Shown: positions 1-61,781 of the stretch, piece by piece | Position numbering within the stretch: position 1 is the stretch's first letter | Layout of the letters: every line of letters begins with the position of its first letter | Assembly: GCA_902610675.1 (NCBI GenBank) | Contig: CACLWP010000006.1 | Span: 1-61,781 of the forward strand | Direction of reading: 5' to 3' | Origin: an uncultured Pelagibacteraceae bacterium | GTDB taxonomy: Bacteria > Pseudomonadota > Alphaproteobacteria > Pelagibacterales > Pelagibacteraceae | Length of the DNA: 61,781 nt | Translations under genes and position numbers: made by a program | The notes under the pieces: generated by a model | Database searches by the model: none | The model's input: only the letters and a program-made list of their open reading frames with translations | What the model was told of the DNA's origin: nothing

Positions 1-44
1 CTTCCAAGCTGGATGTAAGGGTTCGATTCCCTTTACCCGCTCCA
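1..44 (+). tRNA. tRNA-Gly(UCC), 3' part only
   Basis: This is the 3' portion of a tRNA cut by the window edge. The first bases CTTCCAA read as a 7-base anticodon loop with anticodon TCC. They are followed by a T arm with GGTTCGATTCC, the 3' acceptor strand TACCCGC, discriminator T and an encoded CCA at 42-44. The loop and T arm match bacterial tRNA-Gly(UCC). The gene sits 40 bases upstream of tuf, a common tRNA-tuf arrangement, so processing from a shared transcript is likely. Confidence 0.9.
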
Positions 45-84
45 AGAAAATAAATTTTAAATTTAAAAGTGAGGAAAGAAAGTA

Positions 85-1275
85 ATGTCTAAAGAGAAAT
101 TTGTTAGAAATAAACCACATTGTAACATTGGTACAATTGGTCATGTCGATCATGGTAAAACTACATTGACTGCAGCAATAACTAAAGTTTTATCTGAAAC
201 TGGTGGAGCACAAGCAGTAGCCTACGATCAAATTGATAAAGCTCCTGAGGAAAAAGAAAGAGGTATAACTATTTCAACTGCTCACGTTGAGTATGAAACC
301 GAAAAGAGACATTATGCTCACGTAGATTGCCCAGGTCATGCTGACTATGTTAAAAATATGATTACAGGTGCAGCACAAATGGATGGTGCAATTTTAGTTG
401 TTAATGCAGCAGATGGGCCTATGCCACAAACTAGAGAACATATTCTTCTAGCAAGACAAGTGGGAGTTCCAGCAATTTGTGTTTATTTGAACAAGGTAGA
501 TCAAGTTGACGATAAAGAAATGATCGACCTTGTTGAAGAGGAGATTAAAGAACTTTTAACTTCATATAAATTTCCAGGTGATAAGACTCCAATTGCGAAA
601 GGTTCTGCACTTGCTGCAGTTGAAGGCAGAGATGATGAAATTGGAAAAAATTCAATTTTAGAACTTATGAAAAATGTTGATGCTTTTATTCCGCAACCAG
701 ACAGACCAAAAGATAAACCTTTCCTTATGCCTGTGGAAGATGTTTTCTCTATTTCAGGTAGGGGAACAGTTGCAACAGGAAGAGTTGAGTCAGGTGTACT
801 TAAAACTGGAGATGAAATTGAAATAATTGGCATTCGAGAAACAAAGAAATCAGTTTGTACTGGTGTAGAAATGTTTAGAAAACTTCTAGATTCAGGAGAA
901 GCTGGTGATAATGTTGGAGTGCTTTTAAGAGGTGTTGAAAGAACTGACATTGAAAGAGGCCAAGTGCTTTGTAAACCTGGATCTGTTACTCCACATACTA
1001 AATTTGAAGCTCAGGCTTATGTTCTTAAAAAAGAAGAAGGTGGAAGACACACACCATTTTTTACTAAGTACAGACCTCAGTTTTATTTTAGAACAACAGA
1101 CGTAACTGGAGAAGTAGAATTACCAGCCGGTACAGAAATGGTTATGCCAGGTGATGATGCTAAATTTACAGTAAAACTAATTACACCAATTGCGATGTCT
1201 GAGAAATTAAACTTTGCTATTCGTGAAGGTGGAAGAACTGTTGGAGCTGGAGTAGTAACTAAAATTATAGAGTAA
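85..1275 (+). CDS. tuf: Elongation factor Tu
   Basis: EF-Tu is the GTPase that delivers aminoacyl-tRNA to the ribosomal A site. At 396 aa it matches the family (E. coli 394). The G1 loop GHVDHGKT is at residues 19-26, DCPGH at 81-85 and the guanine-specificity motif NKVD at 136-139; domains 2 and 3 are complete. A strong Shine-Dalgarno-like GAGG lies at 71-74, ten bases before the ATG. It is the only tuf in this window: the second copy often found between fusA and rpsJ is absent here. It lies between tRNA-Gly and tRNA-Trp, so it is probably co-transcribed with both. Confidence 0.99.
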
Positions 1276-1284
1276 ACTCTCTAT

Positions 1285-1360
1285 AGGAGTGTAGCTCAAT
1301 TGGTAGAGCGCCGGTCTCCAAAACCGGAGGCTGAGGGTTCGAGTCCCTCCGCTCCTGCCA
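1285..1360 (+). tRNA. tRNA-Trp(CCA)
   Basis: This is a complete 76-base cloverleaf. The acceptor stem AGGAGTG pairs with CGCTCCT (one G-U pair), followed by discriminator G and an encoded CCA. The anticodon stem CCGGT/ACCGG encloses loop CTCCAAA with anticodon CCA at 1318-1320, and the T arm contains GGTTCGAGTCC. It starts 9 bases after the tuf stop and ends 18 bases before secE, a placement typical of many bacteria. Confidence 0.97.
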
Positions 1361-1378
1361 TTGTAATTGAATTGAATT

Positions 1379-1570
1379 ATGAAAAACCCGATTAAATTTA
1401 TTCAGGAAGTAAAACAAGAAGCCTTTAAAGTTACTTGGCCGACTGGAAAAGAGACTCTTCAAGGTGCTTTAATGGTTTTTGCTATGGCAGTTGTAATGTC
1501 AATTTTTTTTCTATTGCTTGATCAGTTATTAAAGTTTTTTTTAGAAATATTACTTAAGATGAGCTTATAA
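1379..1570 (+). CDS. secE: Preprotein translocase subunit SecE
   Basis: SecE is the small essential subunit of the SecYEG channel in the inner membrane. This is the short single-span form: 63 aa with a cytosolic amphipathic stretch (residues 1-25, containing KVTWPTGKE, the SecE signature) and one hydrophobic segment at about 30-55. E. coli SecE has 127 aa and three spans, but one-span versions are usual elsewhere. Its stop overlaps the nusG start by one base (TAATG). The position between tRNA-Trp and nusG supports the call. Confidence 0.95.
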   Translation: MKNPIKFIQEVKQEAFKVTWPTGKETLQGALMVFAMAVVMSIFFLLLDQLLKFFLEILLKMSL

Positions 1571-2100
1571 TGAAGAATTGGTACATAGTTCAATCTCATT
1601 CAAGTTTTGAGAACAAAGTTGCTGGGTTAATTAAAGAAGAAGCAGAAAAAGCTAAAATTTCTGATAAATTTGATGAAATTATAGTTCCTACTCATGATGT
1701 TACAGAAGTAAAAAGAGGAAAAAGAGTTCAAAGAAAAAAAAAATATTTTCCTGGTTATGTATTAATTAAGAGTGAAATGGACAATAGTATTTATCATATG
1801 ATTAAGAATATTAAGAGAGTTAGTGGTTTTTTGGGAACAAAAGGAATTCCAGTTCCTGTTTCAGATAAAGAAATTGAGAAGATTTTAGGTCAAATAAAAG
1901 ATGGTGTGGCTCAGCCAAAATCTGGTATAGAATACAATGTTGGTGAAAAAGTTCAGGTAGTCGATGGACCTTTTGCTTCCTTTAGTGGGATGGTTGAAGG
2001 TATTGACGAAGAAAAATCAAGACTTAAAGTTTCGGTCTCAATTTTTGGACGACCAACACCAGTTGAGTTAGAATACAATCAAGTGGAGAAGATAAGTTAA
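1570..2100 (+). CDS. nusG: Transcription termination/antitermination protein NusG
   Basis: NusG binds RNA polymerase, suppresses pausing and links it to Rho or to ribosomal S10. The 176-aa protein has the N-terminal NGN domain, beginning [14 protein letters not shown], and a C-terminal KOW domain around residues 123-172 with [13 protein letters not shown]. Length is close to E. coli (181 aa). It is joined to both neighbours by one-base TAATG overlaps, which suggests coupled translation with secE and rplK. Confidence 0.97.
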
Positions 2101-2528
2101 TGGCAAAAAAAGAAATAAGTGGTTTTATAAAATTACAAATTAAAGGTGGTCAAGCTAATCCAGCTCCACCGGTAGGCCCTGCGTTAGGCCAGCGGGGAGT
2201 AAATATAATGGAATTTTGCAAAGCTTTTAATGATAAAACAAAATCATTAGCAGGTAAACCGGTACCAGTTGAAATAACAGTTTATAAAGATAAAAAATTT
2301 GACTTTAAAATAAAATCACCTCCTGCATCTTTTTTTATAAGAGAGGCAGCTAAATTGAAAAGTGGTTCAAAGGAACCTGGAAGAAATATTGTTGCATCAA
2401 TAACAAAAAAACAAGCAGAAGAAATTGCAAAGCAAAAAATGAACGATTTAAATGCTATAGATCTTGATCAGGCAGTTAAAATAATTGCTGGTTCAGCAAG
2501 GTCGATGGGAATAGAGGTAAAAGAATAA
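2100..2528 (+). CDS. rplK: 50S ribosomal protein L11
   Basis: L11 forms part of the GTPase-associated centre with 23S rRNA and the L10/L7-L12 stalk. At 142 aa it has the same length as the E. coli protein. The N-terminal [21 protein letters not shown] motif region and the rRNA-binding C-terminal domain ending SARSMGIEV are intact. It overlaps the stop of nusG and the start of rplA by one base each (TAATG). Confidence 0.98.
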
Positions 2529-3217
2529 TGCCTTCAAAAAGATTAAAAAAATTACCTGAAAAAACTTCTGAATTACCAGCTACTAATATTGAAAATTTAA
2601 TTCCAACAATTAAAAAAAATTGCACCACTAAATTTGATGAGTCTGTTGATTTAAGCTTTCAAATTAATAATAAACAAAAAAAAAATGAGATAAACATAAG
2701 AACCGTTGTTAATTTGCCAGGCGGCACAGGTAAAAAAGTAAAGGTTGCTGTAGTTTGCGAAGATTCAAAAGCATCAGAGGCTAAAACTGCTGGTGCAGAT
2801 ATAGTTGGAAGTGATGACTTTATTGAAAAAATTAAAGGCGGTGAATTGAATTTTGAAAAACTAATTTGTACACCTGCAATGATGATTAAATTATCTAAAC
2901 TTGGTAAAATTCTTGGTCCAAAAGGTTTAATGCCAAATCCAAAACTAGGTTCTGTGACTGAAAATTTAAAAATTGCAGTTTCTGATGCGAAATCTGGTCA
3001 AGCAGAAATTAGAAATGATAAAGATGGAAATATTGGTGTTAGTATTGGAAAAAAATCATTTAATGATGATCAGTTGATTAAAAATTTTAACGCAATAATT
3101 GACACCTTAGAAAAAGAAAAAAATAATAATACTGTTAAAGGAGATTTGATAAAATCAGCTTTTATTACATCAAGTATGGGTGTTTCATACAAACTAAAAT
3201 TAGGTAAAAATATTTAA
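2528..3217 (+). CDS. rplA: 50S ribosomal protein L1
   Basis: L1 binds the mobile L1 stalk of 23S rRNA and helps release E-site tRNA. The 229-aa protein carries the conserved segments VVNLPGGTGK, GKLGKILGPKGLMPNPK-type core (seen as KILGPKGLMPNPK) and the C-terminal TSSMGVSYKL. In many bacteria L1 represses its own operon by binding an mRNA copy of its rRNA site. I see no such site here because the rplK-rplA junction is a TAATG overlap. Confidence 0.97.
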   Translation: MPSKRLKKLPEKTSELPATNIENLIPTIKKNCTTKFDESVDLSFQINNKQKKNEINIRTVVNLPGGTGKKVKVAVVCEDSKASEAKTAGADIVGSDDFIEKIKGGELNFEKLICTPAMMIKLSKLGKILGPKGLMPNPKLGSVTENLKIAVSDAKSGQAEIRNDKDGNIGVSIGKKSFNDDQLIKNFNAIIDTLEKEKNNNTVKGDLIKSAFITSSMGVSYKLKLGKNI

Positions 3218-3222
3218 TTGCC

Positions 3223-3744
3223 ATGATGAATAAAGAACAAAAAAAAAATTACATAACTGAAATGACTAATCAATTTGAAAATAGCAAAGCAGTTATGGTT
3301 ACACACTATCAAGGTTTAACTATGCCACAATTAGATGAATTGAGATCTAAAATGAGAGAGCATGGGATTGTTTTTAAGATTACAAAAAATAGAATAACAA
3401 AACTAGCACTAGAAAAAACCAAATGTAAAGATTTGTCCAATTTGTTTACTGGTCCAACAGCAGTTGCTTTTGGTGAAGATGCAATAATGTCAGCTAGAAT
3501 TTTATCAAAGTTTGCAAAAGATAATACGAATCTCAAACTAATTGGTGGAATTATGGAGAATGAGGTTTTAGACCAAGCAGGTGTAATGAATGTCGCTAAT
3601 TTACCAACACTGGACGAAGCAAGGGCTAATATTGTTGGTATTTTGAATGCTTCTGCATCAAAATTAGTCAGTATTTTGCTTGCACGATCAGAAAAAATGA
3701 GTAATTTGCCTTTAGAAAATTCTGAAAACCAACCTAAAGATTGA
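3223..3744 (+). CDS. rplJ: 50S ribosomal protein L10
   Basis: L10 anchors the L7/L12 dimers to the ribosome. The protein is 173 aa (E. coli 165), with the N-terminal rRNA-binding domain ([29 protein letters not shown]) and a C-terminal helical tail that binds L7/L12. ATG codons at 3223 and 3226 are both possible starts. Only 5 bases separate it from rplA, so the L10 leader found upstream of rplJ in many bacteria has no room here. Confidence 0.96.
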
Positions 3745-3748
3745 AACT

Positions 3749-4114
3749 ATGCCTGACCTAAATAAAATTATAGAGGATTTATCAAACTTGACTGTTGCCG
3801 AAGCAGCAGATCTTTCAAAACAATTAGAGGAAAAATGGGGTGTAACTCCAATGGCAGCAGCAGCGCCAGCAGCAGCAGGAGCAGCAGCACCAACTGAAGA
3901 TAAGGATGACTTCACAATTATGTTAGTATCTTCAGGGGATAAAAAAATTAATGTTATTAAAGAAGTAAGAGCAGCTACATCTTTGGGACTAAAAGAAGCT
4001 AAAGACTTAGTAGAGGGTGCACCAAAAGAGGTAAAAACTGGAGTACCAAAAAAAGAAGCAGAAGAGATAAAAGCTAAATTAGAAGCTGCCGGCGCAAAAG
4101 TAGAATTAAAATAA
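3749..4114 (+). CDS. rplL: 50S ribosomal protein L7/L12
   Basis: This is the multicopy stalk protein that recruits translational GTPases. It has 121 aa, as in E. coli. The N-terminal dimerisation domain (residues 1-30) is followed by an alanine-rich flexible hinge around 34-50. The globular domain carries the factor-binding [16 protein letters not shown]. It lies 4 bases after rplJ. The gap that follows contains a hairpin before rpoB (see 4133-4161). Confidence 0.98.
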
Positions 4115-4132
4115 TTTAATAAGGATTTTTAA

Positions 4133-4161
4133 ACTACTGATTAATTTTATTAATTAGTGGT
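4133..4161 (+). promoter_or_regulatory. Hairpin in the rplL-rpoB gap
   Basis: ACTACTGATTAA (4133-4144) pairs along all 12 positions with TTAATTAGTGGT (4150-4161), using two G-U pairs, around the loop TTTTA. It ends 6 bases before the rpoB ATG, so it would cover the ribosome entry region. No U-run follows, so it is not a standard terminator. In E. coli the same junction holds an RNase III site and partial attenuator. A processing or translation-control role here is inference from that parallel. Confidence 0.55.
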
Positions 4162-4167
4162 ACATAG

Positions 4168-7100
4168 ATGCAAATATCTTTTACGGAAAAGAAAAATATT
4201 AGAAAAAGTTTTGGTAAACTCAAAGAAAGTTTATCTATTCCCAATTTAATAGAAGTTCAAAAGAATTCATACAATGAACTAACAGATTTTAAACTTGATA
4301 ATACAGAACTAACAAAAGGTTTTGACAGAGTTTTTAAAAGTATTTTTCCGATCGAGGATTTAAATGACAAAGCAACTCTGGAATATGTTTCGTACAGATT
4401 AGAAAAACCAAAATTTGATGTAGAAGAGTGTATTGCAAGAGGTCTTACTTACTCTTCAGCGTTAAAATGTACACTCCGCCTAGTTGTATATGAGATTAAC
4501 CAGGAGAATAATACCAAAGATATTTTATCTGCAAAAGAACAAGAGGTTTATATGGGTGAAGTTCCTATGATGACTAATAGTGGTACCTTTATAACGAATG
4601 GAGTTCAAAGAGTTGTTGTTAACCAAATGCATCGAAGTCCAGGGGTATTCTTTGATCATGATAAAGGTAAAACTCATGCTAGTGGAAAATTATTATTTAA
4701 TTGCAGGGTTATTCCTAACAGAGGTTCTTGGTTAGATTTTGAATACGATGTTAAAGATTTTTTGTATTTTAAAATAGATAGAAAAAAGAAAATATTAGCC
4801 TCATCTTTGTTATTAGCACTTGGTTACACAAAAGCCGACATAGTTAATGAATTTTATGAGAGTGAAAAATATATTTTTGATACTCAAAGTCAAAAATGGA
4901 AAACAAAATTTAACCCTGAGAATTATAAAGCTAAGAATTTTTCAGAGGAAGTTGTAGATGCAAAAAATGGTAGAGTTGTAATAAAATTAGGGGATAAGAT
5001 TAATTATCTTAATGCAAAAAAATTATCTAATGACGGATTAAAGGATATTTTAGTTTCGAAAGAGTCTTTATACGGTAAGTTTTTACACAACGAAGTAAAA
5101 ATAAATGATGAGGAGAATGGAATTTTTAAGATTGGTACTGAATTAAATGAGACTATCATTGACCAAATCTTGGATGCTAAAATTTATTCCCTTGAAATTT
5201 CGGTAACAAATTCAATAAATAAAGGTGGTTATTTATTAACAACAATCTTTAATGATAAAAATAACAGTAAAGATGAGGCCATCACTGAAATATATAAAAT
5301 GTTAAGACCAGGAGAACCCCCAACAATTGAAATTGCTGCTCAAATTTTTAACAATTTATTTTTTAGTTCTGACAGATATGATCTTTCAGATGTAGGTAGA
5401 GTAAAAATGAACTCTAGATTAAATCTCGAGTGTTCAGATAAGATAACCATTTTAAGAAATGACGATATTATAGCTATAATTCACAAAATGTTAGAACTAA
5501 GAGATGGTAAAGATGAAGTGGATGATATTGATCATTTAGGTAACAGAAGAGTACGTTCTGTGGGTGAATTGGTAGAAAATCAAGCGCGTATTGGCGTTTA
5601 TAGAATGGAGAGAGCGATTAAAGAAAAAATGACTACTTTAGATATAGAGTCAGCCATGCCACAAGATTTGATAAATGCTAAACCGTTAACAGTTTCATTA
5701 AAAGATTTTTTTGCGAGTTCACAACTATCACAATTTATGGATCAAACTAATCCATTGTCAGAAATTACTCATAAAAGAAGAGTTTCTGCTTTAGGTCCAG
5801 GGGGTTTAACTAGAGAGAGAGCTGGGTTCGAAGTTCGAGATGTCCACCCAACTCATTATGGAAGAATTTGTCCAATAGAAACACCTGAAGGACCTAATAT
5901 TGGTTTAATTAACAGTTTATCTACTTATGCAAAAATAAATAAATATGGTTTTATAGAAAGTCCATACAAAAGAGTTAATGATGGTATCGTTCAAGAGAAC
6001 GTTGAGTATTTATCTGCAATGGAGGAAACAAAATATACTATCGCACAGGCAAATACTAAATTAGACAAAAATAATAAAATTACAGAAGAACTTGTATCAT
6101 GTAGACAAAATTTAAATTTTTTATTATCAAAACCGGAAACAATAGATTATATAGATGTGTCACCAAAGCAACTAGTATCAGTTGCTGCTTCTTTAATTCC
6201 TTTCTTAGAAAATGATGATGCTAACAGAGCTCTTATGGGTTCTAATATGATGAGACAAGCAGTACCTTTATTGAAACCAGAGGCCCCTTTAGTAGGAACT
6301 GGAATTGAGAGTGATGTTGCCCTGGATTCTGGAGTAACAATTGTTGCAAAAAGAGATGGTTTAGTTGATAAAATTGACGGTAAAAGAATAGTTGTTAAAG
6401 TAACTGAGGAAACCGATTTTAATAAATCTAGTGTTGATATCTATAATCTGCAAAAATTTAAAAGATCCAATCAAAATACATGTATTAATCAAAGGCCATT
6501 AGTAAGAGTTGGTGATAAGGTTAAGAGTGGTGATATAATTGCAGATGGCCCATCTACAAGATTAGGAGAATTAGCTTTAGGAAAAAATGTAACTGTGGCT
6601 TTCATGCCGTGGCAAGGTTATAATTTTGAGGACTCTATTCTAATTTCTGAAAGATGTGTGACAGATGATGTATTTACATCTGTACACATAGTTGAGTATG
6701 AAATAATGGCTAGAGATACTAAATTAGGTGAAGAAGAAATAACAAGAGATATTCCTAATGTGAATGAAGAAGCTCTTAAAAATTTAGATGAGTCAGGAAT
6801 CGTTTATATTGGTGCAGAAGTAAATGCTGGTGATATTTTGGTTGGTAAAGTGACACCCAAAGGTGATTCTGCTTCAGGACCAGAGGAAAAATTGTTAAGA
6901 TCAATATTTGGAGAAAAAGCTATAGATGTGACCGATACATCTTTAAGGATGTCAAGAGGCAGCAGTGGAACGGTTGTAGATGTAAAAGTTTTTAATCGAC
7001 ATGGTATAGAAAAAGATGAAAGATCAATTACAATTGAAAGAGCTGAAATAGACCAAGTTCAACAAGACAAAATTGTTGAAGAAGAGATCCTAGAGAGAAG

Positions 7101-8256
7101 TATCAAGCAAAGAGCTTCACAAATTTTATCTAATTCATCATTAACAAAAAAAATAAAAAATCTTGATATTGGAACCAAACTTGACTTTGAAGTTATTAAT
7201 AATTTATCAATCAACGACGTCTTTAAGATTACTGATGGTAATGCAAAAAATGATGCTGCGATTGTTCAATTAAAAGATCAATATAGTAAGGCAGAACAAG
7301 ATATAATTGATAGATTTGAAGATAAGGTCTTAAAAATTCGAAGTGGCGATGATCTTCTACCAAGTGTTATGAAAATGGTGAAAGTTTTTGTTGCTATTAA
7401 AAGAAGATTAAGACCAGGTGATAAAATGTCAGGTAGACACGGAAATAAAGGCGTAGTTAGTAAAATTGTTCCAGTTGAGGATATGCCATACAGAGAAGAT
7501 GGTAGACCAGTAGATATTGTATTAAACCCCTTAGGTGTTCCAAGTCGTATGAATGTTGGTCAAATTTTGGAAACTCATTTAGGTTGGGCATGCAAAGAAT
7601 TTGGAGAAAGAGTAAAAAATCTTATTAATGAAAATCAAAAGAAAATTGAAAAAACCGAAAAAATTTCTAAATTTCTTAAGTCTGTATACGGTGATGAAAC
7701 ATATAGTCAAAAAGTTGATAAATTAAATAAAACCGAATTTGAAGATCTATGTGGAAATCTTCAAAATGGTATAGCAATCTCAACTCCAGTATTTGATGGA
7801 GCAAAAGAAAAAGATGTTACAGAAATGTTGGAATTAGCAAATTTACCCGGTTCAGGTCAAACTTATTTATGGGATGGAAGAACAGGAGAAAAATTTGATA
7901 GACCAGTTACTGTTGGTATTATTTATATGCTTAAGCTTCATCATTTAGTTGAGGATAAAATTCACGCACGATCTACTGGACCTTATAGTCTTGTTACTCA
8001 ACAACCATTAGGAGGTAAAGCTCAATTAGGTGGACAAAGATTTGGTGAAATGGAAGTTTGGGCTTTGGAGGCATATGGAGCGTCTTATACTTTACAAGAA
8101 ATTTTGACTGTGAAATCTGATGATGTGGCAGGACGTGTAAAAGTTTATGAGACTATAGTTAAAGGAGAGGAAAATTTTGAGTCGGGTATCCCAGAATCTT
8201 TTAACGTCTTAGTAAAAGAGATTAAATCTTTAGCATTAAATGTGGAGTTGAATTAA
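4168..8256 (+). CDS. rpoB: DNA-directed RNA polymerase subunit beta
   Basis: RpoB is the beta subunit forming one side of the active-centre cleft. It is 1362 aa, close to E. coli (1342). The rifampicin-binding region is visible around residues 513-575 ([20 protein letters not shown] and [12 protein letters not shown]). The C-terminal clamp segment has [18 protein letters not shown]. The key rifampicin-contact residues in this stretch look like the sensitive type. It follows the rplL-rpoB hairpin by 6 bases and precedes rpoC by 2 bases. Confidence 0.99.
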
Positions 8257-8258
8257 TT

Positions 8259-11200
8259 ATGAGTAAAGAATTAGCAGATCTTTTTAAAAATTCTGAGATT
8301 TCAGAGGCGCAAAATTTTAATAGCATAAAGATCTCTTTAGCAAGTCCTGAAAAAATTAAATCGTGGACATACGGGGAGATTAAGAAGCCTGAAACAATTA
8401 ACTATCGAACTTTTAGACCTGAAAAAGATGGTTTGTTCTGTGCAAGAATATTTGGACCTATTAAAGATTACGAATGCTTATGTGGAAAATATAAGCGAAT
8501 GAAGTTTAGAGGTATAATTTGTGAAAAATGTGGAGTTGAAGTTACGAAATCAAATGTTCGAAGAGAAAGAATGGGTCATATAAATTTAGCAACACCAGTT
8601 GCCCATATTTGGTTTTTAAAATCTTTACCAAGTAGAATAGCTTTAGCTGTGGATATGAAGTTGAAAGAAATTGAACGTGTATTGTATTTTGAAAATTTTA
8701 TTGTAATTGAACCTGGTTTAACAGGATTAAAAAGAAATCAACTTTTAAATGAAGAAGAATTAGCAAGATATCAAGATGAATTTGGAGAAGAAGCATTTAC
8801 AGCTGGAATTGGAGCTGAGGCAGTGCTTGAAATGTTAAAAAATTTAGACTTAGAATTAGAAAGAAAAAATTTGATTAATTACATAAAAGAAACAAAATCG
8901 AAAGTTAATGAAGAAAGAGCTATCAAAAGGTTAAAACTAATAGAGTCATTTATCGAAACAGGGCAAAAACCTGAATGGATGATAATGACAGTTATTCCGG
9001 TAATTCCACCTGAATTAAGGCCTTTAGTTCCTTTGGATGGAGGGAGATTTGCTACTTCTGACTTAAATGATCTTTATAGAAGAGTAATCAATAGAAATAA
9101 TAGATTGAAAAGATTAATGGATCTTAAAGCTCCTGATATAATCGTAAGAAATGAGAAAAGAATGTTACAAGAGTCTGTTGATGCTTTATTTGATAATGGA
9201 AGAAGAGGAAGAGTTATAACTGGAACTGGTAAAAGACCTCTTAAATCTTTAGCTGAAATGTTAAAAGGTAAACAAGGAAGATTTAGACAAAATTTATTAG
9301 GTAAACGTGTTGATTATTCAGGAAGATCTGTAATTGTGGTTGGTCCTGACTTAAAGCTACACGAGTGTGGTTTACCAAAAAAAATGGCTTTAGAATTATT
9401 TAAACCATTTTTATATGCAAGATTGAATAAACTTGGCTTGGCATCAACAATCAAACAAGCAAAGAAATTAGTTGAAAAAGAGACCAACGCAGTTTGGGAT
9501 GCTTTAGAGTTAATAGTTAGAGAACATCCAGTTTTACTTAACAGAGCACCAACACTACATAGACTAGGAGTTCAAGCGTTCGAACCTAAATTAATAGAGG
9601 GAGACGCTATTGAGTTGCATCCATTAACTTGTGCAGCTTTTAATGCTGATTTTGATGGAGATCAAATGGCAGTTCATGTTCCGCTAAGCTTAGAAGCTCA
9701 ATTGGAGGCAAGAATTTTGATGTTATCAACTAATAATATCCTTTCACCTTCAAATGGTAAGCCAATCATAGTGCCAAGTCAGGATATGATATTAGGTATT
9801 TACTATTTATCTCAAGAACCATTGACAGATAAACCGTCAGGTTATTTTGTTAACGCAGATCAAATTGAATTTGCATTATCTTCAGGTGAAATTAAAGTTC
9901 ATAGCACTATTATTTCAAGATTTGAGACAATAGATGAAAAAGGTAATAAAAAATTTGAAAAATATACTTCAACTGCAGGAAGATTTTTATTAGCTAATTT
10001 ATTACCAAAAAATAAAGATATAAAATTTTCTTTAATAGATAGATTATTGCCTAAAAAGGTTGTCTCTGAAGTAATTGATATTGTATTTAGATTTTGTGGT
10101 CAAAAAACAACTGTAATTTTCTGCGATAAATTGAAAGATTTAGGATTTAAACATGCTTTTAAAGCCGGAATATCTTTTGGTAAGGATGATTTAGTTATTC
10201 CAGAGAGTAAAACACAGCTTATTGATGATACAAAAAAATTAATTGCTGATTATGAAACTCAATATTCGGAAGGTTTAATTACTAGAGGTGAAAAATATAA
10301 CAAAGTAGTTGATGCATGGTCAAAATGTACTGATAAGGTAGCTGGCGAAATGATGAAGGGTATCTCAGCAACAGAAAAAACACCTGAAGGATTAAAGATT
10401 AACTCAGTTTTCATGATGGCAGATAGCGGTGCCAGAGGTTCAGCAGCACAGATGAAACAATTAGCTGGTATGAGAGGATTAATTGCAAAACCATCTGGAG
10501 AAATTATTGAAAGTCCAATTACATCAAATTTTAAAGAAGGCTTAACTGCTTTAGAGTATTTTAATTCTACACATGGAGCTAGAAAAGGGTTAGCTGACAC
10601 AGCACTTAAAACTGCAAGTTCTGGATATCTAACAAGAAGACTTTGTGATGTTGCACAAGACCTAACTATTACAAAAGTTTCGTGTGAGAATCCTGGCTTT
10701 ATTGAATTATCAGAAATACTAGAAGGTGGTAATGTTGTTGTTAGCTTATCTGAAAGATCATTGGGTAGAGTTACTGCTTCAGAAGTAAAAAACCCTATAA
10801 CTGGTGAAATTGTTATAAAAAAATCTACTATGATTGATGAGGCAGGATGCGATCTAATTGATGCTGCTGGAGTAAAATCAATTAGAGTTTATTCAGTAAT
10901 GACTTGTGGAAGTAAACAGGGTGTTTGTGCCACTTGTTATGGAAGAGATTTATCTAGAGGTAAAATGGTTCATGTTGGCGAAGCGATTGGAATGATTTCT
11001 GCCCAATCAATAGGTGAACCAGGGACACAGTTAACGATGAGAACATTCCACGTTGGTGGAACAGCGTCAGTAAAACAAGATTCTCAAATAGTAACTAAAA
11101 ATGAGGGAACATTAAAAATCATTAATTCAAATATTTTAGAGGATTCTAAGAAAAACTTAATTGTAATGGGAAGAAATACCCAGCTATCAATTGAAGATGA

Positions 11201-12422
11201 TAATGGGGTTCAAGTAGCGATATATAAAGTTGCTTATGGTTCAAGATTATTTTTTAAGAATGATGATAAAGTAAAAGCAAATACAAAAATTTGTGAGTGG
11301 GATCCGTATACAACACCTGTTATTGCTGAAAAAAGTGGCGTAGCTAGCTATGTTGATTTAATAGACGGCTTATCAATTCAAGAAACAACAGATGATGCAA
11401 CAGGTATTTCATCTAAATCAGTTATAGATTGGAGATCACAATCTAAAAGTTCTGACCTGAAACCAAGAATTACATTAAGAGATGAAAAAGGAAATGTAAT
11501 TAAAAAAGCGGATGATAATGAAGCTAGGTATTATTTAGTACCTGACTCGATTTTATCTGTAAAAGATGGACAAAAAGTTTCAGCAGGAGATGTTATAGCA
11601 AGACTTCCTAAAGAAACGACAAAAACAAAAGATATAACTGGAGGATTACCAAGAGTTGCCGAATTATTTGAAGCAAGAAAAGCTAAAGATAGTGCAATCA
11701 TAGCTGAGAATGATGGGCAAGTTATTTTTGGTAAAGAAGTAAGAGGTAAACAGAAAGTTTCAATTACTCCAGAAGATGGATCAGAACCTTCAAATTATTT
11801 AATACCTAAAGGAAAGCATATTAATTTCAACCAAGGTGAAAAAATTAAGAAAGGTGAATATTTGCTTGATGGACAGCCTTTGCCTCATGATATTTTAAGA
11901 ATAATGGGTATTAAAGATCTAACTGAATATTTTGTTAATCAAGTACAGGAAGTTTATAGATTACAAGGTGTAATTATTAATGATAAACATATAGAGACAA
12001 TTTTAAGACAAATGTTGAAAAAAGTTGAAGTTAAAAACTCAGGTGACTCAACATATCTTCCAGGTGAAATTATTGATAGAATTAAATTTGAAAATAATAA
12101 CGAAAAATTAAAATCAGAAGGAAAAAAACCTGCAATTGGTGAAAGAGTTTTGATGGGTATTACAAAAGCATCATTACAAACTGAATCATTTATATCAGCT
12201 GCTTCTTTCCAAGAAACGACTAGGGTCCTCACAGATGCTGCAATTAAAGGTAAAGTTGATCCATTAAATGGATTAAAAGAAAATGTAATTGTTGGTAGAT
12301 TGGTTCCAGCTGGAACAGGTAATATTAAGAATAAATGGAACAAAAAAGCCTTAGAGGACGATAACAAATTCTTATCTGAACAAGATAAAATTGAATCTTC
12401 AGAAACCCAAGCAAATCAATAA
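8259..12422 (+). CDS. rpoC: DNA-directed RNA polymerase subunit beta'
   Basis: RpoC is the beta' subunit carrying the catalytic magnesium site. It is 1387 aa (E. coli 1407). An N-terminal zinc site is formed by C73, C75, C88 and C91. The catalytic NADFDGD motif is at residues 462-468. A second zinc cluster lies in the CENPGF / [12 protein letters not shown] region. The trigger loop has MRTFHVGG. It starts 2 bases after rpoB and is followed by the largest gap in the superoperon, so some transcripts may end or restart there. Confidence 0.99.
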
Positions 12423-12451
12423 AAAAAATCACCTCAATCAAAGGTTTTAGT

Positions 12452-12479
12452 TTGACAAAGTGTAATTAATAAGTAATTT
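12452..12479 (+). promoter_or_regulatory. Possible promoter before the S12 leader
   Basis: A perfect TTGACA (12452-12457) is followed after 16 bases by TAATTT (12474-12479), a weak match to the -10 consensus. It sits just upstream of the folded rpsL leader, where an internal promoter for the str/S10 genes would be useful. The -10 match is poor and the leader stem starts almost at once, so the call is tentative. Confidence 0.3.
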
Positions 12480-12550
12480 GGCGTTGTTTTTGGTTGGATG
12501 TAGTACTTATTGGATGTACTAAACGCTGCCATGATTAACCTGCCAGTTAT
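12480..12550 (+). ncRNA. Candidate ribosomal protein S12 (rpsL) leader RNA
   Basis: The 157-base rpoC-rpsL gap is the longest non-coding stretch in the superoperon and is less A+T-rich than other gaps. Stem 1 pairs GGCGTT (12480-12485) with AACGCT (12522-12527), one G-U pair. Stem 2 pairs TAGTAC (12501-12506) with GTACTA (12516-12521). TTGGATGTA occurs twice (12494-12502 and 12510-12518). A further small hairpin has TAAC/GTTA around CTGCCA (12536-12549). A cis-regulatory motif ahead of rpsL has been reported in Candidatus P. ubique and Rickettsiales relatives (the rpsL_ricks type, from memory). A role in S12-responsive control of rpsL-rpsG-fusA is inferred. Confidence 0.6.
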
Positions 12551-12579
12551 TTCATCAAAAATACAATAATTTAAATTTT

Positions 12580-12951
12580 ATGCCTACAATTAACCAGTTG
12601 TTAAGAAAAAAAAGAGTTAAGCAAACTAAAAGGAACAAAGTTCCTGCATTGCAAAAACAACCTTTAAAAAGAGGGGTGTGTGTTAAAGTTTATACTACCA
12701 CTCCAAAAAAACCAAACTCTGCACTCCGAAAAGTCGCTAGAGTTAGATTATCTAATGGTTTCGAAGTAACAGCATATATACCTGGTGAAGGACATAATTT
12801 ACAGGAACACTCTGTAGTTTTAATTAGAGGAGGAAGAGTAAAAGACTTACCAGGAGTAAGATATCATATTCTTAGAGGAAACTTGGATACACAAGGTGTG
12901 GCTAACAGAAAAAAAAGAAGATCTTTATACGGAACTAAAAAAGGTAAGTAA
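12580..12951 (+). CDS. rpsL: 30S ribosomal protein S12
   Basis: S12 is the decoding-centre protein that contacts the A-site codon-anticodon helix. At 123 aa it is near E. coli length (124). The [13 protein letters not shown] and [13 protein letters not shown] segments retain the two lysines whose mutation gives streptomycin resistance elsewhere. It is preceded by the folded leader at 12480-12550 and followed 2 bases later by rpsG. Confidence 0.98.
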
Positions 12952-12953
12952 TT

Positions 12954-13424
12954 ATGTCTAGAAAAAAATCTCAACCAAAAAAAGATATCATACCTGATCC
13001 AAAGTTTAATTCGACCATTATTCCAAAATTAATAAATAATATAATGTATGATGGTAAAAGAGGAACTGCTGCTAAAATAGTTTATGACGCTATAGATAAA
13101 ATTAAAACCAAATCAAAAGATGAGCCAATTAATATTTTTAATGAAGCTATCAATAATATTAAGCCGACTGTCGAAGTAAGATCAAGGAGAGTTGGTGGTG
13201 CAACCTATCAAGTACCAGTTGAAGTAAAAAGCAAACGAGCACAAGCACTAGCTATTAGATGGCTTGTAGACTCGGCAAGAAAAAGAAAAGATAAACATAT
13301 GTCAGATAAAATTTTTAATGAACTTTATGATGCCTATGAAAGAAAAGGAGCTGCGGTTAAAAAAAAAGAGGATGTTCATAAAATGGCAGAGTCAAATAAA
13401 GCTTTCGCACATTTCAGATGGTAA
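12954..13424 (+). CDS. rpsG: 30S ribosomal protein S7
   Basis: S7 nucleates assembly of the 30S head and lies near the E site. At 156 aa it has standard length. The segment RSRRVGGATYQVPVEV is the conserved beta-hairpin, and the C-terminus ends with the usual ANKAFAHFRW-like tail (NKAFAHFRW). In E. coli S7 represses the str operon through the rpsL-rpsG spacer; here that spacer is only 2 bases, so this mode looks unavailable. Confidence 0.98.
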   Translation: MSRKKSQPKKDIIPDPKFNSTIIPKLINNIMYDGKRGTAAKIVYDAIDKIKTKSKDEPINIFNEAINNIKPTVEVRSRRVGGATYQVPVEVKSKRAQALAIRWLVDSARKRKDKHMSDKIFNELYDAYERKGAAVKKKEDVHKMAESNKAFAHFRW

Positions 13425-13430
13425 AATATT

Positions 13431-15509
13431 ATGGCTAGAACTCATACATTAGATAAATATAGAAACATAGGTATCATGGCTCATATTGATGCTGGAAAAA
13501 CAACCACTACTGAAAGAATTTTATACTATACAGGTAAAAGCCATAAAATTGGTGAAGTGCATGATGGTGCAGCAACAATGGACTGGATGGAACAAGAACA
13601 AGAAAGAGGCATAACAATTACCTCAGCAGCTACAACTTGTTTTTGGCAAGATCATAGAATAAATATAATTGATACCCCTGGCCATGTTGATTTTACTATT
13701 GAAGTAGAAAGATCTTTAAAAGTTTTAGATGGTGCAGTAGCAGTTTTTGATGGAGTCGCAGGTGTTGAACCACAATCAGAAACAGTATGGAGACAAGCTG
13801 ACAAGTATAAAGTACCAAGAATTTGTTTTGTTAATAAATTGGATAGAACTGGTGCTGATTTTTTTAGATGCGTAGATATGATCAAAGACAGATTAGGTGC
13901 GAAGCCTTTAGTAATACAGGTTCCAATTGGTATTGAAGCGTCATTAACAGGTGTTGTTGATCTTGTTAAAATGAAAGCTCAAGTATGGAAAAATGAGGCC
14001 TTGGGTGCTGAGTGGGAATATAAAGATATACCAGATGATTTAAAGGAAATATCGCAAAAATACAGAACAGAATTAGTTGAGGCAGCTGTTGAACAAGATG
14101 AAAAATTAATGGAGTCATACCTAAATGGTGATGAGATAAAAGAAGATGATCTTGTTAAATGCATAAGAAAAGGAACGTTAAATTTTGATTTTGTTCCTGT
14201 AATGACTGGCTCAGCTTTTAAAAACAAGGGTGTTCAACCACTTTTAGATGCAGTGGTCAATTATCTACCAAGTCCTGTTGATATAGGCTCAATTAAAGGA
14301 ACTAAATTGGGTAGTGAGGATGAGTTAGAGATGAAATTTGAGGATAGTGCACCATTTTCGGCTTTAGCTTTCAAAGTAGCTAATGATCCCTTTGTAGGAT
14401 CCTTAACCTTTATAAGAATTTATTCTGGGACTATAAAAACTGGAACAGCAGTTTTTAATTCATCCAAAGAAAAAGAGGAAAGAGTTGGTAGAATGCTTTT
14501 AATGCACGCAAACTCTAGAGAAGATATCAAAGAAGCTAACGCTGGCGATATTGTAGCCTTGGCAGGTCTAAAAAACACGATTACTGGTCATACTTTATGT
14601 GATGAAGAAAATAGCGTTCTTTTAGAACCTATGGAGTTTCCAGATCCTGTAATTGAAATTGCAGTAGAACCTAAAACTAAAGCAGACCAAGAAAAGATGG
14701 GTGAGGCTTTAGGAAGATTAGCAAAAGAGGATCCATCATTTAGAGTAACCTCAGATGAAGAATCTGGCCAAACAATTATTAAAGGCATGGGAGAGTTACA
14801 TTTAGATATTATCGTTGATAGAATGAAAAGAGAGTTCAAAGTTGAAGCCAATGTTGGTGCTCCTCAAGTTGCATACAGAGAGACAGTAGAAAATTCCTCA
14901 GAAGTTGAATATACACATAAAAAACAAAGTGGTGGTGCAGGTCAATTTGCTAAAGTTAAATTACTTGTAGAGCCTCAAGATGCTGGTAAAGGTCGCGAGG
15001 TTGAAAGCAAAATTAAAGGTGGATCTATACCTAAAGAGTTTATTCCTGGTGTTGAAAAAGGAATAGAGACAGTGTCTGATGGTGGAATTTTAGCTGGCTT
15101 TCCAATGATTGATTATAAAGTAACAATCCTTGATGGATTACATCATGATGTTGACTCTAGTGTTTTAGCTTTTGAATTAGCAAGTAGAGCATGTTTTAAA
15201 GAAGCTTGCACAAAGGGTGGTTTAAAACTTTTAGAACCAGTTATGAGAGTTGAAGTTGTAACCCCAGAGGATTATATGGGTGATGTTATTGGTGACTTAA
15301 ACAGTCGAAGAGGACAAATAAGCACTCAGGAGCAAAGAGGTAACGCAACTGTAATTACTGCAATGGTCCCTTTAGCTAATATGTTTGGATACATTAATAG
15401 CCTAAGATCTATGTCACAAGGAAGAGCACAATACTCAATGTTTTTTGATCATTATTCAAAAGTTCCTCAAAATGTTCAAGACGAAGTAACCAAAAAGATT
15501 GCAGGTTAA
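13431..15509 (+). CDS. fusA: Elongation factor G
   Basis: EF-G is the GTPase that drives ribosomal translocation. It has 692 aa (E. coli 704). The P loop is AHIDAGKTT at residues 17-25, followed by DTPGHVDF and NKLDR. Domains II-V are complete, with YRETV and the domain IV loop region HHDVDSS. It is followed directly by rpsJ rather than by a second tuf, fusing the str and S10 gene runs. Confidence 0.99.
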
Positions 15510-15510
15510 A

Positions 15511-15819
15511 ATGGAGAAACAGAATATTAGAATAAAATTAAAAGCCTATGACAACAAAGTTTTGGATGCATCAACTGAAGAAATAGTTAACACTGTAAAA
15601 AGAACCGGTGCAACCATTAAGGGTCCAATTCCTCTTCCTACTAAGATAGAAAGATACACAGTTTTAAGATCACCGCATATAGATAAGAAAAGCAGAGAGC
15701 AATTTGAGTCTAGAACACATAAAAGATTAATAGATATTATAGAACCAACACCTCAAACTGTTGAGGCTTTAATGAAATTAGATTTAGCTTCAGGTGTAGA
15801 TGTGGAGATAAAAATTTAA
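15511..15819 (+). CDS. rpsJ: 30S ribosomal protein S10
   Basis: S10 is a head protein of the 30S subunit that also works as NusE in antitermination. I chose the ATG at 15511, one base after the fusA stop. This gives 102 aa beginning [14 protein letters not shown], as in most S10 proteins (E. coli 103). An in-frame ATG at 15499 would add 4 residues and overlap fusA by 11 bases. It opens the S10 gene run. Confidence 0.97.
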
Positions 15820-15821
15820 TT

Positions 15822-16532
15822 ATGAGAGAAATAGCTTTATTTGGTAAAAAAATTGGTATGACTAGAGAGTTTTATAAAACCGGTCAATTAGTTCCTGTGA
15901 CTGTTTTAAAAATGGAAAAAGCTCGTGTAATTAATGTTATAGATTTAGAAAAAAGAGGTTACAAAGCTGTTCAATTAGGTTTCGGTAAAATAAAGAATTC
16001 TAAATTAAATAAGTCGATGAGAGGTTATTTTTCAAAAAAAAATACTGAAGCTAAAAAGAGATTAAAGGAATTTAGAGTTGAAAATTTAGAGAATTTTAAG
16101 GAAGGAAACGAATTTGGTATTGAGATTTTTAAAGATATAAAATTTGTTGATACAAAATCTAAAACTATAGGTAAAGGATTTGCAGGAGCTATGAAAAGAC
16201 ATAATTTTGGGGGCTTAAGAGCTTCACATGGAGTATCAATCTCCCATAGATCTCACGGTTCAACTGGTCAAAGACAAGATCCAGGAAAAGTTTTTAAAGG
16301 TAAAAAAATGGCAGGTCATATGGGTGACAAATTAAGAACAATGCAAAACATCGAGATTATAAGAACTGACTTGGAGAATGAGTTGCTTTACTTAAAAGGT
16401 TCTATTCCAGGTTCAAAAAATACAGAAGTTTTAGTTAAAGGATCTGTTAAAAACATTAAAAAATTAACAATTCTTGAAAAAATTAAAATTGCTGAAGAAG
16501 CGAAAAAAACACCAGATAAAAAGAAAAAATAA
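15822..16532 (+). CDS. rplC: 50S ribosomal protein L3
   Basis: L3 is an early-assembly protein reaching toward the peptidyl-transferase centre. It is 236 aa, longer than E. coli (209), mainly through a lysine-rich C-terminal tail (ending TPDKKKK) and insertions in the N-terminal half. The conserved loop SHGVSISHRSHGSTGQRQDPG is present around residues 135-155. It overlaps the rplD start by one base (TAATG). Confidence 0.97.
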   Translation: MREIALFGKKIGMTREFYKTGQLVPVTVLKMEKARVINVIDLEKRGYKAVQLGFGKIKNSKLNKSMRGYFSKKNTEAKKRLKEFRVENLENFKEGNEFGIEIFKDIKFVDTKSKTIGKGFAGAMKRHNFGGLRASHGVSISHRSHGSTGQRQDPGKVFKGKKMAGHMGDKLRTMQNIEIIRTDLENELLYLKGSIPGSKNTEVLVKGSVKNIKKLTILEKIKIAEEAKKTPDKKKK

Positions 16533-17155
16533 TGAAATTAGATAAACTGAATTTAGATGGAAAAAAAAGCTCAATTGAAGTTTTAGATAAAATTTTTTCC
16601 GCAAAAATAAATCACAAACTTGTAAGTAGTGTTTTATATAAAACAAATGCTAACTACAAAGGAAGACATGCTAAAACAAAACAACAAAACGAAGTATCCG
16701 GACCAACATCAAAGATATATGCGCAAAAAGGGACTGGTAATGCAAGACATGCGAGCAAAAAGGCTCCTATATTTGTTGGTGGAGGTATAGCTCATGGTCC
16801 TAAAGGTCAGTCTTCATATAAAACTAGAAAATTAAATAAAAGTGAGAAGAAAAAAAGCATTGCATCATTGATAAGTGAAAAGACTAAAAATGATGATTTG
16901 TTAGTCTTGAGTGATTTTAATCATGAAATTAAAAAAACTAAAGAGATGAGTAATATTCTTAGAAAATTTGAAGTTCTAAATTCATTAATTATTTTAGATA
17001 AATCCTCAAAAGATAAAATTGAAAAATCAATTAGAAACATACCCAATATTAAAGTGACAGATATCAATCATTTCAGCGCATTTGATATTATCAAATTTAA
17101 AAAGATTGTTTTTACTGAAAGTTCAGTGAAAGAATTAGAAAAAAGGTATGCGTAA
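16532..17155 (+). CDS. rplD: 50S ribosomal protein L4
   Basis: L4 lines the peptide exit tunnel with its long loop. It is 207 aa (E. coli 201). The tunnel loop is recognisable as KIYAQKGTGNARHASKKAPIF at about residues 63-83, followed by GGGIAHGPK. In enteric bacteria L4 represses the S10 operon by attenuation in its leader. No such leader exists here because rpsJ follows fusA directly. Its end overlaps the longest rplW start by 8 bases. Confidence 0.97.
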   Translation: MKLDKLNLDGKKSSIEVLDKIFSAKINHKLVSSVLYKTNANYKGRHAKTKQQNEVSGPTSKIYAQKGTGNARHASKKAPIFVGGGIAHGPKGQSSYKTRKLNKSEKKKSIASLISEKTKNDDLLVLSDFNHEIKKTKEMSNILRKFEVLNSLIILDKSSKDKIEKSIRNIPNIKVTDINHFSAFDIIKFKKIVFTESSVKELEKRYA

Positions 17156-17450
17156 AATGCAGAAAATTCATTTATACGATAAAATATTGTCACCTTTGTT
17201 AACTGAAAAATCTACAAACTTATCAGAGCAAAATAAGATTGTTTTTAAGGTTCATAAAAATGCAAATAAAAAAAATCTTAAATCAAATATTGAAAAAATT
17301 TTTAAAGTTAATGTTACAAAAATAAATATTATTAATAAACAAAATAGAACCAAATTAACAAGAGGCAGAAAAGTAAAAGTTTCTGGCTTTAAAAAAGCAA
17401 TAATAACACTCAAAAAGGGTCAAACAATTGATTTAACAACTGGAATTTAA
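17148..17450 (+). CDS. rplW: 50S ribosomal protein L23
   Basis: L23 sits at the tunnel exit, where trigger factor and SRP dock. The ATG at 17148 gives 100 aa and overlaps rplD by 8 bases. A second ATG at 17157, just after the rplD stop, gives 97 aa beginning MQKIHLYDKIL; either may be used. The PLLTEKST motif near the N-terminus and the KVNVTKINIINKQ core are typical of the family. Confidence 0.95.
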   Translation: MRKMQKIHLYDKILSPLLTEKSTNLSEQNKIVFKVHKNANKKNLKSNIEKIFKVNVTKINIINKQNRTKLTRGRKVKVSGFKKAIITLKKGQTIDLTTGI

Positions 17451-17451
17451 T

Positions 17452-18291
17452 ATGGCACTTAAAACTTTTAAACCTTATACAAAATCTACTAGAGGTACGA
17501 TCCTAGTCCAAAGGGATGGATTGTGGAAAGGCAAACCATTTAAGTCATTAGTTTCACCTAAAAATGCGATGAAGGGTAGAAATAATAATGGACATATAAC
17601 ATCCATAAATAGAGCTGGTGGTCATAAAAAAATGTACAGACATGTAGATTTTTATAGAAAAAAATTTGATGCTCCAGCTACAGTTGAGAGAATAGAATAT
17701 GATCCAAATAGATCTTGTTATATAATGTTAGTAAAATTTAAGGATAATTCTCATTCTTATTATTTAGCACCACAAAAAATAAAAGTTGGTGACAAAATTG
17801 AAAACGGATCTAAGAAAGAGATAAAAATTGGTAACTGTATGCCTTTACAGGATATACCTGTTGGTATTGATATTCACAATGTTGAAATACAGCCTGGTGG
17901 TGGTGGAAAAATTGCTAGGTCAGCTGGGACATCAGTAACTATAAGTGGGTTAGATGGAAATTATAGTTTAATCAAACTTGCATCTGGTGAGGTTAGAAAA
18001 ATAGACTCTCGTTCATTAGCTACGATAGGTGTCTTAAGTAACCCTGATCAAAAAAATATCAAAATTGGTAAAGCTGGCAGATCAAGATGGTTAGGCAGAA
18101 GACCTCATACAAGAGGTGTTGTTAAAAATCCGGTTGATCATCCGCATGGAGGTGGTGAAGGTAAAAGTGCTGGTGGTAGACATCCAGTCTCTCCAAAGGG
18201 CCAATCTGCAAAAGGACTTAAAACGAGAGATAATAAAAGAACAGATAAATTTATTGTTAAAAGAAGAAACAAAAGAAAGGACACAAAATAA
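17452..18291 (+). CDS. rplB: 50S ribosomal protein L2
   Basis: L2 is required for subunit joining and peptidyl-transferase assembly. It is 279 aa (E. coli 273). The conserved C-terminal region [17 protein letters not shown] carries the His thought to lie near the catalytic centre, and the middle has [12 protein letters not shown]-like residues ([12 protein letters not shown]). It overlaps the rpsS start by one base (TAATG). Confidence 0.98.
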
Positions 18292-18590
18292 TGGCTAGAG
18301 CAGTTTGGAAAGGTCCTTTTGTTGAAGAAAGTTTAATGAAAAAAGTTGATAAATACAAAACAGATCCAAAAAAGATACCAATAAAAACATGGTCAAGAAA
18401 GTCAACAATCCTGCCAGATTTTGTTGGTGTGAGTTTTTTAATTTATAATGGAAAAAAGTTTATACCCATAACTGTCTCAGAAGACATGGTAGGTCATAAA
18501 CTTGGAGAGTTTGCTCCTACTAGAACTTTCTTTGGTCATACTCCAGCTGACAAGAAGGCTAAACCTGCAGATGCTGAGGCTAAGAAATAA
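18291..18590 (+). CDS. rpsS: 30S ribosomal protein S19
   Basis: S19 sits at the top of the 30S head and contacts S13. It is 99 aa (E. coli 92). It begins [15 protein letters not shown], and the core contains [15 protein letters not shown] and [15 protein letters not shown]. The C-terminus has a short Ala/Lys tail (PADAEAKK) beyond the usual end. The rplV start lies 2 bases after the stop. Confidence 0.97.
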
Positions 18591-18592
18591 TT

Positions 18593-18991
18593 ATGAGTAA
18601 AAAAAAGAAAAAAAATTTGAAGAAAGATAATCTTGTCAAGTCGATAAACAACAACATAAGATCAAGCGTAAGAAAACTCAACCCTATTTTGAGAGGTATT
18701 GTTGGAAAAAAAGTAGATGTAGCAATAAGAGATTTAAAATTTTCAGAAAAACGAATAACAAAAGATATTAGAAAAACTATAAGTTCTGCGGTTGCTAATG
18801 CTGAAAATAATTTTCAATATGATATTGATAAATTAATTGTTAAAGAAGCTTATTGTGGAAAAAAAATTATTATGAAAAGATTTAGACCTAGAGCAAAAGG
18901 AAGAGCAGCACCAATAATTAAACCATATTCAAGTGTCACGATAATATTATCAGAAGCAAAAAAATTGGAGAGTCATGGGTCAAAAGGTTAA
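18593..18991 (+). CDS. rplV: 50S ribosomal protein L22
   Basis: L22 lines the nascent-chain tunnel with a beta-hairpin. It is 132 aa against 110 in E. coli, the excess being a lysine-rich N-terminal tail (residues 2-17). The tunnel hairpin region [20 protein letters not shown] is conserved. Its end overlaps the rpsC start by 17 bases, an unusually long overlap for this gene run. The rpsC frame starts with the standard MGQKVNP, so the overlap looks real. Confidence 0.96.
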
Positions 18992-19655
18992 TCCAGTAGG
19001 TTTTAGATTAGGTGTTAACAGGGGGTGGGACTCTGTATGGTACGCAAAAAAAAAGGATTTCGGTAATTATCTAATTGAGGATTTTAAAATTAGAGATTAC
19101 GTTAAAAAAAATGTTGTTAATTCTGGTGTTTCAAAAGTTATGATAGAGAGAACTTCTAATAAATGCTTTGTAACTATTTATACGTCTAGGCCAGGTTTTG
19201 TTATTGGAAAAAAAGGAAGTGATATCGACAAAATTAAGAATAATTTATCAAAATTTACTAAAAATGAAGTCACATTAAATATAAAAGAAGTAAAAAAACC
19301 AGAGACCAATGCCTATTTAGTTGCTGAAAATATTGCTCAACAGTTAGTAAAAAGAATTTCATACAGACGTGCTATGAAAAGAGCAATGCAGTCTTGTTTA
19401 AGACTTGGCGCAAAAGGAATAAAAGTATCAATGAGTGGTAGATTGGGAGGAAACGAAATTGCAAGAACAGAATGGTTAAGAGATGGAAGTATCCCATCAC
19501 ACACGTTAAGAGCTGATATTGATTATGCAGAAGCTGAAGCTTTAACAACATACGGTATAATTGGTATTAAGGTTTGGATTTACAAAGGTGAAGTTTTTGC
19601 AAAAGAGTTTAGTCAAGAAACCAACAAAGTAATTTCAAGAGAGGGTAAGGAATAA
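18975..19655 (+). CDS. rpsC: 30S ribosomal protein S3
   Basis: S3 is part of the mRNA entry channel helicase. It is 226 aa (E. coli 233). It starts [13 protein letters not shown], has a KH type-2 domain with [13 protein letters not shown] (GxxG loop) around residue 75, and the C-terminal [13 protein letters not shown]. It overlaps rplV by 17 bases and ends directly against rplP. Confidence 0.98.
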
Positions 19656-20066
19656 ATGTTGCAACCAGTAAGAACTAAATGGAGAAAAGCCCACAAAGGT
19701 AGAATTCATGGAAGTGCTTCTAGAGCTAATTTTATTAATTATGGTGCATATGCGCTTAAAGCTTTAACGCCAGAAAGAGTAACTGGCAAACAAATTGAAG
19801 CTGCTAGAGTAGCATTGACAAGACACATGAAAAGACAAGGAAGGGTTTGGACCAGAATATTCCCTAATATACCAGTTTCAAAAAAACCAATAGAAGTTCG
19901 TATGGGTAAAGGAAAGGGTTCCCCAGAATTTTATGCCTGCAGGGTAAAACCTGGTAGAATATTATTTGAAGTTGATGGTGTTTCAGAACAAATAGCGAAA
20001 GAGGCTCTTTACAAAGCTTCGGCTAAGCTTCCAATAAAAACCAAAACAATAAAAAGGTTTCTATAA
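19656..20066 (+). CDS. rplP: 50S ribosomal protein L16
   Basis: L16 organises the A-site tRNA channel of the 50S subunit. It has 136 aa, as in E. coli. The segments [13 protein letters not shown] at the start, [16 protein letters not shown] in the middle and [18 protein letters not shown] near the end are diagnostic. It begins immediately after the rpsC stop and is followed 1 base later by rpmC. Confidence 0.98.
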
Positions 20067-20067
20067 T

Positions 20068-20259
20068 ATGAAGAAGCAAGAGATCAAAAAACTTTCTAAA
20101 GACGAAATTTTGAAAAATATAGATAAATTTAAAAAAGATTTATTCAATTTTAGATTTCAAAAAATTAATTCACAGGTAACAAACCCTGCAAAAATTAATG
20201 AAACAAAAAAAAATATTGCTAGATTAAAAACTATGCTCAAAGGAAAAATAAATGCCTAA
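20068..20259 (+). CDS. rpmC: 50S ribosomal protein L29
   Basis: L29 lies beside L23 at the tunnel exit. It is 63 aa, equal to E. coli. It is a two-helix protein with [19 protein letters not shown], the L29 signature, and the later IARLKTML. Its end overlaps the rpsQ start by 8 bases. Confidence 0.95.
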
Positions 20260-20488
20260 AAAAATTTTAACAGGTATAGTAGTAAGTGATAAACCAAATA
20301 AAACAATTACTGTTTTGATTGAAAGAAAATATTCACATCCAGTGCTAAAAAAGATTGTAAGAGTACGTAAGAAATATAATGCTCACGATGAAAATAATAA
20401 GTACAAAACAGGAGACAAAGTTTCAATTGTTGAAAGTAGGCCATTTTCAAAAAATAAAAGATTTCAAGTCATGGAGAATATTAAATAA
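20252..20488 (+). CDS. rpsQ: 30S ribosomal protein S17
   Basis: S17 is a primary 16S rRNA-binding protein with an OB fold. It is 78 aa (E. coli 84). [19 protein letters not shown] and the C-terminal [17 protein letters not shown] are typical. It overlaps rpmC by 8 bases at the start and rplN by one base at the end (TAATG). Confidence 0.96.
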
Positions 20489-20856
20489 TGATACAAGTAC
20501 AGACAGAATTACAGGTTGCTGATAACACAGGTGCAAAAAAGATTGAGTGTATAAAAGTTTTAGGTGGGTCTAAAAGAAGATATGCAAGTATTGGAGATAC
20601 AATTGTGATAGCTGTAAAAGAAGCAATCCCTAAAGGTAAGGTAAAAAAAGGATCAGTTCATAAAGCAGTTGTGGTTCGAGTAAAAAAAGGCATTCATAGA
20701 GATGATGGATCAAAAGTTAGATTTGACAACAATGCAGCAGTTTTAGTTGACGACAAAGGTGAGCCAGTTGGAACAAGGATTTTTGGACCAGTTACTAGAG
20801 AGCTTAGAACAAGAGGTCAAATGAAAATAATTTCTTTGGCACCCGAGGTAATATAA
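20488..20856 (+). CDS. rplN: 50S ribosomal protein L14
   Basis: L14 forms part of inter-subunit bridges and binds the silencing factor RsfS in other bacteria. It is 122 aa (E. coli 123). It begins [18 protein letters not shown] and ends with [24 protein letters not shown] is the usual late motif. One-base TAATG overlaps join it to rpsQ and rplX. Confidence 0.98.
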
Positions 20857-21104
20857 TGATTAAAAAAGGCTTAAAAGTAAAAATTTTAACTGGCAAAGAT
20901 AAATTAAAAGAGGGTGAAGTTATAGAAATTGATAGAGCAAGTAATAGAGCTAAAGTTAAAGAACTCAATATGATCAAAAAGCATGTAAAAACAACTAAAG
21001 AGAAGAAAGGTGGAATTTTTTCAAAAGAAAATTTTATTCATATATCAAATTTAAAGTTAATTGATGACAAGAAGAAGAATAAAAAAACAGAGGTTAAGAA
21101 ATAA
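20856..21104 (+). CDS. rplX: 50S ribosomal protein L24 (short)
   Basis: L24 starts 50S assembly by binding the 5' end of 23S rRNA. The KOW motif is clear ([19 protein letters not shown]), followed by the tail segment [19 protein letters not shown]. At 82 aa it is about 20 residues shorter than E. coli (104): it lacks the usual C-terminal domain and ends in a lysine-rich tail. TAATG overlaps flank it on both sides, so the reading frame is fixed by its neighbours. Confidence 0.94.
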
Positions 21105-21658
21105 TGACCCCAAGATTAAAAGAGCTATATTTTAAGGAAATTCAGCCCTCTTTAAAAACTGAGTTTAGTTTAAAAAATTTAAATATGGGACCAAAGATTG
21201 AAAAAGTAATATTAAATATGGGATTAGGGTTAGATGGAAATGACTCAAAAATTTTAAAATCCTGTGAGGAAGATCTAGCTAAGATTACTGGTCAAAAACC
21301 TGTAATAACAAAATTCAAAAAATCAGTTGCTAATTTTAAAACGAGGAAGGGATCTAACGCTGGTTTAAAAGTGACTTTAAGAAAAGATAAAATGTATGAA
21401 TTTTTAGATAGACTTGTAAATATAGCCCTACCTAGAGTGAAAGATTTTAGAGGTTTATCATCAAAAGGTTTTGATAAATTTGGTAACTATACATTCGGAA
21501 TTAAAGAGCACATTATCTTTCCAGAAGTAAGTTTTGACAGAGCTGACAAGGTTAGAGGATTGGATGTTATTATTGTTATCTCATCTTTAAATAAAGAGCA
21601 TAGTTTTACTCTGTTAAGTAAAATGAATTTTCCATTTATTAAAAAAGGAGACAATTAA
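21104..21658 (+). CDS. rplE: 50S ribosomal protein L5
   Basis: L5 carries 5S rRNA and contacts the P-site tRNA. It is 184 aa (E. coli 179). Conserved blocks are KVILNMGLG, ITGQKPVITKFKKSVANFK, LPRVKDFRGLSSKGFD and YTFGIKEHIIFPEV. The stop is followed one base later by rpsN. Confidence 0.98.
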   Translation: MTPRLKELYFKEIQPSLKTEFSLKNLNMGPKIEKVILNMGLGLDGNDSKILKSCEEDLAKITGQKPVITKFKKSVANFKTRKGSNAGLKVTLRKDKMYEFLDRLVNIALPRVKDFRGLSSKGFDKFGNYTFGIKEHIIFPEVSFDRADKVRGLDVIIVISSLNKEHSFTLLSKMNFPFIKKGDN

Positions 21659-21659
21659 A

Positions 21660-21965
21660 ATGGCTAAACAAAGTTCGATTAATAAAAATAATAGAAGAAT
21701 AAAACTTTCTGATAAATTATTTAAAAAGAGATCTGAATTGAAAAAAATAGTTATGGACAAAAAGATCCCTTTGGAAGAAAGATTTAAAGCTCAACAAAAA
21801 TTGTCAAAGTTACCTAGAAATTCAGCTAAAAATAGAGTTATGAATAGATGTCAAATTACTGGTAGACCTCACGGAGTTTATAGAAAGTTAAAGATTTCTA
21901 GAATTGCATTGAGACAACTTGGATTACAAGGAAAAATACCAGGTTTAGTTAAATCGAGCTGGTAG
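21660..21965 (+). CDS. rpsN: 30S ribosomal protein S14 (zinc-independent form)
   Basis: S14 is a late-assembling head protein. It is 101 aa, the same as E. coli. It is the long form without a zinc ribbon: the conserved region NRCQITGRPHGVYRK has one Cys where the zinc form has a CxxC pair. It ends IPGLVKSSW. A 12-base spacer with AAAGGAATTAGG, a reasonable ribosome-binding site, precedes rpsH. Confidence 0.97.
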   Translation: MAKQSSINKNNRRIKLSDKLFKKRSELKKIVMDKKIPLEERFKAQQKLSKLPRNSAKNRVMNRCQITGRPHGVYRKLKISRIALRQLGLQGKIPGLVKSSW

Positions 21966-21977
21966 AAAGGAATTAGG

Positions 21978-22373
21978 ATGAGTTTAAGTGACCCAATTGG
22001 AGATATGATAGCAAGAGTGAAGAACGCTCAAGCTAGATATCATAAAAAAGTAGATTTACCATCTTCAAACTTTAAGAGTAAAATTGCCGACATACTAAAA
22101 AATGAGGGTTTTATAAAAGATTTTAAAGTTTCAACTAATGAGAAAAAAAACATTTTATCTTTAGAATTAAAATATCATTCTGGTAGTCCAGTCATAAATA
22201 ACTTTGAGAGAGTCTCAAAACCTGGAAGAAGAATTTTTTCAAGTGCAGATAGCTTGCCAAAAATTAATAACGGTTTAGGTATAGCTATATTATCAACTCC
22301 AAAAGGTGTAATGACCGATATTGATGCAAGAAAGCAGAAAGTCGGAGGAGAAATAATTTGTAAAGTTTTTTAA
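21978..22373 (+). CDS. rpsH: 30S ribosomal protein S8
   Basis: S8 is a central-domain assembly protein and in E. coli the spc operon repressor. It is 131 aa (E. coli 130). It starts MSLSDPIGDMIARVKNAQ; the C-terminal core includes GLGIAILSTPKGVMTD and ends GEIICKVF. It lies one base upstream of rplF. I see no obvious S8-binding hairpin at rplE. Confidence 0.97.
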   Translation: MSLSDPIGDMIARVKNAQARYHKKVDLPSSNFKSKIADILKNEGFIKDFKVSTNEKKNILSLELKYHSGSPVINNFERVSKPGRRIFSSADSLPKINNGLGIAILSTPKGVMTDIDARKQKVGGEIICKVF

Positions 22374-22374
22374 T

Positions 22375-22914
22375 ATGTCAAAGATTGGAAAAATAAATAT
22401 ATCGATACCAGAAAAAGTAAAAGTGGCTATTGCTGGAAATTTTCTGAATATAGAAGGACCTTTAGGTAAGAAATCTCTTAACATTGACTTAGAAATTTTC
22501 AATCTTGATATTAAAGAGGGAAAAGAGATATCAATAAAACCAAAAAAAATTGATCAATATACAAAAAGATTATGGGGAATGAATCGTAGTCTTATTAATA
22601 ATGCTGTTATCGGTGCTGTAAAAGGTTATGAAAAAACTTTAGAACTTGTTGGTGTTGGATACAGAGCAGCTTTAAAGGGTAATCAACTGAACCTTCAACT
22701 AGGTTATAGCCATGATATAAACTTTACGATACCAGAAGGCATAAAGATTTTAGTAGAAAAACAAACAACTCTAAAAATATCTGGATTTGATAAACAATTG
22801 GTTGGTTCAGTAGTCTCTAAAATTAAGACATTTAGAAAAATCGAACCTTACAAAGGAAAAGGAATAAGAGAAAAAGGCCAATATATTTTGAAAAAAGAGG
22901 GGAAGAAAAAATAA
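22375..22914 (+). CDS. rplF: 50S ribosomal protein L6
   Basis: L6 sits near the sarcin-ricin loop. It is 179 aa (E. coli 177) and shows the two repeated domains: [14 protein letters not shown] at the start and the C-terminal [13 protein letters not shown] with [15 protein letters not shown]. It overlaps the rplR start by one base (TAATG). Confidence 0.97.
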
Positions 22915-23270
22915 TGAAGCTTAGTACAAGCATTAGAAAGAAATTTAGAGTGACAAACAAGCTTAAAAGGTTTGCCAAATCAGACAGGTTTAGATTAAGT
23001 GTATTTAGGTCATCAAAAAATATTTCTGCACAAATTATAGATGATAAAAAAAATATTACTTTATTATCTGCTTCATCAGTAGAAAAAGACATCAAAGAAA
23101 CTAAAACCAAAAATAAGTCTGAACTGTCTAAAATTGTTGCAGAAAAATTAGCAAAAAGAGCTCAAGAGAAAAAAATTAGCAAAATATATTTTGATAGAGG
23201 TATTTATAAATATCATGGAAGAATTAAGATTTTTGCTGAAACTTTAAGAAAAAATGGAATGGAATTTTAA
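22914..23270 (+). CDS. rplR: 50S ribosomal protein L18
   Basis: L18 binds 5S rRNA with L5. It is 118 aa (E. coli 117). The conserved blocks are [18 protein letters not shown] and the C-terminal [21 protein letters not shown] (seen across residues 94-114). The stop lies 2 bases before rpsE. Confidence 0.97.
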
Positions 23271-23272
23271 TT

Positions 23273-23791
23273 ATGGATAATTTCAAAGAAAAAAAAAATG
23301 ATGACATCTTAGAAAAACTAGTTCATATAAATAGAATTACTAAGGTTGTTAAAGGTGGTAGAAGGTTTGGTTTTTCTGCTCTTGTAGTAGTTGGAAATCA
23401 AGCGGGTAAAATTGGTATAGCTCACGCTAAAGCAAAACAAGTTCCAGATGCTATAAAAAAGGCTAATGAAATTGCTAGAAGAAAACTAATTCATATACCA
23501 CTGAGAGAGGGAAGAACAATTCACCATGATGTTAAAGCCAAGGATGGATCTGGTAGAATAGTTTTAAGATCAGCTTCAAAGGGAACAGGTATTATAGCAG
23601 GAGGACCAGTTCGCGCTGTATGTGAGGTTTTAGGAGTAAAAGATATTGTTGCAAAATCTATGGGAACATCAAACGCTCACAATGTAATAAGAGCGACTAT
23701 TAAAGCATTAATGAAGCAAAACTCACCTAAGCAAATCTCCTCAATTAGAAATAAAAAGATTTCAGAGATAGTTGAAAAGAGAGGACAATGA
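23273..23791 (+). CDS. rpsE: 30S ribosomal protein S5
   Basis: S5 is a decoding-fidelity protein at the mRNA entry. It is 172 aa (E. coli 167). Visible motifs are INRITKVVKGGRRFGFSALVV, the N-terminal double-stranded RNA-binding part, and later GTGIIAGGPVRAVCEVLG and SMGTSNAHNV. Its stop overlaps the rplO start (ATGA, 4 bases). The usual rpmD gene between S5 and L15 is absent. Confidence 0.98.
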   Translation: MDNFKEKKNDDILEKLVHINRITKVVKGGRRFGFSALVVVGNQAGKIGIAHAKAKQVPDAIKKANEIARRKLIHIPLREGRTIHHDVKAKDGSGRIVLRSASKGTGIIAGGPVRAVCEVLGVKDIVAKSMGTSNAHNVIRATIKALMKQNSPKQISSIRNKKISEIVEKRGQ

Positions 23792-24240
23792 TAAAATTAA
23801 ATAATAGACCAAAATTGAACAAATCCAAAATTAGAGTTGGCAGAGGTATAGGCTCTGGCAAAGGTAAAACTTCAGGAAGAGGTGTAAAAGGACAAAAATC
23901 TAGATCTGGGGTAGCTATAAAAAGTTTTGAGGGTGGACAAATGCCTTTATATAGAAGATTACCAAAAAGAGGTTTTAAAAAATTCAATCAAGAAAATATT
24001 GCAATTTTAAATTTAGATAAAATTCAATTTTTTATAAGCAAAAAAACTATAAGTACCAGCGAAGTACTCAATTCATCTTCTTTAAAAAAATTAAGATTAA
24101 TAAATAAAAATTCAAAAAAACTTAAAATTTTAGGAACTGGTGAAATTAAAGATAAGATAAATATTGAAGCAGATCTAGCATCGAAATCAGCGTTAGAAAA
24201 ACTTGAAAAAATTGGTGGATCAATACAACTAAAAAAATAA
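23788..24240 (+). CDS. rplO: 50S ribosomal protein L15
   Basis: L15 is a late-assembly 50S protein. It is 150 aa (E. coli 144). The N-terminal glycine-rich RNA-binding region reads RVGRGIGSGKGKTSGRGVKGQ, followed by GFEGGQMPLYRRLPKRGF-like residues (SFEGGQMPLYRRLPKRGF). It overlaps rpsE by 4 bases and is followed 12 bases later by secY. Confidence 0.97.
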   Translation: MIKLNNRPKLNKSKIRVGRGIGSGKGKTSGRGVKGQKSRSGVAIKSFEGGQMPLYRRLPKRGFKKFNQENIAILNLDKIQFFISKKTISTSEVLNSSSLKKLRLINKNSKKLKILGTGEIKDKINIEADLASKSALEKLEKIGGSIQLKK

Positions 24241-24252
24241 TATTTTAATCAA

Positions 24253-25533
24253 ATGAGTTCTTCATCATCAAGTAATGACTTAAGAAATAGAATAATTTTT
24301 ACAATTGCAATATTAGCAGTTTATAGGTTTGGTACTTTTGTCCCATTACCTGGAATTGATCCAGAGCAATTAAAAATATTAATGGAAGGTAATCAAAAAG
24401 GATTACTGGGTATGTTTAATGTTTTTGCTGGTGGAGCTGTAAGTAGGATGGCAATTTTTGCTCTTGGAATAATGCCCTATATATCTTCATCAATTATCGT
24501 CCAGTTATTAACTGGTGTGTCTGATTATTTTAAAAATTTAAAAGCTCAAGGTGAAACCGGGAGAGCTAAAATTACTCAAATAACAAGATATGGAACTGTT
24601 TTATTGGCAACCGTTCAAGGTTATGGATTATCTGTGGGGCTGGAGTCATCCGCTGATTTAGTAATTAATCCAGGAGCATTTTTCAAAATATCCACTGTAA
24701 CAACAATTGTTGCAGGGACGATATTTTTAATGTGGTTAGGTGAACAAATTACACAAAGAGGTATTGGAAATGGAATTTCATTAATAATTTTCGCAGGTAT
24801 TGTTGCTGAGATACCAAGAGCTTTAGTAACAACATTTGAGTTAGGAAGAACTGGAGCTATATCTACTATAATGATTATAGCAATATTTGTTTTACTTATT
24901 TTAACTATTTTATTTATTGTATTTATGGAAAGAGCTTTAAGAAAAATTTTAATAAACTATCCAAAGAGGCAAATGGGAAATAAAATGTATGGGGGTGAGT
25001 CATCACATTTACCTTTAAAAATAAATCAAGCAGGAGTTATACCAGCAATTTTTGCTTCAGCATTACTTTTATTACCTGTAACATTTTCCAATTTTAATAT
25101 TTCAGAAAATGAAACTTTTTTAAATTTAAGTTCTTTCTTTACTCAAGGACAACCTCTGTATATGCTTTTGTACGCATCTGGGATAATTTTTTTTACTTTT
25201 TTTTATACATCAATAACATTTAATCCAACCGAAACAGCTGATAATTTAAGGAAGTATGGTGGATTTATTCCTGGTATACGACCTGGAGAAAGCACAGCAA
25301 TTTACATTGAAAATATTTTGACAAAGTTGACTACAATTGGTGCATTATATTTAACTTTAGTTTGTTTAATGCCTGAATTTTTAATTGCTAATTATCCAAT
25401 ACCTTTTTATTTAGGTGGAACATCAATATTGATTGTTGTAGTTGTGGCTATTGACACAGTTACACAAATTCAAACAAGACTTATGAGCTCACAGTATGAG
25501 CAATTAATTAAAAAAACTAAATTTGGTAAATAA
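24253..25533 (+). CDS. secY: Protein translocase subunit SecY
   Basis: SecY is the channel-forming subunit of the Sec translocon, with ten membrane spans. It is 426 aa (E. coli 443). Diagnostic segments are YRFGTFVPLPGID in span 1, the plug-region sequence GGAVSRMAIFALGIMPYISSSI and the cytosolic loop NPTETADNLRKYGGFIPGIRPG. It partners with the short SecE at 1379. adk follows after 9 bases, a common secY-adk pairing. Confidence 0.98.
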   Translation: MSSSSSSNDLRNRIIFTIAILAVYRFGTFVPLPGIDPEQLKILMEGNQKGLLGMFNVFAGGAVSRMAIFALGIMPYISSSIIVQLLTGVSDYFKNLKAQGETGRAKITQITRYGTVLLATVQGYGLSVGLESSADLVINPGAFFKISTVTTIVAGTIFLMWLGEQITQRGIGNGISLIIFAGIVAEIPRALVTTFELGRTGAISTIMIIAIFVLLILTILFIVFMERALRKILINYPKRQMGNKMYGGESSHLPLKINQAGVIPAIFASALLLLPVTFSNFNISENETFLNLSSFFTQGQPLYMLLYASGIIFFTFFYTSITFNPTETADNLRKYGGFIPGIRPGESTAIYIENILTKLTTIGALYLTLVCLMPEFLIANYPIPFYLGGTSILIVVVVAIDTVTQIQTRLMSSQYEQLIKKTKFGK

Positions 25534-25542
25534 TTAAGAAAA

Positions 25543-26106
25543 GTGAATTTAATTTTAATTGGTCCCCCAGGTGCTGGCAAAGGAACACAAGCTAAGCATT
25601 TAGTCAAAAAGTTAAATAATTTTCAAATTTCTACTGGGGATATGTTACGGGAAGAAATTCAAAAAAATTCTGAAATTGGTAAAAAAATATTAAATGATAT
25701 GAACGATGGAAATTTTGTTAATGACCAAATAGTAAATTCTTTAATTGAAAATGTTTTACTAGATCCAAAAAAGAAAGGTAGATTAATTTTTGATGGATAT
25801 CCAAGATCGTTGACACAGGCAAAAAATCTTGAAAAATTATTAATTAAAACAAATCAGATTATTAATTTCATTTTCTTCCTTAATGTTAATAAAGAAACAA
25901 TAATCAAAAGAATAGAACAAAGAAAAATTATTGAAAAAAGGTCAGACGATGATCTTGAAACTATCGTCAAGAGATACGATACTTACATGGATACAACAAA
26001 GCCTGTTTTAAATTTTTACTCTCAAAATTCAAATTTTTATGAAATAGATGGTAGTTCTAAAATAGAGGAAATAACCTCTAAAATAGACAATTTTCTCAAT
26101 GTTTAA
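25543..26106 (+). CDS. adk: Adenylate kinase (short-LID form)
   Basis: Adenylate kinase interconverts ATP + AMP and 2 ADP in the cytosol. The start is GTG at 25543. The P loop GPPGAGKGT is at residues 7-15, with STGDMLREEI and DGYPRS for AMP binding. At 187 aa it is the short type: the LID between RIEQRK and RSDDDLETIVKRY is a brief loop with no zinc-finger cysteines. It sits between secY and rpsM where some bacteria also carry rpmJ or infA; neither is present here. Confidence 0.96.
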   Translation: MNLILIGPPGAGKGTQAKHLVKKLNNFQISTGDMLREEIQKNSEIGKKILNDMNDGNFVNDQIVNSLIENVLLDPKKKGRLIFDGYPRSLTQAKNLEKLLIKTNQIINFIFFLNVNKETIIKRIEQRKIIEKRSDDDLETIVKRYDTYMDTTKPVLNFYSQNSNFYEIDGSSKIEEITSKIDNFLNV

Positions 26107-26110
26107 GACG

Positions 26111-26138
26111 TTGACTTTAAAACATCTTCTTATATAAA
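26111..26138 (+). promoter_or_regulatory. Possible promoter for the rpsM-rpoA-rplQ genes
   Basis: TTGACT (26111-26116) and TATAAA (26133-26138) are separated by 16 bases, a good sigma-70-like pair. They lie in the 56-base adk-rpsM gap, 25 bases before the rpsM start. An internal promoter for the alpha gene run would let it be expressed apart from the upstream superoperon. This is sequence match only. Confidence 0.45.
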
Positions 26139-26162
26139 AGGCTGAAAATTATCTCTAAATAT

Positions 26163-26546
26163 ATGGCTCGTATTGCAGGTATAAACATTCCACAAAATAA
26201 ACTTGTTCATGTAGGATTGACATATATTTATGGTATAGGAAACAAATTCTCATCTCAAATATGTACTTCATTAAATATTCCTAAGGGAAAAAGAGTAAAC
26301 CAATTAACTGATGACGAAATTTTAAAAATCAGAGAATATATTGATCAAAAATTTAAGGTTGAAGGAGATTTAAGAAGAGATTATTCACTCAGCATTAAAA
26401 GATTAATTGACCTTGCTTGTTATAGAGGATCAAGACATAGAAAAAAGTTACCTGTCAGAGGTCAAAGGACTAGATGCAATGCAAGAACAAGAAAAGGTAA
26501 AGCAATTGCAATAGCAGGTAAGAAATTAACCCCACTTAAAAAATAA
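26163..26546 (+). CDS. rpsM: 30S ribosomal protein S13
   Basis: S13 contacts the P-site tRNA and forms head bridges to the 50S. It is 127 aa (E. coli 118). It begins [24 protein letters not shown] and has the C-terminal [24 protein letters not shown]. The reading frame follows a short gap with a possible promoter (26111-26138). rpsK lies 2 bases downstream. Confidence 0.98.
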
Positions 26547-26548
26547 AT

Positions 26549-26995
26549 ATGGCTAAAGTTGATAAAAATGAAAAACAAGAACAAAAAGTTGAAAAAACTG
26601 TAAAAGTTAAGAAAAGTTCTTATTCAAAAAAAAAAAAAATTAAAAAAAATATTTTAAATGGTATTGCATATGTACAATCAACTTTTAATAACACTATAAT
26701 TTCTATAGCTGATACGAATGGAAACGTTATTTCTTGGGCTTCATCAGGCCAAAAAGGTTTTAAAGGATCAAGAAAATCGACACCTTATGCTGCACAAATA
26801 GCAGCTGATGCTGCTGCTTCAAAGGCGTTAGAGTTTGGAATGAAAACTTTGTCTGTTGAAGTTAAAGGTCCGGGCTCAGGAAGAGAAACTGCTCTTAGAG
26901 CTCTACAAGCGAGAGGTTTTAAAATTTTATCAATTAAAGATACAACACCAATGCCGCATAATGGAACTAGACCACCAAAAAAAAGGAGAGTTTAA
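26549..26995 (+). CDS. rpsK: 30S ribosomal protein S11 with lysine-rich N-terminal extension
   Basis: S11 forms part of the 30S platform and the mRNA exit region. It is 148 aa compared with 129 in E. coli; the excess is a charged N-terminal tail (residues 2-33, nearly half Lys or Glu). The core begins [19 protein letters not shown] and ends [17 protein letters not shown] run of 14 adenines (26626-26639) encodes four lysines in the tail. The usual rpsD does not follow; rpoA overlaps the stop by one base (TAATG). Confidence 0.97.
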
Positions 26996-28023
26996 TGGAA
27001 ACTGAAAATGTAAATATTAAAAATTGGAAATCTTTAATCAAACCATCAAAGATAGATGTTCAAATGAGTGATGATTTATCCCGTGCAAAAATTGTCGCTG
27101 AACCTCTTGAAAAAGGGTACGGATTAACATTAGGAAATTCTTTAAGAAGAATATTATTATCTTCAATTAGGGGTGCAGCAGTTACTTCAATTCAAATTGA
27201 TGGAGTACTACATGAATTCACATCTATCAAAGGTGTACGTGAAGATGTTACAGATATTGTTCTTAATGTGAAATCCTTAGCATTAAAATCATCTTCAGAG
27301 GGAACGAAAAAATTAGTTTTAGATGCTAAAGGTCCAGGAGAAATAAAGGCATCAGATATAACACCAGTAGCTGATGTTGAAATTTTAAACCCAGATTTAG
27401 TAATTTGCAATTTAGATGAGAATACAACTTTTCACATGGAAATGAATGTTAATACAGGTAAAGGTTATGTTCCGGCAGAATTGAATAAACCTGAGGAACC
27501 ACCTTTAGGTTTAATCGCAATAGATTCATTATACAGTCCTGTAAAAAAAGTTTCTTATTCTGTAAGTACTGCCAGAGAAGGGAAAGCACTTGACTATGAT
27601 AAACTTACGATGGAAGTTGAAACTGATGGTTCAATTTCAGCAGAAGATGCTGTTGCTTATTCTGCTAGAATTTTCCAAGATCAACTTAAAATGTTTATCA
27701 ATTTTGATGAACCTGTGGAGGCACCCATTAAAGAGGTATCAACTGAGCCAGAATTTAATAAAAATTTATTGAGAAAAGTTGATGAATTAGAATTATCTGT
27801 TCGATCAATGAATTGTTTAAAAAATGATAATATAATTTATATTGGTGATCTTGTTCAAAAGTCTGAGGGTGAAATGCTCAGAACACCAAATTTTGGTAGA
27901 AAATCACTTAATGAAATTAAAGAAGTTTTGACAGGTATGTCATTATATTTAGGTATGGAGATACCTAATTGGCCACCAGACAACATAGCTGAAATGTCTA
28001 AAAAACTCGAGGAAGCTATATAA
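26995..28023 (+). CDS. rpoA: DNA-directed RNA polymerase subunit alpha
   Basis: RpoA is the alpha subunit that starts polymerase assembly and contacts regulators. It is 342 aa (E. coli 329). The N-terminal assembly domain has [22 protein letters not shown] (residues 41-62) and [16 protein letters not shown]. The C-terminal domain carries [17 protein letters not shown] and the helix-hairpin-helix LNEIKEVL. Its stop is immediately next to the rplQ ATG. Confidence 0.99.
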
Positions 28024-28473
28024 ATGAGACATGGATTTGCTAACAAGAAGCTCAATAGGACTTCTGAGCATAGAAAAGCTTTATTAAAAAATATGCTTAA
28101 TTCTCTCATAAAGTATGAACAAATTAAAACAACGTTACCAAAAGCAAAGTTTTTAAAACCCCAAGCTGATAAGATTATTACTTTGGGAAAGAAAGATACT
28201 CTTCATAACACAAAAATTTTAGTTTCACAGTTACAAGATGTAAAATCTGCGAACAAAGTTCAAAAGACCCTGTCAAAAAGGTATGAAAAAAGATCAGGTG
28301 GTTATACAAGGATAATTAAAGCTGGTTTCAGATATGGTGATAACGCGCCAATGGCAATTATTGAATTTGTAGATAGAGATGTTGAAGCAAAAAGACTTGA
28401 TAAAAAGAAAAAAATTACCACAACACAGCCTGAAAAAAAAGAAGATAAGAAACAAGCCGCTGCATCAAAATAA
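28024..28473 (+). CDS. rplQ: 50S ribosomal protein L17
   Basis: L17 lies near the tunnel exit. It is 149 aa (E. coli 127); the extra length is a Lys/Gln/Ala-rich tail after residue 125. It begins [24 protein letters not shown], the standard family start. It is the last gene of the uninterrupted plus-strand superoperon that starts before tuf. Confidence 0.97.
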
Positions 28474-28484
28474 TATTTTTGTTT

Positions 28485-29402
28485 ATGATAAAAAGTTACA
28501 TCGTTGATACAACGTGTAATAATATGCGCATTGATAGGTGGATAAGGAACACAATAGGTAAAATTCCTCAAGGACTTATTGAAAAGTCCCTAAGATCAGG
28601 AAAAATTAAAATTAACCAAAAAAAAGTAAAAAGCTCTCACAAGATAAAATCTAACGACAAAATAGTTTTTTATGACTTTAAATTTGAAGAAAGAATTTTA
28701 CAAAAAAAAATAAATTTTAGTCCTTCAAATCAAATAATTAAAGCAAATGAAGATTTGATAATTGACAATAATGAAAATTTTGTTGTATTGAATAAAAGTG
28801 CTGGTATCTCCGTTCAAGGAGGCACAAAATCAAAAAAAAACCTTATTGATATATTTAAAAAAAGTGAAATTTTTTCAGAATCAAAGCCTTTCTCTGTACA
28901 TAGGTTAGATAAAGATACATCTGGTGTTTTTCTGATGGCTAAAAATCGAGAGACTGCACAATTATTAACATCTTTATTTAGGTTAAGAAAAGTACACAAA
29001 ACCTATCTAGCAATATGTCATGGTGAAATTGAAAAAAATTCAGGTGAATGGGCAAACAACTTGGTCCGTTATGACAATGGAAAAAAAATTGTTGAAAACG
29101 CAAAAACAATTTACAAAGTTATTGATAAAAATTCCAATTCTAGCCTTGTTGAAATGAAACCTATTACAGGTAGAAAACATCAATTAAGAAAACAACTTTT
29201 CAATATTGGTCACTCAATCTATGGAGATAATAAATATAAATCTTTTACAAAAACTTTACGTGTTAATAAAGAATTAATGTTACATGCATACGAAATAAGA
29301 TTTATTATCAAGGATAAAAAATATACCTACAAGGCCTTACTTCCTGAGTATTTTAAAAAATTATTAAAAATAAAAAGACTTAATTATTCAAATTTGAACT
29401 GA
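28485..29402 (+). CDS. RluC/RluD-family 23S rRNA pseudouridine synthase
   Basis: The enzyme isomerises uridines to pseudouridine in RNA. I prefer the ATG at 28485 (305 aa); a TTG at 28479 would add two residues. An S4 RNA-binding domain covers about residues 14-68. The catalytic domain has [13 protein letters not shown] and [10 protein letters not shown] with the catalytic Asp at 142, then [10 protein letters not shown]. The S4 domain and length fit RluC or RluD, and RluC (U955/2504/2580) is the closer guess. Its 3' end overlaps convergent lipB by 23 bases, including the palindrome TTCAAATTTGAA (29387-29398). Confidence 0.88.
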
Positions 29403-30000
29403 AGATTTCTACTAATTTTTTTTCCAATTTTCCATAATCTTGATCTTTGATTTGTTTTAAATTTGTTATTCCTTTATCTTTAATACCACAAGGTATTATT
29501 GCATCATATTTTTCAAGATTATTATTTATATTGATCGAAAAACCATGATAGGCTATCCATTTACTGATTCTTACACCAATTGCAGCAACTTTTTTAGTTT
29601 GTCCATTTTCTTTGTACCATATTCCTATATTCTCTTTGTCTGAAAAAGTTTTTATATTAAAAAAATCTAATGTTTCTATAATTGTTTTTTCTATTATTGA
29701 AATAAAATTTCTAATATCTTTTTTTCTTTTTTTTAGGTCTATTACAAAATAACAAATCAATTGGCCTGGTCCGTGATAAGTAATTTTACCACCTCTATTT
29801 GTCGCTAAAATCTTAATTGATTTGTCTAAAATTTCATTCTCATTATAACTTGTCCCCGCTGTATAAACGTCTGGATGTTCTAAAATCCAAATTAATTCAT
29901 CAGATTTATTTAGATCCACATTTAACAATCTTTCTTCCATTAGTATTTTAGCATCCTCATAAATAACAGGTTTTTTAGACTTTTTGATTTCTATACTCAT
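29380..30000 (-). CDS. lipB: Octanoyl-[acyl-carrier-protein]:protein N-octanoyltransferase LipB
   Basis: LipB transfers octanoate from ACP to lipoyl domains, the first step of lipoate synthesis for pyruvate and 2-oxoglutarate dehydrogenases and the glycine cleavage system. It is 206 aa. The signature [13 protein letters not shown] is around residues 68-80, the catalytic Lys lies in [11 protein letters not shown] (about residue 137) and the acyl-accepting Cys in IIPCGI (about 171). lipA is not in the window. The 60-base gap to divergent mgtE has only a small TAATC/GATTA dyad (30011-30024). Confidence 0.94.
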
Positions 30001-30060
30001 TTAAAAATTGTAATCTTTGGATTATGCATTAAAAGATCGACCTAAATAATAAGATAATTT

Positions 30061-31434
30061 ATGACTTTAATTAAAAAAATCAAAGATAAAAGAGTCAATT
30101 TTGAATTTAATAAAGAATATATAAAAGTAGTCACTGATAAGATTTCAAATAATGACGCTACTTTTATCACTAATTCTTTTAAAGAAATGCATCCAGCAGA
30201 TGCAGCAGATATCATCGAACATTTAGGCCAAAATGATAGAGAAAATTTAATAAAACTTAATAATTTTAAAATAGATCCTGAGGTTTTTATAGAGCTCAAT
30301 GAATCAGTTCAAACTGAAATTACAAAATATCTTTCTTCTGACGCGATCGTTAGAATATTGAAAAATTTAGAATCCGACGACGCTATTGCTATTCTTGAAA
30401 ACGTAGATGAAAAAAATAAAAACTCTATTTTAAGCTTATTACCACCTAAAGATCGTTTTGCTTTATTAGAAGGCCTTAGTTATCCAGAGGATAGTGCGGC
30501 CAGAATAATGCAAAGAGAATTTACTGCAATACCGAGTAACTGGTCTGTTGGTCAAACTATTGATTATTTAAGAGAAAATAAAGATTTACCACAACAATTT
30601 TTAGAAATTTATATAGTGGATGAAAATTTTAAACCAATTGGAGCTGTACCATCATCTAAAGTTCTAAGGACTGCAAGAGAAACAAAAATGTCATCAATTA
30701 TGGATGATTCTATTTTTCTAGTGCCTGTGGATATGGATAGAGAAGAGGTTGGTAACTCATTTGAAAATTATAATTTAAATTCAGCATGTGTAATTGATAA
30801 AAATAATAAATTAGTTGGAATGATTACTTCAGATGATGTCCTGACTGTTTTAAAAGAAGAGGCAGAAGAAGATGCATTAAGATTAGCAGGTGTAGGAGAT
30901 GAAGAAATTACTGATGGAGTAATAACTAAAACAAAAAGACGATTTAATTGGTTGTTATTAAATCTTTTTACTGCGTTTTTAGCTACATATTGTATTAGTT
31001 TGTTTGGAGCAACAATTGAACAAATGGTTGTTCTAGCTTTTTTAATGCCTATTGTTGCATCAATGGGTGGCAATGCTGGAATGCAAACACTAGCCGTTAC
31101 TGTTAGAACTTTGGCAACTAATGATTTAACAAAAAATAATTTTAATCAAAATATATTTAAAGAATTTAATATAGGAATTTTAAATGGAATTATTTTTGCG
31201 ATCATAAGTGCTTTTGTTGTCCAGTTATGGTTTCAAGATATCCAGCTTTCTCTAATAATTTCAATTTCAATGATTTTGACCATGATAGTTGCAGGTTTGT
31301 TTGGGATATTGGTACCAGTCACACTAAAGAAGATGAATATAGATCCAGCAATAGCATCAAGTGTTTTTGTGACAACTATAACAGATGTTATTGGGTTCGT
31401 ATCTTTCTTGGGCGTAGGGGCCTACTTTTTGTGA
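30061..31434 (+). CDS. mgtE: Magnesium transporter MgtE
   Basis: MgtE is a dimeric, magnesium-gated Mg2+ channel in the inner membrane. The 457-aa protein has the N-terminal helical domain with MHPADAADIIEHL (residues 42-54) and two CBS domains (about 140-265). Five membrane spans follow, with PIVASMGGNAGMQTLAVTVR in the pore region. It has no upstream M-box-like leader. It ends three bases before convergent panC, leaving no space for a separate terminator. Confidence 0.95.
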   Translation: MTLIKKIKDKRVNFEFNKEYIKVVTDKISNNDATFITNSFKEMHPADAADIIEHLGQNDRENLIKLNNFKIDPEVFIELNESVQTEITKYLSSDAIVRILKNLESDDAIAILENVDEKNKNSILSLLPPKDRFALLEGLSYPEDSAARIMQREFTAIPSNWSVGQTIDYLRENKDLPQQFLEIYIVDENFKPIGAVPSSKVLRTARETKMSSIMDDSIFLVPVDMDREEVGNSFENYNLNSACVIDKNNKLVGMITSDDVLTVLKEEAEEDALRLAGVGDEEITDGVITKTKRRFNWLLLNLFTAFLATYCISLFGATIEQMVVLAFLMPIVASMGGNAGMQTLAVTVRTLATNDLTKNNFNQNIFKEFNIGILNGIIFAIISAFVVQLWFQDIQLSLIISISMILTMIVAGLFGILVPVTLKKMNIDPAIASSVFVTTITDVIGFVSFLGVGAYFL

Positions 31435-31437
31435 ATA

Positions 31438-32250
31438 CTAAAAGTTATCTATTAGCCTTACTTTATTAATATAATAAGCTATAAAAATTCTGGAGTTTTT
31501 GACTTTATTAGTTAACCGAAGACTTTTTGTATTACGCAATTCTAGATAATCTATTTTAATATCATATTTTTTTTTTAGTTCATTTCTTTTAATAGAAATT
31601 AAATCTTTTAAATTTTTTTTTCTTAATAATTTTTTTTTAAAAAAAATTAAATTTCTTGCTATTTTACCTGCTTTGTTATAATTATTTTTGTTTAAAAGAA
31701 TATTTCTAGATGATAAAGCTAATTTGTTTTTACCTCTTATAGTTTTACAAGAAATAATTTTAGATTTGAATTTTTTTTCAATATACCTCTTTACTAATAA
31801 CAACTGTTGAAAATCTTTTTCACCCATAAATATTTTTGATGGATTTACTATTTGTGTTAAACGAATCATTACGTCAATCACACCTTCAAAATGACCTTTT
31901 CTATACTTAGCACATAGTATTCTATCTTGATTGTTTAGTTTAATTTTGAACTTGTTCGTAGATTTAAAGATTTCTCTGATTTCAGGTAAATAAACAAAGT
32001 GCACTTTAAGTTTTTTTAAGATTTTCAAATCTTTTTTTATATTTCTAGGATATTTTTTGTAGTCTCCTTTGTTATTAAATTGTTTAGGATTTACAAATAT
32101 GCTCACAATGGTTTTATTTGATAGTTTTAAAGATTTTTTAATTAATGAGATATGACCATCGTGAAGGCTACCCATAGTTGGGACAAATCCAATATTTGAA
32201 TTGCCAAATAATGCCCCATTTAAATCAATATTGTTTAATAAAGTTTTCAT
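31438..32250 (-). CDS. panC: Pantothenate synthetase
   Basis: PanC joins pantoate and beta-alanine with ATP to make pantothenate. Motifs include FVPTMGSLHDGHISLI (two catalytic His), VNPKQFN, FMGEKDFQQLLLV and LALSSRN. I prefer the ATG at 32250 (270 aa), which starts MKTLLNNIDL and leaves a 34-base divergent gap to galU. An upstream ATG at 32280 adds ten hydrophobic residues not expected in the family. Neither panB nor panD is nearby. The gene is particularly lysine- and asparagine-rich. Confidence 0.92.
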   Translation of the reverse strand: MKTLLNNIDLNGALFGNSNIGFVPTMGSLHDGHISLIKKSLKLSNKTIVSIFVNPKQFNNKGDYKKYPRNIKKDLKILKKLKVHFVYLPEIREIFKSTNKFKIKLNNQDRILCAKYRKGHFEGVIDVMIRLTQIVNPSKIFMGEKDFQQLLLVKRYIEKKFKSKIISCKTIRGKNKLALSSRNILLNKNNYNKAGKIARNLIFFKKKLLRKKNLKDLISIKRNELKKKYDIKIDYLELRNTKSLRLTNKVKNSRIFIAYYINKVRLIDNF

Positions 32251-32284
32251 TTGTATAAAGAATTTTAATAAGTAAAACATTTAA

Positions 32285-33100
32285 ATGATTAAACAAGCAA
32301 TTATTCCATTAGCTGGCCTGGGCACTAGATTATTACCTTTAACCAGTATATTTGCAAAAGAGTTACTTCCTATAAATGGAAAACCAGGAATTGAGTATAT
32401 TTTGGATGAATGTGCAGATGCCGGTATTAAAAAAATAATCTTTATAATTTCAAAAAAAAAACAAATGATTAAAAATTATTTTTATAAAGATAGTTTCTAT
32501 AAAAAGATAATAAAAAAGAAAAAAGATCCTAGAATTATATATGAATATAAAAAAATTTTGAAATATAAAAAAATGATTAAATTTGTTTACCAAAATAAAC
32601 CTTTGGGAACTGGGGACGCAGTATTAAAAACAAAAAAATATATTACTGATGATTTTTTTTTAATGTTGTTACCTGATGATCTAATAATTAAAAAAAATTG
32701 TTCTAAGTCAATGATTAATATACACAATCGTTATAAGTCATCTGTAATGGCAAGTATGAATGTTCCAAAAAAAACTGTTTCTAGATGGGGAATATACAAA
32801 TTAGGCAAAAGATTAAATAAGAATAATTATGTTATAAATGATGTTATTGAAAAACCTTCAATTTCTAAAGCACCGTCAAATAAAGCTGTTATAGGGAGAT
32901 ATATTCTTCCAAGGAAAATATTTTCTAAATTACTAACTCAAAAACCAGGTAAAGGTGGTGAAATTCACATCACTGATGCAATTCAATCTTTAATTCATAA
33001 TGATGAAAAATTTATAGCACATAATTTTACTGGAAAATATCTGGATTGTGGAAGTATGAATGGTTATATAAAATCAACAGCAGAAATCGCAAAATCATGA
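32285..33100 (+). CDS. galU: UTP-glucose-1-phosphate uridylyltransferase
   Basis: GalU makes UDP-glucose from UTP and glucose-1-phosphate. It is 271 aa, a little shorter than typical (about 295). The nucleotide-binding PLAGLGTRLLPLTS at residues 8-21 and KELLPINGKPGIEYILDE are clear. The later segments are LPDDLII and a GGEIHITDAI motif. It overlaps the ugd start by four bases (ATGA), so UDP-glucose production and its oxidation are coupled. Confidence 0.94.
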   Translation: MIKQAIIPLAGLGTRLLPLTSIFAKELLPINGKPGIEYILDECADAGIKKIIFIISKKKQMIKNYFYKDSFYKKIIKKKKDPRIIYEYKKILKYKKMIKFVYQNKPLGTGDAVLKTKKYITDDFFLMLLPDDLIIKKNCSKSMINIHNRYKSSVMASMNVPKKTVSRWGIYKLGKRLNKNNYVINDVIEKPSISKAPSNKAVIGRYILPRKIFSKLLTQKPGKGGEIHITDAIQSLIHNDEKFIAHNFTGKYLDCGSMNGYIKSTAEIAKS

Positions 33101-34395
33101 AACTTTGTATGATTGGAACTGGATATGTTGGTTTAGTTAGTGGAGTATGTTTTGCAGACTTGGGTAATGATGTAATTTGTGTTGATAAAGATTTAAAGAA
33201 AATTGATTTACTAATCAAAGGTAATATCCCTATATATGAGCCTGGTCTAACTGAACTAGTAAAAAAAAATTTTAAAAATAAAAAATTAAAATTTTCAAGT
33301 AATTTAAAAAAATCTATTAAAGACTCTGATATTATTTTTATTTGTGTTGGAACACCTACTAAAAAAGGTGGTAGTTCTGCTGATTTGAGTCAGATTTTTT
33401 CTGCTGCTAAAGAAATAAGTTTATCAATAAATAAATTTAAGATAATTGTCACAAAATCAACCGTTCCAGTTACCACTGGTGATGAAATAGAAAAAATTTT
33501 ATTAAAAAGAAACAATAAAAATAAATTCGCAGTAATATCTAATCCTGAATTTCTTAGAGAAGGCGAGGCTATAAGAGATTTTACATACCCTGATAGAATA
33601 GTTGTTGGATCTAATGATAAAAAATCTAATCGTCTAATGAATAACTTATATGCACCTTTAATTTCTAAAGGAGCTCAGTTTATCAGTACATCACGAAAAG
33701 CTGCAGAGTTAATTAAATATGCCTCAAATGCATTTTTAGCAACAAAAATCACATTTATAAATGAAATAGCGAATTTGTGTGAAAAAACTGGGATTAACGT
33801 AGAAGATATTTCTATTGGAATGGGTTTAGATAAAAGAATAGGTAGTCGTTTTTTAAGAGCTGGCCCTGCATATGGTGGATCTTGTTTTCCAAAGGATACC
33901 AAAGCTATAATTTCAACAGCCGTGAAATTTAAAACTGATTTATCTGTAATAAAGTCAGTAATAAAATCTAATCAAAATCGATCTAATCTTTTACTAGGTA
34001 GAGTTTACAAAATTTTGAAAAATAAGATTAGGAATAAGAAAATAACTTTTCTAGGAGTTACATTTAAAGCTAATACTGATGATATGAGAGATTCATCAAG
34101 TCTATTAATGATACCCGCATTAGTAAAAAAAGGCGCAAAAATAAGATATTTTGACCCGACTGGATTTAAAAAAGAATTTTCAAAAATTAAAAATGTTTCT
34201 TACATTAATAGTATTAAAGATTCTGTTAAAAAATCAGATCTTGTAATAATTCATACAGAATGGAATGATTTTAAGTCAATTAATTTTAAGAGTTTAGTGA
34301 AAGGTAAAAAATTTATTATTTATGATATGAGAAATATATACTCTCCATCGAAAATTAGAAATCAAGGTTTTAAATATTATAGCATTGGAAGATAA
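33097..34395 (+). CDS. ugd: UDP-glucose 6-dehydrogenase
   Basis: Ugd oxidises UDP-glucose to UDP-glucuronate with two NAD+. I chose the ATG at 33097, which gives 432 aa beginning MKLCMIGTGYVGLVSG, the Rossmann GxGxxG start. An in-frame ATG at 33046 would overlap galU by 55 bases and add residues outside the family. The catalytic Cys263 lies in GGSCFPKDTKA; the C-terminal domain has GVTFKANTDDMRDS. It ends 3 bases before a convergent gene. UDP-glucuronate could feed glucuronosyl lipids or polysaccharide. Confidence 0.95.
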   Translation: MKLCMIGTGYVGLVSGVCFADLGNDVICVDKDLKKIDLLIKGNIPIYEPGLTELVKKNFKNKKLKFSSNLKKSIKDSDIIFICVGTPTKKGGSSADLSQIFSAAKEISLSINKFKIIVTKSTVPVTTGDEIEKILLKRNNKNKFAVISNPEFLREGEAIRDFTYPDRIVVGSNDKKSNRLMNNLYAPLISKGAQFISTSRKAAELIKYASNAFLATKITFINEIANLCEKTGINVEDISIGMGLDKRIGSRFLRAGPAYGGSCFPKDTKAIISTAVKFKTDLSVIKSVIKSNQNRSNLLLGRVYKILKNKIRNKKITFLGVTFKANTDDMRDSSSLLMIPALVKKGAKIRYFDPTGFKKEFSKIKNVSYINSIKDSVKKSDLVIIHTEWNDFKSINFKSLVKGKKFIIYDMRNIYSPSKIRNQGFKYYSIGR

Positions 34396-34398
34396 ATC

Positions 34399-34860
34399 TT
34401 AATTTAGCTCAAATATAGCATCTACTTCTACGGCAACACCCAATGGAAGACTATTAACACTTACTGCTGCTCTGGTATGCATTCCAGCATCGCCAAAAAC
34501 AGAAGCGATTAAATCAGAGGCACCATTGATTACTTTAGGTTGATCCTCAAAGTTATCAGTGGAATTAACAAAACCTGTTAGTTTAATACAAGATTTAATT
34601 TTTGTTAGATCATTATTACAGGCTTTCATTATTTGAGAAATAATACTTAAAGCACATCTTTTTGCTGCTTTATATCCAGATTCAACATCTAAATCTTTTC
34701 CTACTTTTCCTTTAATTAATTCACCTTTTTCATTAATAGAAATCTGACCTGACACAAATAAGATTTTTCCTGAAATTTTAGTTGCTACATAATTCCCGAC
34801 AGGTGTTTTAGCCTCAGGAATTTTTAAACCAAGTTTTTTTAGATTTTCCTCGTAATTCAT
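34399..34860 (-). CDS. RidA/YjgF/Rid-family protein
   Basis: Rid proteins hydrolyse reactive enamine/imine intermediates from PLP enzymes or have related roles. This one has 153 aa, longer than RidA itself (about 128), and belongs to an outlying Rid group. The strand SGKILFVSGQIS and the late segment HTRAAVSVNSLPLGVAVEVDAIFE are typical; the Arg in HTRAAV corresponds to the substrate-binding Arg of active RidA. It shares an ATGA junction with the small exported protein upstream and closes the ruvX-pyrB-topA operon. The substrate is unknown. Confidence 0.85.
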   Translation of the reverse strand: MNYEENLKKLGLKIPEAKTPVGNYVATKISGKILFVSGQISINEKGELIKGKVGKDLDVESGYKAAKRCALSIISQIMKACNNDLTKIKSCIKLTGFVNSTDNFEDQPKVINGASDLIASVFGDAGMHTRAAVSVNSLPLGVAVEVDAIFELN

Positions 34861-35111
34861 TTTTCTAAGATTTTTTCTTTTAAATTTTTAAATTTTTCCT
34901 TTTCTTTTGACCATTCTTTCTTTTGATAACTCTTAGTATCCTCTACAAAATTTTTACTGACAGATACTGTTTTATTTTTAATCAAATTTGCCTTACAAGA
35001 CATATAACTAATTGAGAATTTTTTAAATTCATCACAATTAACTTCATTTGATAAAGAATAAGTATTAAAGTTTAAGCAAAACATTGCAGTTATTAAAATT
35101 AATTTTCTCAT
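34857..35111 (-). CDS. Small exported protein of unknown function
   Basis: This 84-aa protein starts with a signal peptide (residues 1-20: MRKLIL, then a hydrophobic stretch ending near TYSLS). The mature part has two cysteines, C25 and C38, in NEVNCDEF and SYMSCKANL, followed by a lysine- and glutamate-rich helical tail. It overlaps topA by 4 bases and the RidA gene by 4 bases (ATGA junctions), which supports real translation. Small SAR11 proteins with a Cys...KKF/Y..CKA pattern seem familiar to me, but I cannot assign a function. Confidence 0.75.
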   Translation of the reverse strand: MRKLILITAMFCLNFNTYSLSNEVNCDEFKKFSISYMSCKANLIKNKTVSVSKNFVEDTKSYQKKEWSKEKEKFKNLKEKILEK

Positions 35112-37687
35112 TTTTTTTTCTTATTCTTCTTTGTTTTATCGTATTCTTTTCTTTTCTCAATCAATATTAAGGCTTCTTCCATTGTAAGTTCTGTAGGATC
35201 CTTTTCCTCTGGGATCGTTGCATTAAGAGATTTATATTTTATATAAGGACCGTATTGTCCTTTCATAATTCTTACTGGTTTTTTATCCTCAGGGTGTTCA
35301 CCTAAATCTTTGATCATTGAGGAAGACATTCTTCCAGGTTTTGCTTCAGCAATTAATGTTACCGCTCTATTTAGACCAATAGAGAAAATTTCCTCAATAT
35401 TTTCTATTCGAGCTGATTTATTCTCGCACTTTAGGTAAGGACCAAATCTTCCTGTGTTTAAGGTAATTTCTTTTTGATTATCTGGGTTTATTCCTAAAGA
35501 CTTTGGTAGTGAGCATAAAAATTGTGCTTTTTCTAGATCAATACTTTCTAATTCCAAACCCTTTGGAATAGAGATATTTTTTAAAAATTCATTTACATCT
35601 GATTTGAGTTTTTTTGTTTTCTTTTTTTTCTTAGGTGTCTTTTCAATTTCTATATCCTCTGGAATTTTTTCATATTGCAAATATGGACCAAATCTTCCGT
35701 TTTTAAGATATATATCATTACCGTTTTCATGTTTTCCAATAAATTTTGGTTCAGCTAACTGTGCTTGTGCCGCTGCTTTAGCTTTAGATAAAGGTCTAGT
35801 AAATTTACATTCAGGATAATTTGAACAACCAATAAATGCGCCACCTCTAAAACTATTTTTCAGGCTAAGTGTTCCCGAATTACATAATTGACACTTTCTT
35901 ACAATATTTCCTTTATCATCCTTATCAAAAACTAAATCTCCCAAACTATCATTTAAAAGGTCTAAAACCTCTCTTGTTCTTTTTTCCTTTACTTCAGCTA
36001 CATTGTTATTGAAGTCTTTCCAGAACAACTCCAAAACCTTAATCCAGCTTTCTTTACCAGTTGTAATCTCATCTAATTGATCCTCTAAACCAGCAGTGAA
36101 GTTATAATCCACATACTTTGAGAACAACTTTTCAAGAAAAGCTGAAATAAGTTTCCCTCTATCAGTGGGAAAAAATCTTTTATTCAATATCTCGGCATAA
36201 CCTCTATTGGCTATTGTAGAAATTATACTCGCATAAGTAGATGGTCTTCCTATTCCTAACTCCTCAAGTTTTTTTACCAAGCTAGCTTCAGAATATCTTG
36301 GAGGAGGTTGTGTAAAATGTTGTTCATCTATTAAGGACTCAATATTTATTAATCCTTTAGATACAGAAGGTAGAATGTTTTCATCATCATCCTTACCTTG
36401 ATTATTATATATCTTTAAAAATCCATCAAATTTAAGAACTGATCCACTTGCTTTGCATACTGTATCATTATTATTTGATATTATTGTGATAGTATTTCTA
36501 TCAAATTTAGCAGATTGCATTTGTGACGATAAAGCTCTACTCCATATTAAATCATAAAGTTTATTTTGATCTGTACTTAGATACTTTTTGATGCTCTGGG
36601 GAGTTCTGATAATATCCGTAGGTCTTATAGCTTCATGTGCCTCTTGTGCATTTTTCGCTTTTTTACCAGAGTAATTTAAGGCACTTTCAGGTAAATATTC
36701 ATTACCTATTTCTTTTTTGATATAATCTCTAAAAGTCACTACTGCATCTTTTGATAAATTAGTACCATCTGTTCTCATATACGTTATCAAACCTATAGTT
36801 TCTCCTTCAATTTCGACACCTTGGTAAAGCTTTTGAGCAATTTGCATAGTTCTTGACGCACCAAAACCTAATCGACTTGAAGCTGTTTGTTGAAGAGTAG
36901 ATGTAGTAAATGGTCCTGATGGATTACGTTTTACAACTTTACTAGATACATCAGTTATACTAAATTTTTTTTGATTGATACTTGATATAGCTTTATTTAT
37001 TTCATCTTTATTTCTAAAAGAAAATTTTTCAATTTTAATGTTATCAAGCTGACTAATGCTAGCTAAAATATTCTGATTTTTTTCATCTTTAAATTTGACA
37101 CTTAAAGTCCAAAATTCCTCTGGCTTAAACGATTCAATTTCGTGTTCTCTTTCTGTAATCAATTTTAAAGCTACTGATTGAACTCTTCCTGCAGATTTTG
37201 AGCCTGGAAGTTTTGTCCATAATATTGGTGAAATATTAAAGCCAACTAAGTAATCTAAAGCTCGTCTGGCCATGTAGGCATTAACTAAAAGTGGTTCAAT
37301 TTGTCTAGGATTTTCAATACCATGAATTACCGCTTTTTTCGTAATTTCATTAAACACAACTCTCTCTATTTCTTTATCTTTGAGAAGTTTTTTTTCATTT
37401 AGATATTCTTTTACATGCCAAGCTATCGCTTCACCTTCACGATCAGGATCGGTAGCTAATATTATTTTTGAAGAATCTTTGGCTGCATCAGTAATTTCTT
37501 TTAGATACTTTTTAGAAAAACTATCAATCTCCCATTCCATCTTAAAATCTTGATCTGGATCTACAGAACCATTTTTAGATGGTAAATCTCTTATATGTCC
37601 ATAACTAGCCAACACTTTATAATTATCACCCAAATATTTATTGATGGTTTTTGCTTTAGCTGGACTTTCTACAATAACCAGGTTCAT
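35108..37687 (-). CDS. topA: DNA topoisomerase I
   Basis: TopA is a type IA topoisomerase that relaxes negative supercoils. I start at the ATG at 37687, giving 859 aa beginning MNLVIVESPAKAKTI; an ATG at 37696 adds three residues. The TOPRIM domain has DPDREGEAIAWH. The active-site Tyr lies in LITYMRTDGTNLS near residue 302. A zinc ribbon has CQLC and CSNYPEC, and three C-terminal repeats carry GRFGPYLQYE, GRFGPYLKCE and GQYGPYIKYK. The lysine-rich tail is typical. A hairpin lies just upstream (37698-37718). Confidence 0.96.
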   Translation of the reverse strand: MNLVIVESPAKAKTINKYLGDNYKVLASYGHIRDLPSKNGSVDPDQDFKMEWEIDSFSKKYLKEITDAAKDSSKIILATDPDREGEAIAWHVKEYLNEKKLLKDKEIERVVFNEITKKAVIHGIENPRQIEPLLVNAYMARRALDYLVGFNISPILWTKLPGSKSAGRVQSVALKLITEREHEIESFKPEEFWTLSVKFKDEKNQNILASISQLDNIKIEKFSFRNKDEINKAISSINQKKFSITDVSSKVVKRNPSGPFTTSTLQQTASSRLGFGASRTMQIAQKLYQGVEIEGETIGLITYMRTDGTNLSKDAVVTFRDYIKKEIGNEYLPESALNYSGKKAKNAQEAHEAIRPTDIIRTPQSIKKYLSTDQNKLYDLIWSRALSSQMQSAKFDRNTITIISNNNDTVCKASGSVLKFDGFLKIYNNQGKDDDENILPSVSKGLINIESLIDEQHFTQPPPRYSEASLVKKLEELGIGRPSTYASIISTIANRGYAEILNKRFFPTDRGKLISAFLEKLFSKYVDYNFTAGLEDQLDEITTGKESWIKVLELFWKDFNNNVAEVKEKRTREVLDLLNDSLGDLVFDKDDKGNIVRKCQLCNSGTLSLKNSFRGGAFIGCSNYPECKFTRPLSKAKAAAQAQLAEPKFIGKHENGNDIYLKNGRFGPYLQYEKIPEDIEIEKTPKKKKKTKKLKSDVNEFLKNISIPKGLELESIDLEKAQFLCSLPKSLGINPDNQKEITLNTGRFGPYLKCENKSARIENIEEIFSIGLNRAVTLIAEAKPGRMSSSMIKDLGEHPEDKKPVRIMKGQYGPYIKYKSLNATIPEEKDPTELTMEEALILIEKRKEYDKTKKNKKKK

Positions 37688-37697
37688 AAATGACAAA

Positions 37698-37718
37698 CTA
37701 CCTAAAAGAGTTAGATAG
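37698..37718 (-). other. Hairpin in the plsY-topA gap
   Basis: Read on the minus strand, CTATCTAA and TTAGGTAG pair in 8 positions (one G-U) around CTCTT, filling the 27-base gap between plsY and topA. It ends 10 bases before the preferred topA start. No U-run follows. It could be a processing site or influence topA translation; the stem is short and A+T-rich, so chance formation is possible. Confidence 0.35.
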
Positions 37719-37723
37719 TCAAA

Positions 37724-38302
37724 CTAATAAATTTTTGTCTTGGTTTCTTCTTTATTTTTCAATCTTTTAATATTTTCCCTGTGTGTAAAAAATATTAATA
37801 CAAACATGATTATGAAAAAAAATACTTCATCAAAATTACTTGTTATGATCAAATAAACAGGAATTGATATTGAAGCGATTAGTGAAGATAAAGATGAAAA
37901 TTTTGTAATACCAAAAATTACAAACCAACATAAAGCAAAAATTATTCCAAAATAAATGTTTATAACAAATAGAATGCCAACATATGTAGCAATGCCTTTT
38001 CCTCCTTTAAATTTTAACCATACAGGAAACACATGACCAAGAAATGCACATAATGAAGCTAAGTATAAAAAATCTGTATAATAAGTTTTTACAAATATGA
38101 CTGGGATTACAGCTTTTAAAATATCAAAAATTAGCGTTGTGTATCCAATAATTTTATTTCCAGATCTAAGTACATTTGTAGCTCCAATATTTCCAGAGCC
38201 AATTTCTCTTATATCTTTGTTTAAAAATAATTTTGTTAATATTAATCCAAATGGAATTGATCCTATTAAATAGGAAATTATACCTATGATTAAAATGTCC
38301 AT
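37724..38302 (-). CDS. plsY: Acyl-phosphate glycerol-3-phosphate acyltransferase PlsY
   Basis: PlsY is the membrane enzyme that acylates glycerol-3-phosphate with acyl-phosphate to start phospholipid synthesis. It is 192 aa with several hydrophobic spans. The three family motifs are visible: GSIPFGLI near residue 14, GSGNIGATNVLR at about 36-47 and the phosphate-binding LKFKGGKGIAT near residue 97. The partner plsX is not in the window. Its upstream neighbour pyrC-like ends 1 base before. Confidence 0.95.
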   Translation of the reverse strand: MDILIIGIISYLIGSIPFGLILTKLFLNKDIREIGSGNIGATNVLRSGNKIIGYTTLIFDILKAVIPVIFVKTYYTDFLYLASLCAFLGHVFPVWLKFKGGKGIATYVGILFVINIYFGIIFALCWFVIFGITKFSSLSSLIASISIPVYLIITSNFDEVFFFIIMFVLIFFTHRENIKRLKNKEETKTKIY

Positions 38303-38303
38303 T

Positions 38304-39590
38304 CTATAGCTTAAATAATTCTTTACCGTTTACAAATGTATTTGTGACTTTACCTTGCAGTTTTTTGTCTTCAATAGATGTATTTTTTGATTTTGAAATA
38401 AGTTTATCTTTTTTTACAATCCAAGGTTTATCTATATCTACTATACAAAAATCAGCATCATTACCAATAGATAAATTTCCTTTATTTATCTTTAATATTT
38501 TAGCTGGGTTTGATGTCAATGCTTTGATTATAGTCTCTAGTTTGAGAGATCCATTATGATATAATTCTAAACTTAGAGACAACAAAGTTTCTATGCCTGA
38601 CGCACCAGTTGCTGCCTGAGCAAATGTTAATCTTTTTGATTCTTCATCTTCAGGTTTGTGGTCTGAAACTATTACATCAATTAGATTGTCTTTTAATCCT
38701 TGAACTAAAGCAAGTCTATCCTCTTCTTTTCTCAATGGTGGAGACAATTTCAAAAATGTTTTAAAATCTCCTATGTCGTTTTCATTTAAGGATAAGTTGT
38801 TAATTGATACTCCACATGTAAATTTTACAATTTCTTTTCTTGATTTAATTACTTCAATAGATTTTTGTGATGATAATTGAGAGATATGATATCTACATTT
38901 AACTTTTTCCAATAACGTTAAATCTCTTTCGATTAAAATACGTTCAGCGATCTCAGGTATACCAGATAAACCTAATTTAGAGGCAATTATCCCAGAGTTA
39001 ATCATGCCATTTTTTGCTAATTCGTAATCTTCAGCGTGCTGCATAATTAAACTTCCCAAATCTTTGGCAGAATTCATTATTCTAGACATCAACCTTGGAT
39101 TTTGAATTGTTTTAACGCCATCAGTGAATGCAATTATTCCTTTACCTTGTAAGAGACCGAATTCAGTCATGTTTGTACCTTCGGTATTTTTTGTCAAGGA
39201 AGCACATGGAAAAATATTTATTTTTGATTTATCTCTTCCTCTTCTTTTTAGAAAATCGACTATTGAAACGTTGTCAATTATTGGATCTGTATTAGGCATT
39301 GTTACTACCGAGGTGACACCCCCAGAGAGTGCTGCATTACTTAAAGTTCTAAAATTTTCTTTGTATTCATACCCTGGCTCACCAACAAAAACTCTCATGT
39401 CAACTAATCCAGGAAAAATATGTCTTCCCTTTAAATCAATAGGTTTATCTCTACTTGGTAAATTATTTATATTTACTTTTTTCCCAATGGCTTCAATCTT
39501 TCCATCCTCACTTATTATAAGGCCTCCATTTTCATTTATTGAGTTGTGAGGGTCGATTATATTAGCGTTTATAAAATATTGTTTTTTCAT
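38304..39590 (-). CDS. pyrC: Pseudo-dihydroorotase (PyrC/PyrX-like, probably non-catalytic)
   Basis: The 428-aa protein belongs to the class I dihydroorotase family but lacks its metal ligands. The HxH motif after the first strand is replaced by DMRVFVGEPG (R66, F68). The carbamylated-Lys region reads FTDGVKT, and the expected PHH is SINN (262-265). H185 and H235 remain, and the late motif reads SDHKPED. It lies directly downstream of pyrB. In Pseudomonas a similar inactive homologue (PyrX) is a structural subunit of aspartate transcarbamoylase, and the same role is likely here. The active dihydroorotase should be elsewhere in the genome. Confidence 0.85.
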   Translation of the reverse strand: MKKQYFINANIIDPHNSINENGGLIISEDGKIEAIGKKVNINNLPSRDKPIDLKGRHIFPGLVDMRVFVGEPGYEYKENFRTLSNAALSGGVTSVVTMPNTDPIIDNVSIVDFLKRRGRDKSKINIFPCASLTKNTEGTNMTEFGLLQGKGIIAFTDGVKTIQNPRLMSRIMNSAKDLGSLIMQHAEDYELAKNGMINSGIIASKLGLSGIPEIAERILIERDLTLLEKVKCRYHISQLSSQKSIEVIKSRKEIVKFTCGVSINNLSLNENDIGDFKTFLKLSPPLRKEEDRLALVQGLKDNLIDVIVSDHKPEDEESKRLTFAQAATGASGIETLLSLSLELYHNGSLKLETIIKALTSNPAKILKINKGNLSIGNDADFCIVDIDKPWIVKKDKLISKSKNTSIEDKKLQGKVTNTFVNGKELFKL

Positions 39591-40532
39591 TTATTTACAA
39601 AATATTTTCAGACAAGCCATTCTTACAGCAACACCTAATTCAACTTGCTCTTTGATTACACTTTTGTTGATATCATCAGCCAACATTGTATCAATTTCTA
39701 TACCTCTATTCATTGGGCCAGGATGCATAATTAAAGCATCAGGTTTAGAATGTTCTAACTTATCAGGAGTTAATCCGTAATATTCGTAATATTCTCTATT
39801 TGATGAAAGGAATGAACTTGTCATTCTTTCATTTTGTAATCTTAACATCATAACAATATCACAATTTTTCAATCCTTTTTTCATATCTGTAAAAGTGTTA
39901 ACACCAAATTTTTCGATTTCTTTAGGCATAAGATTTGTTGGAGCAATAATATTTACCTCTGCACCCAACATACTAAGTAAATAAATGTTTGATCTTGCTA
40001 CTCTCGAATGAAGTATATCTCCACAGATTGCAATTTTTAATCCTTGAATTTTATTTTTACGAGTAATAATTGTTAATGCATCCAACAAAGCTTGTGTAGG
40101 GTGTTCTCTCCTTCCATCACCAGCATTTAGAACTGCACAGTTTACCTTTTGTGATAGTAGGTTACACGCTCCAGAATCTTGATGCCTAATTACAATAATA
40201 TCAGGATGCATTGCATTAAGTGTCATTGCCGTATCTATCAATGTTTCACCTTTTTTAATTGCTGAGTTGCTAATATTCATAGACATAACGTCAGCTCCAA
40301 GTCTTTTACCAGCTAATTCAAAAGAGCTTTGAGTTCTAGTGGAAGGCTCAAAAAATAAATTAATTTGAGTTTTACCACTTAAAATATCAACTTTTTTATT
40401 TTTACTTTGATTTACTTTTATAAATGAATTCGCTTCATCAAGTATTAAATTGACATCATTGATTGATAGATCTTGGATTCCTAACAAATGTTTTTGCGAA
40501 ATTTTAATAGCTTGGTTTGTTTTAATAGCCAT
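39591..40532 (-). CDS. pyrB: Aspartate carbamoyltransferase catalytic subunit
   Basis: PyrB condenses carbamoyl phosphate and aspartate, the first committed pyrimidine step. The ATG at 40532 gives 313 aa; a TTG at 40541 would add three residues. The carbamoyl phosphate motif [12 protein letters not shown] is around residues 61-72, [10 protein letters not shown] binds substrate, and the aspartate-binding loop has MLRLQNERM. There is no pyrI; its partner is the pseudo-dihydroorotase that begins one base after its stop. Confidence 0.96.
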
Positions 40533-40542
40533 TAAAACCAAC

Positions 40543-40571
40543 TCTATAACTATAAACCTCTATAATAGCAA
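40543..40571 (-). promoter_or_regulatory. Weak promoter candidate before pyrB
   Basis: On the minus strand TTGCTA and TATAGA are spaced by 17 bases in the ruvX-pyrB gap. If used, transcription would start a few bases before the pyrB ATG at 40532, giving an almost leaderless mRNA. Both hexamers are imperfect in an A+T-rich gap, so this may be chance. Confidence 0.25.
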
Positions 40572-40574
40572 GTA

Positions 40575-41030
40575 TTAATTATTTAGAAAATCCAAAGCTC
40601 CTTGTAATATAAAAGCAGCAGCGTTTTCATCTATCTTTTTTTCCCTTTTACTAACATTAATATCTAATTGACTAGATAGGTTAAAAGCACCAACAGTTGA
40701 AAGTCTCTCATCCCACAGGCAAATCGGAATGTCTAAGTTTTTTTCAATATTTTCTGTGATATCTTTCACTGATTGAGCTGACCTACCTGAGGATCCATCC
40801 ATATTTAAAGGATTTCCAACAATGATTCCTTTTATATTATTTTCATTAATAATTAATCTGAGTTCATCAATAAGATCCTTAAGCGAATTTCTTTTTATTA
40901 TTTTATACGGAGTGGCTATTAGTTGTTTTTCATCACAGATTGACACACCAATTCTTTTAGTGCCCAGGTCTAAACCTATCAATCTACACTTATCTGAGTG
41001 TTTCTTTTTGAATTCCTCTAAAGTGATCAT
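40575..41030 (-). CDS. ruvX: Putative pre-16S rRNA nuclease (RuvX/YqgF)
   Basis: YqgF/RuvX is an RNase H-fold nuclease implicated in 16S rRNA 5'-end maturation. It is 151 aa. The acidic residues are in LIGLDLGTKRIGVS (Asp in the first strand), LWDERLSTVGA (Glu) and KKIDENAAAFILQG (Asp). The glycine-rich VGNPLNMDGSSGRSAQ is also diagnostic. It heads the pyrB-topA operon on the minus strand and diverges from gatC across a 50-base gap with no strong promoter match. Confidence 0.93.
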   Translation of the reverse strand: MITLEEFKKKHSDKCRLIGLDLGTKRIGVSICDEKQLIATPYKIIKRNSLKDLIDELRLIINENNIKGIIVGNPLNMDGSSGRSAQSVKDITENIEKNLDIPICLWDERLSTVGAFNLSSQLDINVSKREKKIDENAAAFILQGALDFLNN

Positions 41031-41080
41031 ATTGTATATTTTAAACTTAAGTGATACTTTGCGTCATATTTAAATAGCAT

Positions 41081-41368
41081 ATGAGTATAGATCTTAAAAC
41101 AATAAAGCATATATCTAAATTAGCAAGAATTTCAGTTGATGAGCAAAGAGCTGAAAAATTGGCTGGTGATTTAAATTCTATTTTTGATTTCATTGAAAAA
41201 CTTAATGAATTAAAAACGGATAATGTAGAACCATTAACTTCTATTGCTGAAACAACCTTAAAATTAAGATCTGATGAAGTAAAAAGTAAAAATATAAGAG
41301 AACAAATTATTAAAAATTCTCCTGAGGATAATGAGGATTATTTTGTAGTGCCTAAGGTGATTGAATAA
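41081..41368 (+). CDS. gatC: Asp/Glu-tRNA amidotransferase subunit C
   Basis: GatC is the small subunit that wraps GatA and stabilises the GatCAB complex. The 95-aa protein begins with TIKHISKLARISV and contains FDFIEKLNELKTDNVEPLTSI, the family core. It overlaps gatA by one base (TAATG). It opens a three-gene gatCAB run, which implies that Gln-tRNA and/or Asn-tRNA is made by the indirect transamidation route. Confidence 0.95.
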   Translation: MSIDLKTIKHISKLARISVDEQRAEKLAGDLNSIFDFIEKLNELKTDNVEPLTSIAETTLKLRSDEVKSKNIREQIIKNSPEDNEDYFVVPKVIE

Positions 41369-42825
41369 TGTCAGATATAACAAAACAATCTCTTACTGAA
41401 TTAGTTGAAAATATAAAAAATAAGAAACTTTCCTCAACAGATGTAACCAAAGCATTTATTGATAGATCTGAAAAATCTGAGGAATTGAATGCTTATATTA
41501 CAAATGATTTTACATCAGCCATAGATAAGGCAAAAAAATTTGATCAAAAACCTAATTTAGATTTAAAACTGCCTGGTATTCCAATGGCAGTTAAGGATTT
41601 ATTTTGTACAAAAAATATTAAAACAACTGCTGGTAGTAAAATTTTGAATAATTTTGTACCGACTTATGAATCAACCGTAACTGAAAATATCTGGAATGAA
41701 GGTGCAATACTTCTAGGTAAGTTAAACTGTGATGAGTTTGCAATGGGTTCATCAAATGAAACAAGTTTTTTTGGTAATGTACAAAATCCTATTGATAAAA
41801 ATTTAGTCCCAGGTGGATCATCTGGTGGTTCAGCTTCAGCGGTAGCTGGACAATTGACTCCTATTACAATTGGTACTGATACTGGTGGATCAATTAGACA
41901 ACCAGCCTCTTTCACTGGAATTGTAGGATTAAAACCTACATATGGAAGTTGCTCAAGATATGGGATAGTTGCTTTTGCTTCATCATTGGATCAAGCCGGA
42001 CCTATGGCACAAAATGTTAAAGATTGTGCTTTATTACATGAAGTGATTAGTTCCTACGATCCTAAAGACTCTACTTCAATAAATTTTAAAAGAAATCATT
42101 TCAGCAAGGAGCTTACAAACAACATAAAAGGAAAAAAAATTGGAATACCAAAGGAGTATAGAGTTGATGGTATGCCAAAAGAAATTGAAGATCTTTGGCA
42201 AAAGGGCATTCAGTATATTAAAGATTGTGGTGCTGAAACCATTGATATTTCTCTACCAAATACAAGTTATGCCTTACCAACATATTATATAGTTGCTCCA
42301 GCAGAGGCATCATCAAACTTAGCTAGATATGATGGTGTTAAGTATGGATTTAGAGCCAAAGGAGAAAATTTAATTGATATGTATGAGAAAACAAGATCAG
42401 AAGGTTTTGGAGCTGAAGTTCAAAGAAGAATTATGATTGGAACTTATGTTTTGTCCTCAGGATATTATGATGCATATTATCTTAAAGCTCAAAAAGTAAG
42501 AAAACTTATTAAAAATGATTTTGATGAAGCATATAAAAAAGTTGATGCAATTTTAACTCCTTCAACGCCAAGCTCAGCATTCAAAATAGGCGAAAAAACA
42601 AACGATCCAGTTTCAATGTATTTGAATGACATATTTACTGTTCCTGTTAACTTAGCTGGACTTCCAGGCATCTCAATACCTGCAGGACATGACTCAAACG
42701 GTTATCCTTTGGGTTTACAAATTATAGGTAAAGCTTTTGACGAGCAAAATATATTGAATATAGCTTATGCTATGGAGGAAAAGATCAATTTTAAAAATAA
42801 GATTACTGATTGGTGGATAAAATGA
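41368..42825 (+). CDS. gatA: Asp/Glu-tRNA amidotransferase subunit A
   Basis: GatA is the glutaminase subunit of GatCAB, releasing ammonia that is channelled to GatB. It is 485 aa, of the amidase-signature family. The Ser-cisSer-Lys triad is K76 ([10 protein letters not shown]), S151 ([11 protein letters not shown]) and S175 ([11 protein letters not shown]), with spacing matching known GatA. It overlaps gatC by one base and gatB by four (ATGA). Confidence 0.97.
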
Positions 42826-44297
42826 GTAAAAAAAATTCAGAATATTTGATTAATCGAAAAGACAATCAGTATGAAGTGGTAATTGGTTTAGAAGTTCATG
42901 CTCAAGTTTTATCCGAATCAAAACTATTTTCTACCTCTGCAACAAAATTTGGAGCAGAGCCCAATACACAGGTTAGTTTAGTTGATGCTGCATTTCCAGG
43001 AATGTTGCCAGTAATTAATGAATTTTGCGTTAAACAAGCAATTAAAACTGGTATTGGCCTTAATGCAAAAATTAATAAACGTTCAGTATTTGATAGAAAA
43101 AATTATTTTTATGCTGATTTACCTCAAGGATATCAAATTTCACAATTTAAAGATCCAATTGTAGGTGAGGGCAAAGTTATTTTAGATATGCCAAATGGTC
43201 AAAAAGAAGTTGGTATAGAAAGGTTACATCTAGAACAAGACGCTGGAAAAAGTATTCATGATCTTGACCCACAAAATACTTTTGTAGATTTAAATAGATC
43301 AGGTGTAGCTTTAATGGAAATTGTGAGCAAGCCTGATCTAAGATCTCCAGATGAGGTTAATACTTACATAAAAAAATTACGATCTATAATGAGGTATCTA
43401 GGAACTTGTGACGGAAATATGCAAGAAGGTTCTTTAAGAGCTGATGTGAACGTTTCTGTAAGACCAAAAGGTTCAAAGGAATTTGGGACTCGATGTGAAA
43501 TTAAAAACGTTAATTCAATTAAATTTATGCAAATGGCAATAGAATATGAAGCTAATAGACAAGTTGATTTGATAGAAGAGGGCAAAACTATTGATCAAGA
43601 AACGAGACTTTTTGATACAAAAAAAAATGAGACAAGGTCAATGAGATCAAAAGAAGATGCTCATGATTACAGATATTTTCCCGACCCTGATCTATTACCT
43701 TTAGAGGTTTCTGAAAAATTTATTGAAGAACTTAGAAATGATATTCCAGAACTTCCGGATGATAAAAAGAGAAGATTTATTGAAGAGTTTAAATTGTCTG
43801 CTTATGAAGCCAATATTTTAGTATCTGATATTGATACTGCAAAATACTTTGAAGAAGTTGTAACTAAAATGGGTAAAAACAAGGATATTAAGTTAGCGGT
43901 AAATTGGATAACTGGTGAATTATTTGCCATTTTAAATAGCAAAGGTTTGGAAATATCTCAAAGTCCAGTGAGCGCTAAGAACTTCGCAATATTGATTAAT
44001 CTAATTAAGAATGGAACCATTTCAGGAAAAATAGCAAAAACTGTTTTTGAACTAATGATTGATGGAGATAAAGATCCACAAAAGATCGTTGAGGAAAAAG
44101 GATTAAAACAACAAAGTGATCCAAAAGCTTTAGAGGCTTTAATTGATAAAATAATTAATGACAATAGAGAAAAAGCTATTGAATATAAACAAGGTAAAGA
44201 AAAACTTTTTGGTTTTTTTGTTGGTCAAGCAATGAAAGCATCAGGTGGAAAAGCTAACCCTCAATTAATCAATGAGATTCTAAAGAAAAAATTATAA
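42822..44297 (+). CDS. gatB: Asp/Glu-tRNA amidotransferase subunit B
   Basis: GatB phosphorylates and amidates misacylated Glu-tRNA(Gln) or Asp-tRNA(Asn). I chose the ATG at 42822 (491 aa), which makes an ATGA junction with gatA; a TTG at 42810 is less likely. Conserved segments are [56 protein letters not shown] and YRYFPDPDL. The C-terminal YqeY-like tRNA-binding domain covers about residues 350-490 and ends [16 protein letters not shown]. Confidence 0.97.
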
Positions 44298-44301
44298 GGT
44301 T

Positions 44302-44952
44302 ATGGGTTCAGACCTTAACATCACAAAAAATTTACAAGATTATATTCTAAAGAATGGGCTTAAATTACATCCAATTCAAAAAGAAATAATAGATTATAAT
44401 TTATCACTTGGTGATATAAAAAGAATGCAAATATCTATTTCTCAATGTCAATTTCTACATTTGATCATTAAGGTTTCTAAAATTAAAAAAATTCTAGAGA
44501 TAGGAACTTTTACAGGTTTAAGTACGTTATCTATGGCTTTAGCATTACCAAATGAAGGAAGCATAATAGCATTAGATAAAAATGAGGAGACAAACAAAGT
44601 TGCTCAAAAATTTTTTAAAAAAGCTAATCAAGATCATAAAATTAAAACTATAATTAAACCAGCATTAGAAACTTTGATGAGTATTAGAAATAAAAAATTT
44701 GATTTAGTCTTTATTGATGCAGATAAAATGAATTACAAAAAATATTATGAGATTTCGTTAGATCTATTGAATAAAGAGGGTTTAGTGATAATTGACAATG
44801 TATTATGGCATGGAGAAGTTATTAATAAAGATATTAATGATAAATTTACTAAAAGTATAAGAGATTTGAATGATTTTATCTCTAAAGACAAGAGAATTGA
44901 AAAAGTTATGGTACCATTTGGTGATGGAATGACTGTTTGTAGGAAGGTTTAA
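44302..44952 (+). CDS. Class I SAM-dependent O-methyltransferase (catechol-OMT family)
   Basis: This 216-aa protein has a Rossmann methyltransferase fold. Motif I is KKILEIGTFTGLSTLSMA near residue 68, with the acidic ribose ligand in IIALDKN. The metal/catalytic region reads FDLVFIDADKMNYKKYY and VIIDNVLWHGEV, ending with DGMTVCRK. This pattern is that of the divalent-cation-dependent O-methyltransferases such as the TrmR/YrrM and caffeoyl-CoA groups. Because it lies between gatB and trhO, a tRNA wobble-uridine (carboxymethoxy) methylation role is attractive but unproven. Confidence 0.85.
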   Translation: MGSDLNITKNLQDYILKNGLKLHPIQKEIIDYNLSLGDIKRMQISISQCQFLHLIIKVSKIKKILEIGTFTGLSTLSMALALPNEGSIIALDKNEETNKVAQKFFKKANQDHKIKTIIKPALETLMSIRNKKFDLVFIDADKMNYKKYYEISLDLLNKEGLVIIDNVLWHGEVINKDINDKFTKSIRDLNDFISKDKRIEKVMVPFGDGMTVCRKV

Positions 44953-45860
44953 TGTTCACTATATTTGGTTTTTATAAATTTCAAAAAATAAACAATTTAA
45001 AAAAAAACCAAATAAAATTGAATAATCTCTTGTTAGATAAAAACATAAATGGATCAATTATTATATCCAAAGAGGGTTTAAATGGTTCTATTTCTGGAAT
45101 AAATAAGGATATTAAAACAGCAATTATTCAAATCAAAAAATGTTTGAATATAAAAGAATTTGATAGTTTTAATAATTCTAAAAGTAGATTTCAACCTTTT
45201 CATAAACCAAAAGTTAAAATCAAAAAAGAAGTTGTACCGATGGACCTAAAAATGACGAATAGATTAAAAAAAAATAATAGTCATATAGAGCCAACAAAAT
45301 GGAATGAATTAATAAAAAATAAAAAAACTCTTTTATTAGATGCAAGAAAACCTTTTGAACATAAAGTTGGTTCTTTTAAAAAATCAGTAAACCCTAAAAT
45401 AGGTAACTTTAGAGATTTTCCAAAATACTTAAAAAAATTAAAAAAAGATAAGCCAATAGCCATGTTTTGCACTGGCGGAATTAGGTGTGAAAAAGCTTCT
45501 GTATATTTAGAAAAAAAAGGTTTTAAAAATATTTATCAATTAAAAGGTGGAATTCTGAATTATTTAAAGAAAGTAAAACAAAAAAATAGTTTATGGAAAG
45601 GTGAATGTTTTGTATTTGATAACAGAGTAAGTTTAAAGCACGGTCTAGAACAGGGAACATATTCAATTTGTGGTGGATGCAGGCAACCAATTTCAGTGAA
45701 GGATAAAAACTCTAAAAAATATGAAGAGGGTGTAACTTGCCCTAATTGTTTTAATAAACTCTCTAAAGTTCAAAAATCTCGTTTTAGAATGAGGCAAAGT
45801 CAGATATATAAAGCAAAACTATCAGGGAAAAAATATAATTTCCAAAAAGAATTTAATTAA
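44952..45860 (+). CDS. trhO: tRNA uridine(34) hydroxylase TrhO (rhodanese family)
   Basis: TrhO (formerly YceA) hydroxylates wobble U34 using O2 in certain tRNAs, the entry to cmo5U-type modifications. The 302-aa protein has an N-terminal UPF0176 domain (SKEGLNGSISG around residues 39-49). A rhodanese domain follows with LLLDARKPFEHKVG and C173/C179 in FCTGGIRCEKA. The C-terminal region has CGGC and CPNC pairs. It shares a TAATG overlap with the methyltransferase upstream, which fits consecutive hydroxylation and methylation at U34. Confidence 0.92.
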   Translation: MFTIFGFYKFQKINNLKKNQIKLNNLLLDKNINGSIIISKEGLNGSISGINKDIKTAIIQIKKCLNIKEFDSFNNSKSRFQPFHKPKVKIKKEVVPMDLKMTNRLKKNNSHIEPTKWNELIKNKKTLLLDARKPFEHKVGSFKKSVNPKIGNFRDFPKYLKKLKKDKPIAMFCTGGIRCEKASVYLEKKGFKNIYQLKGGILNYLKKVKQKNSLWKGECFVFDNRVSLKHGLEQGTYSICGGCRQPISVKDKNSKKYEEGVTCPNCFNKLSKVQKSRFRMRQSQIYKAKLSGKKYNFQKEFN

Positions 45861-45868
45861 GGATTTAT

Positions 45869-47239
45869 TTGTCACAAGCTTTCAAATTAACTAAAGATCC
45901 AATATGGTTTTTGCTTAGAAAAGTTACTATCCCAGCAAGTGTTGGTTCATTATTTCAAACTTTTTACAATTTAGTAGATACTTGGTTCGCAGGAAGAATA
46001 TCTGCTGAAGCAATAGCAGCAATTGCAAAATCTTTTCCAATTTACTTTACCATTATTGCTATAGGAGTCGGATTAACTGCAGGAACTAATACTTTAATTG
46101 GAAATAATATAGGTGCCAAGAATAAAAAAAAAGCGTCATTATTTGTTGCTCAATCAATTATTTTTGCAATCTTTTTGTCGGTTCTAGTAACTTTTTTTGG
46201 TTTAAATGTTTCAGATTTTCTACTTTCCTTAATGGGATCAGACCAAGAGGGAATTATTTTAACTAGAAAATATCTTGATGTAATTTTTTATGGAACAATA
46301 ATAGTTTTGATCCAGATTTCATTAAATGGAACTTTAAATGCACAAGGGGATACAAAAAGCTATAGAAACGTTTTAATTTTTAGTTTCTTTTTAAACATTA
46401 TTCTAAACCCATTATTTATCTTTGGTTATGGTTTTGTACCAGCTTTTGGTATAGCTGGACTTGCCATTGCAACTGTAGTAGCACAATTTATTGGTCTTCT
46501 ATATTTAGCCTACAAAGTTTATTGTTGTGAATTAAAACAATATCTTAAGCCTGAGTGTTTTATACCAAAGTTTAACCTTCTAGGAGAACTTCTGTATCAG
46601 ACAATTCCTGTAATGTTTAGTATGTTATTAATTGGTGTTGGTATATTCAATATTCTTTATTTCATTGGTAAATTTGGAGATTTAGCCACTGCTGGGTACG
46701 GTGCTGCTTTGCGAATTGAACAAGTTTTTTTACTTCCAGTAATTGGTTTAAATACTGCAGTCCTATCTATTGGAGGACAAAATTTTGGTGCAAAAAATTT
46801 CGACAGATTAAGAGAACTATATAAAAAGGCTCTTTTTTTTGGTTCATCCTTTATGATTTGTGCAGGAATAATAATTTTTTTGGGTGCAGAGTTTTTAGTT
46901 TCATTATTTACTGATAATTCAGAGGCAATAAAACATGGTACAATATATTTACAAGTTGCTGCATTAATTGGTCCAATTTATCCTGTTTTTTTTATAACTA
47001 CTGCAGTATTCCAAGCAGTTAAAAAACCATTATATAGTCTTTACTTAAGTATTTTAAGACTAACAGCACTTCCATTTTTAAGTTTGTGGTATGTAATTAA
47101 TATTAAAGGGGGAGATTATGAGGATATTTTTTACACAATATTAGTAACAAATTGGTTTATGGGAATTGCAGTTCTTATGTTTATTGGGTATTTTTTGAAT
47201 AATGTTTTCAAACAAAATAAAAGTCTTTTTACTTATTAG
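45869..47239 (+). CDS. MATE-family efflux transporter
   Basis: This 456-aa membrane protein has about twelve hydrophobic spans and the multidrug/oligosaccharide flippase fold of the MATE family. The N-terminal RKVTIPASVGSLFQTFYNLVDTWFAG and the internal repeat ending FGAKNFDRLRELYKKALFFG are typical. The start is TTG at 45869 with AAGGA (45859-45863) six bases upstream. Export of drugs or toxic metabolites by Na+ or H+ antiport is inferred from the family. Its end overlaps the nuclease gene by 38 bases. Confidence 0.9.
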   Translation: MSQAFKLTKDPIWFLLRKVTIPASVGSLFQTFYNLVDTWFAGRISAEAIAAIAKSFPIYFTIIAIGVGLTAGTNTLIGNNIGAKNKKKASLFVAQSIIFAIFLSVLVTFFGLNVSDFLLSLMGSDQEGIILTRKYLDVIFYGTIIVLIQISLNGTLNAQGDTKSYRNVLIFSFFLNIILNPLFIFGYGFVPAFGIAGLAIATVVAQFIGLLYLAYKVYCCELKQYLKPECFIPKFNLLGELLYQTIPVMFSMLLIGVGIFNILYFIGKFGDLATAGYGAALRIEQVFLLPVIGLNTAVLSIGGQNFGAKNFDRLRELYKKALFFGSSFMICAGIIIFLGAEFLVSLFTDNSEAIKHGTIYLQVAALIGPIYPVFFITTAVFQAVKKPLYSLYLSILRLTALPFLSLWYVINIKGGDYEDIFYTILVTNWFMGIAVLMFIGYFLNNVFKQNKSLFTY

Positions 47240-47681
47240 CATTTGCCTAATATTTTTTTTAATCACTTCTTTTGATGTCAAATCTAACAAAGCAAAGGTT
47301 GTTGATGGAGATACTATTCATTTAAATGGGGAAAAAATTCGTTTTAGTGGCATTGATACTCCTGAAATTAAACAATTATGTAACAAGAATGATGAAATAA
47401 TTAAATGTGGGATACGTGCAAAAGAACTTCTTATTAATAAGATAGGTAAAAATAAAGTAAAATGTGTCAATGAGGGTATAGATCGATATAAGAGAATTTT
47501 AGCTGAATGTTTTGTAAATAATCAAAGTCTATCCAAGTATCTTGTTAGGGAGGGATTTGCTTTTGCTTACAGAAAATATTCAACAAAATTTATCGAAGAT
47601 GAAAACTATGCAAAAAAAAACAAAAAAGGTATGTGGTCAATGACGTTTGAGTATCCTTGGGATTATAGAAGAAAAAATTAG
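47202..47681 (+). CDS. Exported thermonuclease (SNase-like)
   Basis: This 159-aa protein has an N-terminal signal/anchor (residues 5-24) and a staphylococcal nuclease-like domain. It keeps the catalytic layout: VVDGDTI at 33-39, R47 and E55 in IRFSGIDTPE (same 8-residue spacing as SNase R35/E43), and R98 in DRYKRIL (matching R87). It would degrade DNA or RNA outside the cytoplasm, perhaps scavenging phosphate or nucleosides. It overlaps the MATE gene by 38 bases; no later Met would keep the signal peptide. It overlaps the convergent permease gene by 4 bases. Confidence 0.9.
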   Translation: MFSNKIKVFLLISICLIFFLITSFDVKSNKAKVVDGDTIHLNGEKIRFSGIDTPEIKQLCNKNDEIIKCGIRAKELLINKIGKNKVKCVNEGIDRYKRILAECFVNNQSLSKYLVREGFAFAYRKYSTKFIEDENYAKKNKKGMWSMTFEYPWDYRRKN

Positions 47682-47698
47682 TCTTTTTGTAATTTTTT
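47672..47698. terminator. Possible bidirectional A/T-only terminator
   Basis: AAAAAATTA (47672-47680) pairs with TAATTTTTT (47690-47698) around GTCTTTTTG. T runs follow the stem on both strands, at 47693-47700 on plus and at the mirrored side on minus. It spans the overlapping ends of the convergent nuclease and permease genes. The stem has no G-C pairs, so it may be weak; Rho-dependent ending is the alternative. Confidence 0.35.
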
Positions 47699-48409
47699 TT
47701 CTAACTTCCTTACTAAATAAGAAACAATCAATATTAGGACCAAATATTCAAGAATCAAAAATGTATATATTTCTAATGGCCTATAAGTTGTTACAACTAA
47801 TTCATTAGCTTTTCTTGTTAAATCACCGATACCAATTATTGATACTAGCGATGACATTTTAAGTACATATACAAATTGGTTACCTATAGCTGGTAAAATA
47901 TTTTTTACAGCTTGAGGCAAAATAACTAATCTTAATTTTCTAAAAAAACCCAAACCTAAAGAACTTCCAGCCTCCCACTGTGCTTTTTTTATTGAGTTTA
48001 TTCCGGCTCTAAAAATCTCAGCTTGGAATGCGCTTTCGCTTATAGATAATGCTATAATACCTGAAACAAATGGGCTAAAACTAATTCCTGTCATTATCGG
48101 TAGTCCATAATAAATCCATAAAATTAAAACTAATAAAGGAATTGCTCTTACAATCTCTACATAACCAATATTAAGATAAGTTAAGAATTTATTTTTTGAA
48201 AGAGACGGTATGGCAATTAAAAGACCAATCATTATTGATATAACAATCGAAATTATCGAAATATATATAGTGGTAGTTAAACCACTTAAAAGAAATTTAA
48301 GATTTGTTAAACCCTCGACGTTTTGAGGAGATAATATCAGCCAGTTTAATTCGCTTTTACCACATGAGGTTAAAGGAAGGACTAAAAGTAAAAAAGCTAA
48401 ATTTCTCAC
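47678..48409 (-). CDS. Amino-acid-type ABC transporter permease with N-terminal lipobox
   Basis: This 243-aa inner-membrane permease is of the polar amino acid uptake (HisM/GlnP) family. The EAA loop that meets the ATPase reads EAGSSLGLGFFRKLRLVILPQA. Unusually, the N-terminus (residues 1-16) looks like a lipoprotein signal ending LTSC (Cys16), followed by about 20 residues before the first permease span. It lies 40 bases downstream of the binding protein gene and no ATPase gene adjoins. It probably works with the binding protein and an ATPase encoded elsewhere. Confidence 0.9.
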   Translation of the reverse strand: MRNLAFLLLVLPLTSCGKSELNWLILSPQNVEGLTNLKFLLSGLTTTIYISIISIVISIMIGLLIAIPSLSKNKFLTYLNIGYVEIVRAIPLLVLILWIYYGLPIMTGISFSPFVSGIIALSISESAFQAEIFRAGINSIKKAQWEAGSSLGLGFFRKLRLVILPQAVKNILPAIGNQFVYVLKMSSLVSIIGIGDLTRKANELVVTTYRPLEIYTFLILEYLVLILIVSYLVRKLEKKLQKD

Positions 48410-48449
48410 TCTTTATGTTATAAAGAATAAAAAATTAAATACTAATTTA

Positions 48450-49217
48450 TTATAAACTTTTTAGATTGTATTTAGATAACAATTTAGTAAAGAAGCCAGA
48501 TGATTTTTTCTTCTTGATCCAGCTATTCACATACTCGTTCCATTTATTATCACCTTTAGGAACCATCATTGCTAAAAATGCTGGATTTTTTCCACCATCT
48601 GGAACAATTGCTAACTGAGGATATTTAATAACCAACTTATTTGCCTCTGTTGAACTTGTAATATTACCATCAGCTCTACCTGCTAAGACTTCTTGGAAGT
48701 CTCTTGCTGGTGCTTCAATTGAATTTAATTTTGATTTTGGAAAAAATTCTTTTGCTTTTTCCTCTTGAGAAGTACCAAGAGTAGTTGCAATAGTTACTTT
48801 TGAGTTATTTAAAGAATCCCAAGTTGGAAATTTTTTTAAATTCTTTTTTAGAACAAGTGGTACAGTAGCATATTTATAATATGTATCCGTAAAACCAGCC
48901 ACTTCAGCTCTTTTTGGTGTTTTTGTAACACTAGTTGATATGTCATATCTTTCTGATGTTATTCCAGATACAATTGTTTTCCACTCTGCAGGCACAAACT
49001 CAACCTTTACACCCATGTCTTTGGCAAGTTCATTCATTACATCTATATCAAAACCTTTGTACTTATTTGTTGCAGGATCTTTAACTGTCATTGGATCCCA
49101 GTCGCCAGTAGTTCCAACTTTTAATACTCCAGATGATAAAATTTTATCTAAATTAGAGTCTGCGTTTAATGAGAAGGGTAAAAAAGCAAATAATGCTATC
49201 AATAATAATTTTTTCAT
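48450..49217 (-). CDS. Family 3 extracellular solute-binding protein of an ABC transporter
   Basis: This 255-aa protein has a signal peptide (cleavage near LNA-D20) and the two-lobed SBP family 3 fold, starting [13 protein letters not shown]103 ([11 protein letters not shown]) is at the site that holds ligand carboxylates. The usual amine-binding Asp is Ser188 in NITSSTEAN, and E191 follows. This resembles the pattern of periplasmic cyclohexadienyl dehydratase (PheC), but a transport role beside a permease is more likely. It lies 34 bases after soxG on the same strand, so a methylated glycine or betaine-like ligand is a reasonable guess. Confidence 0.85.
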
Positions 49218-49251
49218 GATTTTATCTAACTTATTTGAGATCTAAATGAGA

Positions 49252-49815
49252 CTATAATCTTGACGCACTATCATTCATCCAGGAGAATAAATGTTCAGAA
49301 AAAGAACGCCTTACGAACAAATTAACCTCATTTTGACTTTGATTGTGAATAATAACATCGACTTTTGCAATAATTGTTTGAGTTACAGATCCAATTTTGT
49401 TTCTAAATTCATTAAAATTAAAAGGTGATCCAGTCTGAAATAAATCGTAGATTTTATCTCCTTTTAAAGTAATTCTTACATATTGATCTGTAACATCTGT
49501 TACAGCTCCTAAATTTAAATTGCATATATTCTTATTGAGAAGTATTTCTGTATTGTATGTATTTGTTTTTTCTTCAAGAACATTGTTTGAAAAAATCATC
49601 CATTCATCAGGACTCAACCATAAAGCTGTCAATTTTTCACTTTGGGTTGATGTATTAGCTTTTGTAGGTAAGACCATATTTAAAGATTTACCAACAGCTG
49701 ACAAGAAGTCTCTTTTTTTTCCTCTTATTATTAACTTCATAACAGGACTTATTTCGCTCATTTGCAAACCTTGATATGATTTTTGATCTTTTAGTGGTTG
49801 ATTATAATTTAGCAT
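49252..49815 (-). CDS. soxG: Sarcosine oxidase subunit gamma
   Basis: The gamma subunit of heterotetrameric sarcosine oxidase stabilises the complex and is related to GcvT. The 187-aa protein has the segment ALWLSPDEWMIF around residues 65-76 and the core VTDVTDQYVRITLKG, both typical. Its start overlaps the end of soxA by 14 bases. It is the last of the soxBDAG set. Family assignment rests mainly on position and these motifs. Confidence 0.9.
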   Translation of the reverse strand: MLNYNQPLKDQKSYQGLQMSEISPVMKLIIRGKKRDFLSAVGKSLNMVLPTKANTSTQSEKLTALWLSPDEWMIFSNNVLEEKTNTYNTEILLNKNICNLNLGAVTDVTDQYVRITLKGDKIYDLFQTGSPFNFNEFRNKIGSVTQTIIAKVDVIIHNQSQNEVNLFVRRSFSEHLFSWMNDSASRL

Positions 49816-52813
49816 TTAATCTTTCACCTTCTTTATCTAAAAAAACAGGATCAGCTACGGTCACATTTATATTTTTATTTTCCATCGGAATAATTAACTT
49901 TTGTCCAATCATTTTTTTTCCACCCTTGACCACTCCTAGGGCAATAGATTTATTTAAATTTGGACTATAGTAACTTGAGGTAACATGACCTAACATTTCA
50001 ATAGGTGATTTTTTAATATCAGCAACTATCTGTGCACCTTCTTCTAAAACTTCTTCAGGATTTTCAGTAAGTAACCCAACTAATTGTTTTCTGTCATCTT
50101 TAATAGTATCTGATCTATACAGTGATCTTTTTCCAATAAAGTCATATTTTTTCTTACTAACTATCCAGTCCATTTGTAAATCAATTGGTGTCATAGTTGC
50201 ATCAGTATCTTGCCCAACTATTATAAAACCTTTTTCAGCTCTTAATAAATGCATTGTTTCTGTCCCATAAGGAGTAATATTAAAATCTTTGCCTTCCTCC
50301 ATACACTTTTCCCAAACAGATTTTCCATAATTTGATTGAATATTAATTTCATAACTTTGTTCCCCAGTGAAACTAATTCTCATAACTCTACACTTTACCT
50401 GGCCAATTTTTGTATTTTTAAACGACATATGTGGAAATTTTTCATCAGAAAAATCTAAATCAGGGATAACTTTAGATATAATTTTTTTACTGTGTGGACC
50501 GCAAACACTAATAGTTGCATAATGATCAGTTACAGATGATAAATAAACATCTAGTTCAGGCCACTCTGTTTGAAGATAATCTTCAAGTTTTCCTAATACG
50601 TTTGCAGCACCACCAGTAGTAGTGGTCATTATATAATGATTTTCATCTAACCTGGTTGTTACTCCATCATCATATACCATGCCATCTTCATTGAGCATTA
50701 AACCATAACGACATTTTCCAATAGCAAGTTTTGACCAGGCATTAGTGTAAACACGATTTAGAAATTCTGAAGCATCTGTTCCTTGAATATCAATTTTCCC
50801 TAAAGTGGATGCATCTAGTATACCTGCGCAGTCTCTAGCTGCTTTACTCTCTCTTTGAACAGCTTGATGCATATTTTCATTTGCTTTAGGATAGTACCAA
50901 GCTCTTTTCCACTGACCAACATTTTCAAACTTAGCATTGTTTTCAACATGCCAATCATGAATAGGCGTACGCCTAATTATATCAAAAAACTCTCCTACAT
51001 TTCTTCCAACTATAGTTCCAAAGGTAAGAGGTGTATAAGGTGGTCTAAAAGTTGTTGTACCGTGCTCACCCATTTTAGTACCCGCAGTTTCTGAAATAAT
51101 CCCTAAAGCATGCATATTACCTAGTTTACCTTGATCAGTGCCCATGCCAGTTGTGGTATATCTTTTTACATGCTCTATTGATCTAAATCCTTCTCTTAGA
51201 GCTAGTTTTATATCTTTAGCAGTTGCATCATTTTGGAAATCAACAAATGATTTGGTTTTTCCTAATATTTTATCTGATGGCAACAACCAGATATTTCTTT
51301 TTGACTTATTTATCCCTGTGATGATTTCAAAAGTTTTGTAATCGGTATTATTGACATTAAGAAATTTTTTGACAGATGACACAGTGTTTGTTGTAATTTC
51401 CTCTAAACTGAAATCTCCATTACAGGATCCAATACTTAATTGATCTGAAGGATATTTGTTTGGAATAAAAACTTGATCATCTTCTCTAAATTTTAATTTT
51501 CCTCCTGATTGTGTAAATAAGTGAACTGCTGGTGTCCATCCCCCTGACACACCCAAAGAGTCACAACTTAATCTTATTTTTTTCCCAATTACTTTTTGGC
51601 CATCTTTGGATAGCTCCATGATTGATAATCCATTGATTCTTTTATAACCATATGTATCAACAACCGTGTAACCTTTGAAAATTCTAATATTATTCTTCTC
51701 TGCCTCATAAGATAGTTTAGAGTCTATATCTTCTCTATTATCAATGATTGCATTGACTTTGATCCCTCTTTGAACCATACTTAAAGCAGTTTCGTATGCA
51801 GTGTCGTTATTGGTAAAAAGAATATTATTTTCACCACAAGCTACACCATATAAATCGATGTATTTTTTTATTGCAGAGGATAATAAAATTCCTGGGCGAT
51901 CATTGTTATCAAATATTAGAGGCCTTTCTATTGCGCCAGTAGCACTAATTACTTTTTTTGCTCTAATCTTTAATAGTCTATGTCTAATTTTATTTTCTCT
52001 TTGATCAATTGGTAAATGATCAGTGAGATTTTCACGAGCTAACAAAAAATTGTATCCATGAAAAGCTGCTACACTAGTTCTTGTTTTAATTTCTAAATTT
52101 TCTAATTTAGATATTTCATTAATTTCTTTTTCTAACCAAGAACTTGTTATTTGGTTATTAATTTTTGAAAATTCTGAGTTATCATAAATAGTTGATCCAC
52201 CTAAAAATGATTTTTCATCCACTAAGAGAGTTTTTAAACCATTCTTAGCTGATATTTTAGCTGCCATTATTCCTGATATACCAGCCCCTATTATTAAAAC
52301 ATCGCAGTGAATATATTTATGCTCATAAATATCAGGATCAGCTTCTTTTGGTGACTTTCCTAAACCTGCGGATTTTCTTATAAAGTATTCATATTTTTCC
52401 CAAAAACTTTTAGGCCACATAAAAGTTTTATAATAAAAACCTGCTGGTAGAATAGGGGATAGAATATTATTAATTCCGCCAATATCAAAATTTACACTCG
52501 GCCAACAATTTTGACTGGATGCAACTAAACCCTCATAGATCTCAATTTCTGTAGCTCTAACATTTGGCTCGGTTCTCGATGTATTATCGTGTAACTGAAT
52601 AATTGCATTAGGTTCCTCTGAACCAGCCGTCATAATTCCACGAGGTCTATGATATTTAAAACTTCTTCCTACAAGATGAATATCGTTAGCTAAAAGAGCT
52701 GATGCTAAAGTATCACCTTTATAACCATAATATGTTTTATTGTTAAATTTAAATGAAATCCGATAAGTCTCATCTACTTGTTTACTTGATTTAAATCTTA
52801 AATTTTTAGACAT
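49802..52813 (-). CDS. soxA: Sarcosine oxidase subunit alpha
   Basis: SoxA carries the NAD+-binding domain and the C-terminal tetrahydrofolate-binding aminomethyltransferase domain of the four-subunit enzyme, which oxidises sarcosine to glycine and gives 5,10-methylene-THF. The 1003-aa protein has an N-terminal ferredoxin-like domain (residues 10-105), a dinucleotide motif IIGAGISGIMAA near 178 and a GcvT-like part from about 620 to the end (CRYGLMLNEDGMVYDDGVTTR, LLRAEKGFIIVGQD). Dimethylglycine is another possible substrate. It begins 3 bases after soxD. Confidence 0.96.
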   Translation of the reverse strand: MSKNLRFKSSKQVDETYRISFKFNNKTYYGYKGDTLASALLANDIHLVGRSFKYHRPRGIMTAGSEEPNAIIQLHDNTSRTEPNVRATEIEIYEGLVASSQNCWPSVNFDIGGINNILSPILPAGFYYKTFMWPKSFWEKYEYFIRKSAGLGKSPKEADPDIYEHKYIHCDVLIIGAGISGIMAAKISAKNGLKTLLVDEKSFLGGSTIYDNSEFSKINNQITSSWLEKEINEISKLENLEIKTRTSVAAFHGYNFLLARENLTDHLPIDQRENKIRHRLLKIRAKKVISATGAIERPLIFDNNDRPGILLSSAIKKYIDLYGVACGENNILFTNNDTAYETALSMVQRGIKVNAIIDNREDIDSKLSYEAEKNNIRIFKGYTVVDTYGYKRINGLSIMELSKDGQKVIGKKIRLSCDSLGVSGGWTPAVHLFTQSGGKLKFREDDQVFIPNKYPSDQLSIGSCNGDFSLEEITTNTVSSVKKFLNVNNTDYKTFEIITGINKSKRNIWLLPSDKILGKTKSFVDFQNDATAKDIKLALREGFRSIEHVKRYTTTGMGTDQGKLGNMHALGIISETAGTKMGEHGTTTFRPPYTPLTFGTIVGRNVGEFFDIIRRTPIHDWHVENNAKFENVGQWKRAWYYPKANENMHQAVQRESKAARDCAGILDASTLGKIDIQGTDASEFLNRVYTNAWSKLAIGKCRYGLMLNEDGMVYDDGVTTRLDENHYIMTTTTGGAANVLGKLEDYLQTEWPELDVYLSSVTDHYATISVCGPHSKKIISKVIPDLDFSDEKFPHMSFKNTKIGQVKCRVMRISFTGEQSYEINIQSNYGKSVWEKCMEEGKDFNITPYGTETMHLLRAEKGFIIVGQDTDATMTPIDLQMDWIVSKKKYDFIGKRSLYRSDTIKDDRKQLVGLLTENPEEVLEEGAQIVADIKKSPIEMLGHVTSSYYSPNLNKSIALGVVKGGKKMIGQKLIIPMENKNINVTVADPVFLDKEGERLNAKL

Positions 52814-52816
52814 TTA

Positions 52817-53092
52817 TTATTTTACAGGTGGCTTTTCACCCATCTTATAAACTGCTTTGATTTGGTCATTTGAAGTATCTCGAACAATATTGAACCATTT
52901 TCTACAACCATGAGCATGATTCCATCTTTCGAATTGAACACCTTTTATATTTTTTCTCATAAATAAAAACTCAGCCCATTCATCATCACTTAACTCTGTT
53001 GGTTGTTTCGGTCTTTTTATGTGGGCTTCACCTCCAGCTTTAAATTCACTTTGTTCTCTTTCACCACAAAAAGGACAATTAATTAAAAACAT
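52817..53092 (-). CDS. soxD: Sarcosine oxidase subunit delta
   Basis: This is the small zinc-binding delta subunit. The 91-aa protein has the zinc ligands C6 and C9 (INCPFCGER), H59 and C63 (NHAHGCRKW), the same positions as in the known heterotetrameric enzyme. It overlaps the stop of soxB by one base (TAATG on the minus strand). The order soxB-soxD-soxA-soxG is the common operon arrangement. Confidence 0.96.
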   Translation of the reverse strand: MFLINCPFCGEREQSEFKAGGEAHIKRPKQPTELSDDEWAEFLFMRKNIKGVQFERWNHAHGCRKWFNIVRDTSNDQIKAVYKMGEKPPVK

Positions 53093-54345
53093 TAGTGTGC
53101 AACTGCAGCAGCTCCATGCTCATCGACTAAATCACCACTCACAAATCTATTCAAGTTAAATGCAGCATTAAGTTTATGAGGTTCGTCATTAGCAATTGTA
53201 TGAGCAAATAAATCTCCTGAACCTGGTGTAGCTTTAAATCCTCCAGTTCCCCAACCACAATTAAAGTATAAACCTTTTACTGATGTTTTACTTATTATTG
53301 GACTTGCATCAGGACATATATCAACAATTCCTCCCCACTGACGTAGCATTCTCATCCTACTAAAAATTGGGTATAATTCTAATATTGCATTTAAAGTTCC
53401 CTCAACAATATCATGACTTCCTTTTTGGGAATAAGATATATAATCATCTGTTCCAGCTCCAATAACTAGTTCTCCTTTATCAGATTGACTCACATATGCA
53501 TGAACTGCATTTGACATTACAACGGTATCAATAATTGGTTTAACTGGTTCAGATACTAAAGCTTGAAGAGGTTTACTTTCCAGAGGCAATTTTAATCCTG
53601 CCATATTTGCTATAACACTAGAGTGACCAGCTGCTACAACACCAATTTTTTTTGCTTTGATAAATCCTTTATTTGTTTCTATACCTTCAACCGTATCACC
53701 ATTTCTTTTTATTCCTTTTACTTCACAATTTTGAATAATATCTACTCCCATTTCATCAGCACCTCTTGCATACCCCCAGGCAACAGCATCATGTCTTGCT
53801 GTACCTGCTCTGCGTTGAAGAGTGCCACCTAAAACTGGATAACGAATATCCTGTGAAGTATTTATAATTGGACAAAATTTTTTGACTTCCTCGGTATTCA
53901 AATAAACTGCATCAATCCCATTTAATCTATTTGCATGGGTTCTTCTTTTTAAATCTCTTACATCTTGTAAATTATGTGCAAGATTCATAACACCTCTTTG
54001 GCTAAACATAACATTATAATTCAACTCTTGAGATAAACCTTCCCAAATTTTAAGAGCATGATCATAAAGACCAGCACTTGCATCCCACAAATAATTTGAT
54101 CTTATTATTGTAGTATTCCGACCAGTATTTCCACCTCCTATCCAACCTTTTTCAACGACTGCAATATTTTTCATGTTATGTTTTTTTGCTAAATAATAGG
54201 CTGTTGCTAGACCATGTCCGCCACCACCAACTATTATTGCTTCATACTCTTTTTTAGGCTCAGGATCTTTCCAAGCTTTCTCCCAATTTTCATGATATGA
54301 GAAAGCATTTTTAATAAGTGAAAATATTGAATAGTTATTTTTCAT
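53092..54345 (-). CDS. soxB: Sarcosine oxidase subunit beta
   Basis: SoxB binds FAD and covalent FMN and houses the site that oxidises N-methylglycine. The 417-aa flavoprotein has the FAD fingerprint [20 protein letters not shown] (residues 37-56) and [11 protein letters not shown]185 in [11 protein letters not shown] is the likely covalent FMN attachment His, by comparison with known subunits. The C-terminal [16 protein letters not shown] closes the FAD site. It is the first gene of the minus-strand sox operon, with an inverted repeat just upstream (54350-54385). Confidence 0.97.
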
Positions 54346-54349
54346 AATT

Positions 54350-54385
54350 ATTGAATAAATACTTTATAAATATTGATTATTCAAT
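54350..54385 (-). promoter_or_regulatory. Inverted repeat upstream of soxB (possible operator)
   Basis: ATTGAATAA (54350-54358) and TTATTCAAT (54377-54385) form a perfect 9-base inverted repeat separated by 18 bases, starting 5 bases before the soxB start. The spacer holds TATAAA on the minus strand, a possible -10. The layout would suit a dimeric repressor binding over the promoter. The repeat is A+T-rich, so chance cannot be excluded. Confidence 0.4.
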
Positions 54386-54409
54386 ACAATCAGAAGTGAC
54401 TATTTTATT

Positions 54410-54501
54410 GGAAGAGTGGGTGAGAGGCTGAAACCAGTCGTTTGCTAAATGACCGTACGAGGAAACTTGTACCGAGGGTTCGAATCCCTCCTCTTCCGCC
54501 A
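54410..54501 (+). tRNA. tRNA-Ser(GCU)
   Basis: This is a class II tRNA of 92 bases. The acceptor stem GGAAGAG pairs with CTCTTCC, followed by discriminator G and an encoded CCA. The anticodon stem GTCGT/ATGAC (one G-U) encloses TTGCTAA with anticodon GCT at 54444-54446. A long variable arm lies between 54454 and 54474, and the T arm has GGTTCGAATCC. It reads AGC/AGU serine codons. It stands alone between soxB (-) and the lytic transglycosylase (-). Confidence 0.96.
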
Positions 54502-54504
54502 CTA

Positions 54505-56721
54505 TTAATACAAAGGATCATCTTTAAAGAAGTTTATCATAGTAACTGGCTTTTGAGCTAAGATATATCGATATACATTATAGTTCTCTAATACCCTTTG
54601 GACATAATTTCTTGTTTCTTTAAATTTGATTAATTCAATCCAATTTACATAATCAATTTGGTTCTTTTGTGGATTTTTATTTATTTTTTTCCAATATTTC
54701 ACTCTTTTAGGTCCAGCATTATAAGCAGCTATTGCAAACGGATAAGCACCATCATAATTCAGAATTAAACCAGCTATATAATGTGAGCCTAAATTTATAT
54801 TATATTCAGCATCTCTTGTTAATCTAGATTTTGAATAAGGAAGCTTTGCTTGTTTTGCGACTAATTTTGCAGTGTAAGGCATAAGTTGCATCAAACCTTT
54901 TGCTCCAGCATGACTGTTAGCACTTAAATCAAATTCGCTTTCCTGTCTTATTATAGATAGTATAAATGAAGTATCAGGAATTTTTCTTCCATTTATATAA
55001 TTTGGTGTACTTATAATAGGATAATTATATTTGTTATGAAATCTTTTTTCATAAGACGCAATTTTGGCTATTTGAATAGCAAAATCAAATCTATCGATAC
55101 TCGTAGCCAATTCAGCCGCTAAAACTTCACTGCCATTAATTATATCATCATTAGCCAAATGTCTTAAAATATGTTTTGTGTATTTATCTTCATTAAGTTC
55201 ATCGAGAAGATAAATTGTTTTAACTAATTCTTTTTTAGAAAAGTAATCTTTATATTCTTTTGAAACCTCGACATCTTTAGTAAGCTCAAAAGGTTTATTA
55301 GGATTTAACTCCATGTAAGCTAATTGACCATAATATGTTGTTAAAAAATTAGCTGCTTTACCGAACCATTCATTAGCTAATTCATTTTTACCAAGTTTTT
55401 GATAACTTTTAGCCAGCCAATAAGCTCCTCTTGACGTACTTATAGGGTAACCAACATTACTATAAAAATTTTCAAAATGATCTTTTGCTAATAAAGGATC
55501 ATCTAAAAAACTTAATGCTATCCAACCACTCATCCATTCCGCAGCTGCATACTCAGGTCCATCATTCAAAGCATGATTACTAGCAATTTTATAAGCTAGT
55601 TCATATTTCTTTTTATAAATTAATGATCTTGAAATTATTTCTCGTTCAAACCACCATTTATCTGGTCTAACTAAATAATCTTTGGTATTTTTTATTTTAA
55701 CTAAAATTTCGACAGAACTATCAACTCTTCCTCTTTTTCTTCTCCATTTTAACCTATCGTAATTTAAACCTGCGTCATTTTTAAATTTAGCTGGAACTTT
55801 TGAAATAGCATTATCAACGCCATATGATTTACTCATTAATAGTTGTCTTGCTGTATAAAGTAATTCGTAATCTTTAGGTAAATATCTTAATAATCTTTTT
55901 AAATCCCAATATTTATTATTCCATGCCAAGTAATCTGCCCTTTTAATATAATCATCAGCATTGAGATATTTCTTAAATTTTTTTCTATAAAATCTCAATT
56001 CGGATTTATTTAGTTCTGCAGTAATCCATCCTTCTTTAATATAGGAAACACCTTTTTGTAAATTACCATTGAGAATTATACTCTCCCCAAGTATCATTTT
56101 TCCAAAACCACTCAATGGTTCGTCAACATCAAACCAATCTATAATTTTTTTTGGTGAAATAGTGTCTGTAGAAAGCTTATGCTCTGCTAAATATTTTATT
56201 CTTCCTAATCTTGGATAATCTTTATTTTTATCTATAAACGTTTTATAATCGTAATATGAAGCCTTATTTCCTTTAGTTAGTAGGTGTCTCCATTGTATGA
56301 AATTATAGATAGATTTATCCTTGGCTTTTTTTGCAGTTTTCAGCGCATTAGGCCATTTTGCTTGTTTCATTTCTAAAATAGCCTTTTTTGCAATTTCAAA
56401 ATCCTTTTTATTATAATGTTTAGATTTTTTTGCTGTACCAGTTTTTTTAGTTCCAGCAATTAAAGGTTTTTTCTTAGGTAGAATAATACCCAAGTCTTTC
56501 TCGGCTTTTAACTTTATTTCTTTTTTAGGTTCTTCTTTATTCTCTATTACTTTTTTGGTTACTGGTTTTGGTAGAGGTTTAATTACATCTATTAATAATT
56601 TTTGATCTTTTTCCTCTTGAGTCTGTATTGGTTTTTTAAGAGGTATTATCTCTGCAGACAAAAAAATAGTAATATTAGAGAATAAAAATAGACTGATAAA
56701 AAATATAAATTTTTTTAGCAT
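54505..56721 (-). CDS. Lytic murein transglycosylase (Slt-type)
   Basis: This periplasmic enzyme cleaves peptidoglycan glycan strands to leave 1,6-anhydro ends. The 738-aa protein has a signal peptide (residues 1-24), a Lys/Pro-rich linker (about 25-100), a long superhelical array of helical repeats and a C-terminal SLT domain. The catalytic Glu lies in IIRQESEFDLSA near residue 593, followed by HAGAKGLMQLMP and AYNAGPKRV. It resembles Slt70 but is not closely assigned within the family. The stop lies 3 bases from the tRNA-Ser 3' end; dapA diverges after 43 bases. Confidence 0.93.
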   Translation of the reverse strand: MLKKFIFFISLFLFSNITIFLSAEIIPLKKPIQTQEEKDQKLLIDVIKPLPKPVTKKVIENKEEPKKEIKLKAEKDLGIILPKKKPLIAGTKKTGTAKKSKHYNKKDFEIAKKAILEMKQAKWPNALKTAKKAKDKSIYNFIQWRHLLTKGNKASYYDYKTFIDKNKDYPRLGRIKYLAEHKLSTDTISPKKIIDWFDVDEPLSGFGKMILGESIILNGNLQKGVSYIKEGWITAELNKSELRFYRKKFKKYLNADDYIKRADYLAWNNKYWDLKRLLRYLPKDYELLYTARQLLMSKSYGVDNAISKVPAKFKNDAGLNYDRLKWRRKRGRVDSSVEILVKIKNTKDYLVRPDKWWFEREIISRSLIYKKKYELAYKIASNHALNDGPEYAAAEWMSGWIALSFLDDPLLAKDHFENFYSNVGYPISTSRGAYWLAKSYQKLGKNELANEWFGKAANFLTTYYGQLAYMELNPNKPFELTKDVEVSKEYKDYFSKKELVKTIYLLDELNEDKYTKHILRHLANDDIINGSEVLAAELATSIDRFDFAIQIAKIASYEKRFHNKYNYPIISTPNYINGRKIPDTSFILSIIRQESEFDLSANSHAGAKGLMQLMPYTAKLVAKQAKLPYSKSRLTRDAEYNINLGSHYIAGLILNYDGAYPFAIAAYNAGPKRVKYWKKINKNPQKNQIDYVNWIELIKFKETRNYVQRVLENYNVYRYILAQKPVTMINFFKDDPLY

Positions 56722-56764
56722 AATCTTTTAGTATATGAATCCACAAACTATGTTATAAGTATTT

Positions 56765-57646
56765 ATGTTCAAAGGATCAAATGTTGCTTTAATTACTCCA
56801 TTTAAAAATGATAAACTTGATGATGAAACTTACATTAAGTTAATCCATTTTCATATTGAAAATGGGACAAATGGTTTAGTACCTGCTGGAACAACTGGGG
56901 AGTCTCCAACTTTAAGCCATGATGAGCATGAAAGGGTAATTGATTTATGTGTCAAGGAAGGCAATGGAAAATTACCTGTATTTGCTGGCACCGGCTCAAA
57001 TTCTACTGAGGAAGCAATTTCATTAACTACTCATGCAGAAAAAATGGGAGCAGATGGAGCTTTAATTGTTACTCCTTATTATAATAAGCCTACTCAAGAA
57101 GGACTTTATCAACATTATAAAGCTATAAATGATAAATGTGGAATTCCAATTCTTATTTATAATATCCCAGGAAGATCAGTGATTGATATGTCAGTTGAAA
57201 CAATGGCAAGATTATTTGAATTAAAAAACATTATTGGTGTCAAAGATGCTACTGGAGATTTGACACGAGTTGATAAAACACTAAAAAAATTAGGAAAAGA
57301 TTTTATCCAACTCACTGGAAACGATGATAATGCTTTTGAATTTAATAAAAAAGGTGGGGTTGGAGCTATAAGTGTTACGGCTAATATTGCTCCAAAACTT
57401 TGCTCTGACTTTCAAAGATTATCAAAATCAAACAATGATAGTGAAATTAAAGAAGCTGAAAGACTGAATAAAATATTACAACCAATCCATCACGCTATGT
57501 TTGTTGAGAGTAATCCAAGTCCAGTTAAATATGCAGCAAAATTAATGAACCTATGTGATGATGATGTAAGATTGCCATTGGTAAAAGTAACAGATTCTAC
57601 TAAAGAAATTGTTAAAAAAGCTATCGAAACAGCTAAATTAATTTAA
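56765..57646 (+). CDS. dapA: 4-hydroxy-tetrahydrodipicolinate synthase
   Basis: DapA condenses pyruvate and aspartate semialdehyde, the first step to diaminopimelate and lysine. It is 293 aa, standard length. The Schiff-base Lys is K160 (IGVKDATGD), with T43/T44 in [10 protein letters not shown] and Y132 in IYNIPGR completing the triad. It overlaps smpB by one base (TAATG). The pairing with a transglycosylase next door fits cell-wall supply. Confidence 0.97.
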
Positions 57647-58116
57647 TGATTAGAAAAACCAATAATGGTTTAAAAATTATTTGTCTAAATAGAAAAGCTA
57701 GTTTTAATTATTTTTTTGAGGATTTATTAGAAGCTGGAATTGTCCTTAAGGGTTCCGAGATCAAGTCTATAAGACAAGGAAAAGTAAATATTGCGGACTC
57801 ATACGCTATCGAAAAAAATGGAGAATTAATTCTAATTAATTCTCATATTGCATCATACAAGCAAGCGAGTTACACAAATCATAAACCTTTAGACAATAGA
57901 AAACTTTTATTGAATAAAAAAGAAATAAATAAACTTATAGGAAAAATCCAAAGAGAAGGGTTAACAATTGTACCAACAAAAATGTATTTTAAAAAAGGTA
58001 AAGCCAAAATTGAGCTTGCTGTAGCTAAAGGAAAGAAACAATATGATAAAAGAGCTACAAAAAAAAATAGAGACTGGAGTCGAGAAAAAGCGCGATATGT
58101 CAGAAGATCTAGTTAA
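57646..58116 (+). CDS. smpB: SsrA-binding protein SmpB
   Basis: SmpB binds tmRNA and delivers it to stalled ribosomes for trans-translation. The 156-aa protein has the OB-fold core with [19 protein letters not shown], the [20 protein letters not shown] segment and the basic C-terminal tail [14 protein letters not shown] that enters the decoding site. The ssrA gene is not in the window. Its 3' end overlaps the preferred folK start by 20 bases. Confidence 0.97.
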
Positions 58117-58594
58117 TTCTATATATCTGGGTATAGGCTCAAATCTAGGTAACAAACGACTAAATATTGAAAGAACCAAATTTAATTTAATTATAAATAA
58201 TATAAAAATATTGAAGTGCTCAAGTTATTATGAAAGTTTATCATGGCCCAATCCAAATAATCCAAAATTTTTAAACATAGTTTTAGAAATTGATACTAAC
58301 TTTACTCCCTTAGAGTTAATTAAAAAGTGTAAGGAAATTGAAAAGAAATTAGGTAGAAAGAAATTGCCAAAAAACTCTCCACGTGAATGTGATATTGATA
58401 TAATAGACTTTAGAAATAAAAGGATTGTTGGGGACTTGATTTTACCTCATCCAAGGATGGACACACGAAATTTTGTTCTTTTACCACTTTTTGAGATTAA
58501 CAAGGATTGGAAACACCCAATCTTAAAAGTTAATATTAGAAAATTGATATCTACTTTATCAAATAGTGACATAAGATCTATTAAACAAATCTAA
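58097..58594 (+). CDS. folK: 2-amino-4-hydroxy-6-hydroxymethyldihydropteridine pyrophosphokinase
   Basis: FolK transfers pyrophosphate from ATP to the pterin in folate synthesis. I chose the ATG at 58097, which gives 165 aa beginning [20 protein letters not shown] and overlaps smpB by 20 bases. An earlier ATG at 58043 would overlap by 74 bases. Motifs are [10 protein letters not shown], the [10 protein letters not shown] metal site and [16 protein letters not shown]. Folate supply is relevant to the THF-dependent sarcosine oxidase encoded upstream in the window. Confidence 0.93.
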
Positions 58595-58613
58595 ATAAGT
58601 GGTATAATAAAGT

Positions 58614-60359
58614 ATGTTAAATTCTGACGAATTAATAAATAAAGTAAAAATATATAATAAGTTTTTTAATGCAGAAAAGCTTAATAAAGCCTATGACTTT
58701 GCCGTGAAAGCCCATAGCAATCAAAAGAGAGCGAGTGGGGACCCATATTCTGTTCATCCTATAGAAGTTGCTAATATTTTAACTGATTTGAAATTAGATA
58801 GCGCAACAATAACGACAGGTTTGTTACATGACACAATTGAAGATACTTACGCAACATACGAAACTATTAAAGGTGAATTTGGATCAGAGGTTGCTGATTT
58901 AGTAGATGGCGTTACAAAAATTTCAGTATTCGAAAATACTGCTTCTTCTAACTCAAAAGCTGAAAATTTTAGAAAATTAATCTTAGCTACTTCAAAAGAT
59001 ATTAGAGTTTTATTAGTTAAAATTGCAGACCGATTGCATAATATGAGAACAATAAAGGCTATTACTAAAGAGGACAAAAAAAGAAGAATTGCTCAAGAAA
59101 CTATGGAAATTTATGCCCCGTTAGCAGATAGAATGGGTATGCATAGAATAAGAGATGAACTTGAGGATTTATCTTTTGAAATCCTTAACAATGAAGCTAG
59201 GCTATTAATTCAAAAAAGACTTGAGGAAATTAAATTAGATAAAAAAGATATATTTGAAAGTATATCCTCTGAATTTAACCAATTGTTAATTCTCAATAAC
59301 ATTAAATCAAAGATATATGGTAGAGAGAAAACACCTTTTTCAATTTGGAGAAAGGTTCAAAAAAAAAGAGTTTCATTAGAGCAAATTACTGACATTATAG
59401 GATTTAGAGTTATCGTCGATAATATTGAGGATTGCTACAAATCTTTGGGAATTATTCATAAAGAATATAATTGTATACCTGGTAAATTTAAAGATTATAT
59501 CTCTTCGGCTAAAATTAATGGATACAAATCGATTCATACTTCTGTAATTGGTTCTTATAAAAAGCCTGTTGAAATTCAAATAAGAACAAAACAAATGCAT
59601 GAATTTGCTGAAAGAGGTATTGCCTCACATTGGCAATACAAATCTTCTGAAAAATTCAATTCATTAACTTGGAAAGAATATGATTGGTTAAAAGATTTAG
59701 TTGAAATCATAGAAAAAAATGAAAATCCGGAACATTCATATGAATATACAAAACTTCAAATGTTTCAAGAGAATGTCTTTTGTTTTACTCCAAAAGGTTC
59801 TGTGATTAAGTTACCCAAAGATGCTACAGCAATAGATTTTGCTTATGCTGTGCATACAAAAATTGGTGATACAGCAACCGGTTGTGAGGTAAATGGTAAT
59901 AAAAGTGACCTTCAGACGGCTTTGAGGAACGGAGACCGAATTAAAATTATTACATCTAAAAATCAATCACCATCTTTGCATTGGATACCAACCACAAAAA
60001 CGGGTAAAGCTAGAGCTGCTATCAGGAGATATTGGCACGATAGGGGTGAAAAAAAACAAGAAAGAATAAAAAAATATGATACCACATTATGGATCTCTCT
60101 ACCTGATAAGCCAGGACAATTAGGAAATGTGAGTTCATTAATCGGTGAGCATAAATTGAATATTTCTAATCTAGTAATGGCTGGCAAGACACCTGATTAT
60201 ATCAATTTCAAATTTCAACTAATAATTAGAGATTTAAAAAATTTCACTAATTTTATTGCAGAGCTTAAACAAAAAGGTATAAAATTTAAGATAATCAGAC
60301 ACGAAGATAAAAGAAATGCTTTCACACAAAAAATCCTTAGATATTTTAAGAAAGACTAA
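58614..60359 (+). CDS. Compact RelA/SpoT-family (p)ppGpp synthetase/hydrolase
   Basis: This 581-aa RSH protein contains an HD hydrolase domain (H48, HDTIED at 72-77). A synthetase domain follows (about 235-345, with IIGFRV, GKFKDYISS at 290-298, NGYKSIHTS and VEIQIRT). A TGS domain is at about 388-450 and a C-terminal ACT domain at about 492-565. Only about 20 residues separate TGS from ACT, so the helical and zinc-finger/conserved-Cys regions of full-length Rel/SpoT (usually 700+ aa) are gone. The RFKD motif of hydrolase-type enzymes reads KFKD. The symbol spoT or rsh would both be used. Confidence 0.93.
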   Translation: MLNSDELINKVKIYNKFFNAEKLNKAYDFAVKAHSNQKRASGDPYSVHPIEVANILTDLKLDSATITTGLLHDTIEDTYATYETIKGEFGSEVADLVDGVTKISVFENTASSNSKAENFRKLILATSKDIRVLLVKIADRLHNMRTIKAITKEDKKRRIAQETMEIYAPLADRMGMHRIRDELEDLSFEILNNEARLLIQKRLEEIKLDKKDIFESISSEFNQLLILNNIKSKIYGREKTPFSIWRKVQKKRVSLEQITDIIGFRVIVDNIEDCYKSLGIIHKEYNCIPGKFKDYISSAKINGYKSIHTSVIGSYKKPVEIQIRTKQMHEFAERGIASHWQYKSSEKFNSLTWKEYDWLKDLVEIIEKNENPEHSYEYTKLQMFQENVFCFTPKGSVIKLPKDATAIDFAYAVHTKIGDTATGCEVNGNKSDLQTALRNGDRIKIITSKNQSPSLHWIPTTKTGKARAAIRRYWHDRGEKKQERIKKYDTTLWISLPDKPGQLGNVSSLIGEHKLNISNLVMAGKTPDYINFKFQLIIRDLKNFTNFIAELKQKGIKFKIIRHEDKRNAFTQKILRYFKKD

Positions 60360-60903
60360 TGCTCTATTAGAGGGACACTTCATTTTATCTTCAGGATTAC
60401 ATTCATCAAGATATATTCAGTGTGCTAAACTTTTGAGTTATCCATCAATAGCGGAAAAAATATGTAAATCATTGGCTTTTAAGATAAGAAAAAATTTCAA
60501 AAAATTTGATCTTATTCTAGCCCCAGCGATAGGCGGTATTGTCATAGGTTATGAAATTGGTAGGATTTTAAAAAAAGAGACAATTTTTTGCGAGAGAGTG
60601 AAAGGAAAATTTACATTACGAAGAGGTTTTAAAATTAAAAAAGGAACTAAAGTTATTATAATTGAAGATGTTATAACAACTGGAAAATCAAGTATGGAAT
60701 GTGTAAAATTAATAAGAAAATCTAAAGCAATTCTAGTAGGTTTTGCTGCGATCATTGACAGATCAACAAAAAAAAAGTTAAAGATAAAAAAAAAGATAAT
60801 TTCACATCTTAAGATAAAGGTACCAACTTATGCATCAAATAAGATACCTAAAAACTTAAATTCAATACCAATTTCAACACCAGGAAGTAGATTTATTAAG
60901 TGA
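60316..60903 (+). CDS. pyrE: Orotate phosphoribosyltransferase
   Basis: PyrE joins orotate and PRPP to give OMP in pyrimidine synthesis. It is 195 aa. The PRPP-binding motif VIIIEDVITTGKSS is near residue 113, and the front has NALLEGHFILSSGLHSSRYIQC. It overlaps the RSH gene by 44 bases, the largest same-strand overlap here; the overlap encodes MLSHKKSLDILRKT, which aligns with family starts, so it seems genuine. The stop overlaps the GTG start of pdxJ. Confidence 0.94.
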   Translation: MLSHKKSLDILRKTNALLEGHFILSSGLHSSRYIQCAKLLSYPSIAEKICKSLAFKIRKNFKKFDLILAPAIGGIVIGYEIGRILKKETIFCERVKGKFTLRRGFKIKKGTKVIIIEDVITTGKSSMECVKLIRKSKAILVGFAAIIDRSTKKKLKIKKKIISHLKIKVPTYASNKIPKNLNSIPISTPGSRFIK

Positions 60904-61619
60904 AACGTTTAGGTGTAAATATTGATCATGTTGCCACTGTCCGAAATGCCAGAGGTGAAATTCATCCTGATCCTTATAAAGCTGCATTATTTGTTAAAAA
61001 AAAAGGTGCTGACTCAATTACAATTCACCTTCGCGAAGATAGAAGACATATTAAAGATATAGATGCAAAAAAAATTTGTTCTATCAAAAAGTTACTCGTA
61101 AATTTAGAAATTTCAACAAACAATAATATAGTTAAAAACGCTTTGAGTATAAAACCCAAGTTTATTTGCATTGTCCCCGAAAACAGAAACGAGATAACAA
61201 CTGAAGGAGGCTTAAATTTAAAAAATAACAAGAATGAAATTAAGAAAATAATATATAAATTTAAAAAAAAAAAAATTAGAACAAGTCTATTTATAAACCC
61301 AAATGTAACTGATATCTATTTGTCTAAAGAAATTGGTGCAGATTGTATTGAAATACATACTGGGCATTTTTCAAATCTAGTAAAAACAAAAAAATCTTTT
61401 TCAAAAGAATTTCTCAAAATAAAGAAATGTGCTATTTTAGCATCTAAGATTGGTATAGAAGTTCATGCTGGTCATGGTCTTGATTACAAATCTACCAAGA
61501 TATTAAATAGAATAAATGAAATAAAAGAATTTAATATTGGTCATTTTATAATCGGAGAATCTATTTTTTACGGTTTACCATTTGTTATAAAAAAATTTAA
61601 AAAAATAATTAATAACTAG
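60900..61619 (+). CDS. pdxJ: Pyridoxine 5'-phosphate synthase
   Basis: PdxJ condenses 1-deoxyxylulose-5-phosphate with 3-amino-2-oxopropyl phosphate to form pyridoxine 5'-phosphate. The 239-aa TIM barrel starts at GTG 60900 (GTGA junction with pyrE). Motifs are LGVNIDHVATVRNARG, IHLREDRRHI, the catalytic Glu in LLVNLEIST and VHAGHGLDY. A run of 13 adenines (61263-61275) encodes four lysines. acpS follows 1 base later, the same order as in E. coli. Confidence 0.96.
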   Translation: MKRLGVNIDHVATVRNARGEIHPDPYKAALFVKKKGADSITIHLREDRRHIKDIDAKKICSIKKLLVNLEISTNNNIVKNALSIKPKFICIVPENRNEITTEGGLNLKNNKNEIKKIIYKFKKKKIRTSLFINPNVTDIYLSKEIGADCIEIHTGHFSNLVKTKKSFSKEFLKIKKCAILASKIGIEVHAGHGLDYKSTKILNRINEIKEFNIGHFIIGESIFYGLPFVIKKFKKIINN

Positions 61620-61620
61620 A

Positions 61621-61781
61621 ATGAAAATTTTAGGTATAGGTGTAGATATTGTTGAAAATAAAAGACTCAAAAAATCAATTAAAAATAAAAGTTTCCTCTT
61701 GAGATTATTTACTTTTCTAGAAATAAAAAATTCAAAACTAATAAAAGATAAATCTGTTTATTTTTCCAAAAAATTTGCTGC
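61621..61781 (+). CDS. acpS: Holo-[acyl-carrier-protein] synthase, 5' part
   Basis: AcpS transfers 4'-phosphopantetheine from CoA to apo-ACP. Only the first 53 codons are in the window; the frame is open to the edge. The start MKILGIGVDIVENKRL carries the metal-binding Asp (residue 9), and the later LRLFTFLEIKN and VYFSKKFAA match the conserved FT..E and RFAAKEA regions. It begins one base after the pdxJ stop, the standard pdxJ-acpS order. Confidence 0.9.
   Translation, partial: MKILGIGVDIVENKRLKKSIKNKSFLLRLFTFLEIKNSKLIKDKSVYFSKKFA

Follow-up and report, generated by a model that had tools for sequence, protein, structure and literature searches.

The structured leader ahead of rpsL in an uncultured Pelagibacteraceae bacterium is a member of an already catalogued RNA family, the SAR11 rpsL motif (RF01823), and this motif appears, from sequence comparison, to be one branch of a wider alphaproteobacterial hairpin. 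The new observation concerns the core of the leader, GUAG...CUAAACGC, which many alphaproteobacteria carry ahead of rpsL as part of a bulged hairpin. Coordinates are those of a stretch of 61,781 nucleotides (contig CACLWP010000006.1, positions 1 to 61,781), hereafter called the window.

Results

The rpsL leader of the window belongs to RF01823

In the window, rpoC ends at 12422 and rpsL, an open reading frame with S12 relatives at 12580-12951 (+ strand), stands first in a series of ribosomal-protein genes, rpsJ (ORF 15499-15819) among them; the latter retrieves S10 genes in other genomes. The gap between rpoC and rpsL measures 157 bases (12423-12579), just as a preliminary description of this DNA had stated, and the locally lower A+T content mentioned there is also real, with 40.8% GC at 12480-12550 as against 30.2% in the window and 28.7% in the whole gap. 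The leader matches RF01823 over model positions 1-89 of 89 (Rfam bounds 12478-12565, +; E 8.8e-13); its full-model score of 78.2 bits lies above the curated gathering threshold of 37 bits, it occupies the rpoC-rpsL position in a SAR11-type genome, and it is the sole match to this family in the window's own assembly. The window also holds two tRNA genes (1285-1357 and 54410-54498, both + and both above Rfam gathering).

The preliminary description had stated that a conserved leader of the S12 gene was reported in Pelagibacter-type genomes, and this was right (Meyer et al. 2009, PMC2704228; RF01823). The accessible text of that paper locates the motif in the rpoC-rpsL gap, with 22 ribosomal-protein genes following in series, and describes a bulged P1, a three-stem junction, a covarying P2 and a conserved J2-3; its authors knew the motif from no source other than Cand. 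P. ubique and marine metagenomes, could make no prediction of its binding partner and saw no resemblance to S7, S8 or L4 motifs. The RF01823 match of one genome (G427, 1074209-1074301) falls inside a gap (1074189-1074359) listed in the same text. The name of the family is spelled 'rspL' in the Rfam entry.

The covariance model put forward earlier as the appropriate check was rpsL_ricks (RF01774), a family that lies upstream of rpsL in Rickettsia. It had to be rejected as the right model: RF01774 gave no gathering-level match in the window, which sets the leader apart from that family, and RF01823 matches instead. The same model was silent in all 288 class genomes searched and in every control genome, and its search is thus uninformative on the occurrence of the family. 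Rickettsia rpsL-leaders are shown among attenuators in the accessible part of PMC2965389.

RF01823 was detected in 21 of 61 relatives, in 281 of 399 genomes of the genus and in 145 of 248 genomes of the order, the own genome being counted each time; every match in the order lies in the window's genus, one of nine genera. One genome of the genus (G330) has two matches; its contamination value is 2 and it may be a mixed bin. When 21 genus genomes without a match were followed with the S12 protein, rpsL proved complete in 6 and a contig-end piece in 2, with none in the other 13. A recognisable leader is present in all six genomes with a complete rpsL (L153-L158), and an Rfam scan did not detect RF01823 in these leaders at E<=1. 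Since 15 of the followed genomes are without a complete rpsL and 6 have a diverged leader, absence of RF01823 from these 21 means missing sequence or divergence.

A predicted promoter and the probable 5' end of the leader

For comparison within the genus we used 158 leaders, namely the window, L003 (Pelagibacteraceae) and 156 from the same genus, which amount to 153 distinct RNAs. The arrangement TTGAC[AT]-16 bp-TA[TAGC]TTT lies upstream in 158 of 158, the window included, where it takes the form of a predicted -35 hexamer TTGACA (12452-12457, +), a spacer of exactly 16 bp and a predicted -10 hexamer TAATTT (12474-12479, +). Over the 158 leaders, column identity is 1.00 in the -35 box, 0.95 in the -10 box and 0.68 in the spacer, of which there are 102 distinct versions. 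The sister family f2 carries TTGAC[CG]-16-TAT[TA][AT]T in 32/32 leaders. A simple promoter scan did not list the window site (12452-12479), and TAATTT agrees with TATAAT at only 3/6 positions. Transcription is predicted to start at G12486 (+), an offset at which 157/158 leaders have a purine, preceded by T in 142/158. Its own promoter would then start the leader near 12486, with the structured part beginning from about nucleotide 1-2, and the predicted 5' UTR, judged by conservation, would span 12486-12579 (94 nt, +).

It follows from this placement of the promoter that the RF01823 match begins inside the -10 box, the last two bases of which are match positions 1-2, and the opening positions of the Rfam model would accordingly be promoter DNA (-10 and discriminator). 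On account of its position and promoter, RF01823 is better called a cis leader than the small RNA gene of the Rfam type. The placement also bears on the outer of the two stems proposed initially, GGCGTT/AACGCT. The two strings (12480-12485 and 12522-12527) are indeed complementary as written, but GGCGTT is probably the promoter discriminator (12480-12485, +) and probably lies outside the RNA, because it is situated between the conserved -10 box and the predicted start; the discriminator differs between clades while AACGC is mostly kept. Four to six discriminator-AACGCT pairs are available in 127/158 leaders and one to three in 31/158, and all six, the count for the window's own letters, in 1/158. 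With one arm in the promoter discriminator, this stem was rejected.

Covariation within the genus and two possible folds

The inner stem proposed initially, TAGTAC/GTACTA, is borne out as P2, in which UAGUAC (12501-12506) pairs with GUACUA (12516-12521; hairpin 12501-12521, +). Among the 153 distinct leaders, 97.6% of its cells are paired and covariation is strong, with 112 both-side-change cells vs 31.6 ± 10.2 after shuffling. The Rfam alignment adds P1, with a 5' strand at 12488-12500 (+; 12488-12493 and 12496-12500, with a UU bulge at 12494-12495) and a 3' strand at 12548-12560 (+; 12548-12553 and 12555-12560) that ends 19 nt before the rpsL ATG, and P3, which pairs GCUG (12525-12528) with CAGU (12544-12547) across a 15-nt loop (12525-12547, +). 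P3 has 95.1% of its cells paired and 12 both-side-change cells vs 1.5 shuffled; in P1b, the upper part of P1, 95.1% of cells are likewise paired, with 0 both-side changes (153 distinct leaders for both).

An alternative outer stem, P1', can be formed by UGGUUG (12491-12496) and CUGCCA (12526-12531) with one U-U mismatch (12491-12531, +), in the position of the outer stem of the class hairpin described below. It can be combined with an alternative hairpin, P3', of GAUUAAC (12533-12539) and GUUAUUU (12546-12552), which has one mismatch in the window (12533-12552, +) and excludes Rfam P3 and P1b. P3' shows 19 both-side-change cells vs 4.1 ± 1.9 shuffled (153 distinct leaders). P1' is near-invariant in the genus, with the U-U mismatch in 147/153, and shows no covariation there. 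All these genus counts are indications, because the shuffles ignore relatedness.

In computed ensembles, P1a and P1b are favoured in most leaders (mean 0.83/0.76; window 0.82/0.72), and the ensemble of the window prefers the Rfam fold, with P1' at 0.15 and P3' at 0.18. In the L153 clade (6 leaders), P1' is complete, UGGUUG/CGACCA enclosing the core, and the ensemble favours P1' (0.74) and P3' (0.75). The ensemble of the L101 clade (7 leaders) shows P1 but neither P2 (0.01) nor P3 (0.00), against both readings of the fold. As modelled here, it is possible that the Pelagibacter leader has two mutually exclusive folds, the Rfam three-way arrangement and P1' with P3'. The folding energy of the window leader is unremarkable (z -0.16; 90/200 shuffles at least as stable), and support for structure in the leader is for that reason comparative rather than thermodynamic.

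The preliminary description had further drawn attention to a repeated 9-mer, with one copy inside the loop of the inner stem, as a detail that could permit alternative pairing or duplicate protein binding. TTGGATGTA does occur twice, at 12494 and 12510, but the exact repeat is found only in the window (1/158 leaders), and the second copy extends into the 3' strand of P2 instead of being confined to the loop. The repeat is thus private to this genome, and as a duplicate binding site it was rejected.

A wider alphaproteobacterial hairpin upstream of rpsL

Leaders of the sister family f2 read, shortly after the promoter, AGUAG-G-CG-G-UAGA-loop-UCUA-AA-CG-CUACU, and the core GUAG...CUAAACGC is also present in rpsL upstream regions of other alphaproteobacteria. 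The string CTARACGC occurs <=600 nt upstream of rpsL in 16/104 loci, one of them the SAR11 locus L003; the background rate is 0.0039 per 600 nt (4 matches in 619,913 bases). A structural scorer, written after the motif was seen, gave values >=11 in 98/221 rpsL upstream regions vs 0/221 reverse complements, 4/225 loci in this run being without a recognised rpsL start. The 98 comprise 53 loci of the class sample (L278-L383), 31 f2 leaders that are mostly near-identical, 8 loci from the S12 search and the 6 of the L153 clade. The hairpin is thus found at rpsL in 53/105 of the class sample, about half being without it, and by the scorer f2 has the canonical form in 31/32 leaders, L163 falling below 11. 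Upstream regions of 80 further class genomes were added to those of 30 loci, out of 265 class genomes with an S12 match. Outgroups came from an S12 protein search of genome contigs, the best 80 matches being kept; owing to the strong conservation of S12, distantly related bacteria were numerous among these matches. Among the loci L030-L081, 37 are non-Alphaproteobacteria, and none of these is among the 98. Two further rpsL leaders were noticed by eye: that of L011 (SAR116), which is not among the score-11 matches, has a hairpin-like UUAGACGCUAGCUC after a TTGACC promoter, and L277 (G423; same family, other genus) has an intermediate-looking, near-canonical GGUAG...UAAAGC-loop-GCUUUA-AAC...CUACC upstream of rpsL.

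Alignment A1 has 48 rows; three of the 51 extracted sequences (L296, L310 and L362) were omitted, and long loops, duplicates, the L153 clade, L044, L327, L331 and all f2 leaders except five had been excluded beforehand. Eight of its columns are invariant in the 48 leaders (G9, the bulged G10, G13, U14, A33, A35, C36 and C38), and the columns that match the window core are invariant except for R34 and R37. Pairing is seen in 89.6% of the cells of the drawn structure, which reaches a covariation score of 0.602; 500 shuffles give 0.270 ± 0.017, and sliding the structure gives no more than 0.200. By one of five measures A1 is no better than shuffled, pairs with any both-side change numbering 10/13 vs 9.1, a value that 125/500 shuffles reach. 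The Y:R pair is U-G in 20 leaders, C-G in 17, U-A in 11 and never C-A; the scorer rewarded this pair. Since the rows were chosen by a score that rewards pairing, Y:R included, the test on A1 is partly circular, and because of this circularity it was repeated on loci selected by sequence only (GTAG, then CTARACGC; 33/181 loci, 28 distinct). Here three variable outer positions pair in 24, 26 and 25 of 28 leaders vs 13.8, 15.7 and 17.2 when shuffled, exceeding all 500 shuffles; one further position is invariant and four are not significant. The bulged G is present in 26/28 and the Y:R position pairs in 27/28. On these comparisons the wider hairpin is well supported as a real RNA. It consists of an outer stem, a bulged G, one Y:R pair, an internal loop NG/RAC and an inner stem closed by U-A.

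A covariance model built from A1 (R1) found, at E<=0.001, 52/269 class genomes with one place each, and 6/249 phylum genomes, all in the same class; the number of genomes from other classes among the 249 is not part of that result, which therefore does not prove restriction of the hairpin to the class. Of 35 R1 loci read, 34 contain rpsL and the one without it holds rpsJ; 11 of these 34 are absent from A1 by exact core string, some being of the same genus as A1 rows. Thirty of the 52 class matches were read as loci, all with rpsL, and 16 more lie just upstream of rpsL by coordinates; of the remainder, G619 has its match upstream of rpsJ and those of G761, G697, G684, G807 and G823 are unplaced.

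At E<=1, an Rfam scan of 13 loci (8 with a hairpin scoring >=11) returned only a chance-level microRNA family on L278 (E 0.82), and a scan of L153-L163, L002 and L003 returned only RF01823 on L003, the f2 loci L159-L163 being without a match. The wider hairpin thus appears to be missing from Rfam 15 among the hairpin loci scanned. No published description of it was found among the literature matches listed or in the accessible parts of PMC7247131, PMC2864571, PMC1273637 and PMC2965389, and an earlier description may exist.

Probable kinship of the window leader with the class hairpin

The scorer places its best match in the whole window at the leader (13.6), with the next on the + strand at 10.6 and the - strand at most 7.8. 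The second-best place, at about 55034-55052 (+, 10.6), coincides with an opposite-strand gene in the ORF list. CTARACGC occurs once in the window, both strands counted. Scores of 11, 10 and 8 are reached by 57, 136 and all 158 of the genus leaders, and by 0, 0 and 1 of their reverse complements, respectively. The class-type core of the window (12497-12526, +) comprises the bulge G12497, G12500 and U12501 and, on the other side, A12521, A12522, A12523, C12524, G12525 and C12526. The pattern G-U...A-RA-C with a covarying inner stem upstream of rpsL is present in the window (G12500 U12501, A12521-C12524, P2), as is the bulged G, which is G in only 3/158 genus leaders and A in 155/158. The Y:R pair of the class hairpin is absent: A12498 faces G12525, A stands with G in the window and in 151/158 leaders, and a standard pair is found at this position in 6/158 (5 U-G, 1 U-A). 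R1 gave no significant + strand match at the window leader; it scored L154 at 9.4 bits (E 4.6), L163 at 12.2 bits (E 0.91) and L161 at 38.5 bits. By way of the core, the position, the scorer and the intermediates, and not by the covariance model, the window leader is likely homologous to the class hairpin.

Placement before rpsJ and candidate ligands

Three genomes carry the hairpin before rpsJ. In G619 (R1 36.8 bits) it is flanked by rpsJ and by a gene that follows fusA and is EF-Tu-like in its first residues, in G980 upstream of rpsJ behind a gene with a product that looks secreted by eye (36.6 bits), and in G794 307 nt upstream of rpsJ (23.9 bits, E 0.0021; scorer 17.4). The rpsL regions of G619 (L350) and G794 (L323) show no core, G619 having a weak 16.3-bit R1 match (E 0.088) further upstream of rpsL. 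The search for rpsJ covered 40 genomes (38 without a hairpin at rpsL and two with), of which 39 matched, yielding 30 loci, several cut by contig ends, and 29 with an S10 start; among these 29 rpsJ regions, nearly all from genomes without a hairpin at rpsL, only that of G794 has the hairpin. Where the hairpin at rpsL and rpsJ share a contig (16 genomes), rpsJ starts 3.0 to 4.5 kb downstream of the hairpin. In 17 other genomes rpsJ lies within 350 bases of the contig start, as expected if assembly breaks in the repeated tuf gene.

Both placements of the hairpin have in common the genes of the S10 operon and those beyond it. A related hairpin before rpsJ weakens 'S12 leader' as a description of the ligand, and with three genomes showing this placement, the binder is more likely to be encoded in the S10 operon (by precedent, L4) than to be S12 or S7. 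According to the accessible part of PMC10931766, L4 controls the E. coli S10 operon at both transcription and translation; by analogy, the ligand of the hairpin may be such an S10-operon protein, with the three rpsJ cases leaving room for a protein made elsewhere. No mimicry of rRNA was found: the best R1 match on E. coli rrnB has E 1.3, and looser scans gave only scattered partial matches. The matching string in E. coli 23S rRNA, GUGGGAAGGCCCAGAC at about 1034-1049 (L419 3175-3190), resembles the inner part of the hairpin at chance level (E 1.3).

Discussion

We think it fairly probable that the window leader is the 5' leader RNA of a merged str-S10-spc operon, that is, that RF01823, driven by its own promoter and descended in SAR11 from the class hairpin, serves the autogenous control of ribosomal proteins. 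A ribosomal protein encoded in the operon, when in excess over rRNA, would bind the G/RAC internal loop and, once bound, would lower expression of the operon; we infer the binding, the ligand and the controlled step alike. In the Rfam three-way fold, pairing in P1 stops 19 nt short of the AUG and might interfere with initiation; by eye, the window rpsL is not preceded by a recognisable Shine-Dalgarno sequence. The P1'+P3' fold would present the ancestral element, and a putative switch between the two folds would connect these states.

Several other explanations deserve consideration. That the gap is ordinary intergenic DNA with only a promoter, its structure a by-product, is extremely improbable: the folding energy, no better than that of shuffles (z -0.16), is what such DNA would show, but this reading is contradicted by the covariation of P2 and of the class hairpin and by the Rfam score. 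It is rather unlikely, too, that the SAR11 rpsL motif has no kinship with the class hairpin, the two having arisen separately before the same gene and sharing the 8-mer by chance or convergence. A separate origin would explain why the class covariance model misses the genus, why the Y:R pair differs and why the bulged G differs in 155/158 leaders. It sits less well with the rarity of CTARACGC (4 background matches in 619,913 bases, one in the window), with the window leader being the scorer's top place in the window and having the bulged G, with a promoter of identical spacing common to the sister family f2, which has the canonical hairpin, and with the UGGUUG/CGACCA stem that the L153 clade, of the same genus, forms around the core.

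With regard to the ligand, a str-encoded protein could instead feed back at the operon head, the leader being a site for S7 (or S12), as E. coli S7 does between rpsL and rpsG. In favour of this, the hairpin mostly stands immediately before rpsL, and the E. coli str operon is repressed by S7; according to the accessible part of PMC10931766, S7-type control has hardly been studied in other phyla, and near 1337-1347 16S rRNA has GGAATCGCTAG, a short string loosely like UARACGCUA. We nevertheless judge an S7 or S12 site improbable in view of the hairpins before rpsJ in G619, G980 and G794, the lack of the core in the rpsL regions of G619 (L350; only the weak 16.3-bit match) and G794 (L323), the gene before the hairpin in G980, which is not a str gene, a best covariance-model match of only E 1.3 on E. 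coli rrnB, and the absence of a resemblance to the S7 motif in the accessible text of Meyer et al. (PMC2704228). The controlled step might also be transcription rather than translation, with the 5' hairpin acting on a downstream terminator, which is compatible with our main reading as to origin and ligand. Elsewhere in the alphaproteobacteria, 130-210 nt often separate the hairpin from the downstream rpsL, and attenuation is possible there because terminator-like hairpins in this interval exceed shuffles (10/56 class leaders vs 2.5 ± 1.4, at most 6); the f2 hairpin leads directly into a U-tract, and attenuators have been predicted upstream of rpsL in several genera (PMC2965389, accessible part). 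By the same test, though, 46/56 class leaders are without such a terminator and none is found on the + strand at the window leader, and we regard attenuation as a minority possibility. In L161 and other f2 leaders, the hairpin runs straight into the U-rich tract CUACUUUUUAUU, like an intrinsic terminator near the transcript start.

Among known systems, the window leader is closest to RF01823, with which it shares a full-length match above gathering, the rpoC-rpsL place and the P1/P2/P3 drawing (PMC2704228, accessible text). The family as drawn differs in that its first model positions look like -10 and discriminator DNA, in that P1b has 0 both-side changes in 153 leaders whereas the competing P3' covaries, and in that six leaders of the same genus (L153-L158) are without a match at E<=1. 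The S10-operon leader of E. coli, the L4 target, likewise precedes S10-operon genes and exerts autogenous control, a likeness drawn from its description in the accessible part of PMC10931766; the alphaproteobacterial hairpin, in contrast, stands mostly ahead of rpsL. The E. coli S7 site between rpsL and rpsG belongs to the same operon as the window leader, but occupies another place and, in the accessible text of Meyer et al. (PMC2704228), has no resemblance to the SAR11 motif; R1, for its part, found no rRNA-like match on E. coli rrnB. The L2 r-leader candidate of Eckert and Weinberg 2020 (PMC7247131, Table 1) is also alphaproteobacterial and in the S10 operon; by its description it is set apart in being upstream of rplB, and the accessible Table 1 has no candidate upstream of rpsL or rpsJ.

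Reaching further, we would tentatively propose, as a conjecture more apt to fail than to hold, that a leader widespread in Alphaproteobacteria, absent from Rfam 15 in the scans made, stands at the head of the str-S10-spc genes, before rpsL or before rpsJ, and is recognised by a single protein of the S10 operon (probably L4), and that the SAR11 motif is its most derived branch, a two-state RNA in which the alternative fold restores the ancestral site.

The presence of a hairpin with the same core in many alphaproteobacteria, three times before rpsJ, narrows the candidates for the ligand, and other alphaproteobacteria are easier hosts than SAR11 for binding tests. SAR11 bacteria are very abundant marine cells. 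Transcription is likely to start within one or two bases of the structure, and the leader may control most of the ribosomal-protein genes of these cells.
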